The notes below the pieces were generated by a model. The model did not search any database. It was not told where the DNA came from and saw only the letters and a list, made by a program, of their open reading frames with translations. Of a stretch of DNA of 64,000 nt, positions 1 to 64,000 are shown piece by piece; positions within the stretch are counted from its first letter, which is position 1, and every line of letters begins with the position of its first letter. The translations under genes were made by a program, and so were the position numbers. Origin of the DNA: Dongia deserti (GTDB lineage: Bacteria; Pseudomonadota; Alphaproteobacteria; Dongiales; Dongiaceae); NCBI RefSeq assembly GCF_003574735.1, contig NZ_QORW01000010.1, positions 124,001-188,000 on the forward strand. The letters are read 5' to 3'.

Positions 1-613
1 GCTCATTGTCGCGCAGCAGGGCGGCGATCTCGTAAGCGTGGTCCGGCGCGTCCAGATCGATCGTGCTGTCGCCGGTCGTGTTGTCCATGTCGATGATGCG
101 GAAGCGGAAGCCCTTGATCATCGGCGGCAGCATCAGGCCGGCGCAATACATCGGATCAGCAAAGGCTAGGAACAGTGGCAGGTTATAGGCGCCAGGTCCG
201 CATTTGTCCGCCATCAGGACCAGGAAGGATTCCGCCGGGCGGCGTCCGGCCAGTTCATGATCGAACTCGATCTCCGCGACACCGGGGCCGGCGCCGCGCA
301 GATTGCCCGAGGGCGCATCCGCCAGCAGGTCCTGGCCGGCGCCATAGAGGCCGAATTGCTTGGCGATCTGTGTCCCTTTCGTGAAGACGTTCCAGGCGAA
401 TTTGTGGATCTCCGGATGGCCCTTGCCGCGCCCGTGGCTCATCACGAGGGCAATGTCGTCACCGGTGTGGGCGACGTAGCCGTCGACGAGGAGTCCTTTC
501 CCCACCGCCTCCGCCACGGCTTGGCGCGCAACATCGAGCATGCGATGCGACGGCTTGGTATGGCCGCCGATAGAGCCGACATCTGCTTTAATGACCGAGA
601 GCGTGAGTCTCAT
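1..613 (-). CDS. Fructose-1,6-bisphosphate aldolase/phosphatase, archaeal type (5' part, runs off the window)
   Basis: The enzyme is bifunctional: it condenses the two triose phosphates to fructose-1,6-bisphosphate and then dephosphorylates it, making gluconeogenesis one-way. The ATG at 613 opens a frame with no stop to the window edge (204 codons visible). It begins MRLTLSVIKADVGSIGGH and has the family's metal ligands at the expected positions: Asp11 in KADVGS, His18 in GGH, and Asp52-Asp53 in TGDD. GAGQDLL, SGNLRGAGPGVAE, MADKCGPGAYNLP and FADP follow in family order. The aldolase lysine and tyrosine lie beyond the window. The family is typical of archaea and some deep-branching bacteria, so its presence beside alphaproteobacterial genes suggests old transfer or a lineage-specific gluconeogenic route. 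Identification is firm; physiology is inferred. Confidence 0.95.
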   Translation of the reverse strand, partial: MRLTLSVIKADVGSIGGHTKPSHRMLDVARQAVAEAVGKGLLVDGYVAHTGDDIALVMSHGRGKGHPEIHKFAWNVFTKGTQIAKQFGLYGAGQDLLADAPSGNLRGAGPGVAEIEFDHELAGRRPAESFLVLMADKCGPGAYNLPLFLAFADPMYCAGLMLPPMIKGFRFRIIDMDNTTGDSTIDLDAPDHAYEIAALLRDNE

Positions 614-733
614 GATGCCTCTCCTAGATCCTGCCTGGTGAGACGAGCGCGGCTGCTGGCCCGGAGCGACAAAAACGCTTCTGGGCGCTGCCTCGCACAG
701 CGAGCAGCGTCCGGCCGCGTCATGTACAATTGA

Positions 734-1608
734 ATATGTGCTGACCTAATTCAGCCAGGGCAGCTGAAGCACTAACGCATAGGCGCGCAATCTGTTCCAA
801 AAATACCCCTCGAGCGCACGCCGAAGTCGTGACCGAACGCATCTAAGCCGCAAGCAGCGGCGTCACGAGATGAAATCAGGACCGTCAGCACGTCCTGGGT
901 GATGGTCGCGACCGGCCCGGTGCCGAACACCGAGTCTATATGCAGATGGGAAAGGGCCCAGGGCAGCATCAGCCCGATCGAGCTGGCCAACGTGCCGGCG
1001 AGCAGGACGCGGCGTAGGACATCCGCCCCACGCGCTGCAGCACTGTTGCACGCTTTCGGTTTCGATCGACGAAGGAAATGATCGAACGGCCAGGTGCCCC
1101 GCCGATTCCATGATGTGATAGTGCAGGATATCGCCCGGGCTCGGTTCGTTGCTCATTGGACCAGCTCCCCAGCTTCCCTCGGTGGATCGTTGCGGCGGCG
1201 TAAGCGTCCGGTCTCGACCGCATTGCGCTGACGGCAATCTTCCCTGAAGTCTGCTCGTCCCGGACTCTCCTTCTGGAGGACGCGCACGATCGGTCGAAGA
1301 GGACAGGGCGACACGATCGGAGAACAGGTCAGCATGCAGACTCGCCGCGAACGGAGCGCGCACCTCGGTATCGCGCCATCGTGCGGGTGGCGAGCCAGGC
1401 CAGCAAGGCCGCCGACTGCCTGCTGGCCTTTCTCCCCGAGGACGAGCTGCGGGCCGAGGCGCTGGCTCTCGACGATGATGAGCGGGAGGCGGCGTAATGA
1501 GTGCTCCCCTTGAGACTTGCGCCGACACCCGGGCGGGCGGCCACAATTGGCCTGCGGGGACTCAACCCCAGCACCGGCCACGGCGCAGGCCGTCTCAACG
1601 ACGAAATT
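734..1608. other. Gene-poor region with decayed coding remnants
   Basis: This stretch of about 870 bases holds no intact gene I can support. The open frames are short and mutually overlapping, and none has both a good ribosome site and family similarity. A transporter-like relic lies on the minus strand (listed separately). On the plus strand, frame 1204-1497 ends in an acidic, alanine-rich tail (AFLPEDELRAEALALDDDE) that looks coding-like but has no clear start. A minus-strand fragment opening MSNEPSPGDILHYHIM near 1156 is also possible. I read the region as degenerating DNA between two transcription units. Confidence 0.5.
772..1044 (-). pseudogene. Probable remnant of an MgtE-like Mg2+ transporter C-terminus
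   Basis: The reading frame upstream of the stop at 772 contains LRRVLLAGTLASSIGLML, then PWALSHLHIDSVFGTGPVAT and ITQDVLTVLI. The pattern of a hydrophobic helix, a short basic/His loop, an iDxxxgtGPvaT motif, a QD or ND pair and another hydrophobic stretch resembles the last two membrane helices of MgtE-family magnesium channels. Nothing upstream in this frame gives the N-terminal cystathionine-beta-synthase domains, and the frame degrades beyond about 1045. It is therefore a fragment, not a gene. The assignment rests on motif resemblance only. Confidence 0.4.
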
Positions 1609-2598
1609 TCACTTCCTGCGCAGCCAGTCGGCAAGTGCGCGGCCGATTGCGACGGGTTGGTCTTCCTGAATGAAGTGCAAGCCCTGACCGACGAAGGCCG
1701 TTTCCAAATTTTGGATCAAACCCGTGTAGAAGGGCACGGCTAGCGGCGGGACAAGCACACCCGGTTCGGCATAGGCGAGGAGGACAGGCATCCGAGTCTC
1801 AGCCATAAAGGATTGGATGTCGGTCATCAGCGTCACGCTGGACGCGGGCTCTCCCTCGATCGGCACTTCACGAGGCCAAGCCCAGGTGGGCAGGCGATCC
1901 TCGACCTGACGATAGGGTAGGCCATATTCGCTTCGGGCCATATCGCCCAGCGGACGGTTGATCATCATCGGCAGGATCTGCTCGACGAACTTATTGTTCT
2001 CCATGATCGTCCGGTGTCCTTCTTGCGGATCCCGCATGGCACGGAACATGCCGCCCATCTCTTCGCCCATCGCTTCGTAGGAAGGCTGCGGGAAGGCGGG
2101 TGGCAGGACGCCCTCCATGAAGGCCAGCCGCACGACCTCGTCCGGGTGGCGGCGGGCGAAATCCCAGGCCAGCGCCGCGCCCCAGTCATGGCCAACCAGC
2201 GTGATCCGCTCCAGCCCCATCGCCTCGACGAACGCGTCGAGATAACGGGCATGATCGGCGAATCTGTACTCGATGTCAGGCTTGCCCGAATGACCCATGC
2301 CGATCAGATCGACCGCAATGGTGCGATGGTTTTCGGAGACGAAGGGCATGACGTTGCGCCACAAATAGGCCGCGCTCGGGTTCCCGTGCAGAAACAACAC
2401 CACCTCGCCCTCTCCCTGTTCGAGATAGGACATGGTGCTGTCGAGCACCGCTATCTCATGGCGGGGGATGCTGAGTTCTTCGTTGATCGGAGGAGCGGGG
2501 AGCTTGTGGGCAACGTCCTGGGCGATGGTGGGCTGCGGCGCCATCAGGGAGGTGGATGCGACGAACGCCGCACGTGTCAGGGTCTTGAGCATAGACAT
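1609..2598 (-). CDS. Haloalkane dehalogenase-like alpha/beta hydrolase with N-terminal signal peptide
   Basis: Haloalkane dehalogenases hydrolyse carbon-halogen bonds to give an alcohol and halide. This 329-residue protein has every catalytic feature of subfamily HLD-II: oxyanion/halide Asn73 in HGNP, nucleophile Asp138 followed by halide-binding Trp139 in GHDWG, acid Glu162 in AFMEG, and base His308 in GLHF. Residues 1-27 (start MSMLKTLTR, then a hydrophobic Ala/Ser-rich stretch ending IAQD) look like a Sec signal peptide. Classical LinB/DhaA enzymes are cytosolic, so export is unusual. The gene stands alone between gene-poor DNA and a DUF1330 gene on the same strand. The substrate cannot be read from sequence; a general esterase or epoxide hydrolase is less likely because the Asp nucleophile, Asn and Trp are all present. 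Confidence 0.85.
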   Translation of the reverse strand: MSMLKTLTRAAFVASTSLMAPQPTIAQDVAHKLPAPPINEELSIPRHEIAVLDSTMSYLEQGEGEVVLFLHGNPSAAYLWRNVMPFVSENHRTIAVDLIGMGHSGKPDIEYRFADHARYLDAFVEAMGLERITLVGHDWGAALAWDFARRHPDEVVRLAFMEGVLPPAFPQPSYEAMGEEMGGMFRAMRDPQEGHRTIMENNKFVEQILPMMINRPLGDMARSEYGLPYRQVEDRLPTWAWPREVPIEGEPASSVTLMTDIQSFMAETRMPVLLAYAEPGVLVPPLAVPFYTGLIQNLETAFVGQGLHFIQEDQPVAIGRALADWLRRK

Positions 2599-2672
2599 CT
2601 CCTATCCGGCGCGCCGGTCGCGGCCGGAGGTTTGAGGGTCCAAGGGGGTGCTGGGAGAGTGATCGGTGGCGC

Positions 2673-2960
2673 TTACAGCGCTTCGTATACGAGGAATTCC
2701 ATCTCGCCCGCGGCCTCACGCAGATCAGTCAGCGCCCGGTATTCGGGTGACCCAAACCAGGCGTGGATGGCTGCGAGATCGGGAAACCGGATCACACCCG
2801 TAGCGTGGGGTGCGCCCGTCCCAAGTAGAGCCTCGGCAAAGTTTCCGCGAGCAAGCACCTCGCCGCCGTGCGCCGCGACGGTGGGCGCCGCGGCAGCGCC
2901 ATAGGCCTTCATCTGTGCGGGGTCGCGCACCTTGATGCGTGAGACGAGAAATGCGCTCAT
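2673..2960 (-). CDS. DUF1330 family protein
   Basis: This is a 95-residue protein with the ferredoxin-like dimeric alpha/beta-barrel signature of DUF1330. It opens MSAFLVSRIKVRDPAQMKAY, has HGGEVLARG in the middle and ends with the F-G-S-PEYRAL motif and a YEAL tail. The ATG at 2960 is preceded by GGAGG about 9 bases upstream. It is divergent from the TetR gene at 3057 across about 96 bases, so it is the likely regulatory target. Members are often small stress- or quinone-related proteins, but no reaction is established for the family as a whole. Confidence 0.85.
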   Translation of the reverse strand: MSAFLVSRIKVRDPAQMKAYGAAAAPTVAAHGGEVLARGNFAEALLGTGAPHATGVIRFPDLAAIHAWFGSPEYRALTDLREAAGEMEFLVYEAL

Positions 2961-2997
2961 CCAGGGCCTCCTTCTTGACGCGCAAGGTTTTGAACAG

Positions 2998-3014
2998 GTA
3001 TGTACAAAACATAC
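2998..3014. promoter_or_regulatory. Perfect inverted repeat, candidate TetR operator
   Basis: GTATGT-ACAAA-ACATAC is a perfect 6-bp inverted repeat with a 5-base centre. It sits in the short divergent gap between the DUF1330 gene and the TetR gene. A related half element (ATGTATAAAAC at 3035-3045, against ATGTACAAAAC at 3000-3010) lies 35 bases on. Position and symmetry suggest the operator of the adjacent TetR; binding is inferred. Confidence 0.6.
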
Positions 3015-3056
3015 TTGGACTATTTTGTCCATAGATGTATAAAACTTTCTGGAAGG

Positions 3057-3677
3057 ATGCCGCTCTTGGCTCGACCCTCGAAATTCGACCGGGATGCCGC
3101 GATTGAGACGGTGATGCAGGAGATCTGGCGCTCCGGTTACGAAGCCAGCTCTGTCAAGGCGATCTCCGAAAAGCTCGGCATCACCCGATCGAGCTACTAC
3201 AACAGCTTCGGCACGCGCGAGGACTTGTTCAGGGCAGTGCTCGCAGCCTATTTCGCGCAGTCCCCGGACCGGGCGCTCCATGAAAGCATCCCGGATCAAT
3301 CGGTCAGACTTTTGATCTCGGACACGTTCCGGAAGGTCTGCGCGGCCCGTGGATGCGATCCGGAAGGTCGCGGATGTCTGGCGATCAACAGCCTGTGCGA
3401 GCTTGCCGGCGGTCCGCAAGCGAAACTCAGTACCATGCTGATCGAGGCCGTGCTCACCAGTGCCGCGCGGTTCGAGATGCTACTTGAACTCGCTGTCGCC
3501 CGCGGCGAACTCGACGCGGACACCGACGTGCATGGCAAGGCCCTGGCACTGCAATCGCTGCTGATCGGTATCAACACGCTGTCGAAGGCAGTGCGTAACG
3601 AGGAGGAACTCTGGCTCGCCGCGCGCACCAGCCTGGAGGCGCTTGGCGTTTACGAGGGAGAAGATGCGTCGCTTTGA
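3057..3677 (+). CDS. TetR/AcrR family transcriptional regulator
   Basis: The N-terminal TetR helix-turn-helix is clear: KFDRDAAIETVMQEIWRSGY, then SVKAISEKLGITRSSYYNSF, with the ligand-binding half to the C-terminus (about 206 residues). I chose the ATG at 3057 because the upstream codons run into the operator-like repeat at 2998-3014. GGAAGG abuts this ATG, so a TTG at 3066 is a possible alternative. The C-terminal pair RGCDPEGRGCLAINS matches the TetR_C_16-like class in which a conserved GCL motif is common. It overlaps the glycosylase gene downstream and is divergent from DUF1330, so it probably represses both itself and DUF1330. Confidence 0.88.
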   Translation: MPLLARPSKFDRDAAIETVMQEIWRSGYEASSVKAISEKLGITRSSYYNSFGTREDLFRAVLAAYFAQSPDRALHESIPDQSVRLLISDTFRKVCAARGCDPEGRGCLAINSLCELAGGPQAKLSTMLIEAVLTSAARFEMLLELAVARGELDADTDVHGKALALQSLLIGINTLSKAVRNEEELWLAARTSLEALGVYEGEDASL

Positions 3678-4329
3678 CGAAATTTACGCGATCGCGGCCG
3701 AACGCAAGGGTGGGACCAAAGCGCTGGAAGCCCTGCTCGACAGGCCACTGCCGCGCGATGAAATCGCAGCCATTGCAGATGACCGCTGGCTGTCGTCAAT
3801 GGCACGTAGCCTTTTCGAGGCGGGTTTCAACTGGAAGGTCATCGACGCCAAATGGGAGGGCTTCGAAGCTGCTTTCGAAGGATTCGATCCCCGGCGCATC
3901 GCCTACTATCACGACGAAGACGTCGACCGACTCGTGATGGACAGCAGGATCGTGCGCAACGGCGCCAAGATCATGGCGGTCATCGATAACGCCCGCTTCG
4001 CCTGCGATCTGGCTTCGGAGCACGGCTCGGCGGGCAGGTTCTTCGCCGATTGGCCGGACACGAATTTCGTCGGCCTCTTGGAGGTCCTGACCAGGCACGG
4101 CGCACGATTGGGCGGTGTGACGGGCCAACGAATGCTGCGTCGGCTTGGATACTCCAGCTTCATCCTGTCGCCCGATGTTGTTGCCCGTCTCATCGCCGAG
4201 GGCGTGATAGAGGGTGCGCCAAGCGGCAGACGCGCCATGCAGGCGGTGCAGGACGCCTTCAACGAATGGATCGGGCAATCCGGGCGAAGCCTAACCGAGA
4301 TCAGCCGCATCCTGGCGATGAGCATGTAG
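3664..4329 (+). CDS. DNA-3-methyladenine glycosylase I (Tag)-like protein, divergent
   Basis: This 221-residue protein aligns with the helical core of Tag glycosylases, which excise 3-methyladenine from DNA. Shared features are FEAGFNWKVIDAKWEGFEAA for the substrate-pocket helix, FDPRRIAYY, and DVDRLVMDSRIVRNGAKI followed by VIDNA. It lacks the N-terminal Cys and His and the C-terminal His/Cys pair that bind zinc in E. coli Tag, so it belongs to the shorter, zinc-less branch and its activity is uncertain. The ATG at 3664 has GGGAGAAG just upstream and lies inside the TetR 3' end (14-base overlap), implying translational coupling. Confidence 0.75.
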   Translation: MRRFDEIYAIAAERKGGTKALEALLDRPLPRDEIAAIADDRWLSSMARSLFEAGFNWKVIDAKWEGFEAAFEGFDPRRIAYYHDEDVDRLVMDSRIVRNGAKIMAVIDNARFACDLASEHGSAGRFFADWPDTNFVGLLEVLTRHGARLGGVTGQRMLRRLGYSSFILSPDVVARLIAEGVIEGAPSGRRAMQAVQDAFNEWIGQSGRSLTEISRILAMSM

Positions 4330-4396
4330 CCGTGGACACCGAACGGCGCCCACAACACCGAAATTTCAGCCAAGCCATCATCAGGACCATCGAGAA

Positions 4397-5307
4397 ATGA
4401 CCACTGCGCCTCGCTTCCTCGGCTTTCCCGATCGCCTCGCCGATGGCCGCGTGCCCCGTGCGGTGATCTTCGGAGCCGGTCACGGCAGCACCTACCCCGG
4501 CAAGGACAGCAGCGGCCATGCTTGGCCGCCGACGCCATCCGCGCTGCGAGCCAGGAGGATGCCGCGCTTGTCGAGCACTGGGATTTCGATCTCGGCGGCC
4601 CGCTGTTCGACGGCAAGCCGGTCTGCTGCATCGACGCCGGCGACATCCCGACCATCATGCATGACAATGCCGGCAACCGGGTCCGGATCGAGGCGAAGAC
4701 GCGCGAGGTTCTGGCGTTGCCGGCTGTACCGATCCTGCTCGGCGGCGACGATTCCGTGCCCATCCCCTTCCTCGCCGGCTTTGCGGATCATGGGCCGATC
4801 TGGATCCTGCAGATCGACGCCCATATCGACTGGCGCGACGAGGTGCACGGCGAACGCTACGGCTATTCGAACCCGATGCGCCGGGCGAGCGAGATGCCGC
4901 ATGTCGCCGGCATGGTGCAGGTCGGCCTCCGCAGCGTCGGCAGCGCACGCCTCGCCGAAATCGAAGCGGCACGGCACTATGGCAGCCGCTTCGTGACCGC
5001 CCGCGAGGTCCACGCCCAGGGCGTCGAAGCCGCTCTCCGGCATATTCCGGAAGGAGCGCGCGTTGTCGTCACCCTCGACTGCGACGGAATCGATCCCGGC
5101 ATCATGCCGGGCGTGGCGGCGCGCACGCCCGGCGGTCTCACCTACACGCAGGTGATCGACCTGATCGTGGGCCTGGGCAGGCGAGCCAGGATCGCAGGAT
5201 TCGACCTGGTCGAGCTCTATCCTCCCGCCGACATTGACGGCCTGTCGGCCCTGACCGCCGCGCGCCTTCTTGTCAATGTGATCGGCACCATCGTCCGGCA
5301 AGTTTGA
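4397..5307 (+). pseudogene. Agmatinase/arginase-family ureohydrolase with a single frameshift
   Basis: The family hydrolyses a guanidino or amidino group to urea using two Mn2+ ions. The N-terminus (ATG 4397; FLGFPDRLADG, then VIFGAGHGSTYPGKDSSGH) and the rest (from codon 4522; LAADAIRAASQEDAALVEHW) are in different frames. One missing base near 4520-4522 would rejoin them. Downstream the core is intact: QIDAHIDW, TLDCDGIDPGIMPG and a C-terminal ELYPP. The first metal motif reads GGDDS instead of GGDHS, so one Mn-binding His is Asp. The good preservation after the lesion points to a sequencing error or very recent mutation. The guanidino substrate is unknown. Confidence 0.8.
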
Positions 5308-5372
5308 AATCCGGCTTTCCGTCTTCACCAGACAGCGCGCCGAGCAACCGCCTTTACGCAAAAATTTTGCTT

Positions 5373-5425
5373 AATTCTGGTCTCATCGATACCACGATTC
5401 TGGCGCTCTCCATGGAACCAGAATT
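5373..5425. repeat. Inverted repeat between convergent genes
   Basis: AATTCTGGT (5373-5381) and ACCAGAATT (5417-5425) form a perfect 9-bp inverted repeat with a 35-base centre, in the gap between the ureohydrolase and der, which converge. There is no T-run, so it is not a classic terminator. It may be a weak mRNA 3' structure or coincidence. Confidence 0.3.
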
Positions 5426-5431
5426 GTCGAA

Positions 5432-6820
5432 CTACGCCTTTTCCACGAACGGATTATCCGTGCGCCGGAGATAGAGCCGGATCGGCGTGCCTTTGAGGTC
5501 GAAGCGCTCGCGGATGCCGTTGACGAGGTAGCGCGCATAGGCGTCCGGCAGCTCGTCCGCCTTCGCCGCGAACAACGTGAAGGTCGGCGGCCGGGTCTTG
5601 ATCTGGGTCATGTAGCGCAGCTTGATGCGGCGCCCGCGCACCAGCGGTGGCGGATGCGCGACGGTCGCGGCCTCCAGGTAGCGGTTGAGCTGCGCGGTCG
5701 GCACCCGCTTGCTCCACTCGTCGTAGATCTTCAGCACCGCCTGCATCAGCTTGTCGAGATTGCGCCCGGAGCGCGCCGACAAGGTCACGATCGGAACGCC
5801 GGCCACCTGAGGCAGCGATTTCTCCACCCGCTCCTTCAGCCTCTTGAGCGCTTCGGTCTTGTCTTCGATCGCATCCCACTTGTTGGCGGCGATCACCAGC
5901 GCGCGCCCTTCTTCGACCACATGGCGCGCGATGGTGAGGTCCTGCTTTTCCAGCATGTCGTTGGCGTCCAGCACCAGCACGACCACGTGCGCGTAGCGCA
6001 CCGCGCGATCGGTATCGGCGCCGGACAGGCGTTCCAGTTTCTCCACCACGCGCGCGCGGCGGCGCAGGCCCGCGGTGTCGATGAGGCGGATCGGTGTCCC
6101 CTTCCACTCCCAATCGATAGCGATGGCATCGCGCGTGATGCCGGCCTCCGGTCCGGTCAGCAGGCGCTCCTCGCCGAGTAGCGCGTTCGCCAGGGTCGAC
6201 TTGCCGACATTGGGCCGGCCCACGATGGCGAGCTGCAGCACCTTCGGCGCCTCGGCTTCGTCCTCTGGCAGCGCCTCCAATTCCGCGTCGGGATCGGCCG
6301 CAACGTCCTCGAGCTGGGCCTCCTTCCGGTCCGCCACCGCGCGCAGCGCGTCATAGAGCTCGCCCATCCCTTCGCCATGCTCGGCGGAGATCGCGATCGG
6401 CGCACCGAGGCCGAGGCGGAAGGCTTCGCCCAGGCCCGCCTCCGCCGCCCTGCTTTCGCATTTGTTGGCGATCAACAGGATCGGCGTCCGGGTCTTGCGC
6501 AGGCGCCTGGCGAAATGCTCGTCGAGCGGCGTGATGCCGGCGCGCGCATCGATAAGCAGCAGCGCGACGTCGGCGTGGCGGATCGCTTCCTCCGTCTGCT
6601 CGCGCATGCGCGCTTCAAGGGATTCGTCGAATACATCCTCGAGGCCCGCGGTGTCGACCGCGGTGAAGTCGAGATCACCCAGGTGCCCCGCGCCGAAGCG
6701 CCGGTCGCGCGTGACACCCGGCTGGTCATCCACCAAGGCCAGCCTCTTGCCCACCAGGCGATTGAACAGGGTCGATTTGCCGACATTCGGTCGGCCGACG
6801 ATGGCAACGGTGAACGCCAT
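5432..6820 (-). CDS. der: Ribosome-assembly GTPase Der (EngA)
   Basis: Der is an essential GTPase with two tandem G domains that acts in 50S ribosome subunit maturation. The 462-residue protein has [16 protein letters not shown] at the N-terminus with DTAGL and NKCE. A second [16 protein letters not shown] follows near residue 205 with DTAGLRRR and NKWD, then the C-terminal KH-like domain ending in [14 protein letters not shown]. Length and architecture are normal. It lies 8 bases downstream of bamB on the same strand, in the yfgM-bamB-der order found in many Proteobacteria. Start [12 protein letters not shown] is standard. Confidence 0.98.
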
Positions 6821-6828
6821 GGGGCTCG

Positions 6829-8181
6829 CTATTTCAACGCGATCAGCCGCGCGTCATCGGACAGGATATAGATGGTTTCGTTGGCGACGACCGGTGGCAG
6901 GTGCGAGGAATCGGGCAGCGTCTGTTTGCCGATGATACTGCCGTCATAGGGCGAGAGGGCGACGGCCATGCCGCTGGAGCCAGTCACCAGCAAACGATCG
7001 CTGACCAGCACCGGGCCGGACCAATAGATGCGGTCCTCTTTCTCCTGCGGATTCTCAAATTGCGGCAGAGCGGTGATCCATTTGATGCGGCCGTCCTGGC
7101 GCGACAGGCACACGACCTCGCTGTCGTTGGTCAGCACGAAGACGAAGTCGCCTGCGACCCAGGGCATCTGCGTGCCGCCGAGGCCATTGTCCCACACGCG
7201 GCCGCCGCGCTCCTTGTCGATCGCGGCCATGACGCCGCCATTGCCGATCGCGACGACAAAATCGCGATCGATCACCGGCCGGCCGCGGATGTCGGTCAAC
7301 GTCGCGATGGCGTTGCCGCGCGCGCCGCCGGCGAGCGATTCAGTCCAGATCGAACGTCCGTCCGTCACATCGAATGCCAGCAATTCGCCCGAGGTGTAGG
7401 CCGCGATGACGATGTCGCCGTCCACCGCCGGCGTCGTGCCGCCGAGCAGACCGGCTGCTTCTTCGACACCGGCGTTGGACCACAGCTTGCGACCGTCATC
7501 CAGCGCATAGACCAGCAGCTGATTGTCGATGGTGATGACGAACACGCGCCCGTCGCTGACCGCGGGGGCGGAGCGCATCGGCGCCGGTGCCGTTGCTTCC
7601 CACTTCACCTCGCCGGTCTTGGCATCGAGCAGGAATACGCGTGCGAAGGGCGTCGAAATCACGACGCCGGCTTCGGACCAGGCGATCCCGCCGCCGAACA
7701 GGTCATCATCTTCATCGTCCGGCGTCAGATCCTTACGCCAGATTTGCCTGCCGCTGGCGGCATCGAGGGCGCTGACAATCGAATTCGCGTCCATCGCGTA
7801 TACAACGCCATCGGCGACGATGGGCTCGGCCAGCAGGCGGTTGTCGGAGCTGGCCGAAGCGCCGATATCGACCGACCACACCTGCTGCAGCGCACCTGAA
7901 TTCGCCTTCAAGTGATACATGGCGTGCGTCTGGTTCCCGCCTGCCTGGGCCCACGCATTGTTCACATACGGCTCCGGCAGGATGACATCGGTGCCCGCCA
8001 GCTCCGGATCGACATTCAATTGCCTGTTGAGCTGGAGTGCCGAAACGCGCTCACCGGGCAAGGGCGGCTTCTCGCTGTCGCCGAACCAGCCGCACCCGCC
8101 GAGCAGAAAGAGTGTGCTCAACACCATCACCGATGCAGCGCTGCGGCGCACAGCGCGTGCCGTTTCCCGAAACCCGCTCAT
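6829..8181 (-). CDS. bamB: Outer-membrane assembly lipoprotein BamB (PQQ-like beta-propeller)
   Basis: BamB is the beta-propeller lipoprotein of the BAM complex that folds outer-membrane proteins. The protein (about 450 residues) has a signal peptide with lipobox LLGGC (Cys30). It carries repeated propeller blades with the tryptophan-docking pattern, such as [18 protein letters not shown] and [16 protein letters not shown] use the ATG at 8181 because GGGGGAAATC precedes it closely; the GTG at 8193 would add four residues. It sits between the yfgM-like gene and der with very short gaps, consistent with one operon. Confidence 0.93.
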
Positions 8182-8198
8182 GATTTCCCCCACGCCGC

Positions 8199-8843
8199 TC
8201 AGTTGCCGAGCCGATCGAGCAGCTGGTCTGCCCGCTGCGCGAAGCCAGCACCCAGTACGGCTTCTTCCTCCGCAGTCTTCTTCACGGCTTCGAAACTCGC
8301 CTTGGCCTTCTCCTTGTCGCCCGCCGCGAGGGCGGCGAGCCCCGTGATCTCCAGCGCGGACAGGCGATAGCTTTCGCCCTCCTTCATCAGGTCCTTGACC
8401 AGCTCCGCGGCGTTTTCCGGCTTGCCGATCTCGAGTTCCAGCAGCGCCGCCTGGATCGCTGCCAGATCGCGCAGTGGCTTGTCGGTGCCTTGGTCCTTGG
8501 CGATCTCGCCCAGGATGCCGCGGGCCTTGTCCTTATCGCCGGCCTCGATCGCGGTTTCCGCCAGGCGGAAGCGCGCCAGCGCGCCATAGATGCCGCCCTC
8601 GGCCGCGACAGTGGAAAGGGCTGCCTCGCGCTGCTTGAGATCGCTCGCCGCGGCTGCGGCGAGGAAATCCGCCGACGCCTGCAGCTGCTGGCGGGTCGAA
8701 TATTCCCTCCAGCCCCAATGCGCAGCCACCGCCAGCACGAGTACCAGCGCCACCCCGATGATGAAATTGCCGTACTTCTTCCAGATCGCGGCCGCTTGGT
8801 CGCGACGGAGATCCTCCTCGATCTCGTGGAAAATGTCTGCCAC
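8199..8843 (-). CDS. YfgM-like tetratricopeptide membrane protein
   Basis: The protein has about 214 residues: a short cytosolic N-terminus (ADIFHEIEEDLRRDQAAAIW), one membrane helix (YGNFIIGVALVLVLAVAAHW) and a periplasmic alpha-helical repeat domain of the TPR_21 type (ADFLAAAAASDLKQREAALS and later repeats). E. coli YfgM works with the Sec-associated chaperone PpiD. The GTG at 8841-8843 is chosen because GGAGA lies upstream and the family motif begins just after it; the open frame extends further upstream with no family similarity. It is the first gene of the yfgM-bamB-der unit. Confidence 0.88.
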   Translation of the reverse strand: MADIFHEIEEDLRRDQAAAIWKKYGNFIIGVALVLVLAVAAHWGWREYSTRQQLQASADFLAAAAASDLKQREAALSTVAAEGGIYGALARFRLAETAIEAGDKDKARGILGEIAKDQGTDKPLRDLAAIQAALLELEIGKPENAAELVKDLMKEGESYRLSALEITGLAALAAGDKEKAKASFEAVKKTAEEEAVLGAGFAQRADQLLDRLGN

Positions 8844-9054
8844 GCGTGATGTCTCCGCTGTCCCGCTCTGCTCCCTGGCCGTCGCTTCGTTCCGTCGACG
8901 TGCGCAACCCACGGGATCGATTAACAAAATGGGCCGTAACATAGCGGCTGACCCCGGCGATGGCAAACTGTGTAAAGGGCTTTTTTGCCGCGGTTAACCA
9001 GTTGGAACGCTTCTTGCTGAAAGATCGGCAGGACAGACTGGAAAGCTGAAATCC

Positions 9055-9426
9055 ATGCCTATTCGGGACACACTTTGGCGCTCCCTCGCCCCTCTGGCTG
9101 GCTTTGCCTTGCTGGCCTGTCTGAGCGGCTGCACCGCACTCGCCCTTACCCCGGCAGCTGCGGTTTATGCCGGCGTGGAAGGAGTCGCCCTCAACCAGAC
9201 CGGCAAGCTGGCCTCGGACCACGCGGTCTCTGCCATCACCGGACAGGACTGCAGTTTCCTGAGATACAAGGATACCGGCAATTATTGCCGGAGCGCCGCC
9301 GAAATTGCCGCCCAGGAAGCGCGGGAGCGCCGCGACCTGGCCGGTTATTGCTATCGCCGGCTCGGGCTCGTGACCTGCTACGAGAGGCCCGATCCTACCG
9401 CCACCGACGAGATCCGCGTGCACTAG
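9055..9426 (+). CDS. Small predicted lipoprotein
   Basis: This 123-residue protein has a hydrophobic signal (LAPLAGFALLACLSGC) and a lipobox LSGC with the lipidated Cys at residue 26. The mature part is alanine-rich and then carries four cysteines in the patterns GQDCSFL, NYCRSA, GYCYRRLG and VTCYERP, suggesting two disulfides in the periplasm. I do not recognise a named family. It reads away from the yfgM operon across about 210 bases and is followed by DUF2794. Confidence 0.75.
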   Translation: MPIRDTLWRSLAPLAGFALLACLSGCTALALTPAAAVYAGVEGVALNQTGKLASDHAVSAITGQDCSFLRYKDTGNYCRSAAEIAAQEARERRDLAGYCYRRLGLVTCYERPDPTATDEIRVH

Positions 9427-9546
9427 AAACGCTTCGGAACATCTGGACGAAAGCGTGGGTTTGCGGTGAACTTTCGTCAGCGAGAGGCGTTTGCCCGAGT
9501 CGAGAAGGCCTGTCGGAGGCGCAATGAACAATGTTGTGCAGGAGCA

Positions 9547-9882
9547 ATGCCGCAGCCGGTCCTGCTGAGTGACTACCGGCCCCGCGCCGGCAAGGTCTTC
9601 TTCGACCGCGCCGATCTCATGCGCATTCTCTCCGTGTATAGCCGTCAGGTGTCGCGCGGTTTGTGGCGCGATTACGCAATCGACCATCGCAGCAACATGG
9701 CGGTGTTCTCGATCTACCGCCGCTCCCAGGAACAGCCCCTGTTTGCCATCACGAAGGTGCTGCTGCGCGGTGACCGCGACCCCAAATATATTCTGCAGTC
9801 GCGCAACGGTCAGCTGGCCTCCAGCCGATCCCTCAAAGACATTCTCGACGTGCTGAGCAGGCAACTCATTGCTGTTAACTAA
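9547..9882 (+). CDS. DUF2794 family protein
   Basis: The protein has about 111 residues. The core reads KVFFDRADLMRILSVYSRQV, then WRDYAIDHRSNMAVFSIYRR, then PLFAITK, matching DUF2794, a family found almost only in Alphaproteobacteria and of unknown function. I chose the ATG at 9547 because it is preceded by CAGGAGC and the family similarity starts soon after; upstream codons look unrelated. The stop lies within GTTAACTAAACGTTAAC. No partner or regulation is evident. Confidence 0.82.
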   Translation: MPQPVLLSDYRPRAGKVFFDRADLMRILSVYSRQVSRGLWRDYAIDHRSNMAVFSIYRRSQEQPLFAITKVLLRGDRDPKYILQSRNGQLASSRSLKDILDVLSRQLIAVN

Positions 9883-10081
9883 ACGTTAACCGACTGCTGG
9901 CAGAAGCCCCGAAATCGCCTTAATCGGGCTGTACCGTTCCGGTTCTGTCCTAGATATTGCGGGCGAATGACGTCTATCCACAAGATTTTGAGAAAACGCC
10001 CTTGCCACTCAAGGTCTTGTGGTGGGAAGATGACAAAAGCTCAAGATCTCGGGGCGATCTGTGGACTTGTCGGAGGCGGGC

Positions 10082-10573
10082 ATGGAATGGACCGAACAGA
10101 GAATTGAAATGTTGCGGCGGCTTTGGGGGCAAGGCCAGACCGCCAGCCAAATTGCGGTAGCCCTTGGCGGCGTTACGCGGAATGCGGTTATCGGCAAGGC
10201 CCATCGCCTTGGGCTCACCGGCCGGCCGTCGCCGATCAAGCGCGACGCCAGCGGCAGCGCGACGCCGAAACGCCGGCCGGTTCCGCGCCGCGCCCTGGCG
10301 CCGCAGCCGAAGCCGATGATGACCCTGCAGCGGGCCCTGCCGGCGCAGCCGCAGGAGAGCGGCGCGACGGCGAGCCAGCCGCCTGCGCCCCGCGAGCAGA
10401 CGCGCAGCTATCCGCCGGTGCGCGCGCATGGCGGGACCAAGAGCTGCTCCTGGCCGATGGGCGATCCGAAGCAGCCGGGCTTCCATTTCTGCGGCGAGCC
10501 GTCGGAGCCGGGCCGGCCTTATTGCGCGCATCATTGCCAGCAGGCCTATCAGCGGAAGTCGGAGGCGGCGTAA
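10082..10573 (+). CDS. gcrA: Cell-cycle regulator GcrA
   Basis: GcrA binds sigma70-RNA polymerase and activates promoters carrying methylated GANTC sites, linking transcription to the alphaproteobacterial cell cycle. The 163-residue protein has the defining N-terminus, MEWTEQRIEMLRRLWGQGQT followed by ASQIAVALGGVTRNAVIGKA and HRLGL. A long Pro/Ala/Gln linker follows, then the C-terminal Cys/His motif SCSWPMGDP...FHFCGEPS...YCAHHCQQAY, which probably binds a metal or contacts sigma. The ATG at 10082 is the family start. A strong hairpin terminator follows at 10600-10635. Confidence 0.97.
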   Translation: MEWTEQRIEMLRRLWGQGQTASQIAVALGGVTRNAVIGKAHRLGLTGRPSPIKRDASGSATPKRRPVPRRALAPQPKPMMTLQRALPAQPQESGATASQPPAPREQTRSYPPVRAHGGTKSCSWPMGDPKQPGFHFCGEPSEPGRPYCAHHCQQAYQRKSEAA

Positions 10574-10599
10574 CTCCCGCGCCGCATTTCTCGGGGGTT

Positions 10600-10635
10600 G
10601 CGGCCGGCCACGAGGGGGTGCCCGGCCGCTTTTTT
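10600..10635 (+). terminator. Rho-independent terminator after gcrA
   Basis: GCGGCCGG (10600-10607) pairs perfectly with CCGGCCGC (10622-10629), immediately followed by six T residues (10630-10635). The 8-bp GC stem plus T-run directly after gcrA is a classic intrinsic terminator and separates it from the acetyltransferase. Confidence 0.88.
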
Positions 10636-10650
10636 GTACGGTTGTGATCG

Positions 10651-11202
10651 ATGAGGAAAGCCAAGCGCATCACGATCGACGTGCGTGCCGCGGAGGTCGC
10701 GGACGTTGATGCGCTCACGCGGCTCTTCACCCATCGCAACGCCTATGCGCAGACCCTGCAGCTGCCGCTGCAGAGCACGGAGCTCTGGCGCAAGCGCCTG
10801 GCGGAGCCAAGCGACAATCACCACGCCTTGGTCGCGACGGTGAACGGCGAGCTGGTCGGCAATCTCGGCCTCACGCGTTTCACCCGCCCGCGCCGCGCGC
10901 ATGTGGGAGAGATCGGCATGGCCGTGCGCGACGACTGGCAGGGCAAAGGCGTCGGCTCGGCCCTGATGAAGGCGGCTCTCGAGCTCGCCGATAATTGGCT
11001 CGGCCTGCGGCGCTTGGAGCTCAACGTGTATGCCGACAACGAACGCGCGATCGCGCTCTATCGCAAGTTCGGCTTCGAGATCGAGGGCACGCACCGTGCC
11101 TATTCGATCCGGAACGGAGCGTATGTCGATTCTTTGTCCATGGCGCGCCTGATCGAAGGCCCCCGCATGCCTACAGACAAGCGCCGCAAATCAGATCGTT
11201 AA
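10651..11202 (+). CDS. GNAT N-acetyltransferase, AaaT/YhhY-like
   Basis: E. coli AaaT (YhhY) acetylates the alpha-amino group of some amino acids. This 183-residue protein matches it along its length: LTRLFTHRNAYAQTLQLPLQ, then LWRKRLAE, then ELVGNLGLTRFTRPRRAHVG. The acetyl-CoA loop is DDWQGKGVGSALM. LRRLELNVYADNERAIALYR, FGFEIEGTHRAYSIRNGAYV and SMAR follow. The start has a modest upstream site just past the gcrA terminator. Substrate is inferred from family resemblance only. It converges with the methyltransferase-like gene 6 bases away. Confidence 0.85.
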   Translation: MRKAKRITIDVRAAEVADVDALTRLFTHRNAYAQTLQLPLQSTELWRKRLAEPSDNHHALVATVNGELVGNLGLTRFTRPRRAHVGEIGMAVRDDWQGKGVGSALMKAALELADNWLGLRRLELNVYADNERAIALYRKFGFEIEGTHRAYSIRNGAYVDSLSMARLIEGPRMPTDKRRKSDR

Positions 11203-11208
11203 CGTGGC

Positions 11209-12564
11209 TCAGCGCCTGCCGTTGGCGAGCGGGGGCTTGGCGGTCGAGGGGCTGATGGTGCGGTTCTCGTAGCGGCCCTTCTGGAGATAATGGACCAGCG
11301 GATTGGTCTTCATCACACGCACGTCGGGATAGGCCTCGAGATAGGCCTGCGACGAGAACATCGGCGAAGGGTCGCGGCCTTCGAACCCGCCATAGAGCAC
11401 GTAATGCAACGCCGGCGGGATGCCGACTGCCGCCACGTCGGGATATTGGCGGAGATACCACGCCTCGTGCATCAGGCCGCTCCTCAGCACCAGCTTGGCA
11501 TGGCGGTACGGCTTCATCTGCTTCTTCATGCGGGCGAAGCGGAAGGTCGTGATCCAATAGGCGCACATCGCCCATTGCCGCATGTTGTAGATGGCCCAGC
11601 GGTGATTCTTGACCAGCCGCCGCGCCGGCTTGGTGATGCGCCACCAGATGCTTTCCTCGACCTTGCGCAGGCGCTTCAGCGTCTTCACGTGATCGACGCG
11701 CGCCGCGGCCAGGGCGTCCTTCGCCGCGCTCAGCGCGGACTCAAGCTTGGCCACCTGGTCGCTGTCGAGGGCCGCATGCAAGCGGCGGCGGACGTCGGTC
11801 AGCTCGGCCTGGATGGCGACCATGCCGCCCAGCCGCGCGAACATCTCGCGCACTTCCAGCGCCCGCGTGGCTGTCGCATCGAGTGAGAAGAGATGCTGCA
11901 GGGCGGGCGGCAGATCCTCGCCGATGCCGAGGACGCCGAGACCGCCGCCATGCACGAATTCGAAATGCGGGTATTTCTCCGCAAGCACGTGCCACAGCTC
12001 GAGCGTCTCTGTCGCGATCGCCGGATCGTCGATGCCGTGGACCAGCATGATCGCGCTCTTGGAGAGCTTCGGCAGCCAGGCGCGATAGTGCTGCGCCAGC
12101 GCTCCGCGCTCCATCGCATCGATGCTAATGAGATCGATGGTGCCGTCCTCGCAACGCTCGAACATCTGCTCGGCTGGCAGGAACTGCGAGAACTGCGCAT
12201 AGCGTGCATTGTGATACTGCGTGCGCTCGTCGCGGCTCGTGCCGCTACCGGAAATTGCGTAGCAGCGCGTCGGCAAGCGTAACCGGCTGACCGCCTGGCA
12301 AAGGCCCAGATAGGACGCGGACGGCGCCTCGACCAGTTCCACCAGCGCCATGGGGCGCAGGGCATCCACCAGCCAGAACAGGAACGGCACATGCTCCGAG
12401 CGCGGCACGGCATCGACCCGATCGGGCGCCCAGAACATCGCGGGCGTGACAAAGCCGCCGCCGAGCCGCGACCACCAATTACCCAATTCGATTGGAACGC
12501 CGGTTGCGCCTGCGGCCTCACCTAACGCGATCTTTTCAGCGCCGATCGGCGTCTCTTTTGTCAA
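11209..12564 (-). CDS. SAM-methyltransferase-like protein with C-terminal YPDV repeats
   Basis: The N-terminal half (ALVELVEAPSASYLGLCQAV, then IDLISIDAMERGALAQHY, then SAIMLVHGID) resembles a class I methyltransferase of the surface-polysaccharide type. A coiled stretch follows (near AKLESALSAAKDALAAARVD). The C-terminus has two copies of a short repeat common in bacterial glycosyltransferases: WYLRQYPDVA...HYVLYGGFEGRDP and AYLEAYPDVR...HYLQKGRYENR. A role in glycan decoration is inferred. The start is uncertain: the frame is open to 12678, the first ATG is at 12438, and I favour TTG at 12564, which follows a G-rich tract. It is divergent from arsR. Confidence 0.62.
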   Translation of the reverse strand: MTKETPIGAEKIALGEAAGATGVPIELGNWWSRLGGGFVTPAMFWAPDRVDAVPRSEHVPFLFWLVDALRPMALVELVEAPSASYLGLCQAVSRLRLPTRCYAISGSGTSRDERTQYHNARYAQFSQFLPAEQMFERCEDGTIDLISIDAMERGALAQHYRAWLPKLSKSAIMLVHGIDDPAIATETLELWHVLAEKYPHFEFVHGGGLGVLGIGEDLPPALQHLFSLDATATRALEVREMFARLGGMVAIQAELTDVRRRLHAALDSDQVAKLESALSAAKDALAAARVDHVKTLKRLRKVEESIWWRITKPARRLVKNHRWAIYNMRQWAMCAYWITTFRFARMKKQMKPYRHAKLVLRSGLMHEAWYLRQYPDVAAVGIPPALHYVLYGGFEGRDPSPMFSSQAYLEAYPDVRVMKTNPLVHYLQKGRYENRTISPSTAKPPLANGRR

Positions 12565-12711
12565 AGGCCACACCCCCCAGAAGCAGCCTGCCAAGGAATC
12601 AGGAAAAACTTCAGGAAAGCAAGTCCGGAGAAGAACCAGGAGGATTTCCAGCCACTTGCTGTTGCTCCCGTGCTGCAACGGCCCCTTGCAAAGCCGAGTC
12701 GCTGATGATAC

Positions 12712-12727
12712 TTAAGCACATGCTTAA
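12712..12727. promoter_or_regulatory. Inverted repeat overlapping the arsR start codon, probable operator
   Basis: TTAAGCA-CA-TGCTTAA is a perfect 7-bp inverted repeat with a 2-base centre. It includes the ATG at 12720. ArsR proteins paired with SRPBCC genes commonly autoregulate through compact palindromes of this kind, so this is the likely operator for the whole operon. If the upstream ATG (12705) is used, the repeat lies within codons 3-8. Confidence 0.65.
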
Positions 12728-13070
12728 CCAATCGGTCGCGCTCGATTTCATGTTCCAAGCGCTCGCCGACCCCAGCAGGCGGGTAATGGTGGAGCGGCTG
12801 ACCCGCGGACCGGCGTCGGTGAGCGAGTTGGCGAAGCCCCTCGCCATGTCCCTGCCGGCGGTCGTGCAGCACCTACAGGTGCTCGAGGCGAGCGGTTTGG
12901 TCCGATCGGAGAAGGTGGGTCGCGTGCGCACCTGTCACCTCGAACCAAAGGCGCTGCGGACCGCGGAGCAATGGATTGCGGAGCGGCGCACGATCTGGGA
13001 GCGCCGCCTCGACCGGCTCGGCGAGATTCTCGCCGCCGAGCAAGAGGAGACGGACAAGAGCAGCGCGTAG
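12720..13070 (+). CDS. ArsR family regulator (SRPBCC-associated subgroup)
   Basis: This winged-helix repressor (116 residues from ATG 12720) starts MLNQSVALDFMFQALADPSR. The DNA-binding helices are RRVMVERLTRGPASVSELAK and AMSLPAVVQHLQVLEASGLV, with the wing SEKVGRVRTCHLE. It lacks the CVC metal-binding site of metal-sensing ArsR proteins, as usual for this subgroup. An in-frame ATG at 12705 is an alternative start. It leads a co-oriented set with a glutathione transferase and two SRPBCC proteins, the usual partners. Confidence 0.9.
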   Translation: MLNQSVALDFMFQALADPSRRVMVERLTRGPASVSELAKPLAMSLPAVVQHLQVLEASGLVRSEKVGRVRTCHLEPKALRTAEQWIAERRTIWERRLDRLGEILAAEQEETDKSSA

Positions 13071-13099
13071 AGAACGACTTAGTTCATTTCCGGAAACGA

Positions 13100-13750
13100 A
13101 TGATGGTCATGTCGCTGAAGCTCTATTTCCATCCCCTCTCTTCTTTCTGTCATAAGGTGCTGATCGCGCTCTACGAGACCGCGACGCCGTTCGAGCCCTG
13201 CATCGTCGACCTACTCGGCGATGCGCAAGAATTCAAGGCGATCTGGCCGATCGGAACGATCCCGGTGCTGCGCGACGAAGCGAAGGACCGGACGATCCCG
13301 GAGACCAGCATCATCATCGAGTATCTGGCGCAGTATTTTCCGGGCCAGACGCAGCTGTTCCCCGCGGATCGCGACCTGTGCCGGCAGATGCGCCTGCGCG
13401 ACCGCTTCCATGATCTCTACGTCAATGCGCCGATGCAGAAGATCGTGACGGACCGGCTGCGGCCCGAGGGCAGGAACGACGCGCATGGCGTCGAAGAGGC
13501 CCGTAATCTGCTGAAAGTCTCGCTCGGCATGATCGAGGAGGACATGGCGCACAATCGCTGGGCCATGGGCGATCAGTTCACCATGGCCGATTGCGCCGCC
13601 GCGCCGGCCTTATTCTACGCCGATATGGTGGCGCCGTTCCGTGACACGCACAGGAACACGGCGGCCTATCTCGACCGCTTGATGGAGCGGCCGTCCTACG
13701 CCCGTGTCCTCAAGGAAGCAGAGCCGTATTTCTCGATGGTGCCGAAGTAG
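13100..13750 (+). CDS. Glutathione S-transferase
   Basis: The thioredoxin-fold N-terminal domain is clear: SLKLYFHPLSSFCHKVLIAL with the catalytic Ser/Cys region, IGTIPVLRDE with the cis-Pro, and PETSIIIEYLAQYF for glutathione binding. The all-helical C-terminal domain includes NRWAMGDQFTMADCAAAPAL. The start is one of the clustered ATGs at 13100, 13103 or 13109; I use 13100, with GGAAAC just upstream. It probably conjugates or reduces an electrophile; the substrate is unknown. It is the second gene of the ArsR operon. Confidence 0.88.
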   Translation: MMVMSLKLYFHPLSSFCHKVLIALYETATPFEPCIVDLLGDAQEFKAIWPIGTIPVLRDEAKDRTIPETSIIIEYLAQYFPGQTQLFPADRDLCRQMRLRDRFHDLYVNAPMQKIVTDRLRPEGRNDAHGVEEARNLLKVSLGMIEEDMAHNRWAMGDQFTMADCAAAPALFYADMVAPFRDTHRNTAAYLDRLMERPSYARVLKEAEPYFSMVPK

Positions 13751-13789
13751 GGCGCCACTTGTTTCAGCGAGCAACATGAGGAGATCAGA

Positions 13790-14248
13790 ATGACCGAGCG
13801 ATCGGTGACCCATGCGACTTTCACGCTCGAGCAGACCTATGATGCGCCGCCGGCGAAAGTGTTCAACGCATTTGCCGATCCGGCGATCAAGCGACGCTGG
13901 TACGTCGAAGGCGAAGGATGGCAAGTCGAGGAGTTCACCGGCGAATTCAAGGTCGGCGGCTATGAGCGCAGCCGATTTCGCTTTCGTGGCGGCGAACTCA
14001 TCCGCAACGACACCACCTATCACGACATCGTGCCGAACGAGCGAATCATCTTCGCCTACACCATGACCATCGGCGAGAATCGCATCTCTGCCTCGCTCAC
14101 GACTTTCGAATTCAAGCCAGCGGGCGCCGGCACGAAGCTCATTTGCACCGAGCAGGGTGCCTTTCTCGATGGTTACGACAACGTGGAGGCGCGCGAAGGC
14201 GGCTGGGGCCACCTGCTCGAAGCGCTTGGCCGGGCGCTGCAATCATGA
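13790..14248 (+). CDS. SRPBCC (AHSA1/START-like) protein, copy 1
   Basis: This 152-residue hydrophobic-pocket protein begins MTERSVTHATFTLEQTYDAP and has the family's KVFNAFADPAIKRRWY, FKVGGYERSRFRF, DIVPNERIIFAYTM and GTKLICTEQGAFLDGYDN. AHSA1-like proteins bind lipophilic ligands and often sit with ArsR repressors. It is a close paralogue of the next gene, with which it overlaps (ATGA). Confidence 0.9.
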   Translation: MTERSVTHATFTLEQTYDAPPAKVFNAFADPAIKRRWYVEGEGWQVEEFTGEFKVGGYERSRFRFRGGELIRNDTTYHDIVPNERIIFAYTMTIGENRISASLTTFEFKPAGAGTKLICTEQGAFLDGYDNVEAREGGWGHLLEALGRALQS

Positions 14249-14703
14249 GCGGGCGATCGGCGACCCACGGCACCTTCACGCTCGAGCGTGTCTACGACGC
14301 GGCGCCGGCACGCGTGTTCAGGGCTTGGTCCGATGTGGCGATCAAGGCACGCTGGTTTGTCGGGCCGGCGGATTGGCACCTCATCGAACGGGCGATGGAT
14401 TTCCGCGTCGGCGGCAAGGAGCGGCTCCGCGGCCGGAAGGGAAGCGGTGTCGTCTCCACCTTCGACAGCGTCTATCTCGACATCGTGGCGGGTGAGCGCA
14501 TCATCTACAGCTACGACATGCGCCTCGACGACCGGCACATCTCCGTCTCCCTGGCGACGGTCGAGTTGAAGCCGGAGGGCGCCGGCACGCGCCTCACCAT
14601 CACCGAGCAGGGCGTCTTCCTCGACGGCTACGACGATGCCGGCAGCCGCGAGCGCGGCACGCGCATCCTGCTGGATCAGCTCGGCGCGGAATTGCGGCGT
14701 TAG
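14245..14703 (+). CDS. SRPBCC (AHSA1/START-like) protein, copy 2
   Basis: This second SRPBCC protein (152 residues) parallels copy 1 motif for motif: THGTFTLERVYDAAPARVFR, AIKARWFVG, FRVGGKERLRGR, DIVAGERIIYSYDM, and GTRLTITEQGVFLDGYDD. Its ATG overlaps the copy 1 stop (ATGA). A tandem duplication with later divergence is the simplest origin. The 3' end overlaps the convergent NmrA-like gene by 4 bases. Confidence 0.9.
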   Translation: MSGRSATHGTFTLERVYDAAPARVFRAWSDVAIKARWFVGPADWHLIERAMDFRVGGKERLRGRKGSGVVSTFDSVYLDIVAGERIIYSYDMRLDDRHISVSLATVELKPEGAGTRLTITEQGVFLDGYDDAGSRERGTRILLDQLGAELRR

Positions 14704-15566
14704 CTGCTGACTTGATCTGCAAGGCGCGCCAGGTTGTCCTGAAGCCAGGTTGCATAGCGACGCGGCGCCCTTCCCAGCAGCTCGCCAAGGGTCGACGTCT
14801 CGTACCAACGGCCTTCCCGCAACGTGCGGAAGTAGAACAGTATCTTTTCCACGATCGAAGCAGGAAATCCTGAGCGCAGCAGGTCGTCGCGGGTTTCCTG
14901 CTCGCCGGCGTCGACGAAGGTGATCGCTTTCCCAAGCGCGGTTGACAGACACTGCGCCATCTCATCGCCGGTCAAAGCGTCGCCGACAAGCTCGTAGGTC
15001 TTGCCTTCGTGTCCCATCTGCGTGAGCGCGACCACGGCCGCAGCCGCAATGTCACGAGGATCAATCATGGTAACTTTGCGGCCGCCGTGTGGTTCGATCA
15101 GCAGCCCCCGGTCACGGACCGATGCCCAACCGTACGGCGTGTTGGTCATGAAGCGCACCGGCCGCAGGATCGTCCAACTCATGGGTGACTCCCGCAGGCG
15201 CTGTTCGTTCGCGCCGTGTGCTTGCCAGAGATCCTCCGCGAAAGAGCCGGCGCCGAAATTCGAAAGATAGACGATGTGCCTGACGCCCGTTTCGCGGGCA
15301 GCCGTGAAGGCGTTGGCTTCGAGCGCTTCGAGCTCGGGGACCGGCGGCGCGAGGACGAAAACCCGCTCGATCCCCGCAAACGCCTTGGTAAGTGTCTGGG
15401 GCTTCGCAAGGTCCCCGACCACGACGTCAATCCTATCGCTGAAGCTCGCCTTGGCCGGGTCACGAACCAGAGCGCGTACTCTATATTCGCCATCAGCGAG
15501 TTGGCCGACGAGTTCGGATCCCACCGTTCCGGTGGCGCCTATCACCAGGATCAGCGGTCGATCCAT
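14700..15566 (-). CDS. NmrA-like NAD(P)-binding protein (atypical SDR), copy A
   Basis: The 288-residue Rossmann protein has VIGATGTVGSELVGQLADGE and RVRALVRDPAKA, then FAGIERVFVLAPP, IVYLSNFGAG and MSWTILRPVRFMTNT, matching the NmrA/YwnB type of atypical short-chain dehydrogenase. Such proteins act as redox-sensing regulators or NADPH-dependent reductases. It pairs head to tail with a paralogue upstream. A catalytic YxxxK is not evident, so an enzyme role is uncertain. Confidence 0.85.
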   Translation of the reverse strand: MDRPLILVIGATGTVGSELVGQLADGEYRVRALVRDPAKASFSDRIDVVVGDLAKPQTLTKAFAGIERVFVLAPPVPELEALEANAFTAARETGVRHIVYLSNFGAGSFAEDLWQAHGANEQRLRESPMSWTILRPVRFMTNTPYGWASVRDRGLLIEPHGGRKVTMIDPRDIAAAAVVALTQMGHEGKTYELVGDALTGDEMAQCLSTALGKAITFVDAGEQETRDDLLRSGFPASIVEKILFYFRTLREGRWYETSTLGELLGRAPRRYATWLQDNLARLADQVSS

Positions 15567-15568
15567 TC

Positions 15569-16438
15569 TTATAATCCTTCCTTCAGGATTGCCGCATTGT
15601 CACGTAACCACTCATCGAAGGTACGCGCTGCTCGGCCGAGCAGACGGGAGGTGGTGTCAGTCACGTAGGCGCGTCCCGCTCGTGTGGCCGCGAAGTGCCC
15701 GAGAAGCGATTCGACGAAAGCGGCCGGTATTCCTAGCGACAGGAAGCGCCTGCGCGCTTCCTCCTCTGTCACGTCAACGTGCTTTAACGGCTTGCCGAGT
15801 ACGGCGCTGACCTTCGCCGTCATCTCGCTGAAGCTGAGCAGCGCGGGGCCGGTGAGCAGATACACTTCACCGTCATGGGCCTCTTCCGTCACTACCTTGA
15901 CACCCACCGAGGCGATGTCGCGCGGGTCGATCGGAGCTTCCCTTCCATGGCCACTCGGAAGGAAGGCGCCCGCCTGCAGGTCAATGATGAAAGGCAACCG
16001 GGTATTGGATGCGAAATAGCTGGGCCTCAAGAGCGTCCAAGGAATGCCGCAGGCGCGGAGGTGCTGTTCCGCCTCCAGATGCCATTGGCCGAGCGGCGTC
16101 GCGGCCAGCTCCGGAAACTCTATCTCCAGCGCGGACACCCGCACGATATGCTTGATGCCTTCCGACGCCGCGGCCTTGTATAGATTTGGCTCCAGCCGAA
16201 TGCCTGGTCCATTGGAGACCACAAAGACCTTATCCGCACCCGCACACGCCGCAACCAAGGTATCAGGTTCGGCAAGATCGGCTTGAAGGATCTCAATGCC
16301 ACTTCCGAATCCCGCGGCGGCCTTGCCTGGATCGCGGACCGCGACTCGCACGCGTTGCCCGCGCCCCGCAAGCTGCGGCACCAGCTCGCGGCCGATCGTG
16401 CCGGTTGCACCAATGATCAAGATCAACGGAGTCGTCAT
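15569..16438 (-). CDS. NmrA-like NAD(P)-binding protein (atypical SDR), copy B
   Basis: The 289-residue paralogue of copy A begins MTTPLILIIGATGTIGRELV and has RVRVAVRDPGKA, CAGADKVFVVSNGP, IVRVSALEIEFPEL and IPWTLLRPSYFASNT. The ATG at 16438 is used because the family motif follows directly; five upstream codons are open. It lies 2 bases before copy A and 11 bases after the SDR gene, all on the minus strand downstream of a divergent TetR, so the three probably form one unit. Confidence 0.85.
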   Translation of the reverse strand: MTTPLILIIGATGTIGRELVPQLAGRGQRVRVAVRDPGKAAAGFGSGIEILQADLAEPDTLVAACAGADKVFVVSNGPGIRLEPNLYKAAASEGIKHIVRVSALEIEFPELAATPLGQWHLEAEQHLRACGIPWTLLRPSYFASNTRLPFIIDLQAGAFLPSGHGREAPIDPRDIASVGVKVVTEEAHDGEVYLLTGPALLSFSEMTAKVSAVLGKPLKHVDVTEEEARRRFLSLGIPAAFVESLLGHFAATRAGRAYVTDTTSRLLGRAARTFDEWLRDNAAILKEGL

Positions 16439-16449
16439 GTCGCTGCCTC

Positions 16450-17196
16450 TCAACTCGCTGCCATGCCGCCGTCGACCCGAAGATCGATGCCATTGACGAA
16501 GCTGGCGGCGGAGGAGGCGAGGAACGCGACGGCTCCGGCAATCTCCTCGTCCAGGCCGAAGCGCCCAAGAGGCACGCGCTCAGGCACGAGCTTACGGAAT
16601 GCTGACATTGTCTCCGGCGGCAAGCCGAGCTTTTGAAAGGCGGCGTTGTCGATCGGTCCCGGGCTTACGGAATTGACGCGGATGCCGCGCGGCGCCAGCT
16701 CGACAGCGAGCGCGCGCACCATCGCCATGAGCGCACCTTTAGTCGCGGTATAGACGGACCAATTCGGAACGCCTTTGTACGCGCCAACCGCACAGTTGAA
16801 GATTACCGACCCGCCGGCGCTCATCAGCGGCAGGATCTTTTGCAGTAAAAAGAACTGGCCCTTCACGTTGACGGCAAAGTGCTCATCGAATGTCGCTTCG
16901 TCGACCGCTTCGATTGGCAGCATCTTTCCAATACCGGCATTAAGGAAAGCGGTGTCGAGCTTGCCGAAACGCGCCCGCAGCTCCGCTACCGTCTTGTCCG
17001 CATCGGCCAGCGACCGGGCATCCGCCCGGATCACCACGATCTCTTTCGGAAGAGCGCGCTGCGCGGCCGCAATGGTCTCCGGGTTGTTTCCGGTGACGAG
17101 TACGTCGAGGCCTCGTTCGTGAAGAACCCGCGCCGTCGCAAGACCGATTCCGGTGGTACCACCGGTAATGAGCGCGACGGACCGTGACGATGTCAT
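16450..17196 (-). CDS. Short-chain dehydrogenase/reductase
   Basis: A classical SDR of 248 residues with the NAD(P) motif ALITGGTTGIGLATARVLHE, the NAG motif LNAGIGKMLPIE, active-site YTATKGALMAMVRALAVELA (Tyr and Lys) and the C-terminal FVNGIDLRVDGG. It is divergent from the TetR gene at 17309, whose operator-like repeats lie in the gap, so it is likely TetR-controlled together with the two NmrA-like genes. The substrate is unknown. Confidence 0.9.
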   Translation of the reverse strand: MTSSRSVALITGGTTGIGLATARVLHERGLDVLVTGNNPETIAAAQRALPKEIVVIRADARSLADADKTVAELRARFGKLDTAFLNAGIGKMLPIEAVDEATFDEHFAVNVKGQFFLLQKILPLMSAGGSVIFNCAVGAYKGVPNWSVYTATKGALMAMVRALAVELAPRGIRVNSVSPGPIDNAAFQKLGLPPETMSAFRKLVPERVPLGRFGLDEEIAGAVAFLASSAASFVNGIDLRVDGGMAAS

Positions 17197-17280
17197 GATC
17201 AGCTCCCGAGCGAAGGGTTACGATTTATGTAGTTTATACTATACAATAGAGTTGCGCTTGCATCCGGCTGTCAAGAATTT

Positions 17281-17296
17281 TATAGTCATTGCTATA
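17281..17296. promoter_or_regulatory. Inverted repeat in SDR/TetR divergent gap
   Basis: TATAG-TCATTG-CTATA is a perfect 5-bp inverted repeat 12 bases before the TetR ATG. A second AT-rich symmetric stretch, TATACTATA, lies near 17235-17243. Both are out of character with the GC-rich surroundings and are plausible TetR operator and promoter elements. Confidence 0.5.
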
Positions 17297-17308
17297 GAAA
17301 GGTTATTG

Positions 17309-17917
17309 ATGCCCAGGCGAGGCCGGCCCGCCACCTTCGACAGAGAAGAAGCGCTCCATCGTGCGATGGAGCTGTTCTGGGCGCATGGCTACGAGGGCGC
17401 GACGCTGGAAGCGCTGCAAAGGGCCATGGGCGGGATTAGTCCGCCGAGCTTCTATCACGCCTTCGGATCGAAGGAGGAACTCTTCGAGGAAGCGGTCGAC
17501 CTCTATGTTGCTACGATCGGCGATCCGGCTGTGCGGGCGCTGCACGACGCAAAAACCGCGCGCGAGGGCGTTGAAGCGATGCTGCGGCTAACGGCGGAAT
17601 CGTTCTCGCGTCCGGGCAAGCCACACGGCTGCCTGCTCGTCGTTGGTGCGACCAACTGCTCGCCCGCGAACAAAGGCGCGCAGGATTATGTGAAGGCGAT
17701 CCGGCAGCGCGCAGCGGAGGTGATCAAACAGCGCCTCGAACGCGCAGTGACGGATGGCGAACTTCCGCCCGGACTCGACGTGGGCGGCATAGCGGCATTC
17801 TATACGACCGTTGTGCACGGGCTTGGCGTGCGAGCCTGGGACGGAGCGTCGCGTTCTGCCCTAATGGCAGCCGTGGATGGTGCGATGGCGGCGTGGCAAA
17901 CGCTGACGCGAAACTAG
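17309..17917 (+). CDS. TetR/AcrR family transcriptional regulator
   Basis: The protein (202 residues) begins MPRRGRPATFDREEALHRAM with the HTH in ATLEALQRAMGGISPPSFYH and AFGSKEELFEEAV. The C-terminal half carries the GCLLVVGATNCSP motif of the TetR_C_16-like subgroup. The ATG at 17309 has GAAAGG 7 bases upstream; codons before it cross the operator-like repeats. It is divergent from the SDR gene, its probable target. Confidence 0.9.
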   Translation: MPRRGRPATFDREEALHRAMELFWAHGYEGATLEALQRAMGGISPPSFYHAFGSKEELFEEAVDLYVATIGDPAVRALHDAKTAREGVEAMLRLTAESFSRPGKPHGCLLVVGATNCSPANKGAQDYVKAIRQRAAEVIKQRLERAVTDGELPPGLDVGGIAAFYTTVVHGLGVRAWDGASRSALMAAVDGAMAAWQTLTRN

Positions 17918-18036
17918 ATCCAGCGCGTCCGAAAAATTTCATTTCTCTGTCGGCTTTCGACGACGGCGTTCGTCGTCCAGATAGAAGGTGCGTTCCGCCC
18001 TTCCCCGCAGATCCATTTTCAACAGGAGATAAGTCC

Positions 18037-18402
18037 ATGAAAGTCATGGTGATTGTGAAAGCGAGCAAGGCTTCCGAGGCCGGCGAAATGCCGAGCCAGC
18101 AGCTGCTGGCCGATATGGGCAAGTATAACGAGGAACTGCAGAAGGCCGGGATCATGCTGGATGGCGCGGGCCTGCATCCGAGTTCCAAGGGCAAGCGCGT
18201 GCGCTTTGCCGGGCAGAACCGCACCGTGATCGACGGGCCGTTCGCCGAGACCAAGGAATTGATCGCCGGCTATTGGCTCTGGGAGGTCAAGTCCATGGAC
18301 GACGCGGTCGAATGGCTGAAGCGCTGCCCTAATCCGCACCCCGAAGTGACCGACGTCGAGATCAGGCCGCTCTTTACGGCCGAAGATTTCGCGAACGCCT
18401 GA
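18037..18402 (+). CDS. YCII-related (DGPF-domain) protein
   Basis: This 121-residue protein starts MKVMVIVKASKASEAGEMPS with AGGAG upstream. It has the DGPF signature in TVIDGPFAETKELIAGYWLW, then EVKSMDDAVEWLKRCPNP and EIRPLF. The family has a dimeric ferredoxin-like fold related to YciI, of uncertain enzymatic role. It often travels with ECF sigma factors or DHFR-like genes; a DHFR-like remnant follows immediately downstream here. Confidence 0.88.
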   Translation: MKVMVIVKASKASEAGEMPSQQLLADMGKYNEELQKAGIMLDGAGLHPSSKGKRVRFAGQNRTVIDGPFAETKELIAGYWLWEVKSMDDAVEWLKRCPNPHPEVTDVEIRPLFTAEDFANA

Positions 18403-18413
18403 TCACGCGAGGG

Positions 18414-18548
18414 GTGAGCGCTTCGGCATGGAACAACACTCATCTGCTGCAAGGCGACACGGTGACAGGAGTGGCCAAGCCGAAGAAGGAGCTACACGGC
18501 GGCATCCTGGTCCATGGCAGCCGCACGCTGGCCACCGCGCTGAAACCG
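18414..18548 (+). pseudogene. Truncated remnant of a DHFR-like (RibD C-terminal) protein
   Basis: The frame contains SAWNNTHLLQGDTVTGVAK, then PKKELHGGILVHGSRTLATA. This matches the middle of the DHFR-like COG0262 proteins (typically WNN-s-LL-gD---eva-LK---GgdILVhGS--L--tL). Neither the N-terminal substrate half nor the C-terminal fP-vLG part is present. It is therefore a decayed fragment, here just downstream of a DGPF-domain gene, a common neighbour of such genes. Confidence 0.6.
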
Positions 18549-18613
18549 CGTGGTGCGGCAATGAGCGCACGCAGTTTGTGCACCTCACATCCATACTCCG
18601 CGGCAACCTGCTC

Positions 18614-19192
18614 TCACCCGCGCAACGGCCAGCGCGCGAGCGGAATGTAGCGATTGCGGCCGAGCAGGCTGTGCACGAGCGCGAACTCGCGGACGGTCCA
18701 ACTTACCGGCTCGATCGCCTGTTCTTCGACCTCTCGGCTGCCATAGAGCAGGGTGAGATGCGGAAGCCAGCTCGGCCCGATCCAGCGTCCAAGACCGGCG
18801 CGCTCCATCGCCGGGCCGAGCTTGTGCTGAAACTGTACCAGCCCGACGAGGCCATCGCCGCCGGCGAGGACCAAGGGCCGGTCGCGCCGGTTGCCGCGCA
18901 GGCTCTTCACGCGATCGAAGGCAACGCGGAATGGCGGCATTTCGATTGTGGAGACGACGTCGCTCGCCTCAACAACCACGTTCGCGGAAACATGAGAGGC
19001 AACGTAGTGCAGAGAGACATGGAAGCGCCACACTGCGAGCGGCCGGCCAGTCAGCTTGTGCTTGTCACGCACGCGGCGTGCGATCTGCGCGATGCGCACG
19101 GACGCTTCCTCGTCCGGAAGAATCGCCACGAACACGCTCTCCGTCGGCAGCGGCGAGGCTTCGAAACCCGCGAAGGACAGTTGCTCCGGCAT
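18614..19192 (-). CDS. 2'-5' RNA ligase / 2H phosphoesterase family protein (ThpR-like)
   Basis: The 192-residue protein carries the two HxS/T motifs that define 2H phosphoesterases, RFHVSLHYV in the first half and LPHLTLLYG in the second, with SVFVAILPDEEASVRIAQIA at the start. Bacterial ThpR acts as a 2',3'-cyclic phosphodiesterase or RNA ligase in vitro; its cellular role is unclear. It stands alone, downstream of and codirectional with the marR gene. Confidence 0.87.
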   Translation of the reverse strand: MPEQLSFAGFEASPLPTESVFVAILPDEEASVRIAQIARRVRDKHKLTGRPLAVWRFHVSLHYVASHVSANVVVEASDVVSTIEMPPFRVAFDRVKSLRGNRRDRPLVLAGGDGLVGLVQFQHKLGPAMERAGLGRWIGPSWLPHLTLLYGSREVEEQAIEPVSWTVREFALVHSLLGRNRYIPLARWPLRG

Positions 19193-19252
19193 CGTTGGCC
19201 CTCCGGCACGGCCTTACATCAGCTTCCTACCCGCCCGCCGAAGGTGCAACAC

Positions 19253-19711
19253 TCAGCTGTCGATAAGCGCTTCAGCCTGATTTGCGAGGCGCCGCGGAAG
19301 GTCGGGTGAGAGGAGCTTCGCCAACCTGGCGTGCGCCTTGCGCCACAGGGGGACCGCAGCTTCCAGCCGTCGCGCGCCGGCTTCGGTCAGCCACACCGCA
19401 CGGCGCCGGAGATCGCTCTCCACCACGGCGATCTCGATCAGCCCCTGCCCTTCGAGGGTGCGCAGATTGCGCGACAAGGTGGATTGCTCGAGGCCCGTGC
19501 TGCGCGCCAGGGCGCCCAGCGTATCGTCCCCGGCCGAGGCGATCTGCGCCATGAGGCCGAGCTGGGCCACGGACAGGCCGCTGTCCGCCAGCTCGCGGTC
19601 CAGGAACTGGGTGATGCGCCGGGCAGCCAGCCGGCTGTTCCAGCCGGCACAGCTCTCCACCAGGGCGCGGGCATCGGTGCGCAAGGTCTTGCGCTGCATT
19701 GACGAGGTCAT
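19253..19711 (-). CDS. MarR family transcriptional regulator
   Basis: The 152-residue winged-helix protein has a dimerisation helix (GWNSRLAARRITQFLDREL), then LSVAQLGLMAQIAS and the HTH TLGALARSTGLEQSTLSRNL with TLEGQGLIEI. The wing is ESDLRRRAVWLTEAGARRLE. It is divergent from the DUF488 gene; two perfect palindromes lie in the 45-base gap and are its likely operators. Confidence 0.9.
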   Translation of the reverse strand: MTSSMQRKTLRTDARALVESCAGWNSRLAARRITQFLDRELADSGLSVAQLGLMAQIASAGDDTLGALARSTGLEQSTLSRNLRTLEGQGLIEIAVVESDLRRRAVWLTEAGARRLEAAVPLWRKAHARLAKLLSPDLPRRLANQAEALIDS

Positions 19712-19716
19712 GATTC

Positions 19717-19748
19717 ATGTATATACATTATTTGTATCTACATAGATA
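19717..19748. promoter_or_regulatory. Two perfect palindromes between marR and DUF488
   Basis: ATGTATATACAT (19717-19728) is a perfect 12-bp palindrome and TATCTA-CA-TAGATA (19735-19748) a perfect 14-bp one. They fill the divergent gap and would overlap both promoters, the expected arrangement for MarR autoregulation together with control of DUF488. Confidence 0.65.
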
Positions 19749-19756
19749 GCGTTCTC

Positions 19757-20140
19757 ATGACGAAGGCACGCATCGGATTGAAGCGAGTCTACGAGAAGCC
19801 GGCGGCGGATGACGGCATGCGCATCCTGGTCGACCGGCTGTGGCCGCGCGGCATCCCGAAGGACAAGGCGAAGGTCGATCTCTGGCTCAAGGACATTGCG
19901 CCGAGCCACGCGCTGCGCAAGCGCTTCCATGGCAAGCCGGCGGACTGGGACGCGTTCTGCGCCGCCTATGGCGCCGAACTGGAGAACGCAGCGATGGAAC
20001 ACGCAGTGAAGGAGCTGCGCAGTCATCTGCGCAAGAGAAGGGTGACCCTGCTCTATGCGGCGCGTGATGAGGAGCACAACAACGCCGTGGCCCTCCTGCA
20101 ATGGATGAGGAAGGGGAAAGCAGGCCAGAAAGGCGGATAA
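19757..20140 (+). CDS. DUF488 family protein
   Basis: This 127-residue protein has the family signature RILVDRLWPRGIPKDKAKVD, then LWLKDIAPSHALRKRFHGKP, and a C-terminal RRVTLLYAARDEEHNNAVAL. DUF488 proteins are small cytosolic proteins of unknown function, often next to MarR or stress genes. It is divergent from marR and 2 bases upstream of the cysteine synthase-like gene. Confidence 0.9.
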   Translation: MTKARIGLKRVYEKPAADDGMRILVDRLWPRGIPKDKAKVDLWLKDIAPSHALRKRFHGKPADWDAFCAAYGAELENAAMEHAVKELRSHLRKRRVTLLYAARDEEHNNAVALLQWMRKGKAGQKGG

Positions 20141-20142
20141 TC

Positions 20143-21087
20143 ATGCATGCAAGCAGCAGTGTATTGGAAGCGATCGGCAACACGGCGCTGGTGGAACTGC
20201 GCAGAGTGCTGCCGCCGGATTGTGCCAGGATCTTCGTAAAGGTCGAGGGACAGAATCCGACCGGCAGCATGAAGGATCGCATGGCGCAGGCAATGATAGC
20301 ACGAGCGGAGGCTGACGGAAGGCTGAAGCCCGGTGACACCGTTGTCGAATATACCGGCGGCAGCACGGGCGCATCCCTGGCCCTGGTTTGTGCTGCCAAG
20401 GGCTACCGACTACGCATCGTTACCTCCCGCGCGTTCAGCGAGGAGAAGCTCTCCCAGATGGCGGCGTTCGGCGCGGAATTGACACTGATCGAAAGCGAAG
20501 GGGGCCTCTTCACCAGGAAGCTGTTCTACGACATGATCGCGGCCGCGAAGGAGATCAGCAGAGAGCCCCGCACATACTGGACGGACCAACTCAATAATGC
20601 GGACAGCATCGCCGGCTATTATCCGATGGGCGAGGAGATCTGGATGCAGACCGGGGGCAAGGTCGACGCCTTCGTTCAATCCATCGGCACGACGGCTTCC
20701 TTGAGGGGCGTCGCCACCGTGCTGAGGCGCAACAATCCGGTGGTCAAGATCGTGGCCGTCGAGCCCGCCGAATCCGCCGTCCTATCCGGTGGGCAACCCG
20801 GCGCTCACAAGATCGAGGGAATCGGCATCGGCTACGCGCCGCCGCTATGGGACCGGAGCCTGGTGGACGATATCATCCCCGTGTCGACAGCCGACGGCGA
20901 AGCAATGGCGCGGCGGCTGGCGCGTGAGGAAGGGCTTTTCACCGGCACGTCATCGGGCGCGAACGTGGTTGCCGCCATCCAACTCGGTCGCCGGCTGGGG
21001 CCCGGCGCAACCATTGCCACACTGCTGGTAGATTCCGGGCTGAAGTATCTCAGCACAGATATCTACAAGCGGCGCGAAGCTGCCTGA
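20143..21087 (+). CDS. Cysteine synthase-like PLP-dependent enzyme
   Basis: This fold-type II PLP protein (314 residues) has the Schiff-base lysine in NPTGSMKDRMAQAMI, the substrate loop EYTGGSTGASLALVCAAKGY, and phosphate-binding FVQSIGTTASLRGVATVL. Later motifs are EGIGIGYAPPLW and LFTGTSSGANVVAAIQLGRR. O-acetylserine sulfhydrylase is the nearest well-known relative, but IGTTAS replaces the usual GTGGT and the C-terminus is short, so the actual substrate may differ. The ATG at 20143 is used; upstream codons belong to the DUF488 3' end. Confidence 0.85.
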   Translation: MHASSSVLEAIGNTALVELRRVLPPDCARIFVKVEGQNPTGSMKDRMAQAMIARAEADGRLKPGDTVVEYTGGSTGASLALVCAAKGYRLRIVTSRAFSEEKLSQMAAFGAELTLIESEGGLFTRKLFYDMIAAAKEISREPRTYWTDQLNNADSIAGYYPMGEEIWMQTGGKVDAFVQSIGTTASLRGVATVLRRNNPVVKIVAVEPAESAVLSGGQPGAHKIEGIGIGYAPPLWDRSLVDDIIPVSTADGEAMARRLAREEGLFTGTSSGANVVAAIQLGRRLGPGATIATLLVDSGLKYLSTDIYKRREAA

Positions 21088-21147
21088 TCCGGCCGTCCGT
21101 ACGGCTGCGGCAGGCGGCCCGGTTTGCGGTCCGCCTGCCGCAGAGTC

Positions 21148-22530
21148 TTAGGGCCTGATGTTCTGGTTGACGCGAAACAGGTTGAGCGGGTCGTACTCGC
21201 CCTTGATCGCCACCAACCGGTCGTAGTTCGCGCCGTAGGACGCGCGCACGCGCTCCTCGCCCTCGTCATCCATCATGAAGTTGATGTAGGCACCGCCATG
21301 CTTGTTGTGCCTGTGGATCGCAGCCCAATAGTCCCTGGCCCACTGCTTGAGCGCGGGCGCCTTGGCGGGATCCGGATCAATGCCGGCGATCACCATGGAC
21401 CAGCGTGCCCGCCGGGCGCCCCAAGCTGTGGCGTCCGGTGCCGCCTCCTGCACGGCGCCGTCGATTGGATAGAGATGCATCAGCGAGAGTTCGCTCGGGC
21501 TCTTCGAGCCATGCTCGATGTGCGTCGCGATGGCAGCGTCGGGCAACTCGTCGACATAGTCGCCCTTCCAGTACCATTGCAGCCCCTTGGGAAGCAGCGG
21601 ATCGAACATGGCCTGCAGGCTGACGAACGGCATCTGTGCCACGCCGTCCAGCAGCGGCGCGGGCAAGGCCTCCCGTACCGGACGCATCGCCTCCTTGCCC
21701 GCGGACTCGCTGCCGTTGTAGCAGCAGATCAGGGCGCAGATCCGGCGCCCCCAGATCTCCTTCGGGAACGGCTCGCACGATGGCACCATCTTCAGGCCGA
21801 AGAAGACGGCAAGCTCGCGCGGCGCCGTGGGCAGGAAGTCACGGTACCAGTGCATGATTTCCGCGGCATGAGCGATGTCATAGAGAATCGGGCCGGCATA
21901 CACATCGCCGACGGGGTGCGCGCGATAGGTGAAGCTGGTCACCACGCCGAAATTGCCGCCACCGCCGCGCAGCGCCCAGAACAAATCGCCATTCTCCTTT
22001 TCGCTTGCCGTGACCAGCCGGCCATCCGCCAACACCACCTCCGCCGAAACCAGATTGTCGATGGTGAGGCCGTGCTTGCGCGTGAGATAGCCGGTGCCGC
22101 CCCCCAGCGTCAGGCCCGCAATGCCGGTGGTCGACACGATGCCCGCCGGAACGGCAAGGCCATGCTTGCTGGCCGCCGCGTCGACCTCGCCCTGGGTGCA
22201 GCCGGCCTGGACCGGGACGATACGGGACTTGGGGTCGATGTGGATGCGCTTCATCGGCGACAGGTCGATGACCAGCCCGCCATCGCAGCTGCCGAGGCCG
22301 GCGCCGTTGTGGCCGCCGCCGCGGATGGCCAGCAGCAGGTCATGGGTGCGCGCGTGGTTGACCGCGGCGATGACATCCTCCACGTCGGCGCAGGGCACGA
22401 TCCAGGCGGGGCGCTTGTCGATCATCCCGTTGTAGAGCGCGCGCGCCGCGTCGTAGTCGGGGTGATCCTGGCTGATGAGGCGGTCCCGCAGGCGGTGCGG
22501 GAAATCGGATGAATTGAACGAGCCGTGCAT
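21148..22530 (-). CDS. FAD-linked oxidase, berberine-bridge-enzyme-like
   Basis: The 460-residue protein has the FAD_binding_4 domain: LLAIRGGGHNGAGLGSCDGG with the His that usually carries covalent FAD, then VSTTGIAGLTLGGGTGYLTR. The C-terminal BBE motif ends YDRLVAIKGEYDPLNLFRVN. The second covalent anchor (Cys) of bicovalent BBE enzymes is not evident. Such enzymes oxidise sugars, alcohols or secondary metabolites and release H2O2. The ATG at 22530 is the family start. It is divergent from an AraC gene, which probably controls it. Confidence 0.9.
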   Translation of the reverse strand: MHGSFNSSDFPHRLRDRLISQDHPDYDAARALYNGMIDKRPAWIVPCADVEDVIAAVNHARTHDLLLAIRGGGHNGAGLGSCDGGLVIDLSPMKRIHIDPKSRIVPVQAGCTQGEVDAAASKHGLAVPAGIVSTTGIAGLTLGGGTGYLTRKHGLTIDNLVSAEVVLADGRLVTASEKENGDLFWALRGGGGNFGVVTSFTYRAHPVGDVYAGPILYDIAHAAEIMHWYRDFLPTAPRELAVFFGLKMVPSCEPFPKEIWGRRICALICCYNGSESAGKEAMRPVREALPAPLLDGVAQMPFVSLQAMFDPLLPKGLQWYWKGDYVDELPDAAIATHIEHGSKSPSELSLMHLYPIDGAVQEAAPDATAWGARRARWSMVIAGIDPDPAKAPALKQWARDYWAAIHRHNKHGGAYINFMMDDEGEERVRASYGANYDRLVAIKGEYDPLNLFRVNQNIRP

Positions 22531-22625
22531 GAAGTTCCTCACTTTCTGCGTCGATATGGGCTTTCGAGGCGCGCGAGGGTAGATTTCCCGGTCAAATCGG
22601 GCTATGCCGGTCCATCGGAACTCAA

Positions 22626-22691
22626 TTGCAGATCGTCTTGAATCCAACGCCGAGTTGATCTCGCGTCCGGATTCATTTGCAGTTCGTCCTG
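22626..22691. promoter_or_regulatory. Direct repeat, candidate AraC binding sites
   Basis: TTGCAGATCGTCTTG (22626-22640) and TTGCAGTTCGTCCTG (22677-22691) match at 13 of 15 bases in the same orientation, 51 bases apart, about five helical turns. Direct repeats of this size between a regulator and its divergent target are typical AraC-family sites. Confidence 0.55.
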
Positions 22692-22710
22692 CGCGTTAAG
22701 GGAGCCGCCC

Positions 22711-23692
22711 ATGGACGTACTATCGGATGTACTGAAGGCCGTGCGGCTGGATGGAGCCGTTTTTCTTCAATGTGCGCGCCAGCGAACCAGTGCGCGCCCA
22801 TACCCCCAACATGGCGCTGGTCGGACATCGCCTGATGCCCGGCGCAGCCAATGTCATACCGTTTCACATCATGCTGGCCGGGCGATGCTGGGTGGAGTCG
22901 ATCGATGGCGATGATCCATCCGCCGAGTTCTGCGAGGGCGACATCGTCATCTATCCCCATGGGCACGGCCACATCTTCGTGACGAATCGTGGCGAGCGGG
23001 AGGAGCCGAGATTGGAGGCCTACCACCGGTACGACGGCCAACCGCTTCCCATCATGATGCATCTTGGCGATGAACCGGAGCAGCTCCACTTTGTCTGCGG
23101 CTATTTCGGATGCGATGCGACACCTTTCAATCCGCTGCTCGAGGCACTGCCTTCTCAGGTGTTGGCGAAGCGACCGCCGGAAGGCAACCATATCGAAGTG
23201 GACCTGATCCACAATGCGATCGCCGAGTTCGAGCACAATCGCGCCGGAAGCGAGACCATCCTGGCGCGGCTGAGCGAGTTGCTGTTCGTGCGGGTGTTAC
23301 GGCGCTACATCGAGCAGTTGCCGGAACATTCGAGCGGCTGGCTCGCGGGGCTGCGCGACCCGCAGATCGGCAAGTCGCTGCAGCTCATCCACGCGCAGCC
23401 GGCGCGCGACTGGACGCTCGAGAAGCTAGCGCGCGAGAGCGGCATGTCGCGCGCGATCTTCGCCGAGCGCTTCGCAAGATGCGTCGGCGAGACGCCGATG
23501 CGTTATCTCGCCAAGTGGCGCATGCAGCTCGCAGCGCATGCGCTGAAGCAGCCGGGTGCGACCGTCGAGATCGTCGCAGAGAAGGTCGGCTACCAGTCCG
23601 AGGCAGCCTTCAATCGCGCCTTCAAGAGCATCGTCGGCATGCCGCCAGGCAGCTGGCGCCGCTCAACCACCGGCGCGCTAGCGCGCGATTGA
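22711..23692 (+). pseudogene. AraC family regulator with cupin-like sensor domain, frameshifted near codon 18
   Basis: The family start MDVLSDVLKAVRLDGAV is at 22711. The remainder (FFNVRASEPVRAHTPNM onward) is in another frame. The switch falls in a run of five T residues at 22760-22764, and removing one T restores a single frame. The C-terminal HTH is intact: LEKLARESGMSRAIFAERFA, then ETPMRYLAKWRMQLAA, then VGYQSEAAFNRAFKSIVG. The AraC_binding_2/cupin_6 sensor is also complete. An ATG at 22751 could give a nearly full protein lacking about 17 residues. A homopolymer error is quite likely. Confidence 0.8.
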
Positions 23693-23750
23693 CGCAGTTC
23701 CGGTTTGGGGGCGGCCGCTAATCAGACGAAAGGTGATGCGGCGGCCTGAT

Positions 23751-23808
23751 CCGTTTACAAAACCGTAACCTGTTGATTTGTAAAACGGTACACGGATATC
23801 TTCCGTAC
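23751..23808. promoter_or_regulatory. Nested inverted repeats upstream of the SWIM/MoxR/VWA operon
   Basis: CCGTTTACAAA (23751-23761) is mirrored by TTTGTAAAACGG (23777-23788) with one base of difference. Then ACGGA-tatct-TCCGT (23792-23806), flanked by GTAC, forms a second inverted repeat. The stretch is AT-rich against a GC-rich background and begins about 155 bases before the operon's first ATG. It probably contains the promoter and operator sites of the operon. Confidence 0.5.
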
Positions 23809-23908
23809 ACTGCCATCAAAATAGACTTGGGCGATTGGTTTTCATCTGGATGCAGCCGTCAAGCGCGGCGGCCATACGCGTTGCAGTGAGTGATCGGGGG
23901 AGCGGCGC

Positions 23909-25273
23909 ATGGCACTGACTCGCGGCGCAATCGAGGCGATGGCTCCGGACCAGAGCGCGCTTGCCGCCGCATCGAAATTGCTGCAGCCCGCGAAATGGCC
24001 GGCGCGCGGCCGATCCGGCGGACTGATCTGGGGCGAATGCCAAGGCTCCGGCGCCAATCCCTACCGCGTGGTCGCCGACACCGCTGATCCGGGGTCGAAA
24101 TGCACCTGCCCCTCGCGCAAGTTTCCGTGCAAGCACGCCTTGGCCCTGATGTGGATGTTCGTCGAGGACGAATCCGCCTTCAAAGCCGGCGACGTACCGG
24201 ATTGGGTCAATGACTGGATGGGCCGGCGCCGGAAGAGCGGCGGCGGCGCTGCTCAATCCGGCGGTGCCAAGAGCCTGGATGCCGCGCGCGCGGAAGCCGC
24301 CGAAAGCGCTCCCGATCCGGAAGCGGAGGTACGGAGGAAGGCAGCGTCCGAAAAGCGCGCCCAGGATACGCGGCGATCGGTTCTTGCCGCGACCGAGGAG
24401 CTCGAAATCTGGATCGCCGACCAGCTTCGCACCGGTCTCACCAGCTTTCTCGGCGATCTCGGCGGTCGATGCCGGCGCATTGCCGCGCGGCTGGTGGACG
24501 CGAAGGCCAACGCCCTCGCCAGCCGCGTCGACGAGATGCCGTCCCGGCTGCTGAGCCTGTCAGCGGAGGAGCGTGTCGACGCTGCGATTCAGGAACTGGG
24601 CAAGCTGGTGCTTCTTGTCCGCGCGTGGCGCGCCAATCCCGATGAGCCGGAGCTGCGCCGCGAGGTCATCGCATCGGAGACGCGGGATGACGTGCTGGCC
24701 AATGCCGAGTCACTGCGCGTGACATCGCGGTGGGAGGTCCTGGGCGAACGCATTGCCACGCGGCGCGACGGATTGGTGAGCCAGACGACGTGGCTCATGA
24801 ACGTGGGCCCCGGGCCGCAGCGTTTTGCCATGCTGCTCGACTTCTTCCCCGCGTCCGCGGGTCGCCGCGCAGGCGCATTCGTGGCCGGCGAGCGATTCAG
24901 CGCGGAGCTCGCCTTCTATCCCGCCAAGGCGCCACTGCGCGCCGTGATCGCGTCGCGCGGCGATCCGGAAAAAGCGTCCGCTGACTGGCCGACGGCGGGC
25001 GACGATCCGTTTGCGGACCATGCCGAGCAGATGCTGGTTGCGCCATGGCGGATCGACGCGCCGCTGCTGTTGCCGGAGGGCCGGATCTGCGCGGACGCAG
25101 CGGGCCGTGCGTGGTGGCGGTCAAATAGCGATATGTGGGCGCCGTTGCGCGACGTGCCGCCGGCACTCGCGCTGGGTGCGTCGATCGAGAGCGCGGCCGG
25201 CATCTGGGACGGCGCGCGGCTCTCGCTGATCGCCGCGCAGACGAATTGGGGGACGCTGGGCTTCGATGCGTGA
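23909..25273 (+). CDS. SWIM zinc-finger domain protein
   Basis: The 454-residue protein opens MALTRGAIEAMAPDQSALAA. Its SWIM zinc finger is SKCTCPSRKFPCKHALALMW, with Cys65, Cys67, Cys74 and His76 in the CxCx6CxH pattern. SWIM fingers bind nucleic acid or protein partners. A basic, Ala-rich linker (from about 105) and an alpha-helical region follow, then a C-terminal beta-rich part. It starts a five-gene operon, and its stop overlaps the next gene by 8 bases. The SWIM/DUF5691/MoxR/DUF5682/VWA set recurs together in several phyla; I know of no biochemical assignment. Confidence 0.85.
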   Translation: MALTRGAIEAMAPDQSALAAASKLLQPAKWPARGRSGGLIWGECQGSGANPYRVVADTADPGSKCTCPSRKFPCKHALALMWMFVEDESAFKAGDVPDWVNDWMGRRRKSGGGAAQSGGAKSLDAARAEAAESAPDPEAEVRRKAASEKRAQDTRRSVLAATEELEIWIADQLRTGLTSFLGDLGGRCRRIAARLVDAKANALASRVDEMPSRLLSLSAEERVDAAIQELGKLVLLVRAWRANPDEPELRREVIASETRDDVLANAESLRVTSRWEVLGERIATRRDGLVSQTTWLMNVGPGPQRFAMLLDFFPASAGRRAGAFVAGERFSAELAFYPAKAPLRAVIASRGDPEKASADWPTAGDDPFADHAEQMLVAPWRIDAPLLLPEGRICADAAGRAWWRSNSDMWAPLRDVPPALALGASIESAAGIWDGARLSLIAAQTNWGTLGFDA

Positions 25274-26690
25274 CATCGACTCATCCCTTGCACGAATCCG
25301 CAACGCGTGGATGGCCGGACGTTCGGCGCTGGAGCATTGCCCGGTCGCTTGGCGCGACGGCACGTCGGGCGATGGCGGAGAATGCGCGCTCATCGCGCTC
25401 ACCGGCCACGCAACTGCGGTGCTGTTCCGGCCGGCGCCACCCGCGCCCATCGCACCACGCCCGCTCCTGCCGGCCCTCGCCTTTCCGACTGTACCCGAGG
25501 GCGCGCGGCCGCGGCTGCGCCGGTTGCTGGCGCGGAAGAACGGCGCCTCGCTGGAACGGTCGCTGATCGATCTGGTCACCGCGCGCGGCTTCGCCATGCA
25601 TCCCGCTGATTGGATGCCTTCGCCACGCGACGATTGGGCGCCCGATCTCTACGCCCCGTGGCTCGACTGGGTGCGTGCCGAAAGCAAGGCGGCGCCGGCC
25701 TCCGACCTCACGCTCGAGAACTATGACCAGTGGTCGTGGGCCGAGCGGCGCGTCGAGCTCGCCGCCTTGCGTCAGCGCGATCCCGCAGCGGCGCGCGCCA
25801 TCATTGCCGCGAAGGCGGCGACGGAAGCGGCCGAACGGCGCGTGAAGCTAATCGAAATCCTGGAAAACAACCTGTCGGCGGACGACGCGGAGTTCCTCGC
25901 GACGCTGGCGAAGGATCGGTCCGAACGCGTGCAGGCCTTGGCCTCCGCCTATCTCGCACGGCTCGGCCGTCACTCCGACTCCGATGCGCTGGCAAAGGAG
26001 TTGGCGGAGATGCTGGAGGTCGGCAAAGTCGGACTGGTCACGCGGCGCACACAGCTGGTGATTAAGCCGCTCAAGAACGCGACGCAGAACACGCGGCGGC
26101 GGGAGCTGTTCAAGCTCGTGAGCTTTTCCAACCTCGCGCAAGCGCTTGGGCTCAGCGAACAGCAGTTGCTCGAGAGCGCGCCCGCCGGTGTCGAGGACGG
26201 CATCGCTGAGTTCGTGCAGATGATCGGCGCGACCGGGTCGGATGAGGCACGCCGCTTGCTGCTGGACCGCATGGTGCATGACACTGACTTCCCGTTCGCG
26301 CATGCGCGCTGGCTCGGTCCGCGGCTGACACCAACGGAACGCCGCGCCGTCCTGTCGCCCGTCTTGGTGCGCGATCCGAACCTGTTCGAAACGACCGTGG
26401 TCCTGATGGGTAGCACCCTGGGCGAGGCGCCGATATCGGCACTAGAGAAGTCGCCCGGCTATGCCGCTCTGGAGAGCTCCATCGCAAGCGTTCTGGAGGC
26501 CGACGACAAGACGCGCACGACGATCGAGCCCATGCTGGAATCAACGCTCAATCGCGTCGCCTTGCTGGCGGATGCGCGTGCCGCAGCCGAGCTGATCAGC
26601 CGCGTCACATCCAGGGGTCTCTCGCCCGCCGATCCGAGACTCGAGCTCTTGCACCTCAATGCCGCTTTGACACAGGAGACCAAGCCTTGA
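25266..26690 (+). CDS. DUF5691 family protein
   Basis: The 474-residue protein has no membrane segment. After a variable N-terminal part it is alpha-helical and repeat-like, in the style of HEAT/ARM repeats: WSWAERRVELAALRQRDPAA, RVKLIEILENNLSADDAEFL, then RSERVQALASAYLARLGRHS and RRELFKLVSFSNLAQALGLS. This pattern and position match DUF5691, always found next to SWIM and MoxR genes of this system. It is probably a scaffold. It overlaps its upstream neighbour by 8 and its downstream neighbour by 4 bases (TTGA), implying coupled translation. Confidence 0.8.
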   Translation: MRDIDSSLARIRNAWMAGRSALEHCPVAWRDGTSGDGGECALIALTGHATAVLFRPAPPAPIAPRPLLPALAFPTVPEGARPRLRRLLARKNGASLERSLIDLVTARGFAMHPADWMPSPRDDWAPDLYAPWLDWVRAESKAAPASDLTLENYDQWSWAERRVELAALRQRDPAAARAIIAAKAATEAAERRVKLIEILENNLSADDAEFLATLAKDRSERVQALASAYLARLGRHSDSDALAKELAEMLEVGKVGLVTRRTQLVIKPLKNATQNTRRRELFKLVSFSNLAQALGLSEQQLLESAPAGVEDGIAEFVQMIGATGSDEARRLLLDRMVHDTDFPFAHARWLGPRLTPTERRAVLSPVLVRDPNLFETTVVLMGSTLGEAPISALEKSPGYAALESSIASVLEADDKTRTTIEPMLESTLNRVALLADARAAAELISRVTSRGLSPADPRLELLHLNAALTQETKP

Positions 26691-27766
26691 CCGAAGCACT
26701 GCGCCTTCCCGCGGAGAAGATCCATGCTGCCGAACTCGAGGCGCTGAAAGCGGACGACAAGGAGCGCAGGCCACCAGGCTGGGCGCTCTCGCCGCGCGCC
26801 GCCGTCACCTATCTGATGGGTGGCAAGGCGGCGAACGGTATGCCGATCAGCGCCAAATACGTTGGCGACAAGCGCCTGATCGAGACGGCGGTCGCGACCC
26901 TCGCCACTGATCGCGCGCTACTGCTGCTCGGCGTGCCGGGCACGGCGAAGTCCTGGGTCTCGGAACATCTGGCAGCCGCCGTCAGCGGCGATTCCACCAT
27001 GGTCATCCAATGCACCGCCGGCACGGATGAGAACCAGGTGCGGTACGGCTGGAACTACGCCCAGTTGCTGGCGCACGGCCCGTCGCGCCAGGCACTGGTT
27101 CCGACGCCGCTGTTCCGCGCCATGGAAGCGGGCAAGCTGTGCCGCCTGGAAGAGCTGACGCGCATGGGATCGGATGTGCAGGATACGCTCATCACCGTGC
27201 TGTCGGAGAAGATGATGCCGATCCCCGAGCTCAACGAATCCGTCTATGCCGTGCGCGGGTTCAATGTGATCGCCACTGCCAACAACCGCGACAAAGGTGT
27301 CAACGAATTGTCGTCGGCCTTGAAGCGCCGCTTCAACGTGGTGGTGCTGCCTCTGCCGGACGACATGGAGCAGGAGATCGCGATCGTGACCAAGCGCGTC
27401 GGTGAGATGGCGCAGAGCCTGGACTTGCCGGCGCCGAAGAACGTGAGCGAGGAAGTCGCGCGCGTGGTCGCCATCTTCCGCGAGCTGCGCGGTGGTGCGA
27501 CCATGGACGGCAAGATCACGCTGAAGACACCCTCCGGCACCTTGTCCACCGCAGAGGCGATCGCCGTCATGATCGGCGGGCTGAGCCAGGCTGCGTTCTT
27601 CAACGGCGGCAAGCTCTCGGCCGAGGGTCTCGCGCCTAACATGATTGGCGCGATCGTCAAAGACCCCGTGCAGGACAAGGTAGTGCTGGAGGAATATCTC
27701 GAAACCGTGCTGAAGAAGCGGCCGGACTATGCCGATTACTATCACATGCTGAGCGATCTCACCTGA
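26687..27766 (+). CDS. MoxR-type AAA+ ATPase
   Basis: The 359-residue AAA+ ATPase has Walker A GVPGTAKSW (residues 82-90), a Walker B-like KLCRLEELTR, sensor 1 IATANNRDKGVNELSSALKR with the arginine finger region RRFNV, and a C-terminal lid. MoxR ATPases act as chaperones that activate or assemble partners, usually through a VWA protein, and a VWA gene is the last in this operon. The start codon is TTG at 26687, inside the TTGA overlap with the DUF5691 stop. ATPase function is secure; the client is unknown. Confidence 0.92.
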   Translation: MTEALRLPAEKIHAAELEALKADDKERRPPGWALSPRAAVTYLMGGKAANGMPISAKYVGDKRLIETAVATLATDRALLLLGVPGTAKSWVSEHLAAAVSGDSTMVIQCTAGTDENQVRYGWNYAQLLAHGPSRQALVPTPLFRAMEAGKLCRLEELTRMGSDVQDTLITVLSEKMMPIPELNESVYAVRGFNVIATANNRDKGVNELSSALKRRFNVVVLPLPDDMEQEIAIVTKRVGEMAQSLDLPAPKNVSEEVARVVAIFRELRGGATMDGKITLKTPSGTLSTAEAIAVMIGGLSQAAFFNGGKLSAEGLAPNMIGAIVKDPVQDKVVLEEYLETVLKKRPDYADYYHMLSDLT

Positions 27767-27769
27767 TCC

Positions 27770-30031
27770 ATGGCGTCCGAGATCCGCATCTTCGGCATTC
27801 GCCATCACGGGCCGGGCTCCGCGCGGCGCCTGGTGGAGGCGCTCGACGAGCTGCGGCCGTCGATGGTGCTGATCGAAGGGCCGAGCGATGCATCGGATCT
27901 GCTGCCGATGCTAGCCGATCCGGCGATGGTCCCGCCTGCGGCTTTGCTTACCTATGCTGCGGACGATCCGACGCGCTCGATCTTCTGGCCGTTCGCGACC
28001 TATTCGCCGGAATACCAGGCGGCCTGCTGGGCGGTGCGTAGCGGTGCTACGGCGCGTTTCATCGATCTGCCCGCCAGTTGGCGCCTGGCGCCCCCTCCAT
28101 CGGAGGAAAGCGCCGAGACCGAGGCCGAGGCGACCGATGGCGCACCGGAGGCGGAGCCTGATGCAGAGGTGCAAATGCTCGAGCGCGATCCGGTCGGCGT
28201 GCTAGCGAAGGCAGGGGGCTACGAAGACGGCGAAAGCTGGTGGCGCGACATCATCGAGGAGAATCCCAAGCCTGGTCCGGTGTTCGCCGCGATTACCGAG
28301 GCGATGACGGCGCTGCGCGAAGCGTCGACGCCGGTGCAAGGCAAGGAGGCTGCGCGCGAGGCGCATATGCGGCTGGAGATCGCCAAGGCAGCGAAGGAGA
28401 CAGAAGGCGCTATCGCCGTCGTCTGCGGCGCCTGGCACGTGCCGGCGCTGCGGGCGAAAGTCTCCACCACGGCCGATCGCGCACTGCTCAAGGGCGCGCC
28501 CAGGCAGAAGATCATGGCGACCTGGGCGCCATGGACCTCGCCACGCCTGGCCTTCGCGAGCGGCTATGGCGCCGGCGTCGCCGCGCCCGGTTGGTGCGCG
28601 CATCTGTGGGTAGCACCGCGCCACGAGATCGCCACGCGCTGGCTGGCGCGGATCGCCGGCGCCCTGCGCGACGAAGGGCATCTGGTCTCTACCGCTTCCG
28701 TGATCGAGGCGGAGCGGCTGGCCGTCAGCATCGCCGCCTTGCGCGGCCGTCCGGCACCCGGTTTCGAGGAGCTGCGCGAGGCGGCGATCGCGTGCCTCTG
28801 TTTCGGCGAGAGCCTGGTCTGGCAGACCATCGCCCAGCACTTGCTGATCGGCGGGGAGGTCGGACGGATTCCGGACAATGTGCCGCTGGCGCCGCTGCTC
28901 GAGGATCTGCAGCGCGAGCAGAAGCGCGTGCGCCTCAAGCCCGAAGCGCTCGACCGCGAGCTGGCCATCGATCTGCGGAGCGAGAGCGGGGTCGACCGTT
29001 CGACGCTGCTGCATCGCCTCACCTTGCTCGGCGTGCCGTGGGGCAAGCTGGCGGACGCGGGGCGCAGCCGCGGCACGTTCCGCGAGCGCTGGGTGCTGCG
29101 CTGGGAGCCGGAGTTCGCGGTTCGCCTGGTCGAAAACCTGGTCTATGGCCCCACCATCGCCCAGGCGGCGGCCGGGCGCATCAGCGCCGAGTTCGACAAG
29201 GCGAGCGATCTGAAGGCGCTCGCCAACCTGGTCTTCTCCGCTCTCACCGCGCGGCTACCTGATGCAGTCGAGCGTGGCATTGCGCTCATCGAGCAGCGGG
29301 CGGCGCAGACCTCGGACTGCCTGGAGCTGCTCGCGGCATTGCCGCCCTTGGCCGACACCGTGCGCTACGGCCAGGCGCGCCCGACCGATGCCGACCAGCT
29401 TGCGTTTCTGCTGACCCGCATCCTGGTTCAGGGCGCGCTGGCCTTGCCGTACGCGGCACGCGGGCTGGATCAGGGCGCGGCGGCGACGATGCGCGGTGTC
29501 ATCCTAAGTGCCGACGGCGCCGTGACGCTCGCGGAGATCGGCGGTGACGAGCAGAAGGCCTGGCGCCAAGCGCTGCGCGCGCTGATCGAGGATACGCAGG
29601 TGGCGCCACTGATCGCCGGTGCGTCGGCGCGCCTGCTCTACGAGGCCGAGGAGCTGTCGCCCGACGATGCCGCAATGCTGCTTGGCCGCGCCTTGTCGCC
29701 CGGCCGCGCAGTGGCCGATGCCGCCGGCTTCTTCGAGGGCTTTTTCGAGGGCGGCGGCGAGCGCCTGATTCATGACAGGGGTCTGCGCGATGCCGTCGAT
29801 CGCTGGATGCAGAGCCTGGACGAGCAGCATTTCACCGAACACCTGCCGCTGTTCCGCCGTGCCTTTTCCAATCTCGATCGCATGCAGCGCAGGCGCCTGC
29901 TCGATGCCTTGTTCGGCCGCGCCAGTGCCGGCCTGCCCGGCCGCACGCTCGCGCCCAATGTGGAAGAGATCTGGCCAAGGCACCTGGAAAGACTCACTGC
30001 AATCCTGACTGCGGGGCCGGCCAATGAGTGA
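27770..30031 (+). CDS. DUF5682 family protein
   Basis: This large 753-residue protein opens with EIRIFGIRHHGPGSARRLVE, followed by LRPSMVLIEGPSDASDLLPM. Downstream it is a long, mostly alpha-helical region (for example CLCFGESLVWQTIAQHLLIG and DAVERGIALIEQRAAQTSDC). The N-terminal GxRHHGPGS / hhIEGP pattern resembles the GTxH...VxxE motif of the TraB/ChaN/TIKI hydrolase-like superfamily, which suggests a metal-dependent hydrolase; that is inference. It follows the MoxR gene by 3 bases and overlaps the VWA gene by 8. Confidence 0.82.
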   Translation: MASEIRIFGIRHHGPGSARRLVEALDELRPSMVLIEGPSDASDLLPMLADPAMVPPAALLTYAADDPTRSIFWPFATYSPEYQAACWAVRSGATARFIDLPASWRLAPPPSEESAETEAEATDGAPEAEPDAEVQMLERDPVGVLAKAGGYEDGESWWRDIIEENPKPGPVFAAITEAMTALREASTPVQGKEAAREAHMRLEIAKAAKETEGAIAVVCGAWHVPALRAKVSTTADRALLKGAPRQKIMATWAPWTSPRLAFASGYGAGVAAPGWCAHLWVAPRHEIATRWLARIAGALRDEGHLVSTASVIEAERLAVSIAALRGRPAPGFEELREAAIACLCFGESLVWQTIAQHLLIGGEVGRIPDNVPLAPLLEDLQREQKRVRLKPEALDRELAIDLRSESGVDRSTLLHRLTLLGVPWGKLADAGRSRGTFRERWVLRWEPEFAVRLVENLVYGPTIAQAAAGRISAEFDKASDLKALANLVFSALTARLPDAVERGIALIEQRAAQTSDCLELLAALPPLADTVRYGQARPTDADQLAFLLTRILVQGALALPYAARGLDQGAAATMRGVILSADGAVTLAEIGGDEQKAWRQALRALIEDTQVAPLIAGASARLLYEAEELSPDDAAMLLGRALSPGRAVADAAGFFEGFFEGGGERLIHDRGLRDAVDRWMQSLDEQHFTEHLPLFRRAFSNLDRMQRRRLLDALFGRASAGLPGRTLAPNVEEIWPRHLERLTAILTAGPANE

Positions 30032-31181
30032 ACAGAGCGAGCGGCGCTGGCGCCTGGCCCTGGGTGGCGAGGATGAGCAGCTGTCGTCGCAAGACCAGCG
30101 CCTGTCCGCCGCGCTCACGGCGCTCTACGGCGAAGGCGACGACGATCAGAAGAAGAAGCGCGGTGGGTTGGGCAGCTCGGCGCCGAACGTCGCGCGCTGG
30201 ATGACCGACATCCGCCAATACTTCCCCGCGCCGGTGGTGCAGATCGTCCAGAAGGATGCGTTCGAACGGCTCGGCCTCAAGCGCATGCTGCTGGAGCCGG
30301 AGTTCCTCGCCGCGGTGGAGGCGGACGTCAACCTGGTCGCCAATCTGATCGCGCTGCGCAACGTGATGCCGGAGAAAACGAAGGATACGGCGCGCCAAGT
30401 CATCGCCAAGGTGATCGCTCAGCTGATGGAGCGGCTCGAGCGCAAGACCGCCGAGGCGCTGCGTGGTGCTGTGGACCGATCTCGCCGCACCAATCGGCCA
30501 CGCTTCGCCGATATCGACTGGCCGCGCACCATCCGCGCCAACCTGCGCCACTACCAGCGGGATCAGCGCACGATCGTGCCGGAGCGCCTGGTCGGCTTCA
30601 TGCGGCAGCAGCGGCGGCTGGTCGACCTGGACGAGGTCGTTCTCTGCGTCGACCAGTCCGGTTCGATGGCGAGCTCGGTGGTCTACGCCTCGATCTTTGC
30701 GGCGGTCATGGCCTCGCTGCCGGTCGTGAAGACCAAGCTGGTGTGCTTCGACACGGTCGTCCTGGATCTGACCGAAGAGCTGGCTGACCCTGTCGAGGTG
30801 CTGTTTGGCGTCCAGCTTGGTGGCGGCACCGACATCAACCAAGCCATCGCCTATTGCGCGGACCGGATCGAACGCCCGAGCAAGGCGCACCTGGTGCTGA
30901 TCTCGGATCTCTTCGAGGGCGGCTATGCGGAGGAGATGGTCGCGCGCATCGCCCGCCTGATCGGCCTGGGCGTGAATGTCATCGTGCTGCTGGCGCTGAG
31001 CGACACGGGGCGACCCGCGTACAATCCCGAGCTCGCGGGCCGCGTCGCCGCGCTGGGCGCGCCGGTCTTCGCCTGCACGCCCGACCAGTTCCCAAGCCTG
31101 ATGGCCGCGGCGCTGCGCCGGCAGGATCTCCACGCCTGGGCCGCGACCGAGGACATCAAGCTGGTGCGCCCGCCGGAGTGA
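30024..31181 (+). CDS. VWA domain protein, MoxR partner
   Basis: The 385-residue protein has a basic, helical N-terminal half and a C-terminal von Willebrand factor A domain. Its metal-ion-dependent adhesion site is complete: CVDQSGSMASS (Asp210, Ser, Ser), the threonine in GGGTDINQAI and the aspartate in LISDLFEGG. VWA proteins are the usual substrates or adaptors of MoxR ATPases; here they share an operon. The ATG at 30024 overlaps the DUF5682 3' end. No signal peptide is seen, so it is cytosolic. The 3' end overlaps the convergent YdhR-like gene by 26 bases. Confidence 0.9.
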   Translation: MSEQSERRWRLALGGEDEQLSSQDQRLSAALTALYGEGDDDQKKKRGGLGSSAPNVARWMTDIRQYFPAPVVQIVQKDAFERLGLKRMLLEPEFLAAVEADVNLVANLIALRNVMPEKTKDTARQVIAKVIAQLMERLERKTAEALRGAVDRSRRTNRPRFADIDWPRTIRANLRHYQRDQRTIVPERLVGFMRQQRRLVDLDEVVLCVDQSGSMASSVVYASIFAAVMASLPVVKTKLVCFDTVVLDLTEELADPVEVLFGVQLGGGTDINQAIAYCADRIERPSKAHLVLISDLFEGGYAEEMVARIARLIGLGVNVIVLLALSDTGRPAYNPELAGRVAALGAPVFACTPDQFPSLMAAALRRQDLHAWAATEDIKLVRPPE

Positions 31182-31518
31182 TTGCTGCGCCGGTCGGAAC
31201 GGCCGCAAGCGCGCGGGTCGCGCCGGTGATCGCCGACAAGCCCCGATCCACCGGCGCGATATCGAATGTCACCTCCGTCACGTCGGGACGATTGCGCAGG
31301 CGCTCGAGCACCGGCCCGGCGAGGAACGCGCGCGCAGCCGGTTCGCTCTCGAACAGATAGGCACTGACGCCGGCGCCGCGATCCTGGTCGAAGCCCCAGA
31401 TCTTCCAGGCGAGGCCGGGCAGTTCCGCGATCATGGCGGCGGCCTTCGACATGTCGTGGCGGAAATGGGCGTGGTTGCCCGCCACCCGATAGCGGACCGT
31501 AATCAGCATGTGTTGCAT
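31156..31518 (-). CDS. YdhR-like dimeric alpha/beta-barrel (putative monooxygenase) protein
   Basis: The 120-residue protein begins MQHMLITVRYRVAGNHAHFR and continues with LAWKIWGFDQDRGAGVSAYL, FESEPAARAFLAGPVLERLR and EVTFDIA, matching the YdhR/PF08803 pattern of small cofactor-free monooxygenase-like proteins. I use the ATG at 31518; upstream codons cross a perfect hairpin. It is convergent with and overlaps the VWA gene end, so each could dampen the other's transcription. Confidence 0.75.
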   Translation of the reverse strand: MQHMLITVRYRVAGNHAHFRHDMSKAAAMIAELPGLAWKIWGFDQDRGAGVSAYLFESEPAARAFLAGPVLERLRNRPDVTEVTFDIAPVDRGLSAITGATRALAAVPTGAAITPAGAPA

Positions 31519-31540
31519 GACATTCCCTTCGTCGACGCAA

Positions 31541-31562
31541 AACGCCACCGTTTGGTGGCGTT
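31541..31562 (-). terminator. Perfect hairpin with T-run on the minus strand
   Basis: AACGCCACC-GTTT-GGTGGCGTT is a perfect 9-bp stem with a 4-base loop. Read on the minus strand it is followed by TTTT, and it lies just past the end of the DMT transporter gene (31646) and before the YdhR-like ATG (31518). It probably terminates the transporter transcript; an operator for the downstream gene is the alternative. Confidence 0.65.
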
Positions 31563-31645
31563 TCACTCTCACGCCTCGGTAATAGGGCCAAAGACGCGAT
31601 CTGGATGTGACCCGCATCACGTCCTGTCTTGGCCGGCGTACATCA

Positions 31646-32569
31646 TCAGAAGATCTGGATGAGGGCGACGCCGATCAACAGCAACCCGACGCCAGCGTAC
31701 CGCAGGCGCGAGATCTCACGCTTTGGCAGGCGGAACCAGCCGTGCCGGTCGACGAACAGGGATGCGATTTGCTGGCCGGCGACCGTGAGTCCGACTGCGG
31801 CCGCCGTGCCGATCACCGGGATCGCGGTGAACACGGTCGTCACATAGGTGGCGCCGCAGAACGCGCCGAGCCAGCCCCACCACGGCATCTTCGCGAGCCC
31901 GCCGAGCTGCGGCTTTGGCGCACTGGCCAGGCCGAGCGTGATCAGCAGCACCAGGACCATTGCCAACGTGGCAACGGCGAAGCTGACCGCGCCCACGGCG
32001 AAGGGAGCGCCGATGTCGCTGCGCAGAAGCCCATTGATAGCGCCCTGGGCCGGCAACACCGCACCGGCCAGAAGTGCCAGCAGGATCCAGCCGAGCTTCT
32101 TAATGGAGAGCTCAACGGCGGCGCTCTTCTGGCCCAGGACGATCGCGCTTGCGCCAACCAGCACGGCGAGCGTGCCCAGGAGCGTGGCGATCGCCAGCGG
32201 CTGCCGCGGTACTCCGAGCACGCCGAGCACGTCGAGTCCCAGCGACGTCAGCATCTGGCCCGCGATGAAAAGCCCAACGGTCACCACCGCGCCCAATCGC
32301 GGAAAGAGGAGAATCGTCGAGGCAACATAGATCGCCGTCGCAATGCCGCCGATCGCATGCCACCACGGGACGCCCGGCAGGCTGCCGAGCGCGAACACGG
32401 TCCCGGTCACGGCGGCCACAATCAGCAAGAGGGTGCCGGCAATGCTGACCTGGATCGTTGTCGCGGCGACCGGACTGCCCGTCGCCTTCGAGAGTTGGGT
32501 GTTGGCCCCCGCCTGCACCGCCAGCAACCCGCCGGCGAGCAAGGAGAGCGGTACGAACACTGCTTCCAT
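31646..32569 (-). CDS. DMT superfamily transporter with two fused YdcZ (DUF606) halves
   Basis: The 307-residue integral membrane protein has about ten hydrophobic helices. Two tandem DUF606 units are visible: first LAVQAGANTQLSKATGSPVA followed by ATTIQVSIAGTLLLI, then PAQGAINGLLRSDIGAPFAV followed by GAVSFAVATLAM. Single-unit YdcZ proteins have about 150 residues and five helices, so this is a fused duplication. I chose the ATG at 32569 because AGGAGG-like sequence (GGAGG) lies 8 bases upstream. The substrate is unknown. Confidence 0.85.
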   Translation of the reverse strand: MEAVFVPLSLLAGGLLAVQAGANTQLSKATGSPVAATTIQVSIAGTLLLIVAAVTGTVFALGSLPGVPWWHAIGGIATAIYVASTILLFPRLGAVVTVGLFIAGQMLTSLGLDVLGVLGVPRQPLAIATLLGTLAVLVGASAIVLGQKSAAVELSIKKLGWILLALLAGAVLPAQGAINGLLRSDIGAPFAVGAVSFAVATLAMVLVLLITLGLASAPKPQLGGLAKMPWWGWLGAFCGATYVTTVFTAIPVIGTAAAVGLTVAGQQIASLFVDRHGWFRLPKREISRLRYAGVGLLLIGVALIQIF

Positions 32570-32693
32570 GACAAGAACCTCCATCGTTCGGTTGTCATGG
32601 AGATAGGCCGTGTTCACACGCACCGCGATCTGCGCATTCGCCCGCTGGCATTGCGTGAATGCACAGCCAGAAAGGGGCTGCGCTGTTGCACGA

Positions 32694-33611
32694 TCATCGC
32701 TGATGTTTGGATGGCCGCGCCCGCTCGCCCTCCAGCAGCGGCCGTCGGCGCGCGAATGCGTGCGCCGCAAACTCCGTGAAGGTCCGAATGCGGGCGGTAT
32801 GCCTGAGGTCCTCGTGCGTCAGGACCCAGAGCGCTGTGTCCATCGCCTTGATGGGCGGGTGCACGCGAACCAAATCGCGCGAAAGGTCTCCGAGATAGCA
32901 GGGAAGCGCGGCGAGCCCGAGCCCCGCTTGCGCTGCCTGGCGCATCGCGACGAAGGAGTCGGCCCTGAGCGCGATGTCGCCTCCGTTCAGCTCCGAGCGC
33001 ATCCAGCGGGCGACCGACGTTGCCGCCAGACTGTCATCGGGCGCCACCCAGCGCTCTGTATGCAGGTCCACCTTCTTCTGGCGCTTGACCAGGCAGTCGC
33101 GGCTGCCGTAGATCGCGAACGCGACCTTGCCGATCCGGCGGCCGACCAGTGTCTCAGGCGGATTGCCGACGGGCCGGATTGCCACGTCCGCATCGCGCTT
33201 GCTGAGGTTCAGCATCGTGTTCGTAACGGCAACCTCGATCTGAATGCCCGGATGCGCCTGATGGAATTCGGACAGGATCTCCGGCAGGACCGATGCCATC
33301 AGCGTGTCGGTCGTGGTGAGGCGAATGACTCCAGACAGCCGCAGATCCTGACCGGCGAGCTTCCGCTCGAGCCTCGTCACCGTGTCTTCGATGTGGCGCG
33401 CAGCGGCGATGAGTTCCTCGCCGCCGGCCGTGAGCACATAGCCGGCCGGCCGTCGCTCGAACAGCCGGAGGCCGAGCCGCCGCTCGAACGCCGACACGCG
33501 GCGGAACACGGTCGTATGATTGACGCCAAGCGTACGTGCCGCCCCCGCCAGAGACTTCGCGTCGGCGACGGCCAGAACGTAGCGCAGATCGTCCCAATCA
33601 AACCCAGCCAT
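32694..33611 (-). CDS. LysR family transcriptional regulator
   Basis: The 305-residue protein has the LysR HTH FDWDDLRYVLAVADAKSLAG / AARTLGVNHTTVFRRVSAFE and a substrate-binding-like effector domain (VIRLTTTDTLMASVLPEILS and later). Length is normal. It lies upstream of and codirectional with the DMT transporter and is divergent from a small hypothetical gene. Either could be its target, or it may regulate distant genes. Confidence 0.92.
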   Translation of the reverse strand: MAGFDWDDLRYVLAVADAKSLAGAARTLGVNHTTVFRRVSAFERRLGLRLFERRPAGYVLTAGGEELIAAARHIEDTVTRLERKLAGQDLRLSGVIRLTTTDTLMASVLPEILSEFHQAHPGIQIEVAVTNTMLNLSKRDADVAIRPVGNPPETLVGRRIGKVAFAIYGSRDCLVKRQKKVDLHTERWVAPDDSLAATSVARWMRSELNGGDIALRADSFVAMRQAAQAGLGLAALPCYLGDLSRDLVRVHPPIKAMDTALWVLTHEDLRHTARIRTFTEFAAHAFARRRPLLEGERARPSKHQR

Positions 33612-33667
33612 GGCGGCATAGCCTATGCATTTCCACGAGACAGTATCGTACTGTTATTTTGTGCGCG

Positions 33668-34078
33668 ATGGCGCGGACGAAACACAGAGCACCCAGCCCG
33701 GCCTACAGGCTGTTCGCACAAGCCATGGCGGAGCGCAGGCAGATCCTCTGCCTTCATCATGGGCGCAAGCGCGAGCTCTGCCCAATTGTCCTCGATCACA
33801 GTGGCGGGCGAGAGGTCGCGCTGACCTACCAGTTTGCCGGCGAGAGCGAGAAGGGCCTGCCGCCGGGAGGAGCTTGGAGGTGCCTCTATCTGGCCGAGAC
33901 GAGCGACGTCCAGCTGCGCGATGGTCCCTGGCACGCAGGCGCGAGCCATGAGCGACCGCAAACTTGCGTCGACATTGTCGATCTGGACGTTAACCCGTCA
34001 AGCCCGTACAACCCGCGCCGCCGCCTTGCCGCGCCGGGCCGCCTTTCCCGCCGGTCCCTTCGGAGGCAGGCGAAGTGA
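33668..34078 (+). CDS. Conserved hypothetical protein (WYL-like small family)
   Basis: The 136-residue protein is soluble and basic. Its conserved-looking core is AERRQILCLHHGRKRELCPI, then ALTYQFAGESEKGLPPGGAW, then RCLYLAETSDVQLRDGPWHA and RPQTCVDIVDLDVNP. This reminds me of small hypothetical proteins related to the WYL ligand-binding domain, but I cannot assign a function. The ATG at 33668 overlaps nothing and reads away from the LysR gene. The last 25 residues are Arg-rich and low complexity and may be poorly conserved. Confidence 0.65.
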   Translation: MARTKHRAPSPAYRLFAQAMAERRQILCLHHGRKRELCPIVLDHSGGREVALTYQFAGESEKGLPPGGAWRCLYLAETSDVQLRDGPWHAGASHERPQTCVDIVDLDVNPSSPYNPRRRLAAPGRLSRRSLRRQAK

Positions 34079-34115
34079 TCGCTCCTGCAGCCGCTCACCC
34101 GAGGCAAACAGCCCC

Positions 34116-35372
34116 TCACCGAAGCAGCTCGGAGATCGCGAAGATCGCGCAGCCGACCGCGGCACCGACCAGGGTGCCGTTCACGCGGATGTATTGCAGG
34201 TCCTTTCCGACCGCCAGCTCAACCCGATCGACGATCGTGCTCGTCTCCCAGCTTCGCACCACGTCGGCGACAAAGTGTCCGATCTCCTTGCGCCAAGGCA
34301 CGATCAGGGTCATGACGACTTCCTCCACGCGCCTGTCCATACGCGCTTGCACCTCCGGGTCGTCTGCGATGGCAGTTCCGATCGATCGCAGCACGCCGGA
34401 GAGCGCCTGGCTGAATCGCGAGTTCGGCTGAGCGAGCTCGTCCTCGACCTTGCCCCTTAGCCCCTGCCATAGCGTCGCGAAGTACGCGTTCACCTGGGGT
34501 GCGGCGAGAATGCGATCGCGAACGTCGTTGATCTTCGCGCGATAGGCCGGCTCTTGCCGGAGGTCGGCGATGAACCGCTCTATCGCGGCATCAAAGCTCG
34601 CGCGCGCCTCATGGCTGCGATTCTGGAGATCATCGATATAGGCGATCAGCCCATCCGCAATCTCCTTGGCCACCCTCCGGTCGACGCGGCGTGGCACCCA
34701 CCATCGGCTCCGCTCCTCCACGATCTCCAGGATCCGGTCTTCGTTCATCGAGATGTAGTGCCGCACGGCACCCAGCGCATAATCGAAGAGCTGCTGGTGC
34801 GTACCGTTCTGTCGCAAGACGGCCAGCAACGTGGCAAGCGCGGGCGCCAGCTCGACCTCGCGTATCTGGCGGCGAAGCATCATCTGCATGAGGCGTTGCA
34901 GTTTCTGGTCGTTGAGCGAGCGGAAGACGAAGGAGCTGATGACGACCAGGCGATCGCTGACGAGGTCGGCGTTCCGGCGATCGGCGAGCCATGCGCCGAG
35001 ACGGCGGCTGATGCCGGCGGCGCGCAGGCGCGCGGCCACCAGCTCCGGCTCCAGGAAGTGCCGCTCGATGAAGCTTCCCAGCCCCAGGCCGATGCGCTCC
35101 TTGCTGTTCGGGATGACGGCCGTGTGCGGGATCGGCAGGCCCAACGGCCTGCGGAACAAGGCGGTGACCGCGAACCAGTCGGCCAGGCCGCCCACCAACG
35201 CCGCTTCCGTGCCCGCCTGGAACAGCTCCATCCAGTAGCCGGTGAAGCCCGATCGGAGTGCCGCGACATAGCCGATGCCCATGACGACCAGGAGTGCGGT
35301 CGCATAAGTCCGATGCCGGCGAAGGCTCCGGCGCTGATCGATCGCTGCTGCTGTCGCTGAGATGTCGGCCAC
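34116..35372 (-). CDS. DUF445 family membrane protein
   Basis: The 418-residue protein has a membrane helix near the N-terminus (TYATALLVVMGIGYVAALRS) followed by the DUF445 signature LVGGLADWFAVTALFRRPLG and IPHTAVIPNSKERIGLGLGS. A long helical region follows, with a second hydrophobic segment at the C-terminus (GTLVGAAVGCAIFAISELLR). The family is a conserved inner-membrane protein of unknown function. I use GTG at 35372 because AGGAGG lies 5-6 bases upstream; the frame is open further upstream without similarity. Confidence 0.9.
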   Translation of the reverse strand: MADISATAAAIDQRRSLRRHRTYATALLVVMGIGYVAALRSGFTGYWMELFQAGTEAALVGGLADWFAVTALFRRPLGLPIPHTAVIPNSKERIGLGLGSFIERHFLEPELVAARLRAAGISRRLGAWLADRRNADLVSDRLVVISSFVFRSLNDQKLQRLMQMMLRRQIREVELAPALATLLAVLRQNGTHQQLFDYALGAVRHYISMNEDRILEIVEERSRWWVPRRVDRRVAKEIADGLIAYIDDLQNRSHEARASFDAAIERFIADLRQEPAYRAKINDVRDRILAAPQVNAYFATLWQGLRGKVEDELAQPNSRFSQALSGVLRSIGTAIADDPEVQARMDRRVEEVVMTLIVPWRKEIGHFVADVVRSWETSTIVDRVELAVGKDLQYIRVNGTLVGAAVGCAIFAISELLR

Positions 35373-35513
35373 GGTGATCCTCCTGTCGCAGACAGCAGCA
35401 TGATCACGGTCTGCCCCGGAGTGGCAAGTTCTTGATTGCCGCGCAACCTTCGATCCCATCTGCGGGGAGCGGCTGCGTTTAACTGCAATCGCGGTCCTGC
35501 CCGCCGAACCGCT

Positions 35514-36539
35514 CTATTTTCCTTGGATGGAGTGAGGCTCAGGCACCTGTGCCACGCGGCTCTTGAGACAAACCGCCATTGATGCCGCGACAACAACAGA
35601 TGTTGCGGCGAACGACCACGTGATCTGCTCGCCCAGCAAGGCCGCTGACCACAGCAGCGCAAGCATCGGCTGGGCGAGATTCAGCTGGCCGATCCGAGCG
35701 ATACCACCCGCCGCCAGACCCCGGTACCAGGCCACAGATGCGAAGAACATGCTGATCGCAGCCGCATACCAGAACCCGATCCATGCCGACGATGGAATCG
35801 CTCCCCACGGGAGAGTCTGAACATTCAGAACAATCGGCACCGCAGCAAATGGCGCGAGGAAGATCATCGCCCAACACAAGGTCGCCGTGCCGCCGAGATC
35901 GCGGGACACGCGCCCACCCTCCACGTAAGCAACGCCTACGCTCAGCATGGCGGCGAGGAGCCAGCCATCGGCTGGCACCAATTGTCCTCCGCCCTGCTGA
36001 ATGGCAAAGAATGCCACCGCAAGGAACCCGGTGCAGCATCCGATCCAGAATCGCTTCGGAGGCCTTTCGCCGGTGCGGAGCACCGCAATGACTGCGGTCG
36101 CGGCGGGAGCAAGCCCGATGATCACCGCACCGTGCGCCGACGGTACGTGCTCAAGGGCCAATGCGATAAAGAACGGATATCCTACCGCGAGCCCGAGGCC
36201 CATCAGCACAATGCCAGGCAGTTCGTCTCGCCTCGGCAGCCGACGCCCGCGCAACACAAGAAGCACGAGCGCACCGAGAATCGCGGCGACCTCGATGCGG
36301 CCGCAGGTGAGAACAAGTGGGCCGAACGCGGGTACGGCCAACCGCGTCGCAGGCAGCGTGCCGCTGAAGCCAAGCATTCCCAAGCACCCCATGACCATGC
36401 CATTCCACCACCGCTGGGACTCATGGATGGTGGCTGCCGCCAAGAAATGGTCAGCTGGAGGAGCAAGCCTGGCTCGCCGGAAGATGGGTGCCGATCGCTT
36501 CATAACTCGATTGTCGAGCAGACGCGACACAACGGCCAT
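35514..36539 (-). CDS. EamA/DMT family transporter
   Basis: The protein has about ten membrane helices and the duplicated EamA pattern: GMLGFSGTLPATRLAVPAFG ... GLAPAATAVIAVLRTGERPP in the first half, and YRGLAAGGIARIGQLNLAQP ... ALLWSAALLGEQITW in the second. EamA carriers usually export amino acids, nucleosides or metabolites. The start may be the GTG or ATG cluster near 36500; the first 45 residues are non-hydrophobic and may not belong to the protein. Confidence 0.88.
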   Translation of the reverse strand: MAVVSRLLDNRVMKRSAPIFRRARLAPPADHFLAAATIHESQRWWNGMVMGCLGMLGFSGTLPATRLAVPAFGPLVLTCGRIEVAAILGALVLLVLRGRRLPRRDELPGIVLMGLGLAVGYPFFIALALEHVPSAHGAVIIGLAPAATAVIAVLRTGERPPKRFWIGCCTGFLAVAFFAIQQGGGQLVPADGWLLAAMLSVGVAYVEGGRVSRDLGGTATLCWAMIFLAPFAAVPIVLNVQTLPWGAIPSSAWIGFWYAAAISMFFASVAWYRGLAAGGIARIGQLNLAQPMLALLWSAALLGEQITWSFAATSVVVAASMAVCLKSRVAQVPEPHSIQGK

Positions 36540-36661
36540 GCAATGACGTATGAATTCCCATCGCGACGCATCAGTTCTGAAGGTGAAGTGCGGACATTGT
36601 CAGTTGATACGAATGCGGGACCTCGCATGCCTTGCAGGCGCGAATCGACGAAGATTGATGC

Positions 36662-37159
36662 TCACGTAGAGCAGGTGAGCCTTTTCTCGTAGCGCCACTC
36701 TTCCAGCGGGAACGGACCGCGGCTTGTCTCCGCCGGATTGACGACCGTGCCGACCAAGCGCCAGCCGCTCTTCTCGTAGAACCGCGCGGCGCGATGATTG
36801 CCGATCGCGCACACGAGCCATGCCGTCTCGACGCCGCGCTCGACGAGCCGCACCTCCGCGTCGGTAATCAGCGCTGCGGCGACGCCCGCGCCGCGTGCTT
36901 CGGGCGACACGAAAAGCTGATACAACTCGTCACCCCTGAGGACGCAGAAGCCGATCGGCGCGCCGCGCGCGCCGGCAACGCGGATGTCCGGAAGCACGGC
37001 CTGTAGCCGCTCGCGAAAGCTCTCGAGGGTGCGGAGGCGAATCAGCTCCGGCGGCTGCAGGGGTGCGTGCGTTTCGTGCCAGACGTCGTGCCACAACCGC
37101 GCGAGACGATCGATCTCGGCGGCGTCGGCGGATCTGACCTGCATCGCCGCTATCTTCAC
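36662..37159 (-). CDS. GNAT family N-acetyltransferase
   Basis: The 165-residue protein has the GNAT motif A region LFVSPEARGAGVAAALITDA and motif B NHRAARFYEKSGWRLVGTVV. It could start at the inner ATG of MQVRSADAAE, five codons in. The acceptor is unknown. It ends 1 base after nothing else on this strand and begins adjacent to the end of the RraA-like gene, so the two are probably cotranscribed. Confidence 0.88.
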   Translation of the reverse strand: MKIAAMQVRSADAAEIDRLARLWHDVWHETHAPLQPPELIRLRTLESFRERLQAVLPDIRVAGARGAPIGFCVLRGDELYQLFVSPEARGAGVAAALITDAEVRLVERGVETAWLVCAIGNHRAARFYEKSGWRLVGTVVNPAETSRGPFPLEEWRYEKRLTCST

Positions 37160-37831
37160 TCAGACTTCCATTGGTTCCGGAACGGCAAATGTCTCCAGGG
37201 TCGTGGCACCCTTGGCCAGGGCCGCTTCCCATCGCTTCTCTGCCTCGACGCGCGCCAGGCAAGAGTCCAGCGCTCGCTGGGCGAGAGCGTGAGGCACGAA
37301 CACGATACCATCATCATCAGCCACCACAAGATCCAGCGGCGAAACGATGACATCGCCGAAGACGACCGGCTCGTTGACGCTGCCCTGCTCCATCGACGAC
37401 GGCCCGCGCGGCGTGATCCAACGCGTGAAGACGGGAAAGTCGGTCCATTGCGCGAGCGTGCCGACATCCCTGACAGCGCCGTCGACCACAACGCCGGCAA
37501 TGCCTTTCAGGCGGGCCGCGCCGCCGAGCAGTTCGCCGATCATGGCCGCATCGCGGCGTCCACCGGCGGCCACCACGAGCACGTCGCCCGGCTGTGCCAG
37601 CGCGATCGCATGATGCACCGGGCCGTAATCCGCGGGCTCGCACCAAGCCGTCACCGCGCTGCCTACCAGGCTTGCACCAGGCGCAAAGGGCCGGATGGGC
37701 CGGATCCGGGCATCGGCGTGTCCGCGCCCATTGAGCTGGTCGGCAATGATGGCGCTCGGCACCGCGCGCCAGGCATCGATCACGGACTTCTGCAGTGGGG
37801 TGGCGGCAGGACGAGCAGTTCGCGTCGGCAT
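37160..37831 (-). CDS. RraA-like / HMG-type aldolase family protein
   Basis: The 223-residue protein matches the RraA/4-hydroxy-4-methyl-2-oxoglutarate aldolase fold: SAIIADQLNGRG, LAQPGDVLVVAAGGRRDAAM, IGELLGGAARLKGIAGVVVD and GAVRDVGTLAQW. In the aldolase branch the G-(E)LL and RD motifs line the metal site, and both are present (ELLGG; VRD). A pyruvate-releasing aldolase role in aromatic degradation is therefore possible, but a regulatory RraA role cannot be excluded. It lies directly before the acetyltransferase. Confidence 0.83.
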   Translation of the reverse strand: MPTRTARPAATPLQKSVIDAWRAVPSAIIADQLNGRGHADARIRPIRPFAPGASLVGSAVTAWCEPADYGPVHHAIALAQPGDVLVVAAGGRRDAAMIGELLGGAARLKGIAGVVVDGAVRDVGTLAQWTDFPVFTRWITPRGPSSMEQGSVNEPVVFGDVIVSPLDLVVADDDGIVFVPHALAQRALDSCLARVEAEKRWEAALAKGATTLETFAVPEPMEV

Positions 37832-37865
37832 GGCTTGACCTCTTCGAGGAGATGCAGGTTTGAAA

Positions 37866-39113
37866 TCATACCCGAACTTTGGATGCGGCGAGATACGCCA
37901 GCACCGCGCGACGCAGCCGTTGCACTCCTTCCAATAGGCGCTCGGGCGTGTTGCGCGTGAAATTGAGACGCATGGCCGAGGTCAATGTGCCATCCGGATC
38001 GAATACGCTGCTCGGCACAAAAGCGACCTTCTCCTTCAGCGCAAAGCTGTAGAGCGTGTTGGTGTCGATGGTGCGCGATCTGGCGCGCGCCCACATGAAC
38101 ATGCCGCCGGGCGGCAGCTCTCATTCGAACCATTCACTCAGCAGTGCCTGCGCGGCGGCGCACAGCGCATCGCGCCGCTGGCGGTAGCAGGCGACGGTGC
38201 GCGAAACGAGCTCAGCCTCCGCCCCGCTTTCCAAGTATTCCAACGCGACCGCCTGGCTGAACATGCTGCTGCTGAGGTCGGAGCACTGTTTCGCGAGGGC
38301 AAGCAACTGGATCATCTTTGGTTCCGCGACGATCCAGCCGACGCGAAGCCCCGGCGCGACGCTCTTCGACAGCGTGCCGAGATAGATCACCGGTCCGTCA
38401 TAGGTCCCGCATTCCCTGGTTGCCGCGTCGGCTGCCAGAATGCTTGATCCCGCGCTCCCGTCCAGCTGCAATGGCAGGTAGGGATCGTCCTCCACCAGCC
38501 ATGTCTTGGCGGCGATCGCACGAGAGAGCAAGGCGCCACGCGCGTTCTGATTGACCAGCGCCCCCGTCGGATTGGAGTAGTTCGGAACGCAGTAAACGAA
38601 CTTGGCTGCGCGCATCGCGGCAGGCAGATCCGGATCGTCGAGATTCCAGGTGAGCTTTCGATAGACCGGCTGGCGCGTGCGCCAAGCGTCAAGCGCTCCG
38701 AGATAGGTCGGGAACTGGGCAACGATCAAATCACCGGGGTCGATGAGGACCTTTCCGATCAGGTCCAGGCCCTGCATTGCGCCGGTTGTCAGCAGAATGT
38801 TTTCGGCATCGAACCGGCAGGCATGCTCTCTCGACATGCGCTCGGCAATGGCGGCCCGGAGTGCCGGAAGACCTTCCACCGGCCCATATTCCAGGGCCGC
38901 CGCCCCCCAGCGGTCGAGCGCGCGGACGGAGGCCTGCTTGATCGCCTCGACGGGATAGAGCTCGTCGGCTGGAAGGCCGCCGGCCAAGCTTATGATATCC
39001 GGCTGTCCGCCGATCGAAAGGAACTGCTGCGTGATGTTGTTGCTCGACCGGATCCACGCGGAATATTGCGGCCGATCCGTGGTCAAATCGGCTTGCGACA
39101 GGGACATCGGCAT
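37866..39113 (-). pseudogene. PLP-dependent aminotransferase (class I, LysN/MocR-like) with premature TGA
   Basis: The frame from 39113 codes for a fold-type I aminotransferase: SLAGGLPADELYPVEAIKQA, LEYGPVEGLPALR, then CVPNYSNPTGALV and the Schiff-base lysine in GTLSKSVAPGLRVGW. At 38121-38123 an in-frame TGA follows LLSEWFE. The same frame then continues with ELPPGGMFMWARARSRTID and VAFVPSSVFDP to the natural end at 37866. A Trp (TGG) to TGA change explains it. Truncation removes the C-terminal domain (85 residues), so the product is probably inactive unless the stop is an error. Similar full-length proteins act on 2-aminoadipate or aromatic amino acids. Confidence 0.85.
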
Positions 39114-39189
39114 TCCTCAGGATCAGGGCTCTTCCATTGCGTGGCTAGCCGCCCAGTCGAATGGATGAAGGGCATAGAATGACTGGCAG

Positions 39190-40839
39190 TCAGTGCTGGT
39201 TCTGGTGCTGCTCCCGCAACCGGAAGCGCTGCAGCTTCCCTGTTTGTGTCTTTGGCAAAGCCGTGACGAACTTCACCGATCGCGGGTACTTATAGGGTGC
39301 GATCACCTTTTTCACATGATCCTGCAGCCGCTTGACCGTCAGCGCATCGGGCGCAATACCGGCGGCCAGCACCACGTGCGCCTCCACGATCTGGCCGCGG
39401 TCCGGATCGGGGGCACCGATGACACCGCATTCGACCACGTCGGGATGGGATAGCAGAGCCGCTTCCACTTCCGGACCGGCGATGTTGTAGCCGGAGGAAA
39501 TGATCATATCGTCGGATCGCGCCGCGAAGTGGAAGATCCCCTCTTCGTCCTGGATGAAGCTGTCGCCGGTCAGGTTCCAGCCATCGCGCACATAGTTCGC
39601 CTGCCGCTCATCGGCCAGGTACCGGCAACCGGTGGGGCCGCGCACCGCCAGCTTGCCGATGGTGCCGCGCGGGACCTCTTTCATGCTGTCATCCACAATC
39701 TTGGCTTCATAGCCGGTCACGGGCCGGCCCGTCGCGCCCGGGCGCCGGTCGTCCAGGCGATTGGAGATGAAGATGTGCAGCAGCTCGGTCGCGCCGATGC
39801 CATCGAGGATCGGCTTCCCGACCTTCTCCTCCCAGCTCTTGTAGACGGGTGCCGGCAAAGTCTCGCCGGCCGAGACCGCGATGCGCAGGTTGGACACATC
39901 GGCGCCTTCGTCCACTGCGCGCAGCATCGCAAGGTAGGCCGTGGGCGCGGTGAAGCAGATAGTCGCCTTGTAGGTCTCGATGATCTTCAACATGTTGGGC
40001 GGCGATGCCGTCTCGAGCAGGGTCGCCGTCGCGCCGAAACGCAGCGGGAAGATCGCGAGCCCGCCGAGCCCGAACGTGAACGCGAGCGGCGGCGAGCCGA
40101 CGAAGATGTCGTCGGGCGTAACCCCCAGCACCTCCTTGGCGTAGCCGTCGGCGATGATGAGCAAGTCGCGATGGAAATGCATCGTCCCCTTCGGATTGCC
40201 CGTCGTGCCGGAGGTGAAGGCGAGGAGCGCTACGTCATCGCGCCCGGTATTCACCGCCTGGAAGCGCACGTCCTTGTCGAGCGCGATCCTGTCGAGCTCG
40301 GAATCGTGATTGGCCGTGCCGTCGAACCCCATCACCTTCTTGAGGAACTTACTGGTGGAGGCGCAGGCGACGAGGTCATCCATGATGCGCGTGTCGCACA
40401 AAGCGAACTCGATCTCCGCCTTGTCGACGATCTGCGTCAGTTCGCCCGGCCGCAGCATCGGCATGGTGTTGACGACGACAGCGCCGGCCTTCGTGGCAGC
40501 GAGCCACGCCGCCACCATGGCCGGGTTGTTGGCCGAGCGGATGAGCACCCGGTTGCCAGGCTTCACGCCGTAATTCTCCACCAGCGCATGGGCCAAGCGG
40601 TTGCTCCAGTCCGCCAGCTCCTTATACGTGCGGCGGCGGCCATTGCCGATCAGCGCCACGTGGTCGCCGAAACCGCGCTCCACCATGCGGTCGGTCAGTT
40701 CGACGGCGGCGTTCAGGCGTTCGGGATACTGGAATTGGTCGAGGAGGAAATCCGGCTGCATCGCGGCGGGAGGCAGATTGTCCCGCGTAAACGTATCGAC
40801 GTGCGCTGTCGGTCCGAGCATGGCAGGCCTCCCGATCAA
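39190..40839 (-). CDS. abmG: 2-aminobenzoate (benzoate-type) CoA ligase
   Basis: The 549-residue acyl-CoA synthetase has the AMP-binding core LLAFTSGTTGNPKGTMHFHR, then DGIGATELLHIFISNRLDDR with A5-like TGRPVTGYEAKIVDD, and the C-terminal DMIISSGYNIAGPEVEAALL with the catalytic lysine region PKTQTGKLQRF. Overall it is of the benzoate/2-aminobenzoate-CoA ligase group. The divergent neighbours encode a 2-aminobenzoyl-CoA monooxygenase/reductase and a beta-oxidation set, which makes 2-aminobenzoate (anthranilate) the best substrate. It is divergent from marR. Confidence 0.88.
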   Translation of the reverse strand: MIGRPAMLGPTAHVDTFTRDNLPPAAMQPDFLLDQFQYPERLNAAVELTDRMVERGFGDHVALIGNGRRRTYKELADWSNRLAHALVENYGVKPGNRVLIRSANNPAMVAAWLAATKAGAVVVNTMPMLRPGELTQIVDKAEIEFALCDTRIMDDLVACASTSKFLKKVMGFDGTANHDSELDRIALDKDVRFQAVNTGRDDVALLAFTSGTTGNPKGTMHFHRDLLIIADGYAKEVLGVTPDDIFVGSPPLAFTFGLGGLAIFPLRFGATATLLETASPPNMLKIIETYKATICFTAPTAYLAMLRAVDEGADVSNLRIAVSAGETLPAPVYKSWEEKVGKPILDGIGATELLHIFISNRLDDRRPGATGRPVTGYEAKIVDDSMKEVPRGTIGKLAVRGPTGCRYLADERQANYVRDGWNLTGDSFIQDEEGIFHFAARSDDMIISSGYNIAGPEVEAALLSHPDVVECGVIGAPDPDRGQIVEAHVVLAAGIAPDALTVKRLQDHVKKVIAPYKYPRSVKFVTALPKTQTGKLQRFRLREQHQNQH

Positions 40840-40874
40840 GGCAGCTGCACGATCATAATTCCGCCGTAAACTCC

Positions 40875-40894
40875 TTTCAACTTGAAACTTTCAA
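40875..40894. promoter_or_regulatory. Triple interleaved repeat, probable MarR operator at abmG/marR
   Basis: TTTCAA-C-TTGAAA-C-TTTCAA gives two overlapping perfect inverted repeats (40875-40887 and 40882-40894). It is followed by TGTTAAAC and lies 17 bases before the marR ATG and 36 before the abmG start. A related element occurs before abmA (42289-42310). It is the expected site for MarR control of the divergent pair. Confidence 0.65.
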
Positions 40895-40910
40895 TGTTAA
40901 ACTATTTGCC

Positions 40911-41441
40911 ATGACTTCGAAGCTCCTGAAGCGCCGCACTGCGCGAAAGGCCAAGCCCGCCATCGGAAAGGCGAAGTCCCGCGCGGGCACGCCCGACGGA
41001 CATGCCGACCTCCGCTTGTGGCTACGCCTGCTGTTCTGCGCGAGCCATATCGAATCCGTCGTGCAAAGCCGGATCATGAACGAATTCGACATCTCGCTCG
41101 CGCGATTCGACCTGATGTCGCAGCTCGAGCGCGTAGGCGGCGGGCTCACCATGAGCGAAGTGTCGCGCCGGATGATGGTCTCCAACGGCGCCACCACCAG
41201 CTTGGTGGACAAGCTGGTGGAGGATGGACTGGTCCAGCGCGAGGCGCATCCGGAGGACCGGCGCACAACCCTGCTGCACCTGACGGAACAGGGCCGCGCT
41301 CGTTTTCTGGCCATGGCGCGCGAGCATGAGCAGTGGATCATCAAGCTGCTGGCCGGGCTGGATGCCTCCGCCAAGCAGAGCCTGTTGAGCGGCCTCGGCG
41401 CCCTCAAGCAGCACCTGGAGAAACTAGACGCCGAGGCTTGA
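40911..41441 (+). CDS. MarR family regulator of the 2-aminobenzoate cluster
   Basis: The 176-residue protein has a basic N-terminal tail (KLLKRRTARKAKPAIGKAKS), the MarR helices LRLWLRLLFCASHIESVVQS and FDISLARFDLMSQLERV, then the HTH GLTMSEVSRRMMVSNGATTS with LVEDGLVQREAHPEDRRTTL. MarR regulators of aromatic-CoA clusters usually release DNA when they bind the CoA thioester, which fits its position between abmG and the downstream genes. The operator-like repeats lie just upstream. Confidence 0.9.
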   Translation: MTSKLLKRRTARKAKPAIGKAKSRAGTPDGHADLRLWLRLLFCASHIESVVQSRIMNEFDISLARFDLMSQLERVGGGLTMSEVSRRMMVSNGATTSLVDKLVEDGLVQREAHPEDRRTTLLHLTEQGRARFLAMAREHEQWIIKLLAGLDASAKQSLLSGLGALKQHLEKLDAEA

Positions 41442-41445
41442 GCCG

Positions 41446-42267
41446 ATGGACACCGCCTATTGGGACGATGCCTATTCCAACGGTGCCTACATCCCCGGCG
41501 GAGATCGGTATCCAGCCAAGTGGACGAATCAAGCGTCCGAGTTCCGCCAATCCATGACACGGCAAGGCCGCGCGCAGCTAGATGAGCCCTACGGGGCCAA
41601 GCCGCGCGCGCGGTTCGATCTGTTGCTCCCGCAAGACCAAGCGAAAGGCCTGTTCGTTTTCGTGCATGGCGGCTACTGGATGGCGTTCGACAAATCGAGC
41701 TGGTCGCATCTGGCGGCGAGTGCCCTTGATCGGGGCTGGGCCGTTGCTCTGCCGAGCTATCCGCTATGTCCGGACGCGCGCATTTCAGAGATAACGGCTG
41801 AGGTCGCTCAGGCCATCACGACGATCTCGGAGCGAGTGGCCGGTCCGATCGTGCTGGCGGGACATTCGGCCGGGGGACATCTAGTAACCCGCATGGCGTG
41901 CGCGGGCGCTCCGTTGTCGAACGCCGTGCGAGAACGTCTGCAGCACATCGTTTCCATCAGCGGTTTGCACGATCTCAGGCCATTGCTGAACACATCGATG
42001 AATCGGACCCTGTGCATGGACGAGGCCGAGGCGTCCCGCGAAAGTCCGGCGCTGCTGCGACCGAGAGCTGGCGTCCGGGTGACCTGCTGGGTCGGGTCCA
42101 GGGAACGGCCGGAGTTCCTGCGCCAGAATGCGCTGCTGGCCAATATCTGGACGGGGCTCGGCGCACGCATGACCGAGCACCAGGCCGAAGGGCGCCATCA
42201 TTTTGATGTCATTGAGGATTTGGCCGATCCAGGATCGGCCCTAGTGGCCACTCTGCTTGACGCATGA
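41446..42267 (+). CDS. Alpha/beta hydrolase, kynurenine-formamidase-like
   Basis: The 273-residue protein has an HGGYW oxyanion motif (FVFVHGGYWMAFDKSSWSHL), a GHSAGGH nucleophile elbow (IVLAGHSAGGHLVTRMACAG) and a late His in GRHHFDVIEDL, the arylformamidase arrangement. Arylformamidase converts N-formylkynurenine to kynurenine, one step before anthranilate. This fits the adjacent anthranilate pathway, but no tryptophan dioxygenase or kynureninase is visible here. It starts 4 bases after marR. The specific substrate is inferred from context. Confidence 0.72.
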   Translation: MDTAYWDDAYSNGAYIPGGDRYPAKWTNQASEFRQSMTRQGRAQLDEPYGAKPRARFDLLLPQDQAKGLFVFVHGGYWMAFDKSSWSHLAASALDRGWAVALPSYPLCPDARISEITAEVAQAITTISERVAGPIVLAGHSAGGHLVTRMACAGAPLSNAVRERLQHIVSISGLHDLRPLLNTSMNRTLCMDEAEASRESPALLRPRAGVRVTCWVGSRERPEFLRQNALLANIWTGLGARMTEHQAEGRHHFDVIEDLADPGSALVATLLDA

Positions 42268-42288
42268 GCGGCCAGCAGATATTTTAAG

Positions 42289-42310
42289 TATCAAACTTTT
42301 AATCTTGAAC
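42289..42310. promoter_or_regulatory. Probable MarR operator before abmA
   Basis: ATCAAACTTTTAATCTTGAAC (about 42290-42310) aligns at 16 of 21 positions with TTGAAACTTTCAATGTTAAAC before marR (40882-40902). It lies in the 79-base gap before abmA. The shared element suggests that the same MarR controls the main operon. Confidence 0.5.
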
Positions 42311-42346
42311 TTGTTAGCGTAGGCGATCCCAGCGGAGGATCAGGGC

Positions 42347-44671
42347 ATGCGCATCGTGTGCATTGGCGGCGGACCGGCGGGTCTCTATTTCGGGCTTCTC
42401 ATGAAGAAGCTCCACCCGGCCCATACGGTTACGGTGGCGGAGCGCAACCGCCCCTACGACACCTTCGGCTGGGGCGTGGTGTTCTCCGACGCCACCATGG
42501 AATCGATGAAGGCCTGGGACCCGGAAACCGCCGCCGAGATCCAGGACGCCTTCAACCATTGGGATGACATCGAGGTCTGGTTCAAAGGCACCAAGCAGCG
42601 CACGACCGGTCATGGCTTCGTCGGCATCGGGCGCAAGAAGCTGCTCAACATCCTGCAGGCACGCTGCGAGCAGCTTGGTGTCGAGCTGGTGTTCGAGCGC
42701 GAGGTCGAATCAGATCTCGAGTTTCCCGACGCCGATCTCATCATCGCCTCAGACGGGCTGAACTCGAAAATCCGCAACCGCTATCCCGAGGCGTTCCAGC
42801 CGGACCTCATTGTGCGGCCGAACCGCTATATCTGGCTGGGCACCGACAAGTCCTACGACGCCTTCACCTTCGATTTCCGCCGGACCGAGCATGGCTGGTT
42901 CCAGGCGCACATCTACAAGTTCGACAGCACCACATCGACCTTCATCGTGGAAACCACGGAGGAAGCGTTCGAGGCGCACGGACTTGGCAAGCTCGACCAG
43001 GAAGGTTCGATCGCGTTCTGCGAGCGGCTGTTCGCCGACGTGCTGGGCGGCGCCAAGCTGATGACCAACGCGCGGCATCTGCGCGGCTCTGCCTGGCTCA
43101 ACTTCCAGCGCCTGATCTGTGGGCGCTGGAGCCATTTCAACGGGCACTCCCAGGTGGTCCTGATGGGCGATGCCGCGCATACCGCGCATTTTGCCATCGG
43201 CTCCGGCACCAAGCTCGCGATCGACGATGCGATCGAGCTGACGCGGCAGTTCGAAATCCATGGCCATCGCGCGGACCAGATCCCGGCCGTGCTCGCCACC
43301 TATGAAGCGATCCGCCGTGTCGACGTTGCGCGCATCCAGAACGCGGCGCGCAATGCCATGGAGTGGTTCGAGGTCGTCGGCCGGCGCTATGCCGACACGC
43401 TGGAGCCAGAGCAGTTCATGTACTCCATGCTCACCCGCTCCCAGCGCATCAGTCACGAGAACCTGCGTCTCCGCGACAAGGCCTGGCTCGAAAACTACGA
43501 GCGGTGGTTTGCGCGCCGCGCAGGGTTGAACGTGCCGGAGAATGGGCGCACGCTGCCGCCCATGTTCACGCCTTATGTCGTGCGCGGCGTCACGCTGCCC
43601 AACCGAATCGTGGTCTCGCCGATGGCGATGTATTCCGCGGCCGATGGCGAGCCGAACGACTTTCACCTGGTTCATCTCGGTGCGCGCGCCATGGGCGGCG
43701 CGGGCCTGGTCTTCGGGGAGATGACGTGCGTGTCGCCCGATGCGCGCATCACGCCGGGCTGCCTCGGCCTGTGGAACGAGAAGCAGGCGGCCGGCTGGAA
43801 GCGGATTGTGGATTTCGTCCATGGCAACTCCGCCGCCAAGTTCGGAATCCAGCTGGGCCACGCGGGCCGCAAGGGCTCGACCAAGGTTGCCTGGGAAGGG
43901 ATGGACCGGCCGCTGGACAGCGGGAACTGGCCGCTGATCTCCGCGTCCGCGATTCCCTACCTCGAAGAGAGCCAAGTCCCGAAGGCCATGGACCGCGACG
44001 ACATGGTGCGCGTGCTGAGCGATTTCGTTCGGGCGACCGAGCTTGCCATCCACACCGGCGCGGATTGGCTGGAGCTCCACTGCGCGCATGGATACCTGCT
44101 GTCGAGCTTCCTGTCGCCGCTCACCAACAGACGTACCGACGAATATGGCGGCGATCATGAGGGCCGTGCGCGTTTCCCATTGGACGTGTTCAGCGCCATG
44201 CGCGCCGCTTGGCCGGCGGACAGACCGATGTCCGTCCGAATCTCCTGCCATGACTGGACCGACGGCGGGAACACGCCGGAGGACGCCGCCGTCTTCGCCG
44301 CACTGTTCAAGGAAGCGGGCGCCGACCTGATCGACTGCTCGTCCGGCCAGGTGACCACGGACGCCAGGCCGGTCTATGGCCGCATGTACCAGACCCCGTT
44401 CTCCGACAAGGTCCGCAACGAGATTTGCATTCCGACCATGGCAGTCGGCGCCATTTCGGAGGCGGATCATGCCAACTCGATCATAGCCGCCGGTCGCGCC
44501 GATCTCTGCGCCATCGCTCGTCCTCATCTCGCCGATGCTGCCTGGACCTTGCATGAAGCCGCAAAGGTCGGCGTTGCCGAGATCCAGTGGCCCAAGCAGT
44601 ACCTGACGGCAAGGATGCAATATGAGACCAACCTGGCGCGCGCCGCCGCGGCGCAAGGTGGCGCCGGATGA
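42347..44671 (+). CDS. abmA: 2-aminobenzoyl-CoA monooxygenase/reductase
   Basis: This 774-residue fusion carries an FAD aromatic hydroxylase (residues 1 to about 390: [40 protein letters not shown]) and an old-yellow-enzyme domain (about 400-774: [63 protein letters not shown]). In Azoarcus evansii this enzyme hydroxylates and reduces 2-aminobenzoyl-CoA to a non-aromatic cyclohexene-CoA. Relatives act on salicylyl-CoA, so that substrate is the main alternative. The ATG at 42347 has GGAGGA upstream. It overlaps the SDR gene by ATGA. Confidence 0.93.
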
Positions 44672-45450
44672 GTGCGCTGCTGTCCGGGCGGCATGCCTTG
44701 GTGACTGGCGCCGGCAGCGGCATCGGTGCCGCGATCGCGACTGCGCTGGCGGGCGCCGGAGCGTCAGTCTCGCTCGCTGGCCGGCAGCGCGCGCCTTTGG
44801 AGCAGGTCGCAAGCACCCTTGGAGGGCGTATTGCGATCCTTGACGAATTCGATATCACGGATGCTGCGGCGATCGAACGCGGCGTCGCAGCGGCGCGCGG
44901 GAAGCTGGGACCCATCCACATCCTCGTGAACAATGCTGGCGAGGCGCCGAGCGCCCCGTTCGACAAGACCGAGCTCGACCTCTGGTCGCGCGTGATCGCT
45001 ACCGACCTGACCGGTGCGTTCCTCCTGACCAAGGCCGTTCTTTCGGATCTGAAGAACCACGCTACGGGCGCACGTATCATCAACATCGCCTCGACTGCAG
45101 GCCTTTCCGGCTATCCCTATGTGTCGGCTTATTGCGCAGCCAAGCACGGGCTGGTCGGGCTCACGCGCTCGCTCGCCCTCGAACTGGCCAAGACCGGAAT
45201 CACCGTGAACGCCGTCTGCCCCGGTTTCACGGACACGCCGCTGCTGCGGAAAGCGGCCGAGACAATCAGAACCAAGACTGGTCGCACAGAAGATGAGGCG
45301 CTCGCCAATCTCGCGAGCGCCAACCCGCAGGGCCGGCTGGTCACGCCGAAAGAGGTCGCTGACACCGTGCTGTGGTTGGCATCTCCCGGCTCCTCTGCAA
45401 TCAACGGCCAGGCGATCGTGGTCGCCGGCGGAGAGGTGATGGCAGGATGA
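44668..45450 (+). CDS. SDR family 3-hydroxyacyl-CoA-dehydrogenase-like protein
   Basis: The 260-residue SDR has [35 protein letters not shown], the catalytic Tyr and Lys in [20 protein letters not shown], and [13 protein letters not shown]. It overlaps abmA (ATGA) and the next gene, so it is part of the operon. It probably oxidises a ring or hydroxyacyl-CoA intermediate after abmA. Confidence 0.87.
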
Positions 45451-46280
45451 GCGATACCAACCTACGCCCCTTCAAGGACTACAAGGCGCGCCATTTCCTG
45501 TGGGAGCCGAGCGCGGATGGCCGGGTCGCGACCCTGCGCCTGAACCGGCCGGAGAAGAAGAACCCCCTCACCTTCGAATCCTATGCCGAGCTGCGCGATC
45601 TGTTCCGCGATCTTGTCTATGCTTCCGACGTGCGCGCGATCGTGCTGACCGGAGCCGGCGGCAATTTCAGCTCCGGCGGCGATGTGTTCGAGATCATCGA
45701 GCCGCTGACCCGGATGAAGATGCCCGACCTGCTCGCCTTCACGCGCATGACGGGCGACGTGGTCAAGATGATGCGCAAGTGCCCGCAGCTGATCGTCGCG
45801 GCGGTGGACGGGGTGTGCGCCGGGGCGGGCGCGATTCTTGCCATGGCGTCCGACCTCCGGCTCGCCACCCCGGGGGCCAAGACCGCGTTTCTGTTCACGC
45901 GCGTGGGGCTGTCCGGCGCGGACATGGGCGCCTGCGGGATCCTGCCGCGGATCATCGGCCAGGGCCGTGCAACGGAACTGCTGCTGACCGGTCGCACCAT
46001 GAGCGCCGAGGAAGGCCACGATTGGGGATTCTATAATGCGCTGCATCCCGCGACCGATCTCGAGCCGCGGGCGCTCGCGCTCGCCCGATCGCTCGCGGAC
46101 GGCCCCTACTTCGCGCACAGGATGACCAAGACCATGCTCAACCAGGCCTGGACCATGGGGCTCGACGAGCTGATTGAAGCGGAGGCGCAAGCCCAGGCGA
46201 CCTGCATGACGACAGGCGATTTCCGCCGCGCCTATGAAGCCTTCGCTGCCAAGACGAAGCCGACGTTCGAGGGCAACTGA
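45447..46280 (+). CDS. Enoyl-CoA hydratase/isomerase family protein
   Basis: The 277-residue crotonase-fold protein has [20 protein letters not shown], the oxyanion-hole motifs [17 protein letters not shown] and [20 protein letters not shown], and [20 protein letters not shown]. It probably hydrates, or opens the ring of, the CoA intermediate from abmA. The ATG overlaps the SDR stop; its own stop overlaps the next ATG. Confidence 0.9.
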
Positions 46281-47452
46281 TGGCGACCGGTCCGACCCGC
46301 GATCATCTCCAGTGGCCCTTCTTCGAGCCGAAGCACCACGCGTTCGTGGAGCGGCTCGATTCGTTCGTGGCCGGCGGCACGCTCGCGCAGATCGATCATC
46401 ACGACGTGGACAATGCTTGCCGCGCTCTCGTGCGGATGCTCGGCAAAGCCGGCCTGCTGGAGTCGGCTGTTGCAGAATCGGCACCGGGCGCCCCGCCGAT
46501 CGATTCCCGCCTGGTCTGCGTCGCGCGCGAGACTCTGGCCTGGCACGATGGCCTCGCCGACTTTGCCTTCGCCATGCAGGGCTTGGGCACCGGCGCGATC
46601 GCGCTCTCGGGTTCACCCGAGTTGCGCGCCGCAATCCTGCCCAAGGTGCGATCGGGTGAATGGCTGGCAGCCTTCGCGCTCTCCGAGAAGGATGCCGGTT
46701 CGGATGTCGGCGCGATGACCTGCGCCGCGCGGGACGACGGCGAGTCCTACGTGCTCGATGGCGAGAAGACCTGGATCTCCAACGGCGGCATTGCCGACAT
46801 CTACACTATATTCGCGCGGACCGGGGAGGCTCCGGGCACGCGCGGCATATCGGCCTTTGTCGTGTTCGCAGACGACCCTGGCTTCTCGGTCGTCGAGCGA
46901 ATCGAAGTGATGGCCCCACATCCGCTCGCGACCATCCGGTTCGAGAACTGCCGCATTCCGGCCTCGCGGCGGCTGGGTGCGCCGGCGGAAGGCTTCAAGA
47001 TCGCCATGCGCACGCTCGACATCTTCCGTGCGTCGGTCGCCGCAGCGGCACTCGGATTCGCGCGCCGCGCAATGGACGAAGCCATTGCTCACGTCAAGGC
47101 GCGCCGCCTGTTCGGCGCGAGCCTCGCCGACCTGCAGTTGACCCAAGCGGCGCTCGGCGATATGGCCGCTGGGATCGACGCCGCTGCGTTGCTGACCTAC
47201 CGCGCCGCCTGGCGCCGGGACGTGCAGAAGCTGCCGGCCACGCGCGAGGCGGCGATGGCCAAGATGAACGCGACCGAGACGGCGCAGTGGGTGATCGACC
47301 GCGCGCTCCAGATGTTCGGCGGGCGCGGTGTGCGCTCCGGAGAGGTGATTGAGAAGCTCTATCGCGAGATCCGAGCGCTGCGCATCTACGAAGGAGCGAC
47401 GGAGGTGCAGAAGCTCATCATCGCCCGCGAGCTGCTGAAGGATGCGCAATGA
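46280..47452 (+). CDS. Acyl-CoA dehydrogenase
   Basis: The 390-residue flavoenzyme has the FAD/substrate motifs AFALSEKDAGSDVGAMTCAA and VLDGEKTWISNGGIADIYTI, then QMFGGRGVRSGEVIEKLYRE and the active-site pattern LRIYEGATEVQKLIIARELL (Glu of YEG). It probably introduces the double bond into a cyclohexane- or chain-CoA intermediate. It is the fourth gene of the abm operon with TGATG overlap at its start. Confidence 0.92.
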   Translation: MATGPTRDHLQWPFFEPKHHAFVERLDSFVAGGTLAQIDHHDVDNACRALVRMLGKAGLLESAVAESAPGAPPIDSRLVCVARETLAWHDGLADFAFAMQGLGTGAIALSGSPELRAAILPKVRSGEWLAAFALSEKDAGSDVGAMTCAARDDGESYVLDGEKTWISNGGIADIYTIFARTGEAPGTRGISAFVVFADDPGFSVVERIEVMAPHPLATIRFENCRIPASRRLGAPAEGFKIAMRTLDIFRASVAAAALGFARRAMDEAIAHVKARRLFGASLADLQLTQAALGDMAAGIDAAALLTYRAAWRRDVQKLPATREAAMAKMNATETAQWVIDRALQMFGGRGVRSGEVIEKLYREIRALRIYEGATEVQKLIIARELLKDAQ

Positions 47453-47886
47453 TGGCGACGTTCGAAACCACCCGTATCCTGCATTTCGGCGATTGCGATC
47501 CCGCCGGCATCGCCTATTACCCGCGTTATTTCGACAAGCTCAACAGCGTGGTCGAGGATTGGTGGGGCAGCATGGGCGTGCCCTGGAAAATCCTCTTCCT
47601 GGAGAGGCGCATCGGGCTGCCTACCGTACGATTCGAAGTTGATTTCCGCGCGCCGGCTTTCCTGGGAGATAGCTTGGTGTTTTCCCTCGCTGTCGCCCGA
47701 ATCGGCCGGAGGTCCGTCGACCTCGATCACAGCGTGCGACGCGATGATGCAATCCTGTGGCAAGCCAAACAAGTCCTCGTCCCCACGTCTCTGGAGACGC
47801 ACAAGTCGATCACCTGGCCCGACGATCTGCGCGCCGCGCTGATATCCTTTCAGGAGTCACCCGATGCACACCATCCTGCAACCTGA
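47449..47886 (+). CDS. Acyl-CoA thioesterase (4-hydroxybenzoyl-CoA type)
   Basis: The 145-residue hotdog-fold protein has the catalytic region FGDCDPAGIAYYPRYFDKLN with its Asp and VVEDWWGSMGVPWKI. It may release stalled aromatic or alicyclic acyl groups from CoA and so protect the CoA pool. It overlaps both the acyl-CoA dehydrogenase and the RidA-like gene, consistent with operon membership. Confidence 0.87.
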   Translation: MMATFETTRILHFGDCDPAGIAYYPRYFDKLNSVVEDWWGSMGVPWKILFLERRIGLPTVRFEVDFRAPAFLGDSLVFSLAVARIGRRSVDLDHSVRRDDAILWQAKQVLVPTSLETHKSITWPDDLRAALISFQESPDAHHPAT

Positions 47887-48259
47887 AGGCTGGGCCAATC
47901 CCGTCGGCTACGCCAACGGCATTGCGGCGCGAGGCACGCTGGTCTTTGTCGGCGGTCAAGTCGGCTGGAACCGAGACTGCAAGTTCGAGACCGACGACCT
48001 GGTCGGGCAGGTCCGCCAGGCGCTGCAAAACGTCGTCGACGTGCTCGCGGAAGCCGGCGCAGGGCCGCAGCATCTCACCTCCATGACCTGGTACTTTACC
48101 GACAAGGCCGCGTATCTCGCGAACCTGAAGCCAATCGGCGATGTTTATCGCGAACTCATGGGCCGCCATTATCCCGCCATGGCCGCCGTTGAAGTGACGG
48201 CCTTGATCGAGGATCGAGCCAAGGTGGAGATTCAGGCCATAGCCGTGATCCCGGACTGA
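47864..48259 (+). CDS. RidA/YjgF-family protein lacking the catalytic arginine
   Basis: The 131-residue Rid protein has GTLVFVGGQVGWNRD, LVGQVRQALQNVVDVLAEAG and ALIEDRAKVEIQAIAV. Canonical RidA deaminates enamines and imines using Arg105 in a PARSCVEV motif; here the motif reads PAMAAVEV, so the arginine is Met. In this pathway a Rid protein would be expected to remove the ring amino group as an imine, but the missing Arg means a different mechanism or a binding role. It overlaps the thioesterase gene by 23 bases. Confidence 0.85.
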   Translation: MHTILQPEGWANPVGYANGIAARGTLVFVGGQVGWNRDCKFETDDLVGQVRQALQNVVDVLAEAGAGPQHLTSMTWYFTDKAAYLANLKPIGDVYRELMGRHYPAMAAVEVTALIEDRAKVEIQAIAVIPD

Positions 48260-48262
48260 GTC

Positions 48263-50239
48263 ATGCTGGCGTTTTCCGACACCGTGCGTGGACGCATCGT
48301 CGACGGCGTTCTGGCCATCGAGATCGATCACCCGCCGGTCAACGCGCTGTCGATCGATGTGCGTGCCGGCCTCAGCGCTGCGCTGAGACGCGGGCGCGAT
48401 ACGCCCGATGTCGACGCGATGGTCATCACCGGCGCCGGCAAGATCTTCATCGGCGGGGCGGATATCCGCGAGTTCGGCCAGCCGCCGGCCGAGCCCATCC
48501 TGCCCGCCATTGTCGCGGCGATCGAAGCTTCGGCAAAGCCGGTCGTGGCCGCGATCAATGGCGCTGCGCTCGGAGGTGGATTGGAAGTGGCACTGGCGGC
48601 GCATCGGCGGATCGCGATGCCTTCGGCCACGTTTGCGGCGCCGGAGGTGAAACTCGGCATCGTGCCAGGCGCTGGCGGAACCCAGCGCTTACCGCGCCTC
48701 ATTGGGATTCCCGCCGCCATCGACCTCATCGCCAACGGCAGGACCATCGGCGCCGAAGAGGCGCTCAAGCTCGACATCCTGGACCGGATCGAGACCGGCG
48801 ATCTCCTGGCTGCGGCCATTGGAGAGGCACGTGCGCTGATGGGCAAGCCGCTGCGCAGGACAGGCGAATGCCAGGCTCCGGCCCTGCCGCACGAGGCGAT
48901 CGACACCGCAGAGAAGAAGGCGCTTGCCCGTGCCCGCGGCCAGATTGCACCGCGCGAAGCCGTGCGGCTCGTCCGCCTCGCAGCCGAGCGCCCGCTGCCG
49001 GAAGGTCTGGCCGAGGAGCGTGCAACGTTCCTCCGCCTCCGGGATTCGGAGCAGGCGGCAGCCTTGCGCCACGTCTTCTTTGCCGAGCGCGCGGCGGCCA
49101 AGGTGGAAGGCCTAGAGAGCGTCACCCCGCGCGACGCCCGGACCATCGGCATCGTGGGGCTGGGCTTGATGGGCTCGGGCATTGCGACGGCGGTGCTTGA
49201 CGCCGGCCTCACCGTTATCGCGGTGGAGCAGAACGAGGATGCCGCCTCCAAAGGACGCGTGCGCATCGAAGGCCTGCTGGACCGATCCCTGCAGTCGGGC
49301 CGAATCGACGCGGCCGGAAGACAAGAGCGACTGAGCCGGCTCAGCACCAGCGGCGACATGACGGCACTGAAGGATGCCGACCTGATCATCGAGGCGGTGT
49401 TCGACGATCTCGACGTCAAGACCAACCTGTTCCAGCGGCTCGATGATGTCGTCCGCCCAGAGGCGATCCTCGCCACCAACACGTCTTATCTTGATCCGGA
49501 CCGGATCGCGACCACGACCGCACGGCCCGAGCGCGTTCTGGGCCTGCATTTCTTTTCGCCGGCGAACGTCATGCGCCTGGTGGAGGTGGTACGCTGCGCG
49601 CGCACGGCGCCGGACGTGCTGGCGGCCGGCGTGGCCTTTGCCAAGCGCTTGCGCAAGCTGCCGATCGTGTGTGGCGTGACTGAAGGCTTTATCGGCAATC
49701 GCATCTTCTCCGCCTATCGGCGCGAAGCGGAGTTCCTGCTGGAGGATGGCGCGCTGCCGCACCAGATCGATGCGGCCATGGAGGAGTACGGCTTTGCCAT
49801 GGGACCCTTTGCGGTCTTCGACTTGGCCGGGCTGGAGATCGCCTGGGCGCGTCGCAAGCGACAGGCCGCCACCCGCGATCCCAAGGAGCGCTATGTCGAC
49901 ATTCCGGACCGCCTGTGCGAGGCCGGCCGCTTCGGCCAGAAGACCGGGCGTGGCTGGTACCTGTATCAGGACGGCAAGCGCGTCATCGACCCGGAGGTCA
50001 CCGCCATGATCGAAGCCGCGCGCGCGGCCAAGGGACTCGCGCCGCGTGCGATCTCTGCTGGAGAGATCACGCAGCGCCTGCTGGCGGCGATGGCAACGGA
50101 AGGCACGGCATTGCTGTCGGAAGGTATCGCGGCACGACCGAGCGACATCGATCTCGTCATGATCAACGGCTACGGCTTTCCGGCCCACAAAGGAGGGCCG
50201 ATGTTTGTGGCTGAGCGTATGAAGGAACAGCGCACATGA
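48263..50239 (+). CDS. Fused enoyl-CoA hydratase / 3-hydroxyacyl-CoA dehydrogenase
   Basis: The 658-residue protein joins an N-terminal crotonase domain (AAINGAALGGGLEVALAAHR, VKLGIVPGAGGTQRLPRLIG) to a C-terminal NAD-dependent hydroxyacyl-CoA dehydrogenase (TIGIVGLGLMGSGIATAVLD; ATNTSYLDPDRIATTTARPE; RVLGLHFFSPANVMRLVEVV). It resembles FadJ/PaaC-type fusions. It would hydrate an enoyl-CoA and oxidise it to a 3-oxoacyl-CoA, the substrate for the downstream thiolase, which it overlaps by 4 bases. Confidence 0.93.
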   Translation: MLAFSDTVRGRIVDGVLAIEIDHPPVNALSIDVRAGLSAALRRGRDTPDVDAMVITGAGKIFIGGADIREFGQPPAEPILPAIVAAIEASAKPVVAAINGAALGGGLEVALAAHRRIAMPSATFAAPEVKLGIVPGAGGTQRLPRLIGIPAAIDLIANGRTIGAEEALKLDILDRIETGDLLAAAIGEARALMGKPLRRTGECQAPALPHEAIDTAEKKALARARGQIAPREAVRLVRLAAERPLPEGLAEERATFLRLRDSEQAAALRHVFFAERAAAKVEGLESVTPRDARTIGIVGLGLMGSGIATAVLDAGLTVIAVEQNEDAASKGRVRIEGLLDRSLQSGRIDAAGRQERLSRLSTSGDMTALKDADLIIEAVFDDLDVKTNLFQRLDDVVRPEAILATNTSYLDPDRIATTTARPERVLGLHFFSPANVMRLVEVVRCARTAPDVLAAGVAFAKRLRKLPIVCGVTEGFIGNRIFSAYRREAEFLLEDGALPHQIDAAMEEYGFAMGPFAVFDLAGLEIAWARRKRQAATRDPKERYVDIPDRLCEAGRFGQKTGRGWYLYQDGKRVIDPEVTAMIEAARAAKGLAPRAISAGEITQRLLAAMATEGTALLSEGIAARPSDIDLVMINGYGFPAHKGGPMFVAERMKEQRT

Positions 50240-51441
50240 CTGAAGCCTTCATCGTCGATGGGGTGCGCACGCCAATCGGACGCTATGGCGGCGCCCTCGC
50301 CCACGTCAGGACCGATGATTTGGCGGCCCATGCCGTCAAGGCACTTCTGACCCGCTTTCCTGCGCTGCAAGGCGACAGGATCGATGAACTCGTCCTAGGC
50401 TGCGCCAATCAGGCCGGCGAAGACAACCGGAATGTCGCCCGCATGGCCGTCCTGCTTGCCGGCCTCCCGACTTCTGTTCCCGGCACCACCATCAACCGCT
50501 TGTGCGGCTCGGGTCTGGATGCCGTCGGATATGCTGCGCGTGCGATCCGCGCGGGCGAAGCAGATATTGTGATCGCCGGCGGTGTCGAGAGCATGACCCG
50601 GGCACCACTGGTCCAGGCGAAGGCGGAGACCGCATTCCAGCGCGGCGCCGAGATCCATGACACCACCATCGGCTGGCGCTTTGTCAATCCGCTGATCGAA
50701 CGTCAGTACGGCATCGATTCGATGGCCGAGACTGCGGAAAACGTTGCGGAAGAGTTCGGCATCTCGCGCGCTGACCAGGATGCCTTTGCCTTGCGCAGCC
50801 AGGAGCGCGCGGCAGCGGCCCAGGCGAACGGCCGGCTGGCCCGGGAAATCGTGGCCGTTCCGGTCAAGGAGCGCGGGCGCGAACTCCGGCTGGTCGAGCA
50901 TGACGAGCATCCGCGCGCGACGACCCTCGAGAAGCTTGCCGCGTTGCCAGCGCTGTTCCGGAAGAACGGGACCGTAACCGCCGGCAACGCTTCCGGCATC
51001 AGCGATGGCGCAGCGGCCTTGCTCATCGCATCACAGCGCGCGATCGAGCAGCACGGATGGACGCCGCTTGCCCGCATCACGGGAATGGCGACGGCGGGCG
51101 TACCGCCGCGCATCATGGGCATCGGTCCCGTTCCAGCCGTACGGAAGCTGCTGGAGCGCACTGCCCTCGGCATCAGCACGTTTGATGTCGTCGAGCTCAA
51201 CGAAGCGTTTGCGGCTCAGGCTCTCGCATGCCTGCGACAGATCGGCATTCGGGATGACGCAGACTTCGTCAATCCGAACGGGGGCGCCATTGCGCTTGGT
51301 CACCCATTGGGCATGTCCGGAGCACGCCTGGCGCTGACAGCGGCACTGGAACCCCGCGCGCGCGACGCCAAGCGCGCGCTGGTGACCATGTGCATCGGCG
51401 TCGGGCAGGGAATTGCACTTTCGCTGGAGCAGGCCCGATAG
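50236..51441 (+). CDS. Acetyl-CoA acyltransferase (beta-ketoadipyl-CoA-thiolase-like)
   Basis: The 401-residue thiolase has the acyl-accepting Cys in TTINRLCGSGLDAVGYAAR, the His in NPNGGAIALGHPLGMSGARL and the second Cys in VTMCIGVGQGIAL. PcaF-like features (Thr-rich start FIVDGVRTPIGRYGGALAHV) support cleavage of a 3-oxoadipyl-like CoA to acetyl-CoA and succinyl-type products. It is the last gene of the abm operon; the next gene is on the other strand. Confidence 0.92.
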   Translation: MTEAFIVDGVRTPIGRYGGALAHVRTDDLAAHAVKALLTRFPALQGDRIDELVLGCANQAGEDNRNVARMAVLLAGLPTSVPGTTINRLCGSGLDAVGYAARAIRAGEADIVIAGGVESMTRAPLVQAKAETAFQRGAEIHDTTIGWRFVNPLIERQYGIDSMAETAENVAEEFGISRADQDAFALRSQERAAAAQANGRLAREIVAVPVKERGRELRLVEHDEHPRATTLEKLAALPALFRKNGTVTAGNASGISDGAAALLIASQRAIEQHGWTPLARITGMATAGVPPRIMGIGPVPAVRKLLERTALGISTFDVVELNEAFAAQALACLRQIGIRDDADFVNPNGGAIALGHPLGMSGARLALTAALEPRARDAKRALVTMCIGVGQGIALSLEQAR

Positions 51442-51464
51442 CGCAACGCACCGAATGCCCTTGA

Positions 51465-52151
51465 TCAGGCTCGGCCTGCCGTCGACGCCTTGCGTGGTTT
51501 CTGGCGCGGGCCGTAGTTCTTGAATTTCTCGATCACATGCGCGATCTCGGCATCGGGGAGGATCTGCGCGTTGTCGAGCGTCAGCGACAGATAGTACTGC
51601 CGCGCCAAGGTCTCGATCTCGACCGCCAGCCACAAGGCGCGCCGCACGTCCGGCCCGGTCGCGATCACGCCGTGGTTGCGCAGCAGGCAGCAGGTCCGCC
51701 CTTCCATTGCCTTGATCGCCAGGTCCGACAGCTCCTCCGTACCGTACGTCGCGTAGGGCGCAACGCGGATGTCCGGTCCGCCGGCAGCAGCCACCATGTA
51801 ATGAATGGCCGGGATCGGCTTGTTGCAGATCGCGAGTGTCGTCGCGTAGGTGCTGTGCGTATGGACGACCGATCCAACCTCGGGCCGCTCCTGCAGGATG
51901 CGCAGATGGAAGCGCCATTCCGACGACGGCGCCAGCGTGCCACTCCATTTCTCGCCATTGCCGGCGACCGGCGTGGTGACGATATCCTTCGGCCTCAACT
52001 CTTCATAAGGCACGCCGGAGGGCGTGATCAGCATCAGCTTGCCGCAGCGCGCGCTGATGTTGCCCGAGGTGCCCTGATTGATGCCGAGGCCGTTCATCGA
52101 GCGGCAGGCATCGATGATGCTCTGCCGAAGCTTCAGTTCTGCTTTATCCAT
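51465..52151 (-). CDS. Class II aldolase (L-fuculose-phosphate-aldolase-like)
   Basis: The 228-residue protein has the class II aldolase/adducin pattern: GINQGTSGNISARCG, then LITPSGVPYEELRPKDIV, VVHTHSTYATTLAI with the two zinc-binding His residues, and LLRNHGVIATGPDVRRALWL with a third. It would cleave a ketose-1-phosphate or pentulose-phosphate into dihydroxyacetone phosphate and an aldehyde. It is the last gene of the SorC-led operon. Confidence 0.86.
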   Translation of the reverse strand: MDKAELKLRQSIIDACRSMNGLGINQGTSGNISARCGKLMLITPSGVPYEELRPKDIVTTPVAGNGEKWSGTLAPSSEWRFHLRILQERPEVGSVVHTHSTYATTLAICNKPIPAIHYMVAAAGGPDIRVAPYATYGTEELSDLAIKAMEGRTCCLLRNHGVIATGPDVRRALWLAVEIETLARQYYLSLTLDNAQILPDAEIAHVIEKFKNYGPRQKPRKASTAGRA

Positions 52152-52175
52152 TTCACTTTCCTTGACTGTGCGCGG

Positions 52176-53249
52176 TCAGGCGACCAGAGCCTTGCCAGTG
52201 GCCTGATCGAACAAATGCACCCGGTCGAGCATCGGCACCAACCGCACCTCGTCGCCGGTGTCGAGCTGCAGCCGGTCTTGGGTCACCGCGCAGACCTCTT
52301 TCCCCGCCAGATCGGCATAGATGTGAATCTCGGCGCCGGTTGGCTCCACAACCATGACCTTCGCGCCGATACCAACTCCATTGCCGGACGGCCTCAGATG
52401 TTCGGGCCTTATGCCATAAACCACCTTCTGGCCTGGATTAACGGCCACCTTTTGCGGCAGCGGCAGTGTGATGCCGCCGGCCTTCACGACGGGCGCGCCA
52501 TTCTCCGCCGCGACCTCGCCACGCATCAGATTAATGCCGGGCGAGCCGATGAACTCGGCAACAAACAGGTTGGCCGGGCGGTCATAGACTGCGAGCGGAC
52601 CTCCGATCTGCTCGATCCGGCCGTCCTTCAGGATGACGATGACGTCGGCCATGGTCATGGCCTCGATCTGGTCGTGCGTGACGTAGATCGTGGTGGTGGA
52701 CAGCCTCTGATGCAGCGCCTTGATCTCGGTGCGCATCTGGACACGCAGCTTCGCGTCCAGGTTCGACAAGGGCTCATCGAACAGGAATACCGCCGGGTCG
52801 CGCACGATCGCGCGGCCCATGGCGACGCGCTGGCGCTGTCCGCCGGAGAGCTGCCGCGGATAGCGACCGAGATAGGGTGTGAGGTCGAGGATCGAGGCCG
52901 CCCACTCGACCCGTTTCTTGCTCTCCGCCTGCGGCATCTTCTTGAGCTGCATGGAGAACGCCATGTTGTCGAACACCGACATATGCGCGTAGAGCGCGTA
53001 GTTCTGGAACACCATCGCGATGTCGCGATCCTTCGGATGCAGGTCGTTCACCACCCGCCCTCCGATTACGATCTCGCCAGAGCTGATCTGCTCCAGTCCC
53101 GCGACCATGCGCAGCAAGGTGGATTTGCCGCAGCCGGACGGGCCGAGCAGAACGACGAAGCGGCCATCCTCGATGCCGAGGTCGATCCCGTGGATCACCT
53201 GCAGATCTCCGAAGCTCTTGGTGACGTTGCGAACCGTGACAGCAGCCAT
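52176..53249 (-). CDS. ABC transporter ATP-binding protein (UgpC/MsmK type)
   Basis: The 357-residue protein has Walker [16 protein letters not shown], the signature [14 protein letters not shown], Walker [16 protein letters not shown] and His-loop [12 protein letters not shown], followed by a TOBE regulatory domain ([20 protein letters not shown]). The TOBE domain marks the CUT1 sugar, polyol or glycerophosphate class. It energises the two permeases encoded upstream. The ATG at 53249 is the family start. Confidence 0.93.
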
Positions 53250-53271
53250 ATGCCCTAGCTTTCCCCTGCGA

Positions 53272-54090
53272 TCAGGCGCGTTGCCGCACCGATAAGATCC
53301 TGTTTGCGATCTCGACAAAGCCGGCGCCCCCGCGCGCTGGCGCGACAAACGCCGGCAGCGACTGCATGCGTGCGGCGAAGTCCCGCACGTTAGCGACACC
53401 GCAGGCGAACGGAAAGAACGCGAACATCGGCTCGTCATTTGGGCTGTCGCCGCAGAAGACGAACTGTGACTTGGTTGTTTCGAGATCAAGGCCGAGTGCA
53501 TCCCGCACGAAGATGCGGGTCATCGACAGCTTGTCGTATCGGCCGAACCAGCCGTTAACGTGAATCGAGGAGACCTTGGCGACCGCGCCAGCCTTGTGAA
53601 ACAGCGCGACAATGCGATCCACGGCCTCCGCCGTCAGCGGCGCGACATCTTCCCGGAAGTCGATCGCGAGATCGGCCTCACGATAGAGCTGATCGGCTGC
53701 GATCGCGGCGCCCGGCACCTCCTTGAGGATGTGCTCGGCCAGGCGCTCTAGCTTGCGGCGGTTCTCCACGCGCTCCGCGGGGCTCGCGGCGAAATGGCGG
53801 ATCATCTTGCGCGCGGGGTGGTCGTAGCGGAAATAGAAGGCGCCGTTCTCGCCAACCACACCGGCAACCGGCCAGAAGCGTGCGACCATGTCGCACCAGC
53901 CGGCCGGTCGGCCCGTGATGGGAACGACAGCCAAGCCGGATTCATGCAGCCGTTCCAATGCGGCGTAGGCGTCAGCCGGCAGCCTGCCGTCAGTCGTGAT
54001 CGTGTCGTCGATATCGGTGAACACGCCGATGAGGGCGCGCGCGACCTCTGCCGGCAGGGTAGAGATCGGCTGCATGCGCGCGTCAATCAT
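53272..54090 (-). CDS. HAD-IIB family hydrolase (phosphatase)
   Basis: The 272-residue protein has HAD motif [21 protein letters not shown] (nucleophile Asp26), motif [16 protein letters not shown] and motif [17 protein letters not shown]. Related proteins dephosphorylate small sugar- or glycerol-type phosphates. The ATG at 54090 overlaps the 3' end of the FGGY kinase (8 bases). It might remove phosphate from a dead-end or excess intermediate of the same pathway. Confidence 0.87.
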
Positions 54091-55612
54091 GACCGCGCTC
54101 AACGAAGGCCGCCATGCGGGCATTCCAAGCAGAAAGCGTCGGCCACAGATCTTGATAGATCGTCCGCAGCTCGGCATAGCGCGCGACACGTTTCTCATCG
54201 GGCTCGAACGTGCGGGTGATTTCGCCCGCCATGGCGACGGAGGCCTCTGCGAAGGTCGAGAACCACCCGCAGCCCTTTGCCGCCGCCATGGCCGCCCCGA
54301 GCGATGATGCTTCCACCGTGGTCGACCGCTGCACCGGACGCGCGGTCGCATCGGCGATGATCTGGCTCCACAGATCGGAGGCCGCGCCGCCGCCGATCGC
54401 GACGTAGCGATCGATCTTTGCCCCCGTCGCCTGCTCCGCCTGGTTGGTGCAGATCGCCTGCTCCAGCGCGATGCCCTCGAGCAGCGCGCGATAGATGTCA
54501 CCGCGATGGGTAGAGCCGGAAATTCCGGCGATCACGCCACGCGCCGCGCTGTCCCAATGCGGTGTCATGCAGCCCTGCCAATAGGGCACCAGCGTCACGC
54601 CGCCGGCCCCGATTGGGCTCGCCGCTGCCTCCGCTTCAAGCTTGCACAAGAGCTCGCGCCGGTCGCTCGACTCGGCCAGGAACAGTTCGCGCGCCAGCCA
54701 GTCGACCAGAAACGTGCCGGAGCGCAGGCAGGTCTCGAAGATGTAACCTGCGTCAGCAACCGCGATCTCAGTCCGGAAGGCGCGGTCATAGGCGTATTCG
54801 GTGCCATAGCTGCCGGACACCACGGCCGTGCCGAGATTGACGTAGGCCAGGCCCGGCGCGCCCACGCCGACGCCTGCGCCCGCGCATTGGCCGTCGCCCC
54901 CGCCGACCACCACTGGCGTGCCGGGTTTGAGCCCGGTCACAGCAGCGACGGCTTCGGTAAGTTCTCCCACCGGCGTGCCCGGCGCCACGAGCCGCGGCAT
55001 CTTAGCGGAGTCGATGCCGGCGGCCTGGAGGATCTCCTCCGACCAGACGCGTCTGCGCATATCGAGCGCACCGGTGGGATCGGCCGAAGCGAGGGAGGTC
55101 GTCCATCGGCCGGTCAAGCGAAAGGTGAGATAGGCCTGCACTTCCGCAAGGCGGTGCGCGCGGTCGAGGATCGCAGGCTCGTGCTCGCGCAGCCAGATCA
55201 TGCGGTAGAGGCACGGAATGACGTCCAGCGGCTTGCCGGAGATAGCATGCACCCGCTCGGCGCCGAACGTCTCGCCGAAGCGCTTCTGCTGCGCCCGCGC
55301 CCGATCGTCGAGCCAGACCATCCCGGGCCTCAGCGCCGTTCCGTCCTCGGTGAACACGCCGAAGGTCTCGCGCTGATTGGAAAGGCCGACGGCGGCAATG
55401 CGCGCGGGGTCGACCTTCGCAGCTACATCCTTCAAGGCCTGCGCGGTGGACTGCCACCACTCGTTCGGGTCCTGCTCGAAGAAGCCAGGCTCGGGGTTCG
55501 ACATGGCAATCGGCGCCCGCCCTTCCGCGAAGGCCCGGCCGCGCCGGTCCCACGCGATCGCCTTGGTCGCGGAGGTCGAGGAGTCGATGCCGATGACGAG
55601 ATCAGAAGTCAT
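54083..55612 (-). CDS. FGGY family carbohydrate kinase
   Basis: The 509-residue kinase starts LVIGIDSSTSATKAIAWDRR, has the phosphate-1 and ATP motifs VVVGGGDGQCAGAGVGVGAP and GLAYVNLGTAVVSGSYGTEY, and the C-terminal FGGY signature region YVAIGGGAASDLWSQIIADA. Members phosphorylate xylulose, ribulose, glycerol or polyols, and I cannot tell which. It sits just after the binding-protein gene, separated by a stable hairpin. Confidence 0.92.
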   Translation of the reverse strand: MTSDLVIGIDSSTSATKAIAWDRRGRAFAEGRAPIAMSNPEPGFFEQDPNEWWQSTAQALKDVAAKVDPARIAAVGLSNQRETFGVFTEDGTALRPGMVWLDDRARAQQKRFGETFGAERVHAISGKPLDVIPCLYRMIWLREHEPAILDRAHRLAEVQAYLTFRLTGRWTTSLASADPTGALDMRRRVWSEEILQAAGIDSAKMPRLVAPGTPVGELTEAVAAVTGLKPGTPVVVGGGDGQCAGAGVGVGAPGLAYVNLGTAVVSGSYGTEYAYDRAFRTEIAVADAGYIFETCLRSGTFLVDWLARELFLAESSDRRELLCKLEAEAAASPIGAGGVTLVPYWQGCMTPHWDSAARGVIAGISGSTHRGDIYRALLEGIALEQAICTNQAEQATGAKIDRYVAIGGGAASDLWSQIIADATARPVQRSTTVEASSLGAAMAAAKGCGWFSTFAEASVAMAGEITRTFEPDEKRVARYAELRTIYQDLWPTLSAWNARMAAFVERGHD

Positions 55613-55633
55613 GTGCCGTCGTTGGAAAGAGGT

Positions 55634-55663
55634 GGGCGGAAGCAGTGGGAGCTACCTCCGCCC
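55634..55663 (-). promoter_or_regulatory. Hairpin between SBP and kinase genes
   Basis: GGGCGGA (55634-55640) pairs with TCCGCCC (55657-55663) around a 16-base loop, in the 68-base gap after the substrate-binding-protein stop. It has no T-run, so it is not a full terminator. Such stem-loops often protect the upstream SBP mRNA and give it higher expression than downstream genes. Confidence 0.45.
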
Positions 55664-55680
55664 GAGTCATGGCGATCCGG

Positions 55681-57201
55681 TTAGAGTTCCGCTTCCTTCA
55701 CCTTGGAATCGACTATTTTGGCCACCGCGTCCATGCAGGCCTTGGCGCTGCCGCCATAGGCCTGGCCGGTCAGCAGCTTGCCGAGCTCGGTCGGGATCTC
55801 GTTGGTGGAGAGGCCCGCCCACAGCGGCATGTCCGGCTCCGAGGCCATCACATTGTCGATGGTCCATTTCACGATGTCGAGGTGGCGGGTCGTGCCGGGC
55901 ATGACCTTTGCCTTTGCCTTCACGCGCTCGTCGGCGAAGGAGGATTCGCGCATCGGCGCGAAGCCGCCGGCCAGGGTGCACTGGGTCATGATCTCCTTCG
56001 AGCAGGCCCACTGCATGAAGATCCAGGCTGCTTCCTGATTCTTCGAATAGGCGGAGAGGCCCATGATCGAGCCCCCCTGGTGGCCGAGATTGGGAATCTC
56101 GCCGAAGCCCGCCTCCGAGACGGACCGCAGGCCGACGCTGGATTGTAGCGGCTTGGCCGGCTCCCACAGCCCCTTCACCTTCGAATCGTCTGCGTCGAGA
56201 CCGGGGAAGAACTCATCCCAGCTCTGCACCAAGGCCACTTGGCCCGACTGCATCATCTGGAACTGGCCATCCCAGGTCGCGGCGGTCGAGTTCGGCGGCG
56301 CGACGGTCAGCAGATCCTGGTACCACTCGAGGCCCTTGATGCCCTGCTCGTCATTGCCGGCGAAGGTCTTGTCCGGCCGGAAGATTGAGCCGCCATGGCC
56401 CCACACCGCCTGGGTCCAGTCGCATTCGAGCGAATAGTGGCCGGACTTCGCCTGTAGGCCGGTGCCGAACACGCCGTTGGCTTTCTCTGCATCATAGATC
56501 GCGTGTGCGGCCTTGGTGAATTCCTCGTAGTTGGTGGGCACCGCGATGCCGTGCTTCTCGAGCAGGTCCTTGCGGTACATCAGCACGAAGATCGGGATGT
56601 CGAAGGGAACGCCGACCAGCTTGCCGTTGTAGCGGGCGAGACCTTCGACCAACGGCTCGGAGAAATCGTCCCAGTCGAAGCCCGGCATCGCGAGGTCCGG
56701 ATTGGAGTTGTACAGCTCGACCGGATCGACGCAGTCAGGCGCGAAGGTCGCGACCCAGGACTGATCGAGATAGTACAGGTCATACGTGCCGAGTTGGCCC
56801 TGCACGTCCTGCGTCGCCTTCGCCAGCACCTGCTCCAGCGGCACGATCTCGACTTCGACCTCGATGCCTGTCAGGTCGGTGAACTCGTTCTTGATCTGAT
56901 TGAGAACGACGGTGGGTGGCGTCGCCTCGCTGGTGTAGCGGATCCTGGCGCCCTTGAACTGGCCGCCGACCTCCTTCAGGAACTTTACCTGGTCGTCCGG
57001 CAAAGCGGCATTCGCCCGGCTGACCAGGCCCGGATTGCGGAATGGCCGCGTGTTGCCGAGCATCGCCATCGAGAAAGCCGAGAATCCGATACCGGCGAGG
57101 CCCATGCGGCGCAAGAACTCGCGTTTCGTGATGCGGCGGCTGGCAAAGGCAGCAGCCGAATCCGCGATGAACGTCTGCTTGTCGTATTGCTTGAAACCCA
57201 T
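55681..57201 (-). CDS. ABC transporter substrate-binding protein (CUT1-type, Tat-like leader)
   Basis: The 506-residue protein has an N-terminal leader with RRITKREFLRRMGLAGIGF and a hydrophobic stretch, a twin-arginine-like export signal. The mature part has the ligand-binding fold of sugar/polyol SBPs (LGTYDLYYLDQSWVATFAPD, LSAYSKNQEAAWIFMQWACS). It delivers the substrate to the two permeases encoded upstream. The long length and Tat-like leader suit a polyol or sugar-acid binder. Confidence 0.9.
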   Translation of the reverse strand: MGFKQYDKQTFIADSAAAFASRRITKREFLRRMGLAGIGFSAFSMAMLGNTRPFRNPGLVSRANAALPDDQVKFLKEVGGQFKGARIRYTSEATPPTVVLNQIKNEFTDLTGIEVEVEIVPLEQVLAKATQDVQGQLGTYDLYYLDQSWVATFAPDCVDPVELYNSNPDLAMPGFDWDDFSEPLVEGLARYNGKLVGVPFDIPIFVLMYRKDLLEKHGIAVPTNYEEFTKAAHAIYDAEKANGVFGTGLQAKSGHYSLECDWTQAVWGHGGSIFRPDKTFAGNDEQGIKGLEWYQDLLTVAPPNSTAATWDGQFQMMQSGQVALVQSWDEFFPGLDADDSKVKGLWEPAKPLQSSVGLRSVSEAGFGEIPNLGHQGGSIMGLSAYSKNQEAAWIFMQWACSKEIMTQCTLAGGFAPMRESSFADERVKAKAKVMPGTTRHLDIVKWTIDNVMASEPDMPLWAGLSTNEIPTELGKLLTGQAYGGSAKACMDAVAKIVDSKVKEAEL

Positions 57202-57244
57202 AGCGCTCCTCCGTTGTGTGTCGAGCTTCGCGCTCGTTCCGTTG

Positions 57245-58135
57245 TCATTCCTTCAGTGACCCGAGGGTCAGTCCGCGCACCAGTTGCTTCTGCACCAGCA
57301 GGATGAAGATGAAGCTCGGAACGATGGCGGACGTGCCAAGCGCCGAGATGAAGCCCCATTCCGATCCGGTGGACGTCACAAAGGTCGAAATCTTGACCGG
57401 TAGCGTTCGTATCGAGCTGGTCAGGAATAGTGAGAGCAAGAATTCGGTCCAGGAGAATATGAAGCACAGCACCGCGGTCGCCGCGACGCCGCCGGTCACC
57501 ATCGGCAGCACCACCTTCCGGAAGATCTGGAACCGTGTCGCGCCATCGAGCATCGCGGCTTCGTCGATCTCCACCGGCACGTCGTCGAAGAAGCTCTTCA
57601 TCAGCAGAACGGCCAACGGCACGTTGATGAGCGTATGGATGAAGATGAGGCCAAGCAGTGTGTCGCGCAGGCCAAGAAAATGGAACATGAAGACGACCGG
57701 CACGATGATGGCGATCGGCGGCACGAAACGCTGCGACAGGATCCAGTTGAGATAGCCCTGCCGGCCGCGGAATTTCATCCGCGAGAGAGCGTAGGCTGCG
57801 GTGACGCCCGCGAACACAGTCAGGGCCGTGGAGCAAACGGCGACGATGATGGAATCGATGATGGTCTGGCGCGAATCGTAAGAGCTGGCGCCGCCAACGC
57901 CGAAGGTATTCCCGGATTCGATGGCGAGCTCCGCCCGCGACTTGCCGAGCAGCACCACCTCGTAATTGACGAGGGTCGGTTCGAAATCGAAGAACACCAC
58001 CTCGTCCTTGTTGAAGATGGCGGAGGTCGGCTTGAACGAGGTCAGCCCCCACCAGAATAGCGGGAACATGAAGATGCCGACCACGATGATGGCGGTGAGA
58101 TCGCGGAGCAGGCGCTTGGCGAGGCTGGGCGACAT
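57245..58135 (-). CDS. ABC transporter permease 2 (MalG-like)
   Basis: The 296-residue integral membrane protein has about six helices and the EAA loop DEAAMLDGATRFQIFRKVVL that docks the ATPase. It begins MSPSLAKRLLRDLTAIIVVG. The start overlaps the end of permease 1 by one base. It belongs to the CUT1 class. Confidence 0.9.
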   Translation of the reverse strand: MSPSLAKRLLRDLTAIIVVGIFMFPLFWWGLTSFKPTSAIFNKDEVVFFDFEPTLVNYEVVLLGKSRAELAIESGNTFGVGGASSYDSRQTIIDSIIVAVCSTALTVFAGVTAAYALSRMKFRGRQGYLNWILSQRFVPPIAIIVPVVFMFHFLGLRDTLLGLIFIHTLINVPLAVLLMKSFFDDVPVEIDEAAMLDGATRFQIFRKVVLPMVTGGVAATAVLCFIFSWTEFLLSLFLTSSIRTLPVKISTFVTSTGSEWGFISALGTSAIVPSFIFILLVQKQLVRGLTLGSLKE

Positions 58136-59073
58136 CAGAACCTCACCTTGAAGATCTTGATGAACATGGCCGAGGTGATCAGCAGCAGGATCAACGTCAG
58201 CAACGCGATGGTCGAGGCGTACGGAAAGTCGGCATTCTTGAAATAGATCGTGCCGGCATAGGCGGTCAGGGTCTCGGTCGCGGTGCCCGGGCCGCCCTCG
58301 GTCATCACTTTGATGTAGTCGTAGATGCGGAACAGGTCGACGCCGCGGATCAGCACGGCGAGCGCGATGATGCGCGAGAGCATCGGCAAAGTGAGCCTGA
58401 AGAAGGCCTGGGTCGCGCTGGCCCCATCGATGGCAGCCGCCTCGAACGGCTCCTTGGGCAGCGCCCGCAGGCCAGCCATCATGATCAGCACCATGAACGG
58501 CGTCCATTGCCAGATGTCGGCGAGCAGGATCCCGAACAAGGCGGTGCTCGACGTCGCCAGGATCGGATAGGCTGGCGACCACAGGCCCAGCGCATAGAGC
58601 GTGCGGCTGAGCACGCCGAACGAGCCGTCCAGCATGAGCAGGAACATCATGCCGGTGACGGCCGGCGGCACCACTAACGGCAGGGTCATGAGCGCACGCA
58701 GGACGCCGTAGCCTTTGCGATCCGAGTCCAGCAGCAGCGCGATTGCGAGGCCGAGAACGAGTTCGACGAAGATCGCAATTCCGGTATAGAGATAGGTGTT
58801 CCCGATCGCGTTCCACACGCGCTCATCCCCGAGAATCTTGACCCAGTTCCAATCAGGATCGAACACGCTGAGGCGCGTCACGGGGTTGCGCTTGTGCAGC
58901 GACAGCCAGAGCGCATAGAGCAGCGGATAGACGCCGAACGCGATCAGCACCGCCGTCACCGGGAACAGCCACGGCAGGGGATGCTCCGAGCTCAGGATAT
59001 GCCGGAGGTTCAAGCGGCCGGGCCGCCGCATGCTGCCGTCGCCGGCGATCGAGATCTCCATCCGCTCCGCCAC
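58135..59073 (-). CDS. ABC transporter permease 1 (MalF-like)
   Basis: The 312-residue membrane protein has about six helices (PWLFPVTAVLIAFGVYPLLY first) and the EAA loop EAAAIDGASATQAFFRLTLP. The start is GTG at 59073, directly after the SDR stop. With permease 2 it forms the channel of the importer. Confidence 0.9.
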   Translation of the reverse strand: MAERMEISIAGDGSMRRPGRLNLRHILSSEHPLPWLFPVTAVLIAFGVYPLLYALWLSLHKRNPVTRLSVFDPDWNWVKILGDERVWNAIGNTYLYTGIAIFVELVLGLAIALLLDSDRKGYGVLRALMTLPLVVPPAVTGMMFLLMLDGSFGVLSRTLYALGLWSPAYPILATSSTALFGILLADIWQWTPFMVLIMMAGLRALPKEPFEAAAIDGASATQAFFRLTLPMLSRIIALAVLIRGVDLFRIYDYIKVMTEGGPGTATETLTAYAGTIYFKNADFPYASTIALLTLILLLITSAMFIKIFKVRF

Positions 59074-59796
59074 TCAATACTCCTGCCGGGTCGGCGTGAT
59101 GCAGATCTCCTGGATCAGGACGTTCTGCGGCAGCTTGTAGGCGAACAGGATCGACTGCGCGACGTGATCGGCCGAGATGCCGCCGCCCATCTTCACCTTG
59201 TTGGCCTTGTAATTGGCGAGGGTATTCTTGTCGGTGACGTGATCCAGCACCTCGGTCTCGATTACGCCGGGTGATATGACCATCACGCGCACATCGTGCG
59301 GCGCCAGGTGCTGGCGCAGGCTGTCGGATACGCCGTGCACGAAATACTTGGTGCCGCAATAGACCGTGTGGTCGGGGTAGACCTTGCGGCCGGCGATCGA
59401 GCTCATCTGCACGATGGTGCCGTGGCGGCGGGCGATCATGCCGCCCATGACGGCGTGGATAGCGTTCATCACGCCGTTGACGTTGATGTCGATCATCTCG
59501 TCCCACTCGGCGGGATTCTGCTTCGTGATGTCGCCGAGCCGGGCGATGCCGGCGTTGTTGAACAGGCAATCGGTGGGGCCGTACTGCGCCTCCGCTTCCT
59601 TGATAGCCCTAACGACAGCGTCGCGATCGCGCACGTCGACGGCGCGGCACATCGTGTCGGGCAGGCCGAGCTCTTCCATGCGTCCCAGCCGCCGGGCCAG
59701 CAGCAGCAAAGGATGCCCCTCGGCGGAGAATGCTTGCGCGGTCGCAGCGCCGATTCCGGAGCTGGCACCAGTGATGACGACGAGCGGTTTTGCCAT
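59074..59796 (-). CDS. SDR family oxidoreductase
   Basis: The 240-residue SDR has VITGASSGIGAATAQAFSAE, CLFNNAGIARLGDITKQNPA, the catalytic Tyr and Lys in DHTVYCGTKYFVHGVSDSL and the C-terminal QNVLIQEICITPTRQEY. It most resembles serine-type/YdfG-like SDRs. As the first structural gene after sorC it probably oxidises the imported sugar or polyol. Confidence 0.88.
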   Translation of the reverse strand: MAKPLVVITGASSGIGAATAQAFSAEGHPLLLLARRLGRMEELGLPDTMCRAVDVRDRDAVVRAIKEAEAQYGPTDCLFNNAGIARLGDITKQNPAEWDEMIDINVNGVMNAIHAVMGGMIARRHGTIVQMSSIAGRKVYPDHTVYCGTKYFVHGVSDSLRQHLAPHDVRVMVISPGVIETEVLDHVTDKNTLANYKANKVKMGGGISADHVAQSILFAYKLPQNVLIQEICITPTRQEY

Positions 59797-59882
59797 TCCG
59801 TCTTCCTCCCGGTCTTCCATCTCGTTCCAGGCTCTTTGGCCCGGTTTGTCAGAGAGCGCGTGCTTGTGCCGCGCCCAATTCC

Positions 59883-60884
59883 CTATTCGCGCTCGACCAG
59901 AGCCTGCGCGGTCGTTTCGTCCGTCACCAGGATGGTCGCGTAACCGCCGCGCAGCATCGCATCGATCGCCTCGACCTTCTCCGGACCGCCGGCGACGCAG
60001 ATGCGCTCCGGAATCTTGGCGATCTCGCGCAACGAGATTCCGATCATCTGCTCGTCGAGCGGGCCAAGAACGGGATTGCCCTCGCGGTCGAAGAAACGCC
60101 CGGCCATAACGCCGATCGCCCCGCCGGCGACATAGGGCCGGAGCTTTTCCGGCGTCATGTAGCCGCTGCGCAGGGCGGTGCTGGCGCTGCTGAGATTGGC
60201 GACGCCGAACAGGATCTTGTTGCAGGACCTGATGAGCTTGAACTGCTCGACCAGGGCCGGTTCCTGCATGAACAGCTTCTTCACCTCCGGCTTCGAGACG
60301 ATGCCCGGCGCGTGCAGATTGATGCAGCGCGCGCCCAGCCGGTTGGCGATGTTGGAGGTGCAGAGTTCCGGCGAGAATTCGAACGTGCCGATCGCGCTGC
60401 CGGTGATCTGCACCACGGACACGGCCGGCAGGCGGACCCGGGGCAAGGCGGCGGCCAAGGCAAGCACCGTGCGGCCCCAGGAAACGCCGAGAATATCGTT
60501 GGGTTCCAGTATTTCGGTGAGCAACCGCGCGCCCGCACGTCCGATGCGTTCGTGTAGCGCAAGCCGGCCGCCATCGTCGGGAATGACCACGCAGCTCTTG
60601 AGACCGAAGCGCTTGCAGAGGTCGCGCGAGGCCCGGACGGCCTGCAGATGCTCCGATGCGACGGCGATGGTCACGGCGCCGCGATCCCGCGCTTCCTGCA
60701 GGAAGTTCACCACGGAAGCGCGCGACACGCCCAGCCGGTCCGCCACCTCTTCCTGCGTCATGCGCTCCTCGTAATAGAGCCAAGCCGCCCACACGATCGG
60801 GTCGCCCACGAACTCCGGCGGAGGCGATAAGGTGCTCCGCTTGACACGGGTCTGCGTCGCTTTGCGCTCCAGGATGCGCGCCAT
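59883..60884 (-). CDS. SorC family transcriptional regulator
   Basis: The 333-residue protein has an N-terminal HTH (YYEERMTQEEVADRLGVSRA followed by SVVNFLQEARDRG) and the SorC/CggR effector-binding domain (ERIGRAGARLLTEILEPNDI, VSWGRTVLALAAALPRVRLP, KILFGVANLSSASTALRSGY). SorC regulators sense phosphorylated sugars or polyols. It leads the minus-strand operon and is divergent from the glycerol-1-phosphate-dehydrogenase-like gene; palindromes in the gap are its likely operators. Confidence 0.92.
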   Translation of the reverse strand: MARILERKATQTRVKRSTLSPPPEFVGDPIVWAAWLYYEERMTQEEVADRLGVSRASVVNFLQEARDRGAVTIAVASEHLQAVRASRDLCKRFGLKSCVVIPDDGGRLALHERIGRAGARLLTEILEPNDILGVSWGRTVLALAAALPRVRLPAVSVVQITGSAIGTFEFSPELCTSNIANRLGARCINLHAPGIVSKPEVKKLFMQEPALVEQFKLIRSCNKILFGVANLSSASTALRSGYMTPEKLRPYVAGGAIGVMAGRFFDREGNPVLGPLDEQMIGISLREIAKIPERICVAGGPEKVEAIDAMLRGGYATILVTDETTAQALVERE

Positions 60885-60904
60885 GCTTCGCCTGTTCTGA
60901 TGAG

Positions 60905-60943
60905 CGTTTCAGATAAACGACACTACAGATTGACATTTGTCAA
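60905..60943. promoter_or_regulatory. Two perfect palindromes, candidate SorC operators
   Basis: CGTTT-CAGAT-AAACG (60905-60919) and TTGACA-TT-TGTCAA (60930-60943) are both perfect inverted repeats in the gap before sorC and the divergent gene. They support a true start of the divergent gene at 61050 rather than 60900, which would place them inside the coding region. Confidence 0.6.
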
Positions 60944-61049
60944 GGTCGCTGGAACTATGCCACTCGCTCGTGACGTTTGTTGTGCACTGCAACAGCGGTT
61001 GGATCGCTCGTCGCGAAGAGTTGCGCGTTTGATTCGGGAGCATGCGCGG

Positions 61050-62363
61050 ATGGCACGCTGGACATCGCTGATCGACGACATGGTCGCAGGCCGATGGACG
61101 AATCCCGAGACCGGGAAGCCCGGGACCGTTCCCTACAAGATGGTCGTGATCGAGGAGCGGCTGGACGGCGCCGAGGCGGACCTGGTCGGCAAGCTTGGTT
61201 TCCGTGGCCGGCTCGCGGTGGTGTCGGACGAGAATACCCATGGCGTGATGGGCGCGCGCGTCGAAGCAGCGCTGAAGAAAATCGCGACAATTGACAGCGT
61301 GGTCCTCGATCACCCGCACGCCGATGAAGGGACCATCGCGCTGCTGCAGGATCGCGTGCGGCACGCCGATGCCGTGGTCGCAGTCGGTTCGGGCACGATC
61401 AACGATCTCTGCAAATACGTGACGGCGCAGGACGGTCGGCCCTATTGCGTGTTCGCCACCGCGCCATCGATGAACGGGTACACGTCGACCACCGCCTCCA
61501 TCGCGCAAGCCAACGGGCTGAAGCTTTCCAAGCCGGCGCACGCACCGAAGGGCGTGTTCATCGACCTTGCCGTCAATGCGGCGGCGCCGACCTACCTGAT
61601 CGCGTCAGGCTTCGGCGATTGCCTGGCACGGTCGGTGGCGCAGGTCGATTGCTGGCTCTCCAAGACGATCATGGGCACCTCCTATTCGGAGGTGCCTTTC
61701 CAGCTCGAGTTGGCAGACGAGGCGGAACTGATGAAGCGTGCCGCGGGTCTCGCCAAGGGCGACATCGAGGCGGTCGGCTACCTGCACCGGGTGCTCACCC
61801 TGTGCGGCTTCGGCGTCAGCTTTACCGGCACGACCAATCACGGCTCGATGGGGGAGCACCAGATCTCGCACTACATCGATTGCTTCGCGGGGGAGCGGCA
61901 CCCCGGCACCTTGCATGGCCAGCAAGTCGGCGTCGCCAGCCTGACTATGGCACGGCTCCAGGCGAAGCTGCTTGCTTCCGACAAAGCGCCGGTCATCCAT
62001 CCCACGCGGATCGACGAAGCCGACATGCGGCGGCGCTTCGGCGCAGATGCGGCGAAGATCTGCCAAGCGGAGATGGCGCTGAAATCATTCGACGCGGCCG
62101 GCGCCGACAAGCTCAACGCCAAGCTGGAAGCGATCTGGCCTGAGCTGCGCGCGGAATTGACCGAGTTCACTGTGCCGGTGCAGGTGATGCGAGACGCCCT
62201 CGCGGTCGCGGGCGGGCCGACCACGGCCGCGGAGCTGGGCCTCGACGTCGCCTTCTATCGCGAAGCCGTATGCCATGCGCGCGAGATCCGAAGGCGCTAT
62301 TCCGCACTCGATGTGGCAGCCGATGCCGGCATTCTCGAGGCGTTCGCGGCCGGCGAAGGGTAA
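61050..62363 (+). CDS. Glycerol-1-phosphate dehydrogenase-like iron/zinc alcohol dehydrogenase
   Basis: The protein (437 residues from ATG 61050) has the nucleotide-binding motif VAVGSGTINDLCKYV, substrate loop APSMNGYTSTTASIAQ and metal-ligand stretches TNHGSMGEHQISHYID and GTLHGQQVGVASLTMA, as in AraM/G1PDH-like proteins. These reduce dihydroxyacetone phosphate to glycerol-1-phosphate or act on related phosphates. GGGAG lies 9 bases before the ATG at 61050; the frame is open to 60900 but that would include the palindromes. It is divergent from sorC and probably SorC-controlled. Confidence 0.85.
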   Translation: MARWTSLIDDMVAGRWTNPETGKPGTVPYKMVVIEERLDGAEADLVGKLGFRGRLAVVSDENTHGVMGARVEAALKKIATIDSVVLDHPHADEGTIALLQDRVRHADAVVAVGSGTINDLCKYVTAQDGRPYCVFATAPSMNGYTSTTASIAQANGLKLSKPAHAPKGVFIDLAVNAAAPTYLIASGFGDCLARSVAQVDCWLSKTIMGTSYSEVPFQLELADEAELMKRAAGLAKGDIEAVGYLHRVLTLCGFGVSFTGTTNHGSMGEHQISHYIDCFAGERHPGTLHGQQVGVASLTMARLQAKLLASDKAPVIHPTRIDEADMRRRFGADAAKICQAEMALKSFDAAGADKLNAKLEAIWPELRAELTEFTVPVQVMRDALAVAGGPTTAAELGLDVAFYREAVCHAREIRRRYSALDVAADAGILEAFAAGEG

Positions 62364-62487
62364 GCGCTATTCCGTGGGTCTCGCCACTCTCAGCCCGCGG
62401 CCATACGCGGCCATTTTCCAGTTACCTTGACAGTCTACAATCTTTGAGGGAGCATCCAAGCAGCTTCGCAACGTCTGGGGACAATCA

Positions 62488-62861
62488 ATGCGGGTGCCGC
62501 AGGTTCTGCTTTCACTGAATGGCCGGATAATCGGCTAACCTTCTGGGTGGTCTTCGTTCCTTGGTTGGTCCTGATCTTCTTGTTCAACGGCGCAGTTGGT
62601 GGGTTGGCCGCTTACGATAACCGCACAGGGGCCGTCCCGGTCTGGGTCTGGCTGGTAGGCCTGATCGTTTCGATTTTACTCATCTGGATTTATTTCGCGA
62701 TCCTTGTTAAGCGGCTTCATGATCGCGACAAGTCGGCAAAGTGGCTGCTCCTTTCTGTCGTGCCGATCATTGGTTTCATCTGGGTTATCGTTGAGCTTGG
62801 GTGCTTCAAAGGCACAGTTGGAGCGAACCGATATGGCTCAGGCGGCAGCTTCCAGATATGA
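62488..62861 (+). pseudogene. DUF805 membrane protein with a one-base frameshift
   Basis: The start MRVPQVLLSLNGRI at 62488 and the remainder RLTFWVVFVPWLVLIFLF (with four hydrophobic segments and the KRLHDRDKSAKWLLLSVVPI core) are DUF805-like but in two frames. Adding one A in ATAATCGG near 62527-62531 would give GRINRLTFW, the usual family sequence. It is otherwise complete. The family is small inner-membrane proteins of unknown function. Confidence 0.78.
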
Positions 62862-63067
62862 TTCTCAGGCACCGACATCTGCGCGCCGACCCGGTGAGGC
62901 TTGCCGGCGGAGGGAAAGAGTTGGCGACGAGCTGATCTCAAAGAGCATCCCGGCGCTCTGGTCTGGCATCGCGGGTACATCCGCATAGCGCCCAGCCGTG
63001 GGCCGCTGCGCAGCGGGCAATACGACGACCTGGACAGCGCCGCCAGCCGGATCCTGTTCGACGACGA

Positions 63068-63838
63068 TCAGACGGCCGTGTAGCCGCCGTCGATAAGGAT
63101 ATCCTGGCCATTCACGAGGTCTGACGCCGAGGACGCGAGATAGAGGATCATGTCGGCGACCTCCACTGGCTTGCCGAAGCGGGCCGCCGGAATCTTGGCC
63201 TTCATCGGATCGCCCTTCTCCGGCTTGCCCCACACCTGCTCGCCCATCGGCGTCAGGATCACCGTCGGGCACACGGAATTGATCTGGATGTTATGCTTCG
63301 CCCATTCGACGCACATGACCTTGGTGAGCATGTTGAGGCCGCCTTTGGACGCGGCGTAGGCGCCGTGCGCCTCCAGGCCGACGACGCCGGCCTGCGAGGA
63401 GATGTTGATGATCTTGCCGCGCCGCTTCTGGATCATGCCGGGAACCAGCGCCTTGGCCAGCAGCCACGGCGCGCGCAGATTGACCGCCATGGTCATGTCC
63501 CAATCCGCGACTTTGGCTTCGAGCAGCGGATCGATCAGGGCGATGCCGGCATTGTTCACCAGGATGTCGATCGCACCGAAGGCGGTGAGCGCGTCCTTCG
63601 CCGCGCGCTCGGGGCCGTCAGCCGTCGCCATGTCTGCCGCGATCGCCACGCAGCGGCGGCCTTTCGATTCGACCGCTGCCTTGACCTCCGCGAGGCCATC
63701 CTTATCGCGCCCCACAGCGGCGATGTCGGCGCCCGCATCGGCCAGCACCTTGCAGGCCTCGATCCCGATTCCCTTGGTGGCGCCGGTCACCACCGCGGTC
63801 TTTCCATCAAGCGCAAAGCGTTTCGTCCACTCAGGCAT
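63068..63838 (-). CDS. SDR family oxidoreductase (polyol-dehydrogenase-like)
   Basis: The 256-residue SDR has VVTGATKGIGIEACKVLADA, ILVNNAGIALIDPLLEAKVA, the catalytic region GLEAHGAYAASKGGLNMLTK and the C-terminal LVNGQDILIDGGYTAV. It resembles D-threitol and other polyol dehydrogenases. Given the adjacent sugar/polyol locus, it may take part in the same pathway; that is inferred from proximity only. Confidence 0.88.
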   Translation of the reverse strand: MPEWTKRFALDGKTAVVTGATKGIGIEACKVLADAGADIAAVGRDKDGLAEVKAAVESKGRRCVAIAADMATADGPERAAKDALTAFGAIDILVNNAGIALIDPLLEAKVADWDMTMAVNLRAPWLLAKALVPGMIQKRRGKIINISSQAGVVGLEAHGAYAASKGGLNMLTKVMCVEWAKHNIQINSVCPTVILTPMGEQVWGKPEKGDPMKAKIPAARFGKPVEVADMILYLASSASDLVNGQDILIDGGYTAV

Positions 63839-63849
63839 CGTCCGTCTTC

Positions 63850-64000
63850 CTATTTTCTGCGGAGCTTCCGTTCGACCGTGGCAAAGGCCTTTTGGTAGAC
63901 ATTCTGCTCGGTTCGCGGGATCAGCACCAGATCATCCTGCGGGCTGGCGTCCCAATCGCCGGTCCACACACCGAACGTCGTGTTGTTGGCCGTGACGGGC
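63850..64000 (-). CDS. C-terminal fragment of an unrecognised protein (runs off the window)
   Basis: Only the last 49 codons are visible, in an open frame ending TAG at 63850. It contains TTFGVWTGDWDASPQDDLVL, PRTEQNVYQKAFATVERKL and ends RRK. I do not recognise a family. It lies directly upstream of and codirectional with the SDR gene, so it may be its operon partner. Confidence 0.6.
   Translation of the reverse strand, partial: PVTANNTTFGVWTGDWDASPQDDLVLIPRTEQNVYQKAFATVERKLRRK

Follow-up and report, generated by a model that had tools for sequence, protein, structure and literature searches.

The window analysed here, a 64,000-nt stretch of Dongia deserti DNA, carries five genes at 23909-31181 which, according to its list of open reading frames, all lie on the + strand and are tightly coupled: in gene order, their junctions are an 8-base overlap, a 4-base overlap, a 3-base gap and an 8-base overlap. 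The first gene (23909-25273) encodes a 454-aa SWIM zinc-finger protein (Pfam SWIM 5.3e-07; model pLDDT 91.8), with the CxCx6CxH finger at 24101-24136 (residues 65-76) and, judging from the strand order in the model, C-terminal beta domains at 24716-25261 (residues 270-451). It is followed by genes for a 474-aa DUF5691 protein (25266-26690; Pfam 3.1e-18, a partial match over residues 134-281), a 359-aa MoxR AAA+ ATPase of the YehL subfamily (26687-27766, with a TTG start; Pfam AAA_5 3.7e-36) whose Walker A motif GVPGTAKS lies at 26930-26953 (residues 82-89), a 753-aa DUF5682 protein, the counterpart of YehM (27770-30031; Pfam 7.2e-223; model pLDDT 90.4), and a 385-aa CoxE-like VWA protein, the counterpart of YehP (30024-31181; Pfam VWA_CoxE 2.3e-54). 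The original prediction of five tightly coupled SWIM, DUF5691, MoxR, DUF5682 and VWA genes is thus borne out by the coordinates and the Pfam matches. It had also named the metal-binding motifs correctly: every Cys and His of the SWIM finger is kept in 67/67 aligned sequences, and the MIDAS of the VWA protein is full, with D210, S212 and S214 of the DxSxS motif (30651-30665) and D295 present in 76/76 sequences and T269 in 74/76, the window sequence being included in the alignment. The Walker A residues G82, P84, G85, T86 and K88 are likewise kept in 74/74.

Of 80 related loci, 70 hold all five families side by side, 63 have exactly the gene order of the window, and in 5 the gene set looks dispersed; because these loci are the best 80 of 580 relatives, the sample is biased towards the window form. 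In each of the 70 complete loci, the MoxR and VWA genes flank DUF5682. Across 200 genomes sampled evenly from the phylum, DUF5691 exceeds its cut-off in five, exactly those that carry the window form of DUF5682. SWIM and DUF5691 genes are fused in two of the 80 loci (L042 and L062, the former fusion being seen by Pfam too), and the families diverge together, with distance correlations of 0.79-0.92 over 67 sets where 500 permutations per pair give at most 0.18. The co-occurrence in unrelated genomes on which the original prediction had made its single-machine reading depend is therefore present (70/80 loci, 5/200 phylum genomes), and conserved order, exclusive co-occurrence, two fusions and correlated divergence together support that reading well. 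A sixth conserved gene in the flanks was rejected, because most of the clusters listed reflected either synteny among Streptomyces or out-of-frame shadows of the operon's own genes. A search for DUF5682 in viral contigs gave three pattern stretches and no relative.

YehL, not RavA, is the closest E. coli MoxR protein to the window ATPase (42% identity over 356 columns, 1e-81, versus 25% over 107 columns, 0.002), and the MoxR-DUF5682-VWA context is as in E. coli, which places the window protein in YehL, named in PMC3893208 among seven subfamilies of MoxR. The colinear core yehL-yehM-yehP extends the likeness to DUF5682 (27% identity to YehM, BLASTP 1e-36) and to the VWA protein (33% identity to YehP, 5e-71). 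NorQ/NorD and RavA/ViaA also pair a MoxR ATPase with a MIDAS-bearing VWA partner but are distant in sequence, as the short RavA alignment and a ViaA match at 3e-05 indicate; solved NorQ matches the window MoxR at 5.9e-6, and midasin scores better, at 7.8e-15. We know of no DUF5682, SWIM or DUF5691 partner of NorQ/NorD or RavA/ViaA.

In E. coli yehLMPQ, as in the window, a SWIM gene adjoins the core, but it lies downstream and its protein has no detectable similarity to the window SWIM protein beyond the finger; no DUF5691 was detected, and WGR and DUF4132 genes lie upstream of the cluster. The idea that YehQ and YehI are unrecognised homologues of the window's SWIM and DUF5691 proteins was rejected, since similarity was not detected (with a YehQ set of two full sequences), and exchange by unrelated proteins is therefore the simpler reading. 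Among seven loci of the E. coli form, DUF5682 lies between MoxR and VWA in five, and in two no VWA gene was found. The WGR/DUF4132 genes carry the old name MolR, and MolR we take to belong to the yeh region of E. coli. That the system might regulate molybdate or molybdenum cofactor is nevertheless hardly credible: these genes do flank the E. coli cluster, and MolR has been linked to molybdate use (cited in PMC8533742), but that Deinococcus DdrO-depletion study, in the part available, gives no response of molybdate genes, and a neighbouring DUF4132 gene was found in only 2 of the 80 loci of the five-gene form (best 80 of 580 relatives).

A second described relative is ddrTUVWX of Deinococcus (Deide_18730-Deide_18690), a five-gene operon of the RDR regulon with a SWIM gene first and a CoxE-like VWA gene last, which is radiation-induced under IrrE/DdrO (PMC5552922); one of its three middle genes, Deide_18700, is absent from the induced table there. 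The window operon likewise has five genes with SWIM first and CoxE-like VWA last, the two being compared by these first and last genes. A D. taeanensis plasmid locus has all five families in the window order, each matching its counterpart (35% identity over 354 columns for the SWIM protein); a small additional ORF separates its MoxR and DUF5682 genes. The window form is thus very probably that of ddrTUVWX, and its SWIM protein very probably the counterpart of DdrT. It follows that the term undescribed in the original prediction did not hold, the YehL subfamily being named (PMC3893208), yehLMPQ annotated in E. coli and ddrTUVWX named in Deinococcus, as far as these sources were covered (PMC5552922). 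The two orphan sets, seemingly treated apart in the literature, are here joined as one widespread, conserved system.

RDRM, the IrrE/DdrO box, is recorded in 4/7 Deinococcus species (PMC5552922, in part), and the D. taeanensis SWIM gene is preceded by an RDRM-like box that starts 36 bases ahead of it. In Actinobacteria, RecA-NDp, a LexA-independent DNA-damage promoter motif (letters from PMC5656591), occurs with at most one mismatch at 15 sites in 721,900 bases of 19 loci, 13 of them at operon promoters in 8 loci, where each of 100 permuted patterns gives at most one site; at this threshold it is absent from the remaining 11/19, and the 8 positive loci are not independent because five are Streptomyces. 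The window promoter differs from the IrrE/DdrO-controlled operon of PMC5552922 (as described in the text available) in lacking a match to its box: the best RDRM match upstream of the SWIM gene has five mismatches and is no better than 439/500 shuffles, the best LexA-type and RecA-NDp matches are also no better than shuffles, and no recognised damage box was found there. LexA boxes with one mismatch number 47 in the window against 40.7 expected, exact ones lie upstream of 0-1 of 68 relatives, and RDRM and LexA-type boxes show no clear enrichment over 76 upstream regions, the nominal excesses being 3/76 versus 0.8 for the Gram-positive type with one mismatch and 3/76 versus 0.7 for the cyanobacterial type with two. 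The stress role envisaged in the original prediction is thus supported for DNA damage in Deinococcus (PMC5552922, in part) and some Actinobacteria; for the window copy, with no damage box found at its promoter, induction by damage is putative. A LexA-like core also lies 25 bases before E. coli yehF, which proves nothing alone because the same strand of that 16.3 kb locus has eight one-mismatch matches.

The N-terminal alpha/beta domain of DUF5682 (27782-28531) resembles the TraB/PrgY/TIKI hydrolase superfamily (Bazan et al. 2013, as cited in PMC12329661). Against the TraB/PrgY profile it gives an hhalign probability of 84.5 (E 6.9e-6), a score matched by 0/199 shuffles and exceeding that of four unrelated control families (0.1-0.4), with 40 confidently aligned columns; the probability falls to 54.6 with a trimmed TraB profile. 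Accepted relatives score 90.7 (TraB-ChaN), 88.1 (ChaN-EreA) and only 0.9 (TraB-EreA), and matches of the ChaN and EreA profiles to DUF5682 were not significant. Set against PDB sequences, the DUF5682 profile gave nine matches, none better than E 0.21 and most of them to ATP synthase subunit b. The N-terminal domain has the superfamily pattern of two GxxH motifs, a glutamate after strand 2 and an arginine before the second GxxH, here G9xxH12, E36, R196 and G220xxH223, with invariants in the same order and at near-equal spacing (H12/H92, E36/E118, R196/R288, G220/G311, H223/H314). It differs in its first motif, GIRHH, in having E197 at a position occupied by N in most TraB proteins, and in being fused to a long helical region within a MoxR-VWA operon. 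These computations, new here, support a TraB/TIKI-type domain, putatively a hydrolase, which would make DUF5682 a probable hydrolase.

Two alternatives concern what this domain does. It might be catalytically dead, leaving DUF5682 as a sensor or scaffold while MoxR and VWA alone remodel a DNA-bound client. A member of the TIKI superfamily without catalytic residues exists (PMC6254334, in part), and no TraB-like enzyme appears among the 50 Foldseek matches listed for the full model, in which the helical part dominates; these are weak and mostly helical-repeat, and none reaches E ≤ 0.001. We consider a dead domain unlikely, since the candidate active-site residues are invariant, H12, E36, D99, R196, E197, G220 and H223 being kept in 87/87 sequences from two divergent operon forms (G9 in 83, with P in the other four), which is unusual for a dead enzyme. 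Alternatively, MoxR and VWA may insert or arrange a putative metal centre of DUF5682, which then works alone with SWIM and DUF5691 as adaptors, as NorQD and CoxD/CoxE do for their respective targets, nitric oxide reductase and CO dehydrogenase. Such putative metal loading, also raised in the original prediction, is a possible role of the pair: in the window DUF5682 comes immediately after MoxR, and it keeps its place between MoxR and VWA in the 70 complete and 5/7 E. coli-form loci described above, the VWA domain belongs to the CoxE family, NorQD drives metal insertion (PMC13036017, in part) and one TIKI protease is metal-dependent. Yet the metal site remains putative here, a metal-independent TIKI family member is also described (both in the available part of PMC6254334), and this reading does not predict that the operon is under damage control; maturation seems a rather unlikely explanation.

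For the SWIM protein, 25 of the 50 Foldseek matches listed are titled SSB, RPA/RFA, PriB, LEF-3 or CST, at E 6e-3 to 0.28; none of the matches, OB or other, reaches E ≤ 0.001. The modelled C-terminal beta domains are therefore probably OB-fold-like, resembling ssDNA-binding proteins, a likeness that is new here, and the protein is a probable nucleic-acid-binding protein. Nucleic-acid capture, originally ascribed to the finger, gains weak structural support from these modelled domains. The DUF5691 protein is possibly a helical scaffold.

Together, these observations suggest, with about even chances in our view, a DNA-damage-response MoxR-VWA machine that controls a TraB-fold hydrolase and is directed to nucleic acid by its SWIM and DUF5691 components. 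By analogy with NorQ/NorD and RavA/ViaA, the YehL-type ATPase and the VWA protein would form a chaperone pair with DUF5682, a TraB/TIKI-type hydrolase domain on a long helical solenoid, as their dedicated partner. We infer that the SWIM protein, through its zinc finger and OB-like domains, would bind nucleic acid, most likely ssDNA exposed by damage, that SWIM and DUF5691 would bring the complex to its site, and that ATP-driven remodelling by MoxR/VWA would then activate DUF5682 or feed it a protein substrate. A more specific version, modelled on SPRTN-p97 and in our estimate quite unlikely, would have the damage-induced SWIM/OB protein mark single-stranded or protein-crosslinked DNA, MoxR-VWA pull on the protein and the TraB/TIKI-type domain cleave it; if true, a DNA-protein-crosslink repair system would exist in about ten phyla, and yehLMPQ would be its so far overlooked form in E. 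coli K-12. With an actinobacterial DNA-damage promoter signature (RecA-NDp at 8/19 loci, also new) and named candidate active-site residues, a long-standing unknown of E. coli K-12 and of the Deinococcus radiation response is now directly testable.

The other role floated in the original prediction, a conflict system, gains no support. An anti-phage or similar function would resemble the MoxR-vWA ternary systems described in part of PMC7159879, which also combine MoxR, VWA and a third dedicated protein, here DUF5682. The MoxR-VWA core fits, as does the patchy occurrence (1/17 family genomes and 10/200 phylum genomes, own genome included), and the bpMoxR model matches the window MoxR just below its cut-off (26.7 versus 27 bits). 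On the other hand, PADLOC-DB 2.0.0 models gave no match to the operon genes at E 0.001, and the five proteins have no propeller match, nor any Pfam match to a VMAP or effector domain. Nor do the neighbourhoods lend support to defence: among the proteins that flank the operon most closely, defence-model matches are not clearly in excess (seven families summing to at most 12/104, against at least 5/100 for distant proteins, a lower bound from 25 of 55 families that permits no exact comparison). A word search of the accessible text of PMC7159879 returned no mention of DUF5682, DUF5691 or SWIM. We thus regard a conflict system as very unlikely, the more so as the core is near-universal in E. coli, where it is present in 5301 of 5426.

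Our analysis showed that the five plus-strand genes at 23909-31181, which Pfam assigns to SWIM, DUF5691, AAA_5 (MoxR), DUF5682 and VWA_CoxE families, are a real and conserved unit already known under other names as orphan genes. Open reading frames and Pfam agree on the tight coupling first proposed for them, with overlaps of 8, 4 and 8 bases and one 3-base gap at the junctions. Residues of the Walker A motif, the MIDAS and the SWIM finger are all intact, and aligned relatives show them to be nearly invariant. The acid pair of Walker B is usually DE; in the MoxR protein (26687-27766) it is E155-E156, as in 74 of 74 sequences and also in E. coli YehL.

When 84,980 species genomes were scanned, at least 580 DUF5682 relatives were found, and the best 80 of these, spanning about ten phyla (as assigned from record titles), were analysed. 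All five families were present together in 70 of these 80 loci, bearing out the expectation that they co-occur in unrelated genomes. Sixty-three of the 70 keep the window order, six (Streptomyces and Streptantibioticus) have SWIM-DUF5691 divergent and one has this pair downstream; among the ten incomplete loci, five are limited by contig ends (L026, L038, L053, L058, L091) and five appear dispersed within the available DNA (L032, L059, L064, L080, L093). At two loci (L042, L062; the former also by Pfam) SWIM and DUF5691 are fused in a single reading frame, and the five proteins diverge in step, with correlations of 0.79-0.92 between their pairwise distances across 67 sets, to which shared descent contributes. 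Conserved order, exclusive co-occurrence, the two fusions and correlated divergence together argue for the original prediction of a single machine, which the five genes probably form.

Of 200 genomes sampled evenly from the phylum, ten contained DUF5682, including the window's own genome. DUF5691 exceeded the cut-off in five, exactly those with the five-gene window form (one further match, in G009, fell below the cut-off and is located elsewhere), while DUF4132 exceeded it in seven, namely all six genomes with the E. coli form and one without DUF5682; a single genome, G196, holds both forms. Among seven E. coli-form loci (E. coli included), MoxR adjoins DUF5682 in all seven, VWA comes next in five and a YehQ-like SWIM gene is present in four. 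All seven also have a neighbouring DUF4132 or WGR gene, with only the WGR part seen before the contig end in L096; in this locus and in L098, the DUF4132/WGR genes follow DUF5682 and no VWA gene was found in the available DNA. YehQ and DUF4132 have no detectable homology with the window SWIM and DUF5691 proteins.

The suggestion that the system is undescribed did not hold, given the yehL-yehM-yehP core in E. coli and the operon named ddrTUVWX in Deinococcus (PMC5552922). Three of the window proteins have counterparts in the same order among the E. coli K-12 yehL-yehM-yehP-yehQ genes, MoxR aligning to YehL (42%), DUF5682 to YehM (27%, 1e-36) and VWA to YehP (33%, 5e-71); YehL gives its name to one of seven MoxR subfamilies (PMC3893208), and the yeh core DNA finds a match in 5301 of 5426 E. 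coli genomes, in 5162 of them covering 80% or more of the core. The Deinococcus operon can be likened to ours by its published description, as five genes of unassigned function, the first encoding a SWIM zinc-finger protein and the last a VWA CoxE-like protein (PMC5552922). According to the same paper, irradiation acting through IrrE/DdrO places its SWIM gene in the >10-fold induction class and three others in the >5-fold class, the fifth gene, Deide_18700, being absent from the induction table, and the operon is marked together with an RDRM promoter box in four of seven Deinococcus species. On a D. taeanensis plasmid we found all five families in window order, with a small ORF between MoxR and DUF5682 and identities to the window, in operon order, of 35, 29 (over 96 columns only), 63, 40 and 48%. 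A word search of the available literature returned no mention of DUF5682 and, judged by title and abstract opening, no functional study of yeh genes or of the domain combinations among the matches listed.

Several relatives stand out individually. In an Akkermansiaceae MAG (L023), DUF5682 shares 55% identity with that of the window and the SWIM-DUF5691 pair lies downstream of VWA, reflecting either transfer or a binning error. On Hymenobacter radiodurans plasmid NZ_CP037921.1 (86143-88327) the DUF5682 gene matches as three segments, each with its own annotation, and is probably broken. Of 50,697 phage records, a single one encodes a DUF5682 protein at E 1e-5 (30%; MT835988.1, 10638-12755); this 14 kb record, labelled 'Bacteriophage sp.' and derived from human faeces, is possibly bacterial DNA. 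In L066 and L076, MoxR-to-DUF5682 frame spacing is about 4.3 and 3.1 kb.

Conserved residues and profile comparisons suggest that DUF5682 is probably a TraB/TIKI-type enzyme, a predicted hydrolase. H12, E36, D99, R196, E197, G220 and H223 are invariant in 87 of 87 sequences of both forms, as are G89, H92, E118, R288, G311 and H314 in 29 TraB/PrgY proteins; the order is the same, the first His and Glu are 24 versus 26 residues apart, and Arg and the last His 27 versus 26. In a TIKI family member, two His and two Glu are described as catalytic (PMC6254334). The hhalign probability for DUF5682-TraB was 84.5 (E 6.9e-6), compared with 90.7 for TraB-ChaN, 88.1 for ChaN-EreA and just 0.9 for TraB-EreA among accepted relatives, 0.1-0.4 for DUF5682 against four unrelated families and 1.4 for a reversed profile; none of 199 valid column shuffles reached the TraB score. 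The confident stretch covers 40 columns, from the first GxxH to E, and the second GxxH also falls in register at low threshold. Window-form sequences alone scored 76.1 against TraB, the seven E. coli-form sequences alone scored 33.9 (first motif) and 5.9 against ChaN (second motif), and trimming the TraB profile lowered the DUF5682 score to 54.6; matches of the whole set to ChaN and EreA were not significant by hhalign and shuffles. In the AlphaFold model (pLDDT 90.4), H12, E36, D99 and H223 lie at or near strand ends; Foldseek with the whole chain gave only weak, mostly helical-repeat matches among those listed.

The SWIM protein is, from its model (pLDDT 91.8), probably a nucleic-acid binder. 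Strands at 270-354 are arranged beta-beta-beta-(turn)-beta-beta, with a second beta region besides, and 25 of the 50 Foldseek matches listed are titled SSB, RPA/RFA, PriB, LEF-3 or CST, with probabilities reaching 0.99 but E-values of 6e-3 or more; among the ZSWIM8 matches listed, the best had probability 1.00 and E 0.043. We take the predicted OB-fold resemblance as a lead to nucleic-acid binding, because OB folds bind other ligands too (EF-P is among the matches listed).

DNA-damage promoter motifs were seen at the promoters of some relatives. The LexA-independent damage promoter motif tTGTCRgtg-N8-TAnnnT (PMC5656591), carried by some actinobacterial copies, and the RecA-NDp motif reportedly used by PafBC (PMC6789036) are, in our own reading, one motif. 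Scanning both strands of 19 actinobacterial loci, 721,900 bases in all, with at most one mismatch allowed yielded 15 RecA-NDp sites, 13 of them at SWIM or MoxR promoters in eight loci (five Streptomyces and one each of Nocardiopsis, Sphaerisporangium and Streptantibioticus) and none in the other 11; no pattern among 100 permuted ones exceeded three sites in total or one at promoters. In six of the eight positive loci the site begins 30 bases ahead of the SWIM start adopted, and in five loci both sides of the divergent pair have one. In D. taeanensis, the SWIM gene is preceded by an RDRM-like site that starts 36 bases ahead of it; no other site in 20 kb has at most two mismatches, and 12 of 5000 shuffled versions of the 120 upstream bases matched this result. 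For the E. coli form, MolR, which shares the WGR domain, is described as LexA-regulated, and in D. radiodurans a DUF4132 operon is strongly induced when DdrO is depleted (PMC8533742); our LexA scan of the E. coli yeh locus was at chance level. Damage control of the window operon would be by analogy only, because scans of its own promoter found no LexA-type, RDRM or RecA-NDp box and LexA-type and RDRM boxes were not clearly enriched in other loci. Four Mesorhizobium-type loci (L019-L022) share a promoter-like block, GCTACA followed after about 20-25 bases by a TATCTAT-like element, which lies roughly 50-100 bases ahead of the SWIM start; by eye, none was seen in the window.

The proposed role as a conflict system found no backing, as PADLOC models did not match the five operon genes and defence-model matches in the flanks showed no clear excess (near, at most 12/104; far, at least 5/100). 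Among the first 25 of 115 families of nearest flanking genes are transporters, regulators and metabolic enzymes. What is new here is a probable enzyme class for DUF5682, a probable nucleic-acid binder in the SWIM protein and a second DNA-damage regulon. Combined, these could mean that the MoxR-VWA pair would control a TraB-fold hydrolase at damaged DNA, a mechanism to which we give a roughly even chance.

The operon is accessory and was probably acquired, because DUF5682 occurs in only one of four genomes of the genus and one of 17 of the family (own genome counted). It is single-copy in the 6.1 Mb genome, operon G+C is 67.9% versus 64.5% for the window, and the closest of the best 80 of at least 580 relatives is from Caulobacter endophyticus (69%), the relatives pointing to an alphaproteobacterial host. 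Upstream lies an AraC-type regulator gene (22751-23692, +), adjoined by a FAD-binding berberine-bridge-like oxidase gene (21148-22647, -), and downstream a convergent YdhR-like gene; no Rfam family reached gathering score anywhere in the window. A 2'-5' RNA ligase-like (LigT) gene (18614-19711, -) adjoins a MarR-type regulator gene; a ligT gene is also part of the Deinococcus damage regulon (PMC5552922), which is probably a coincidence.
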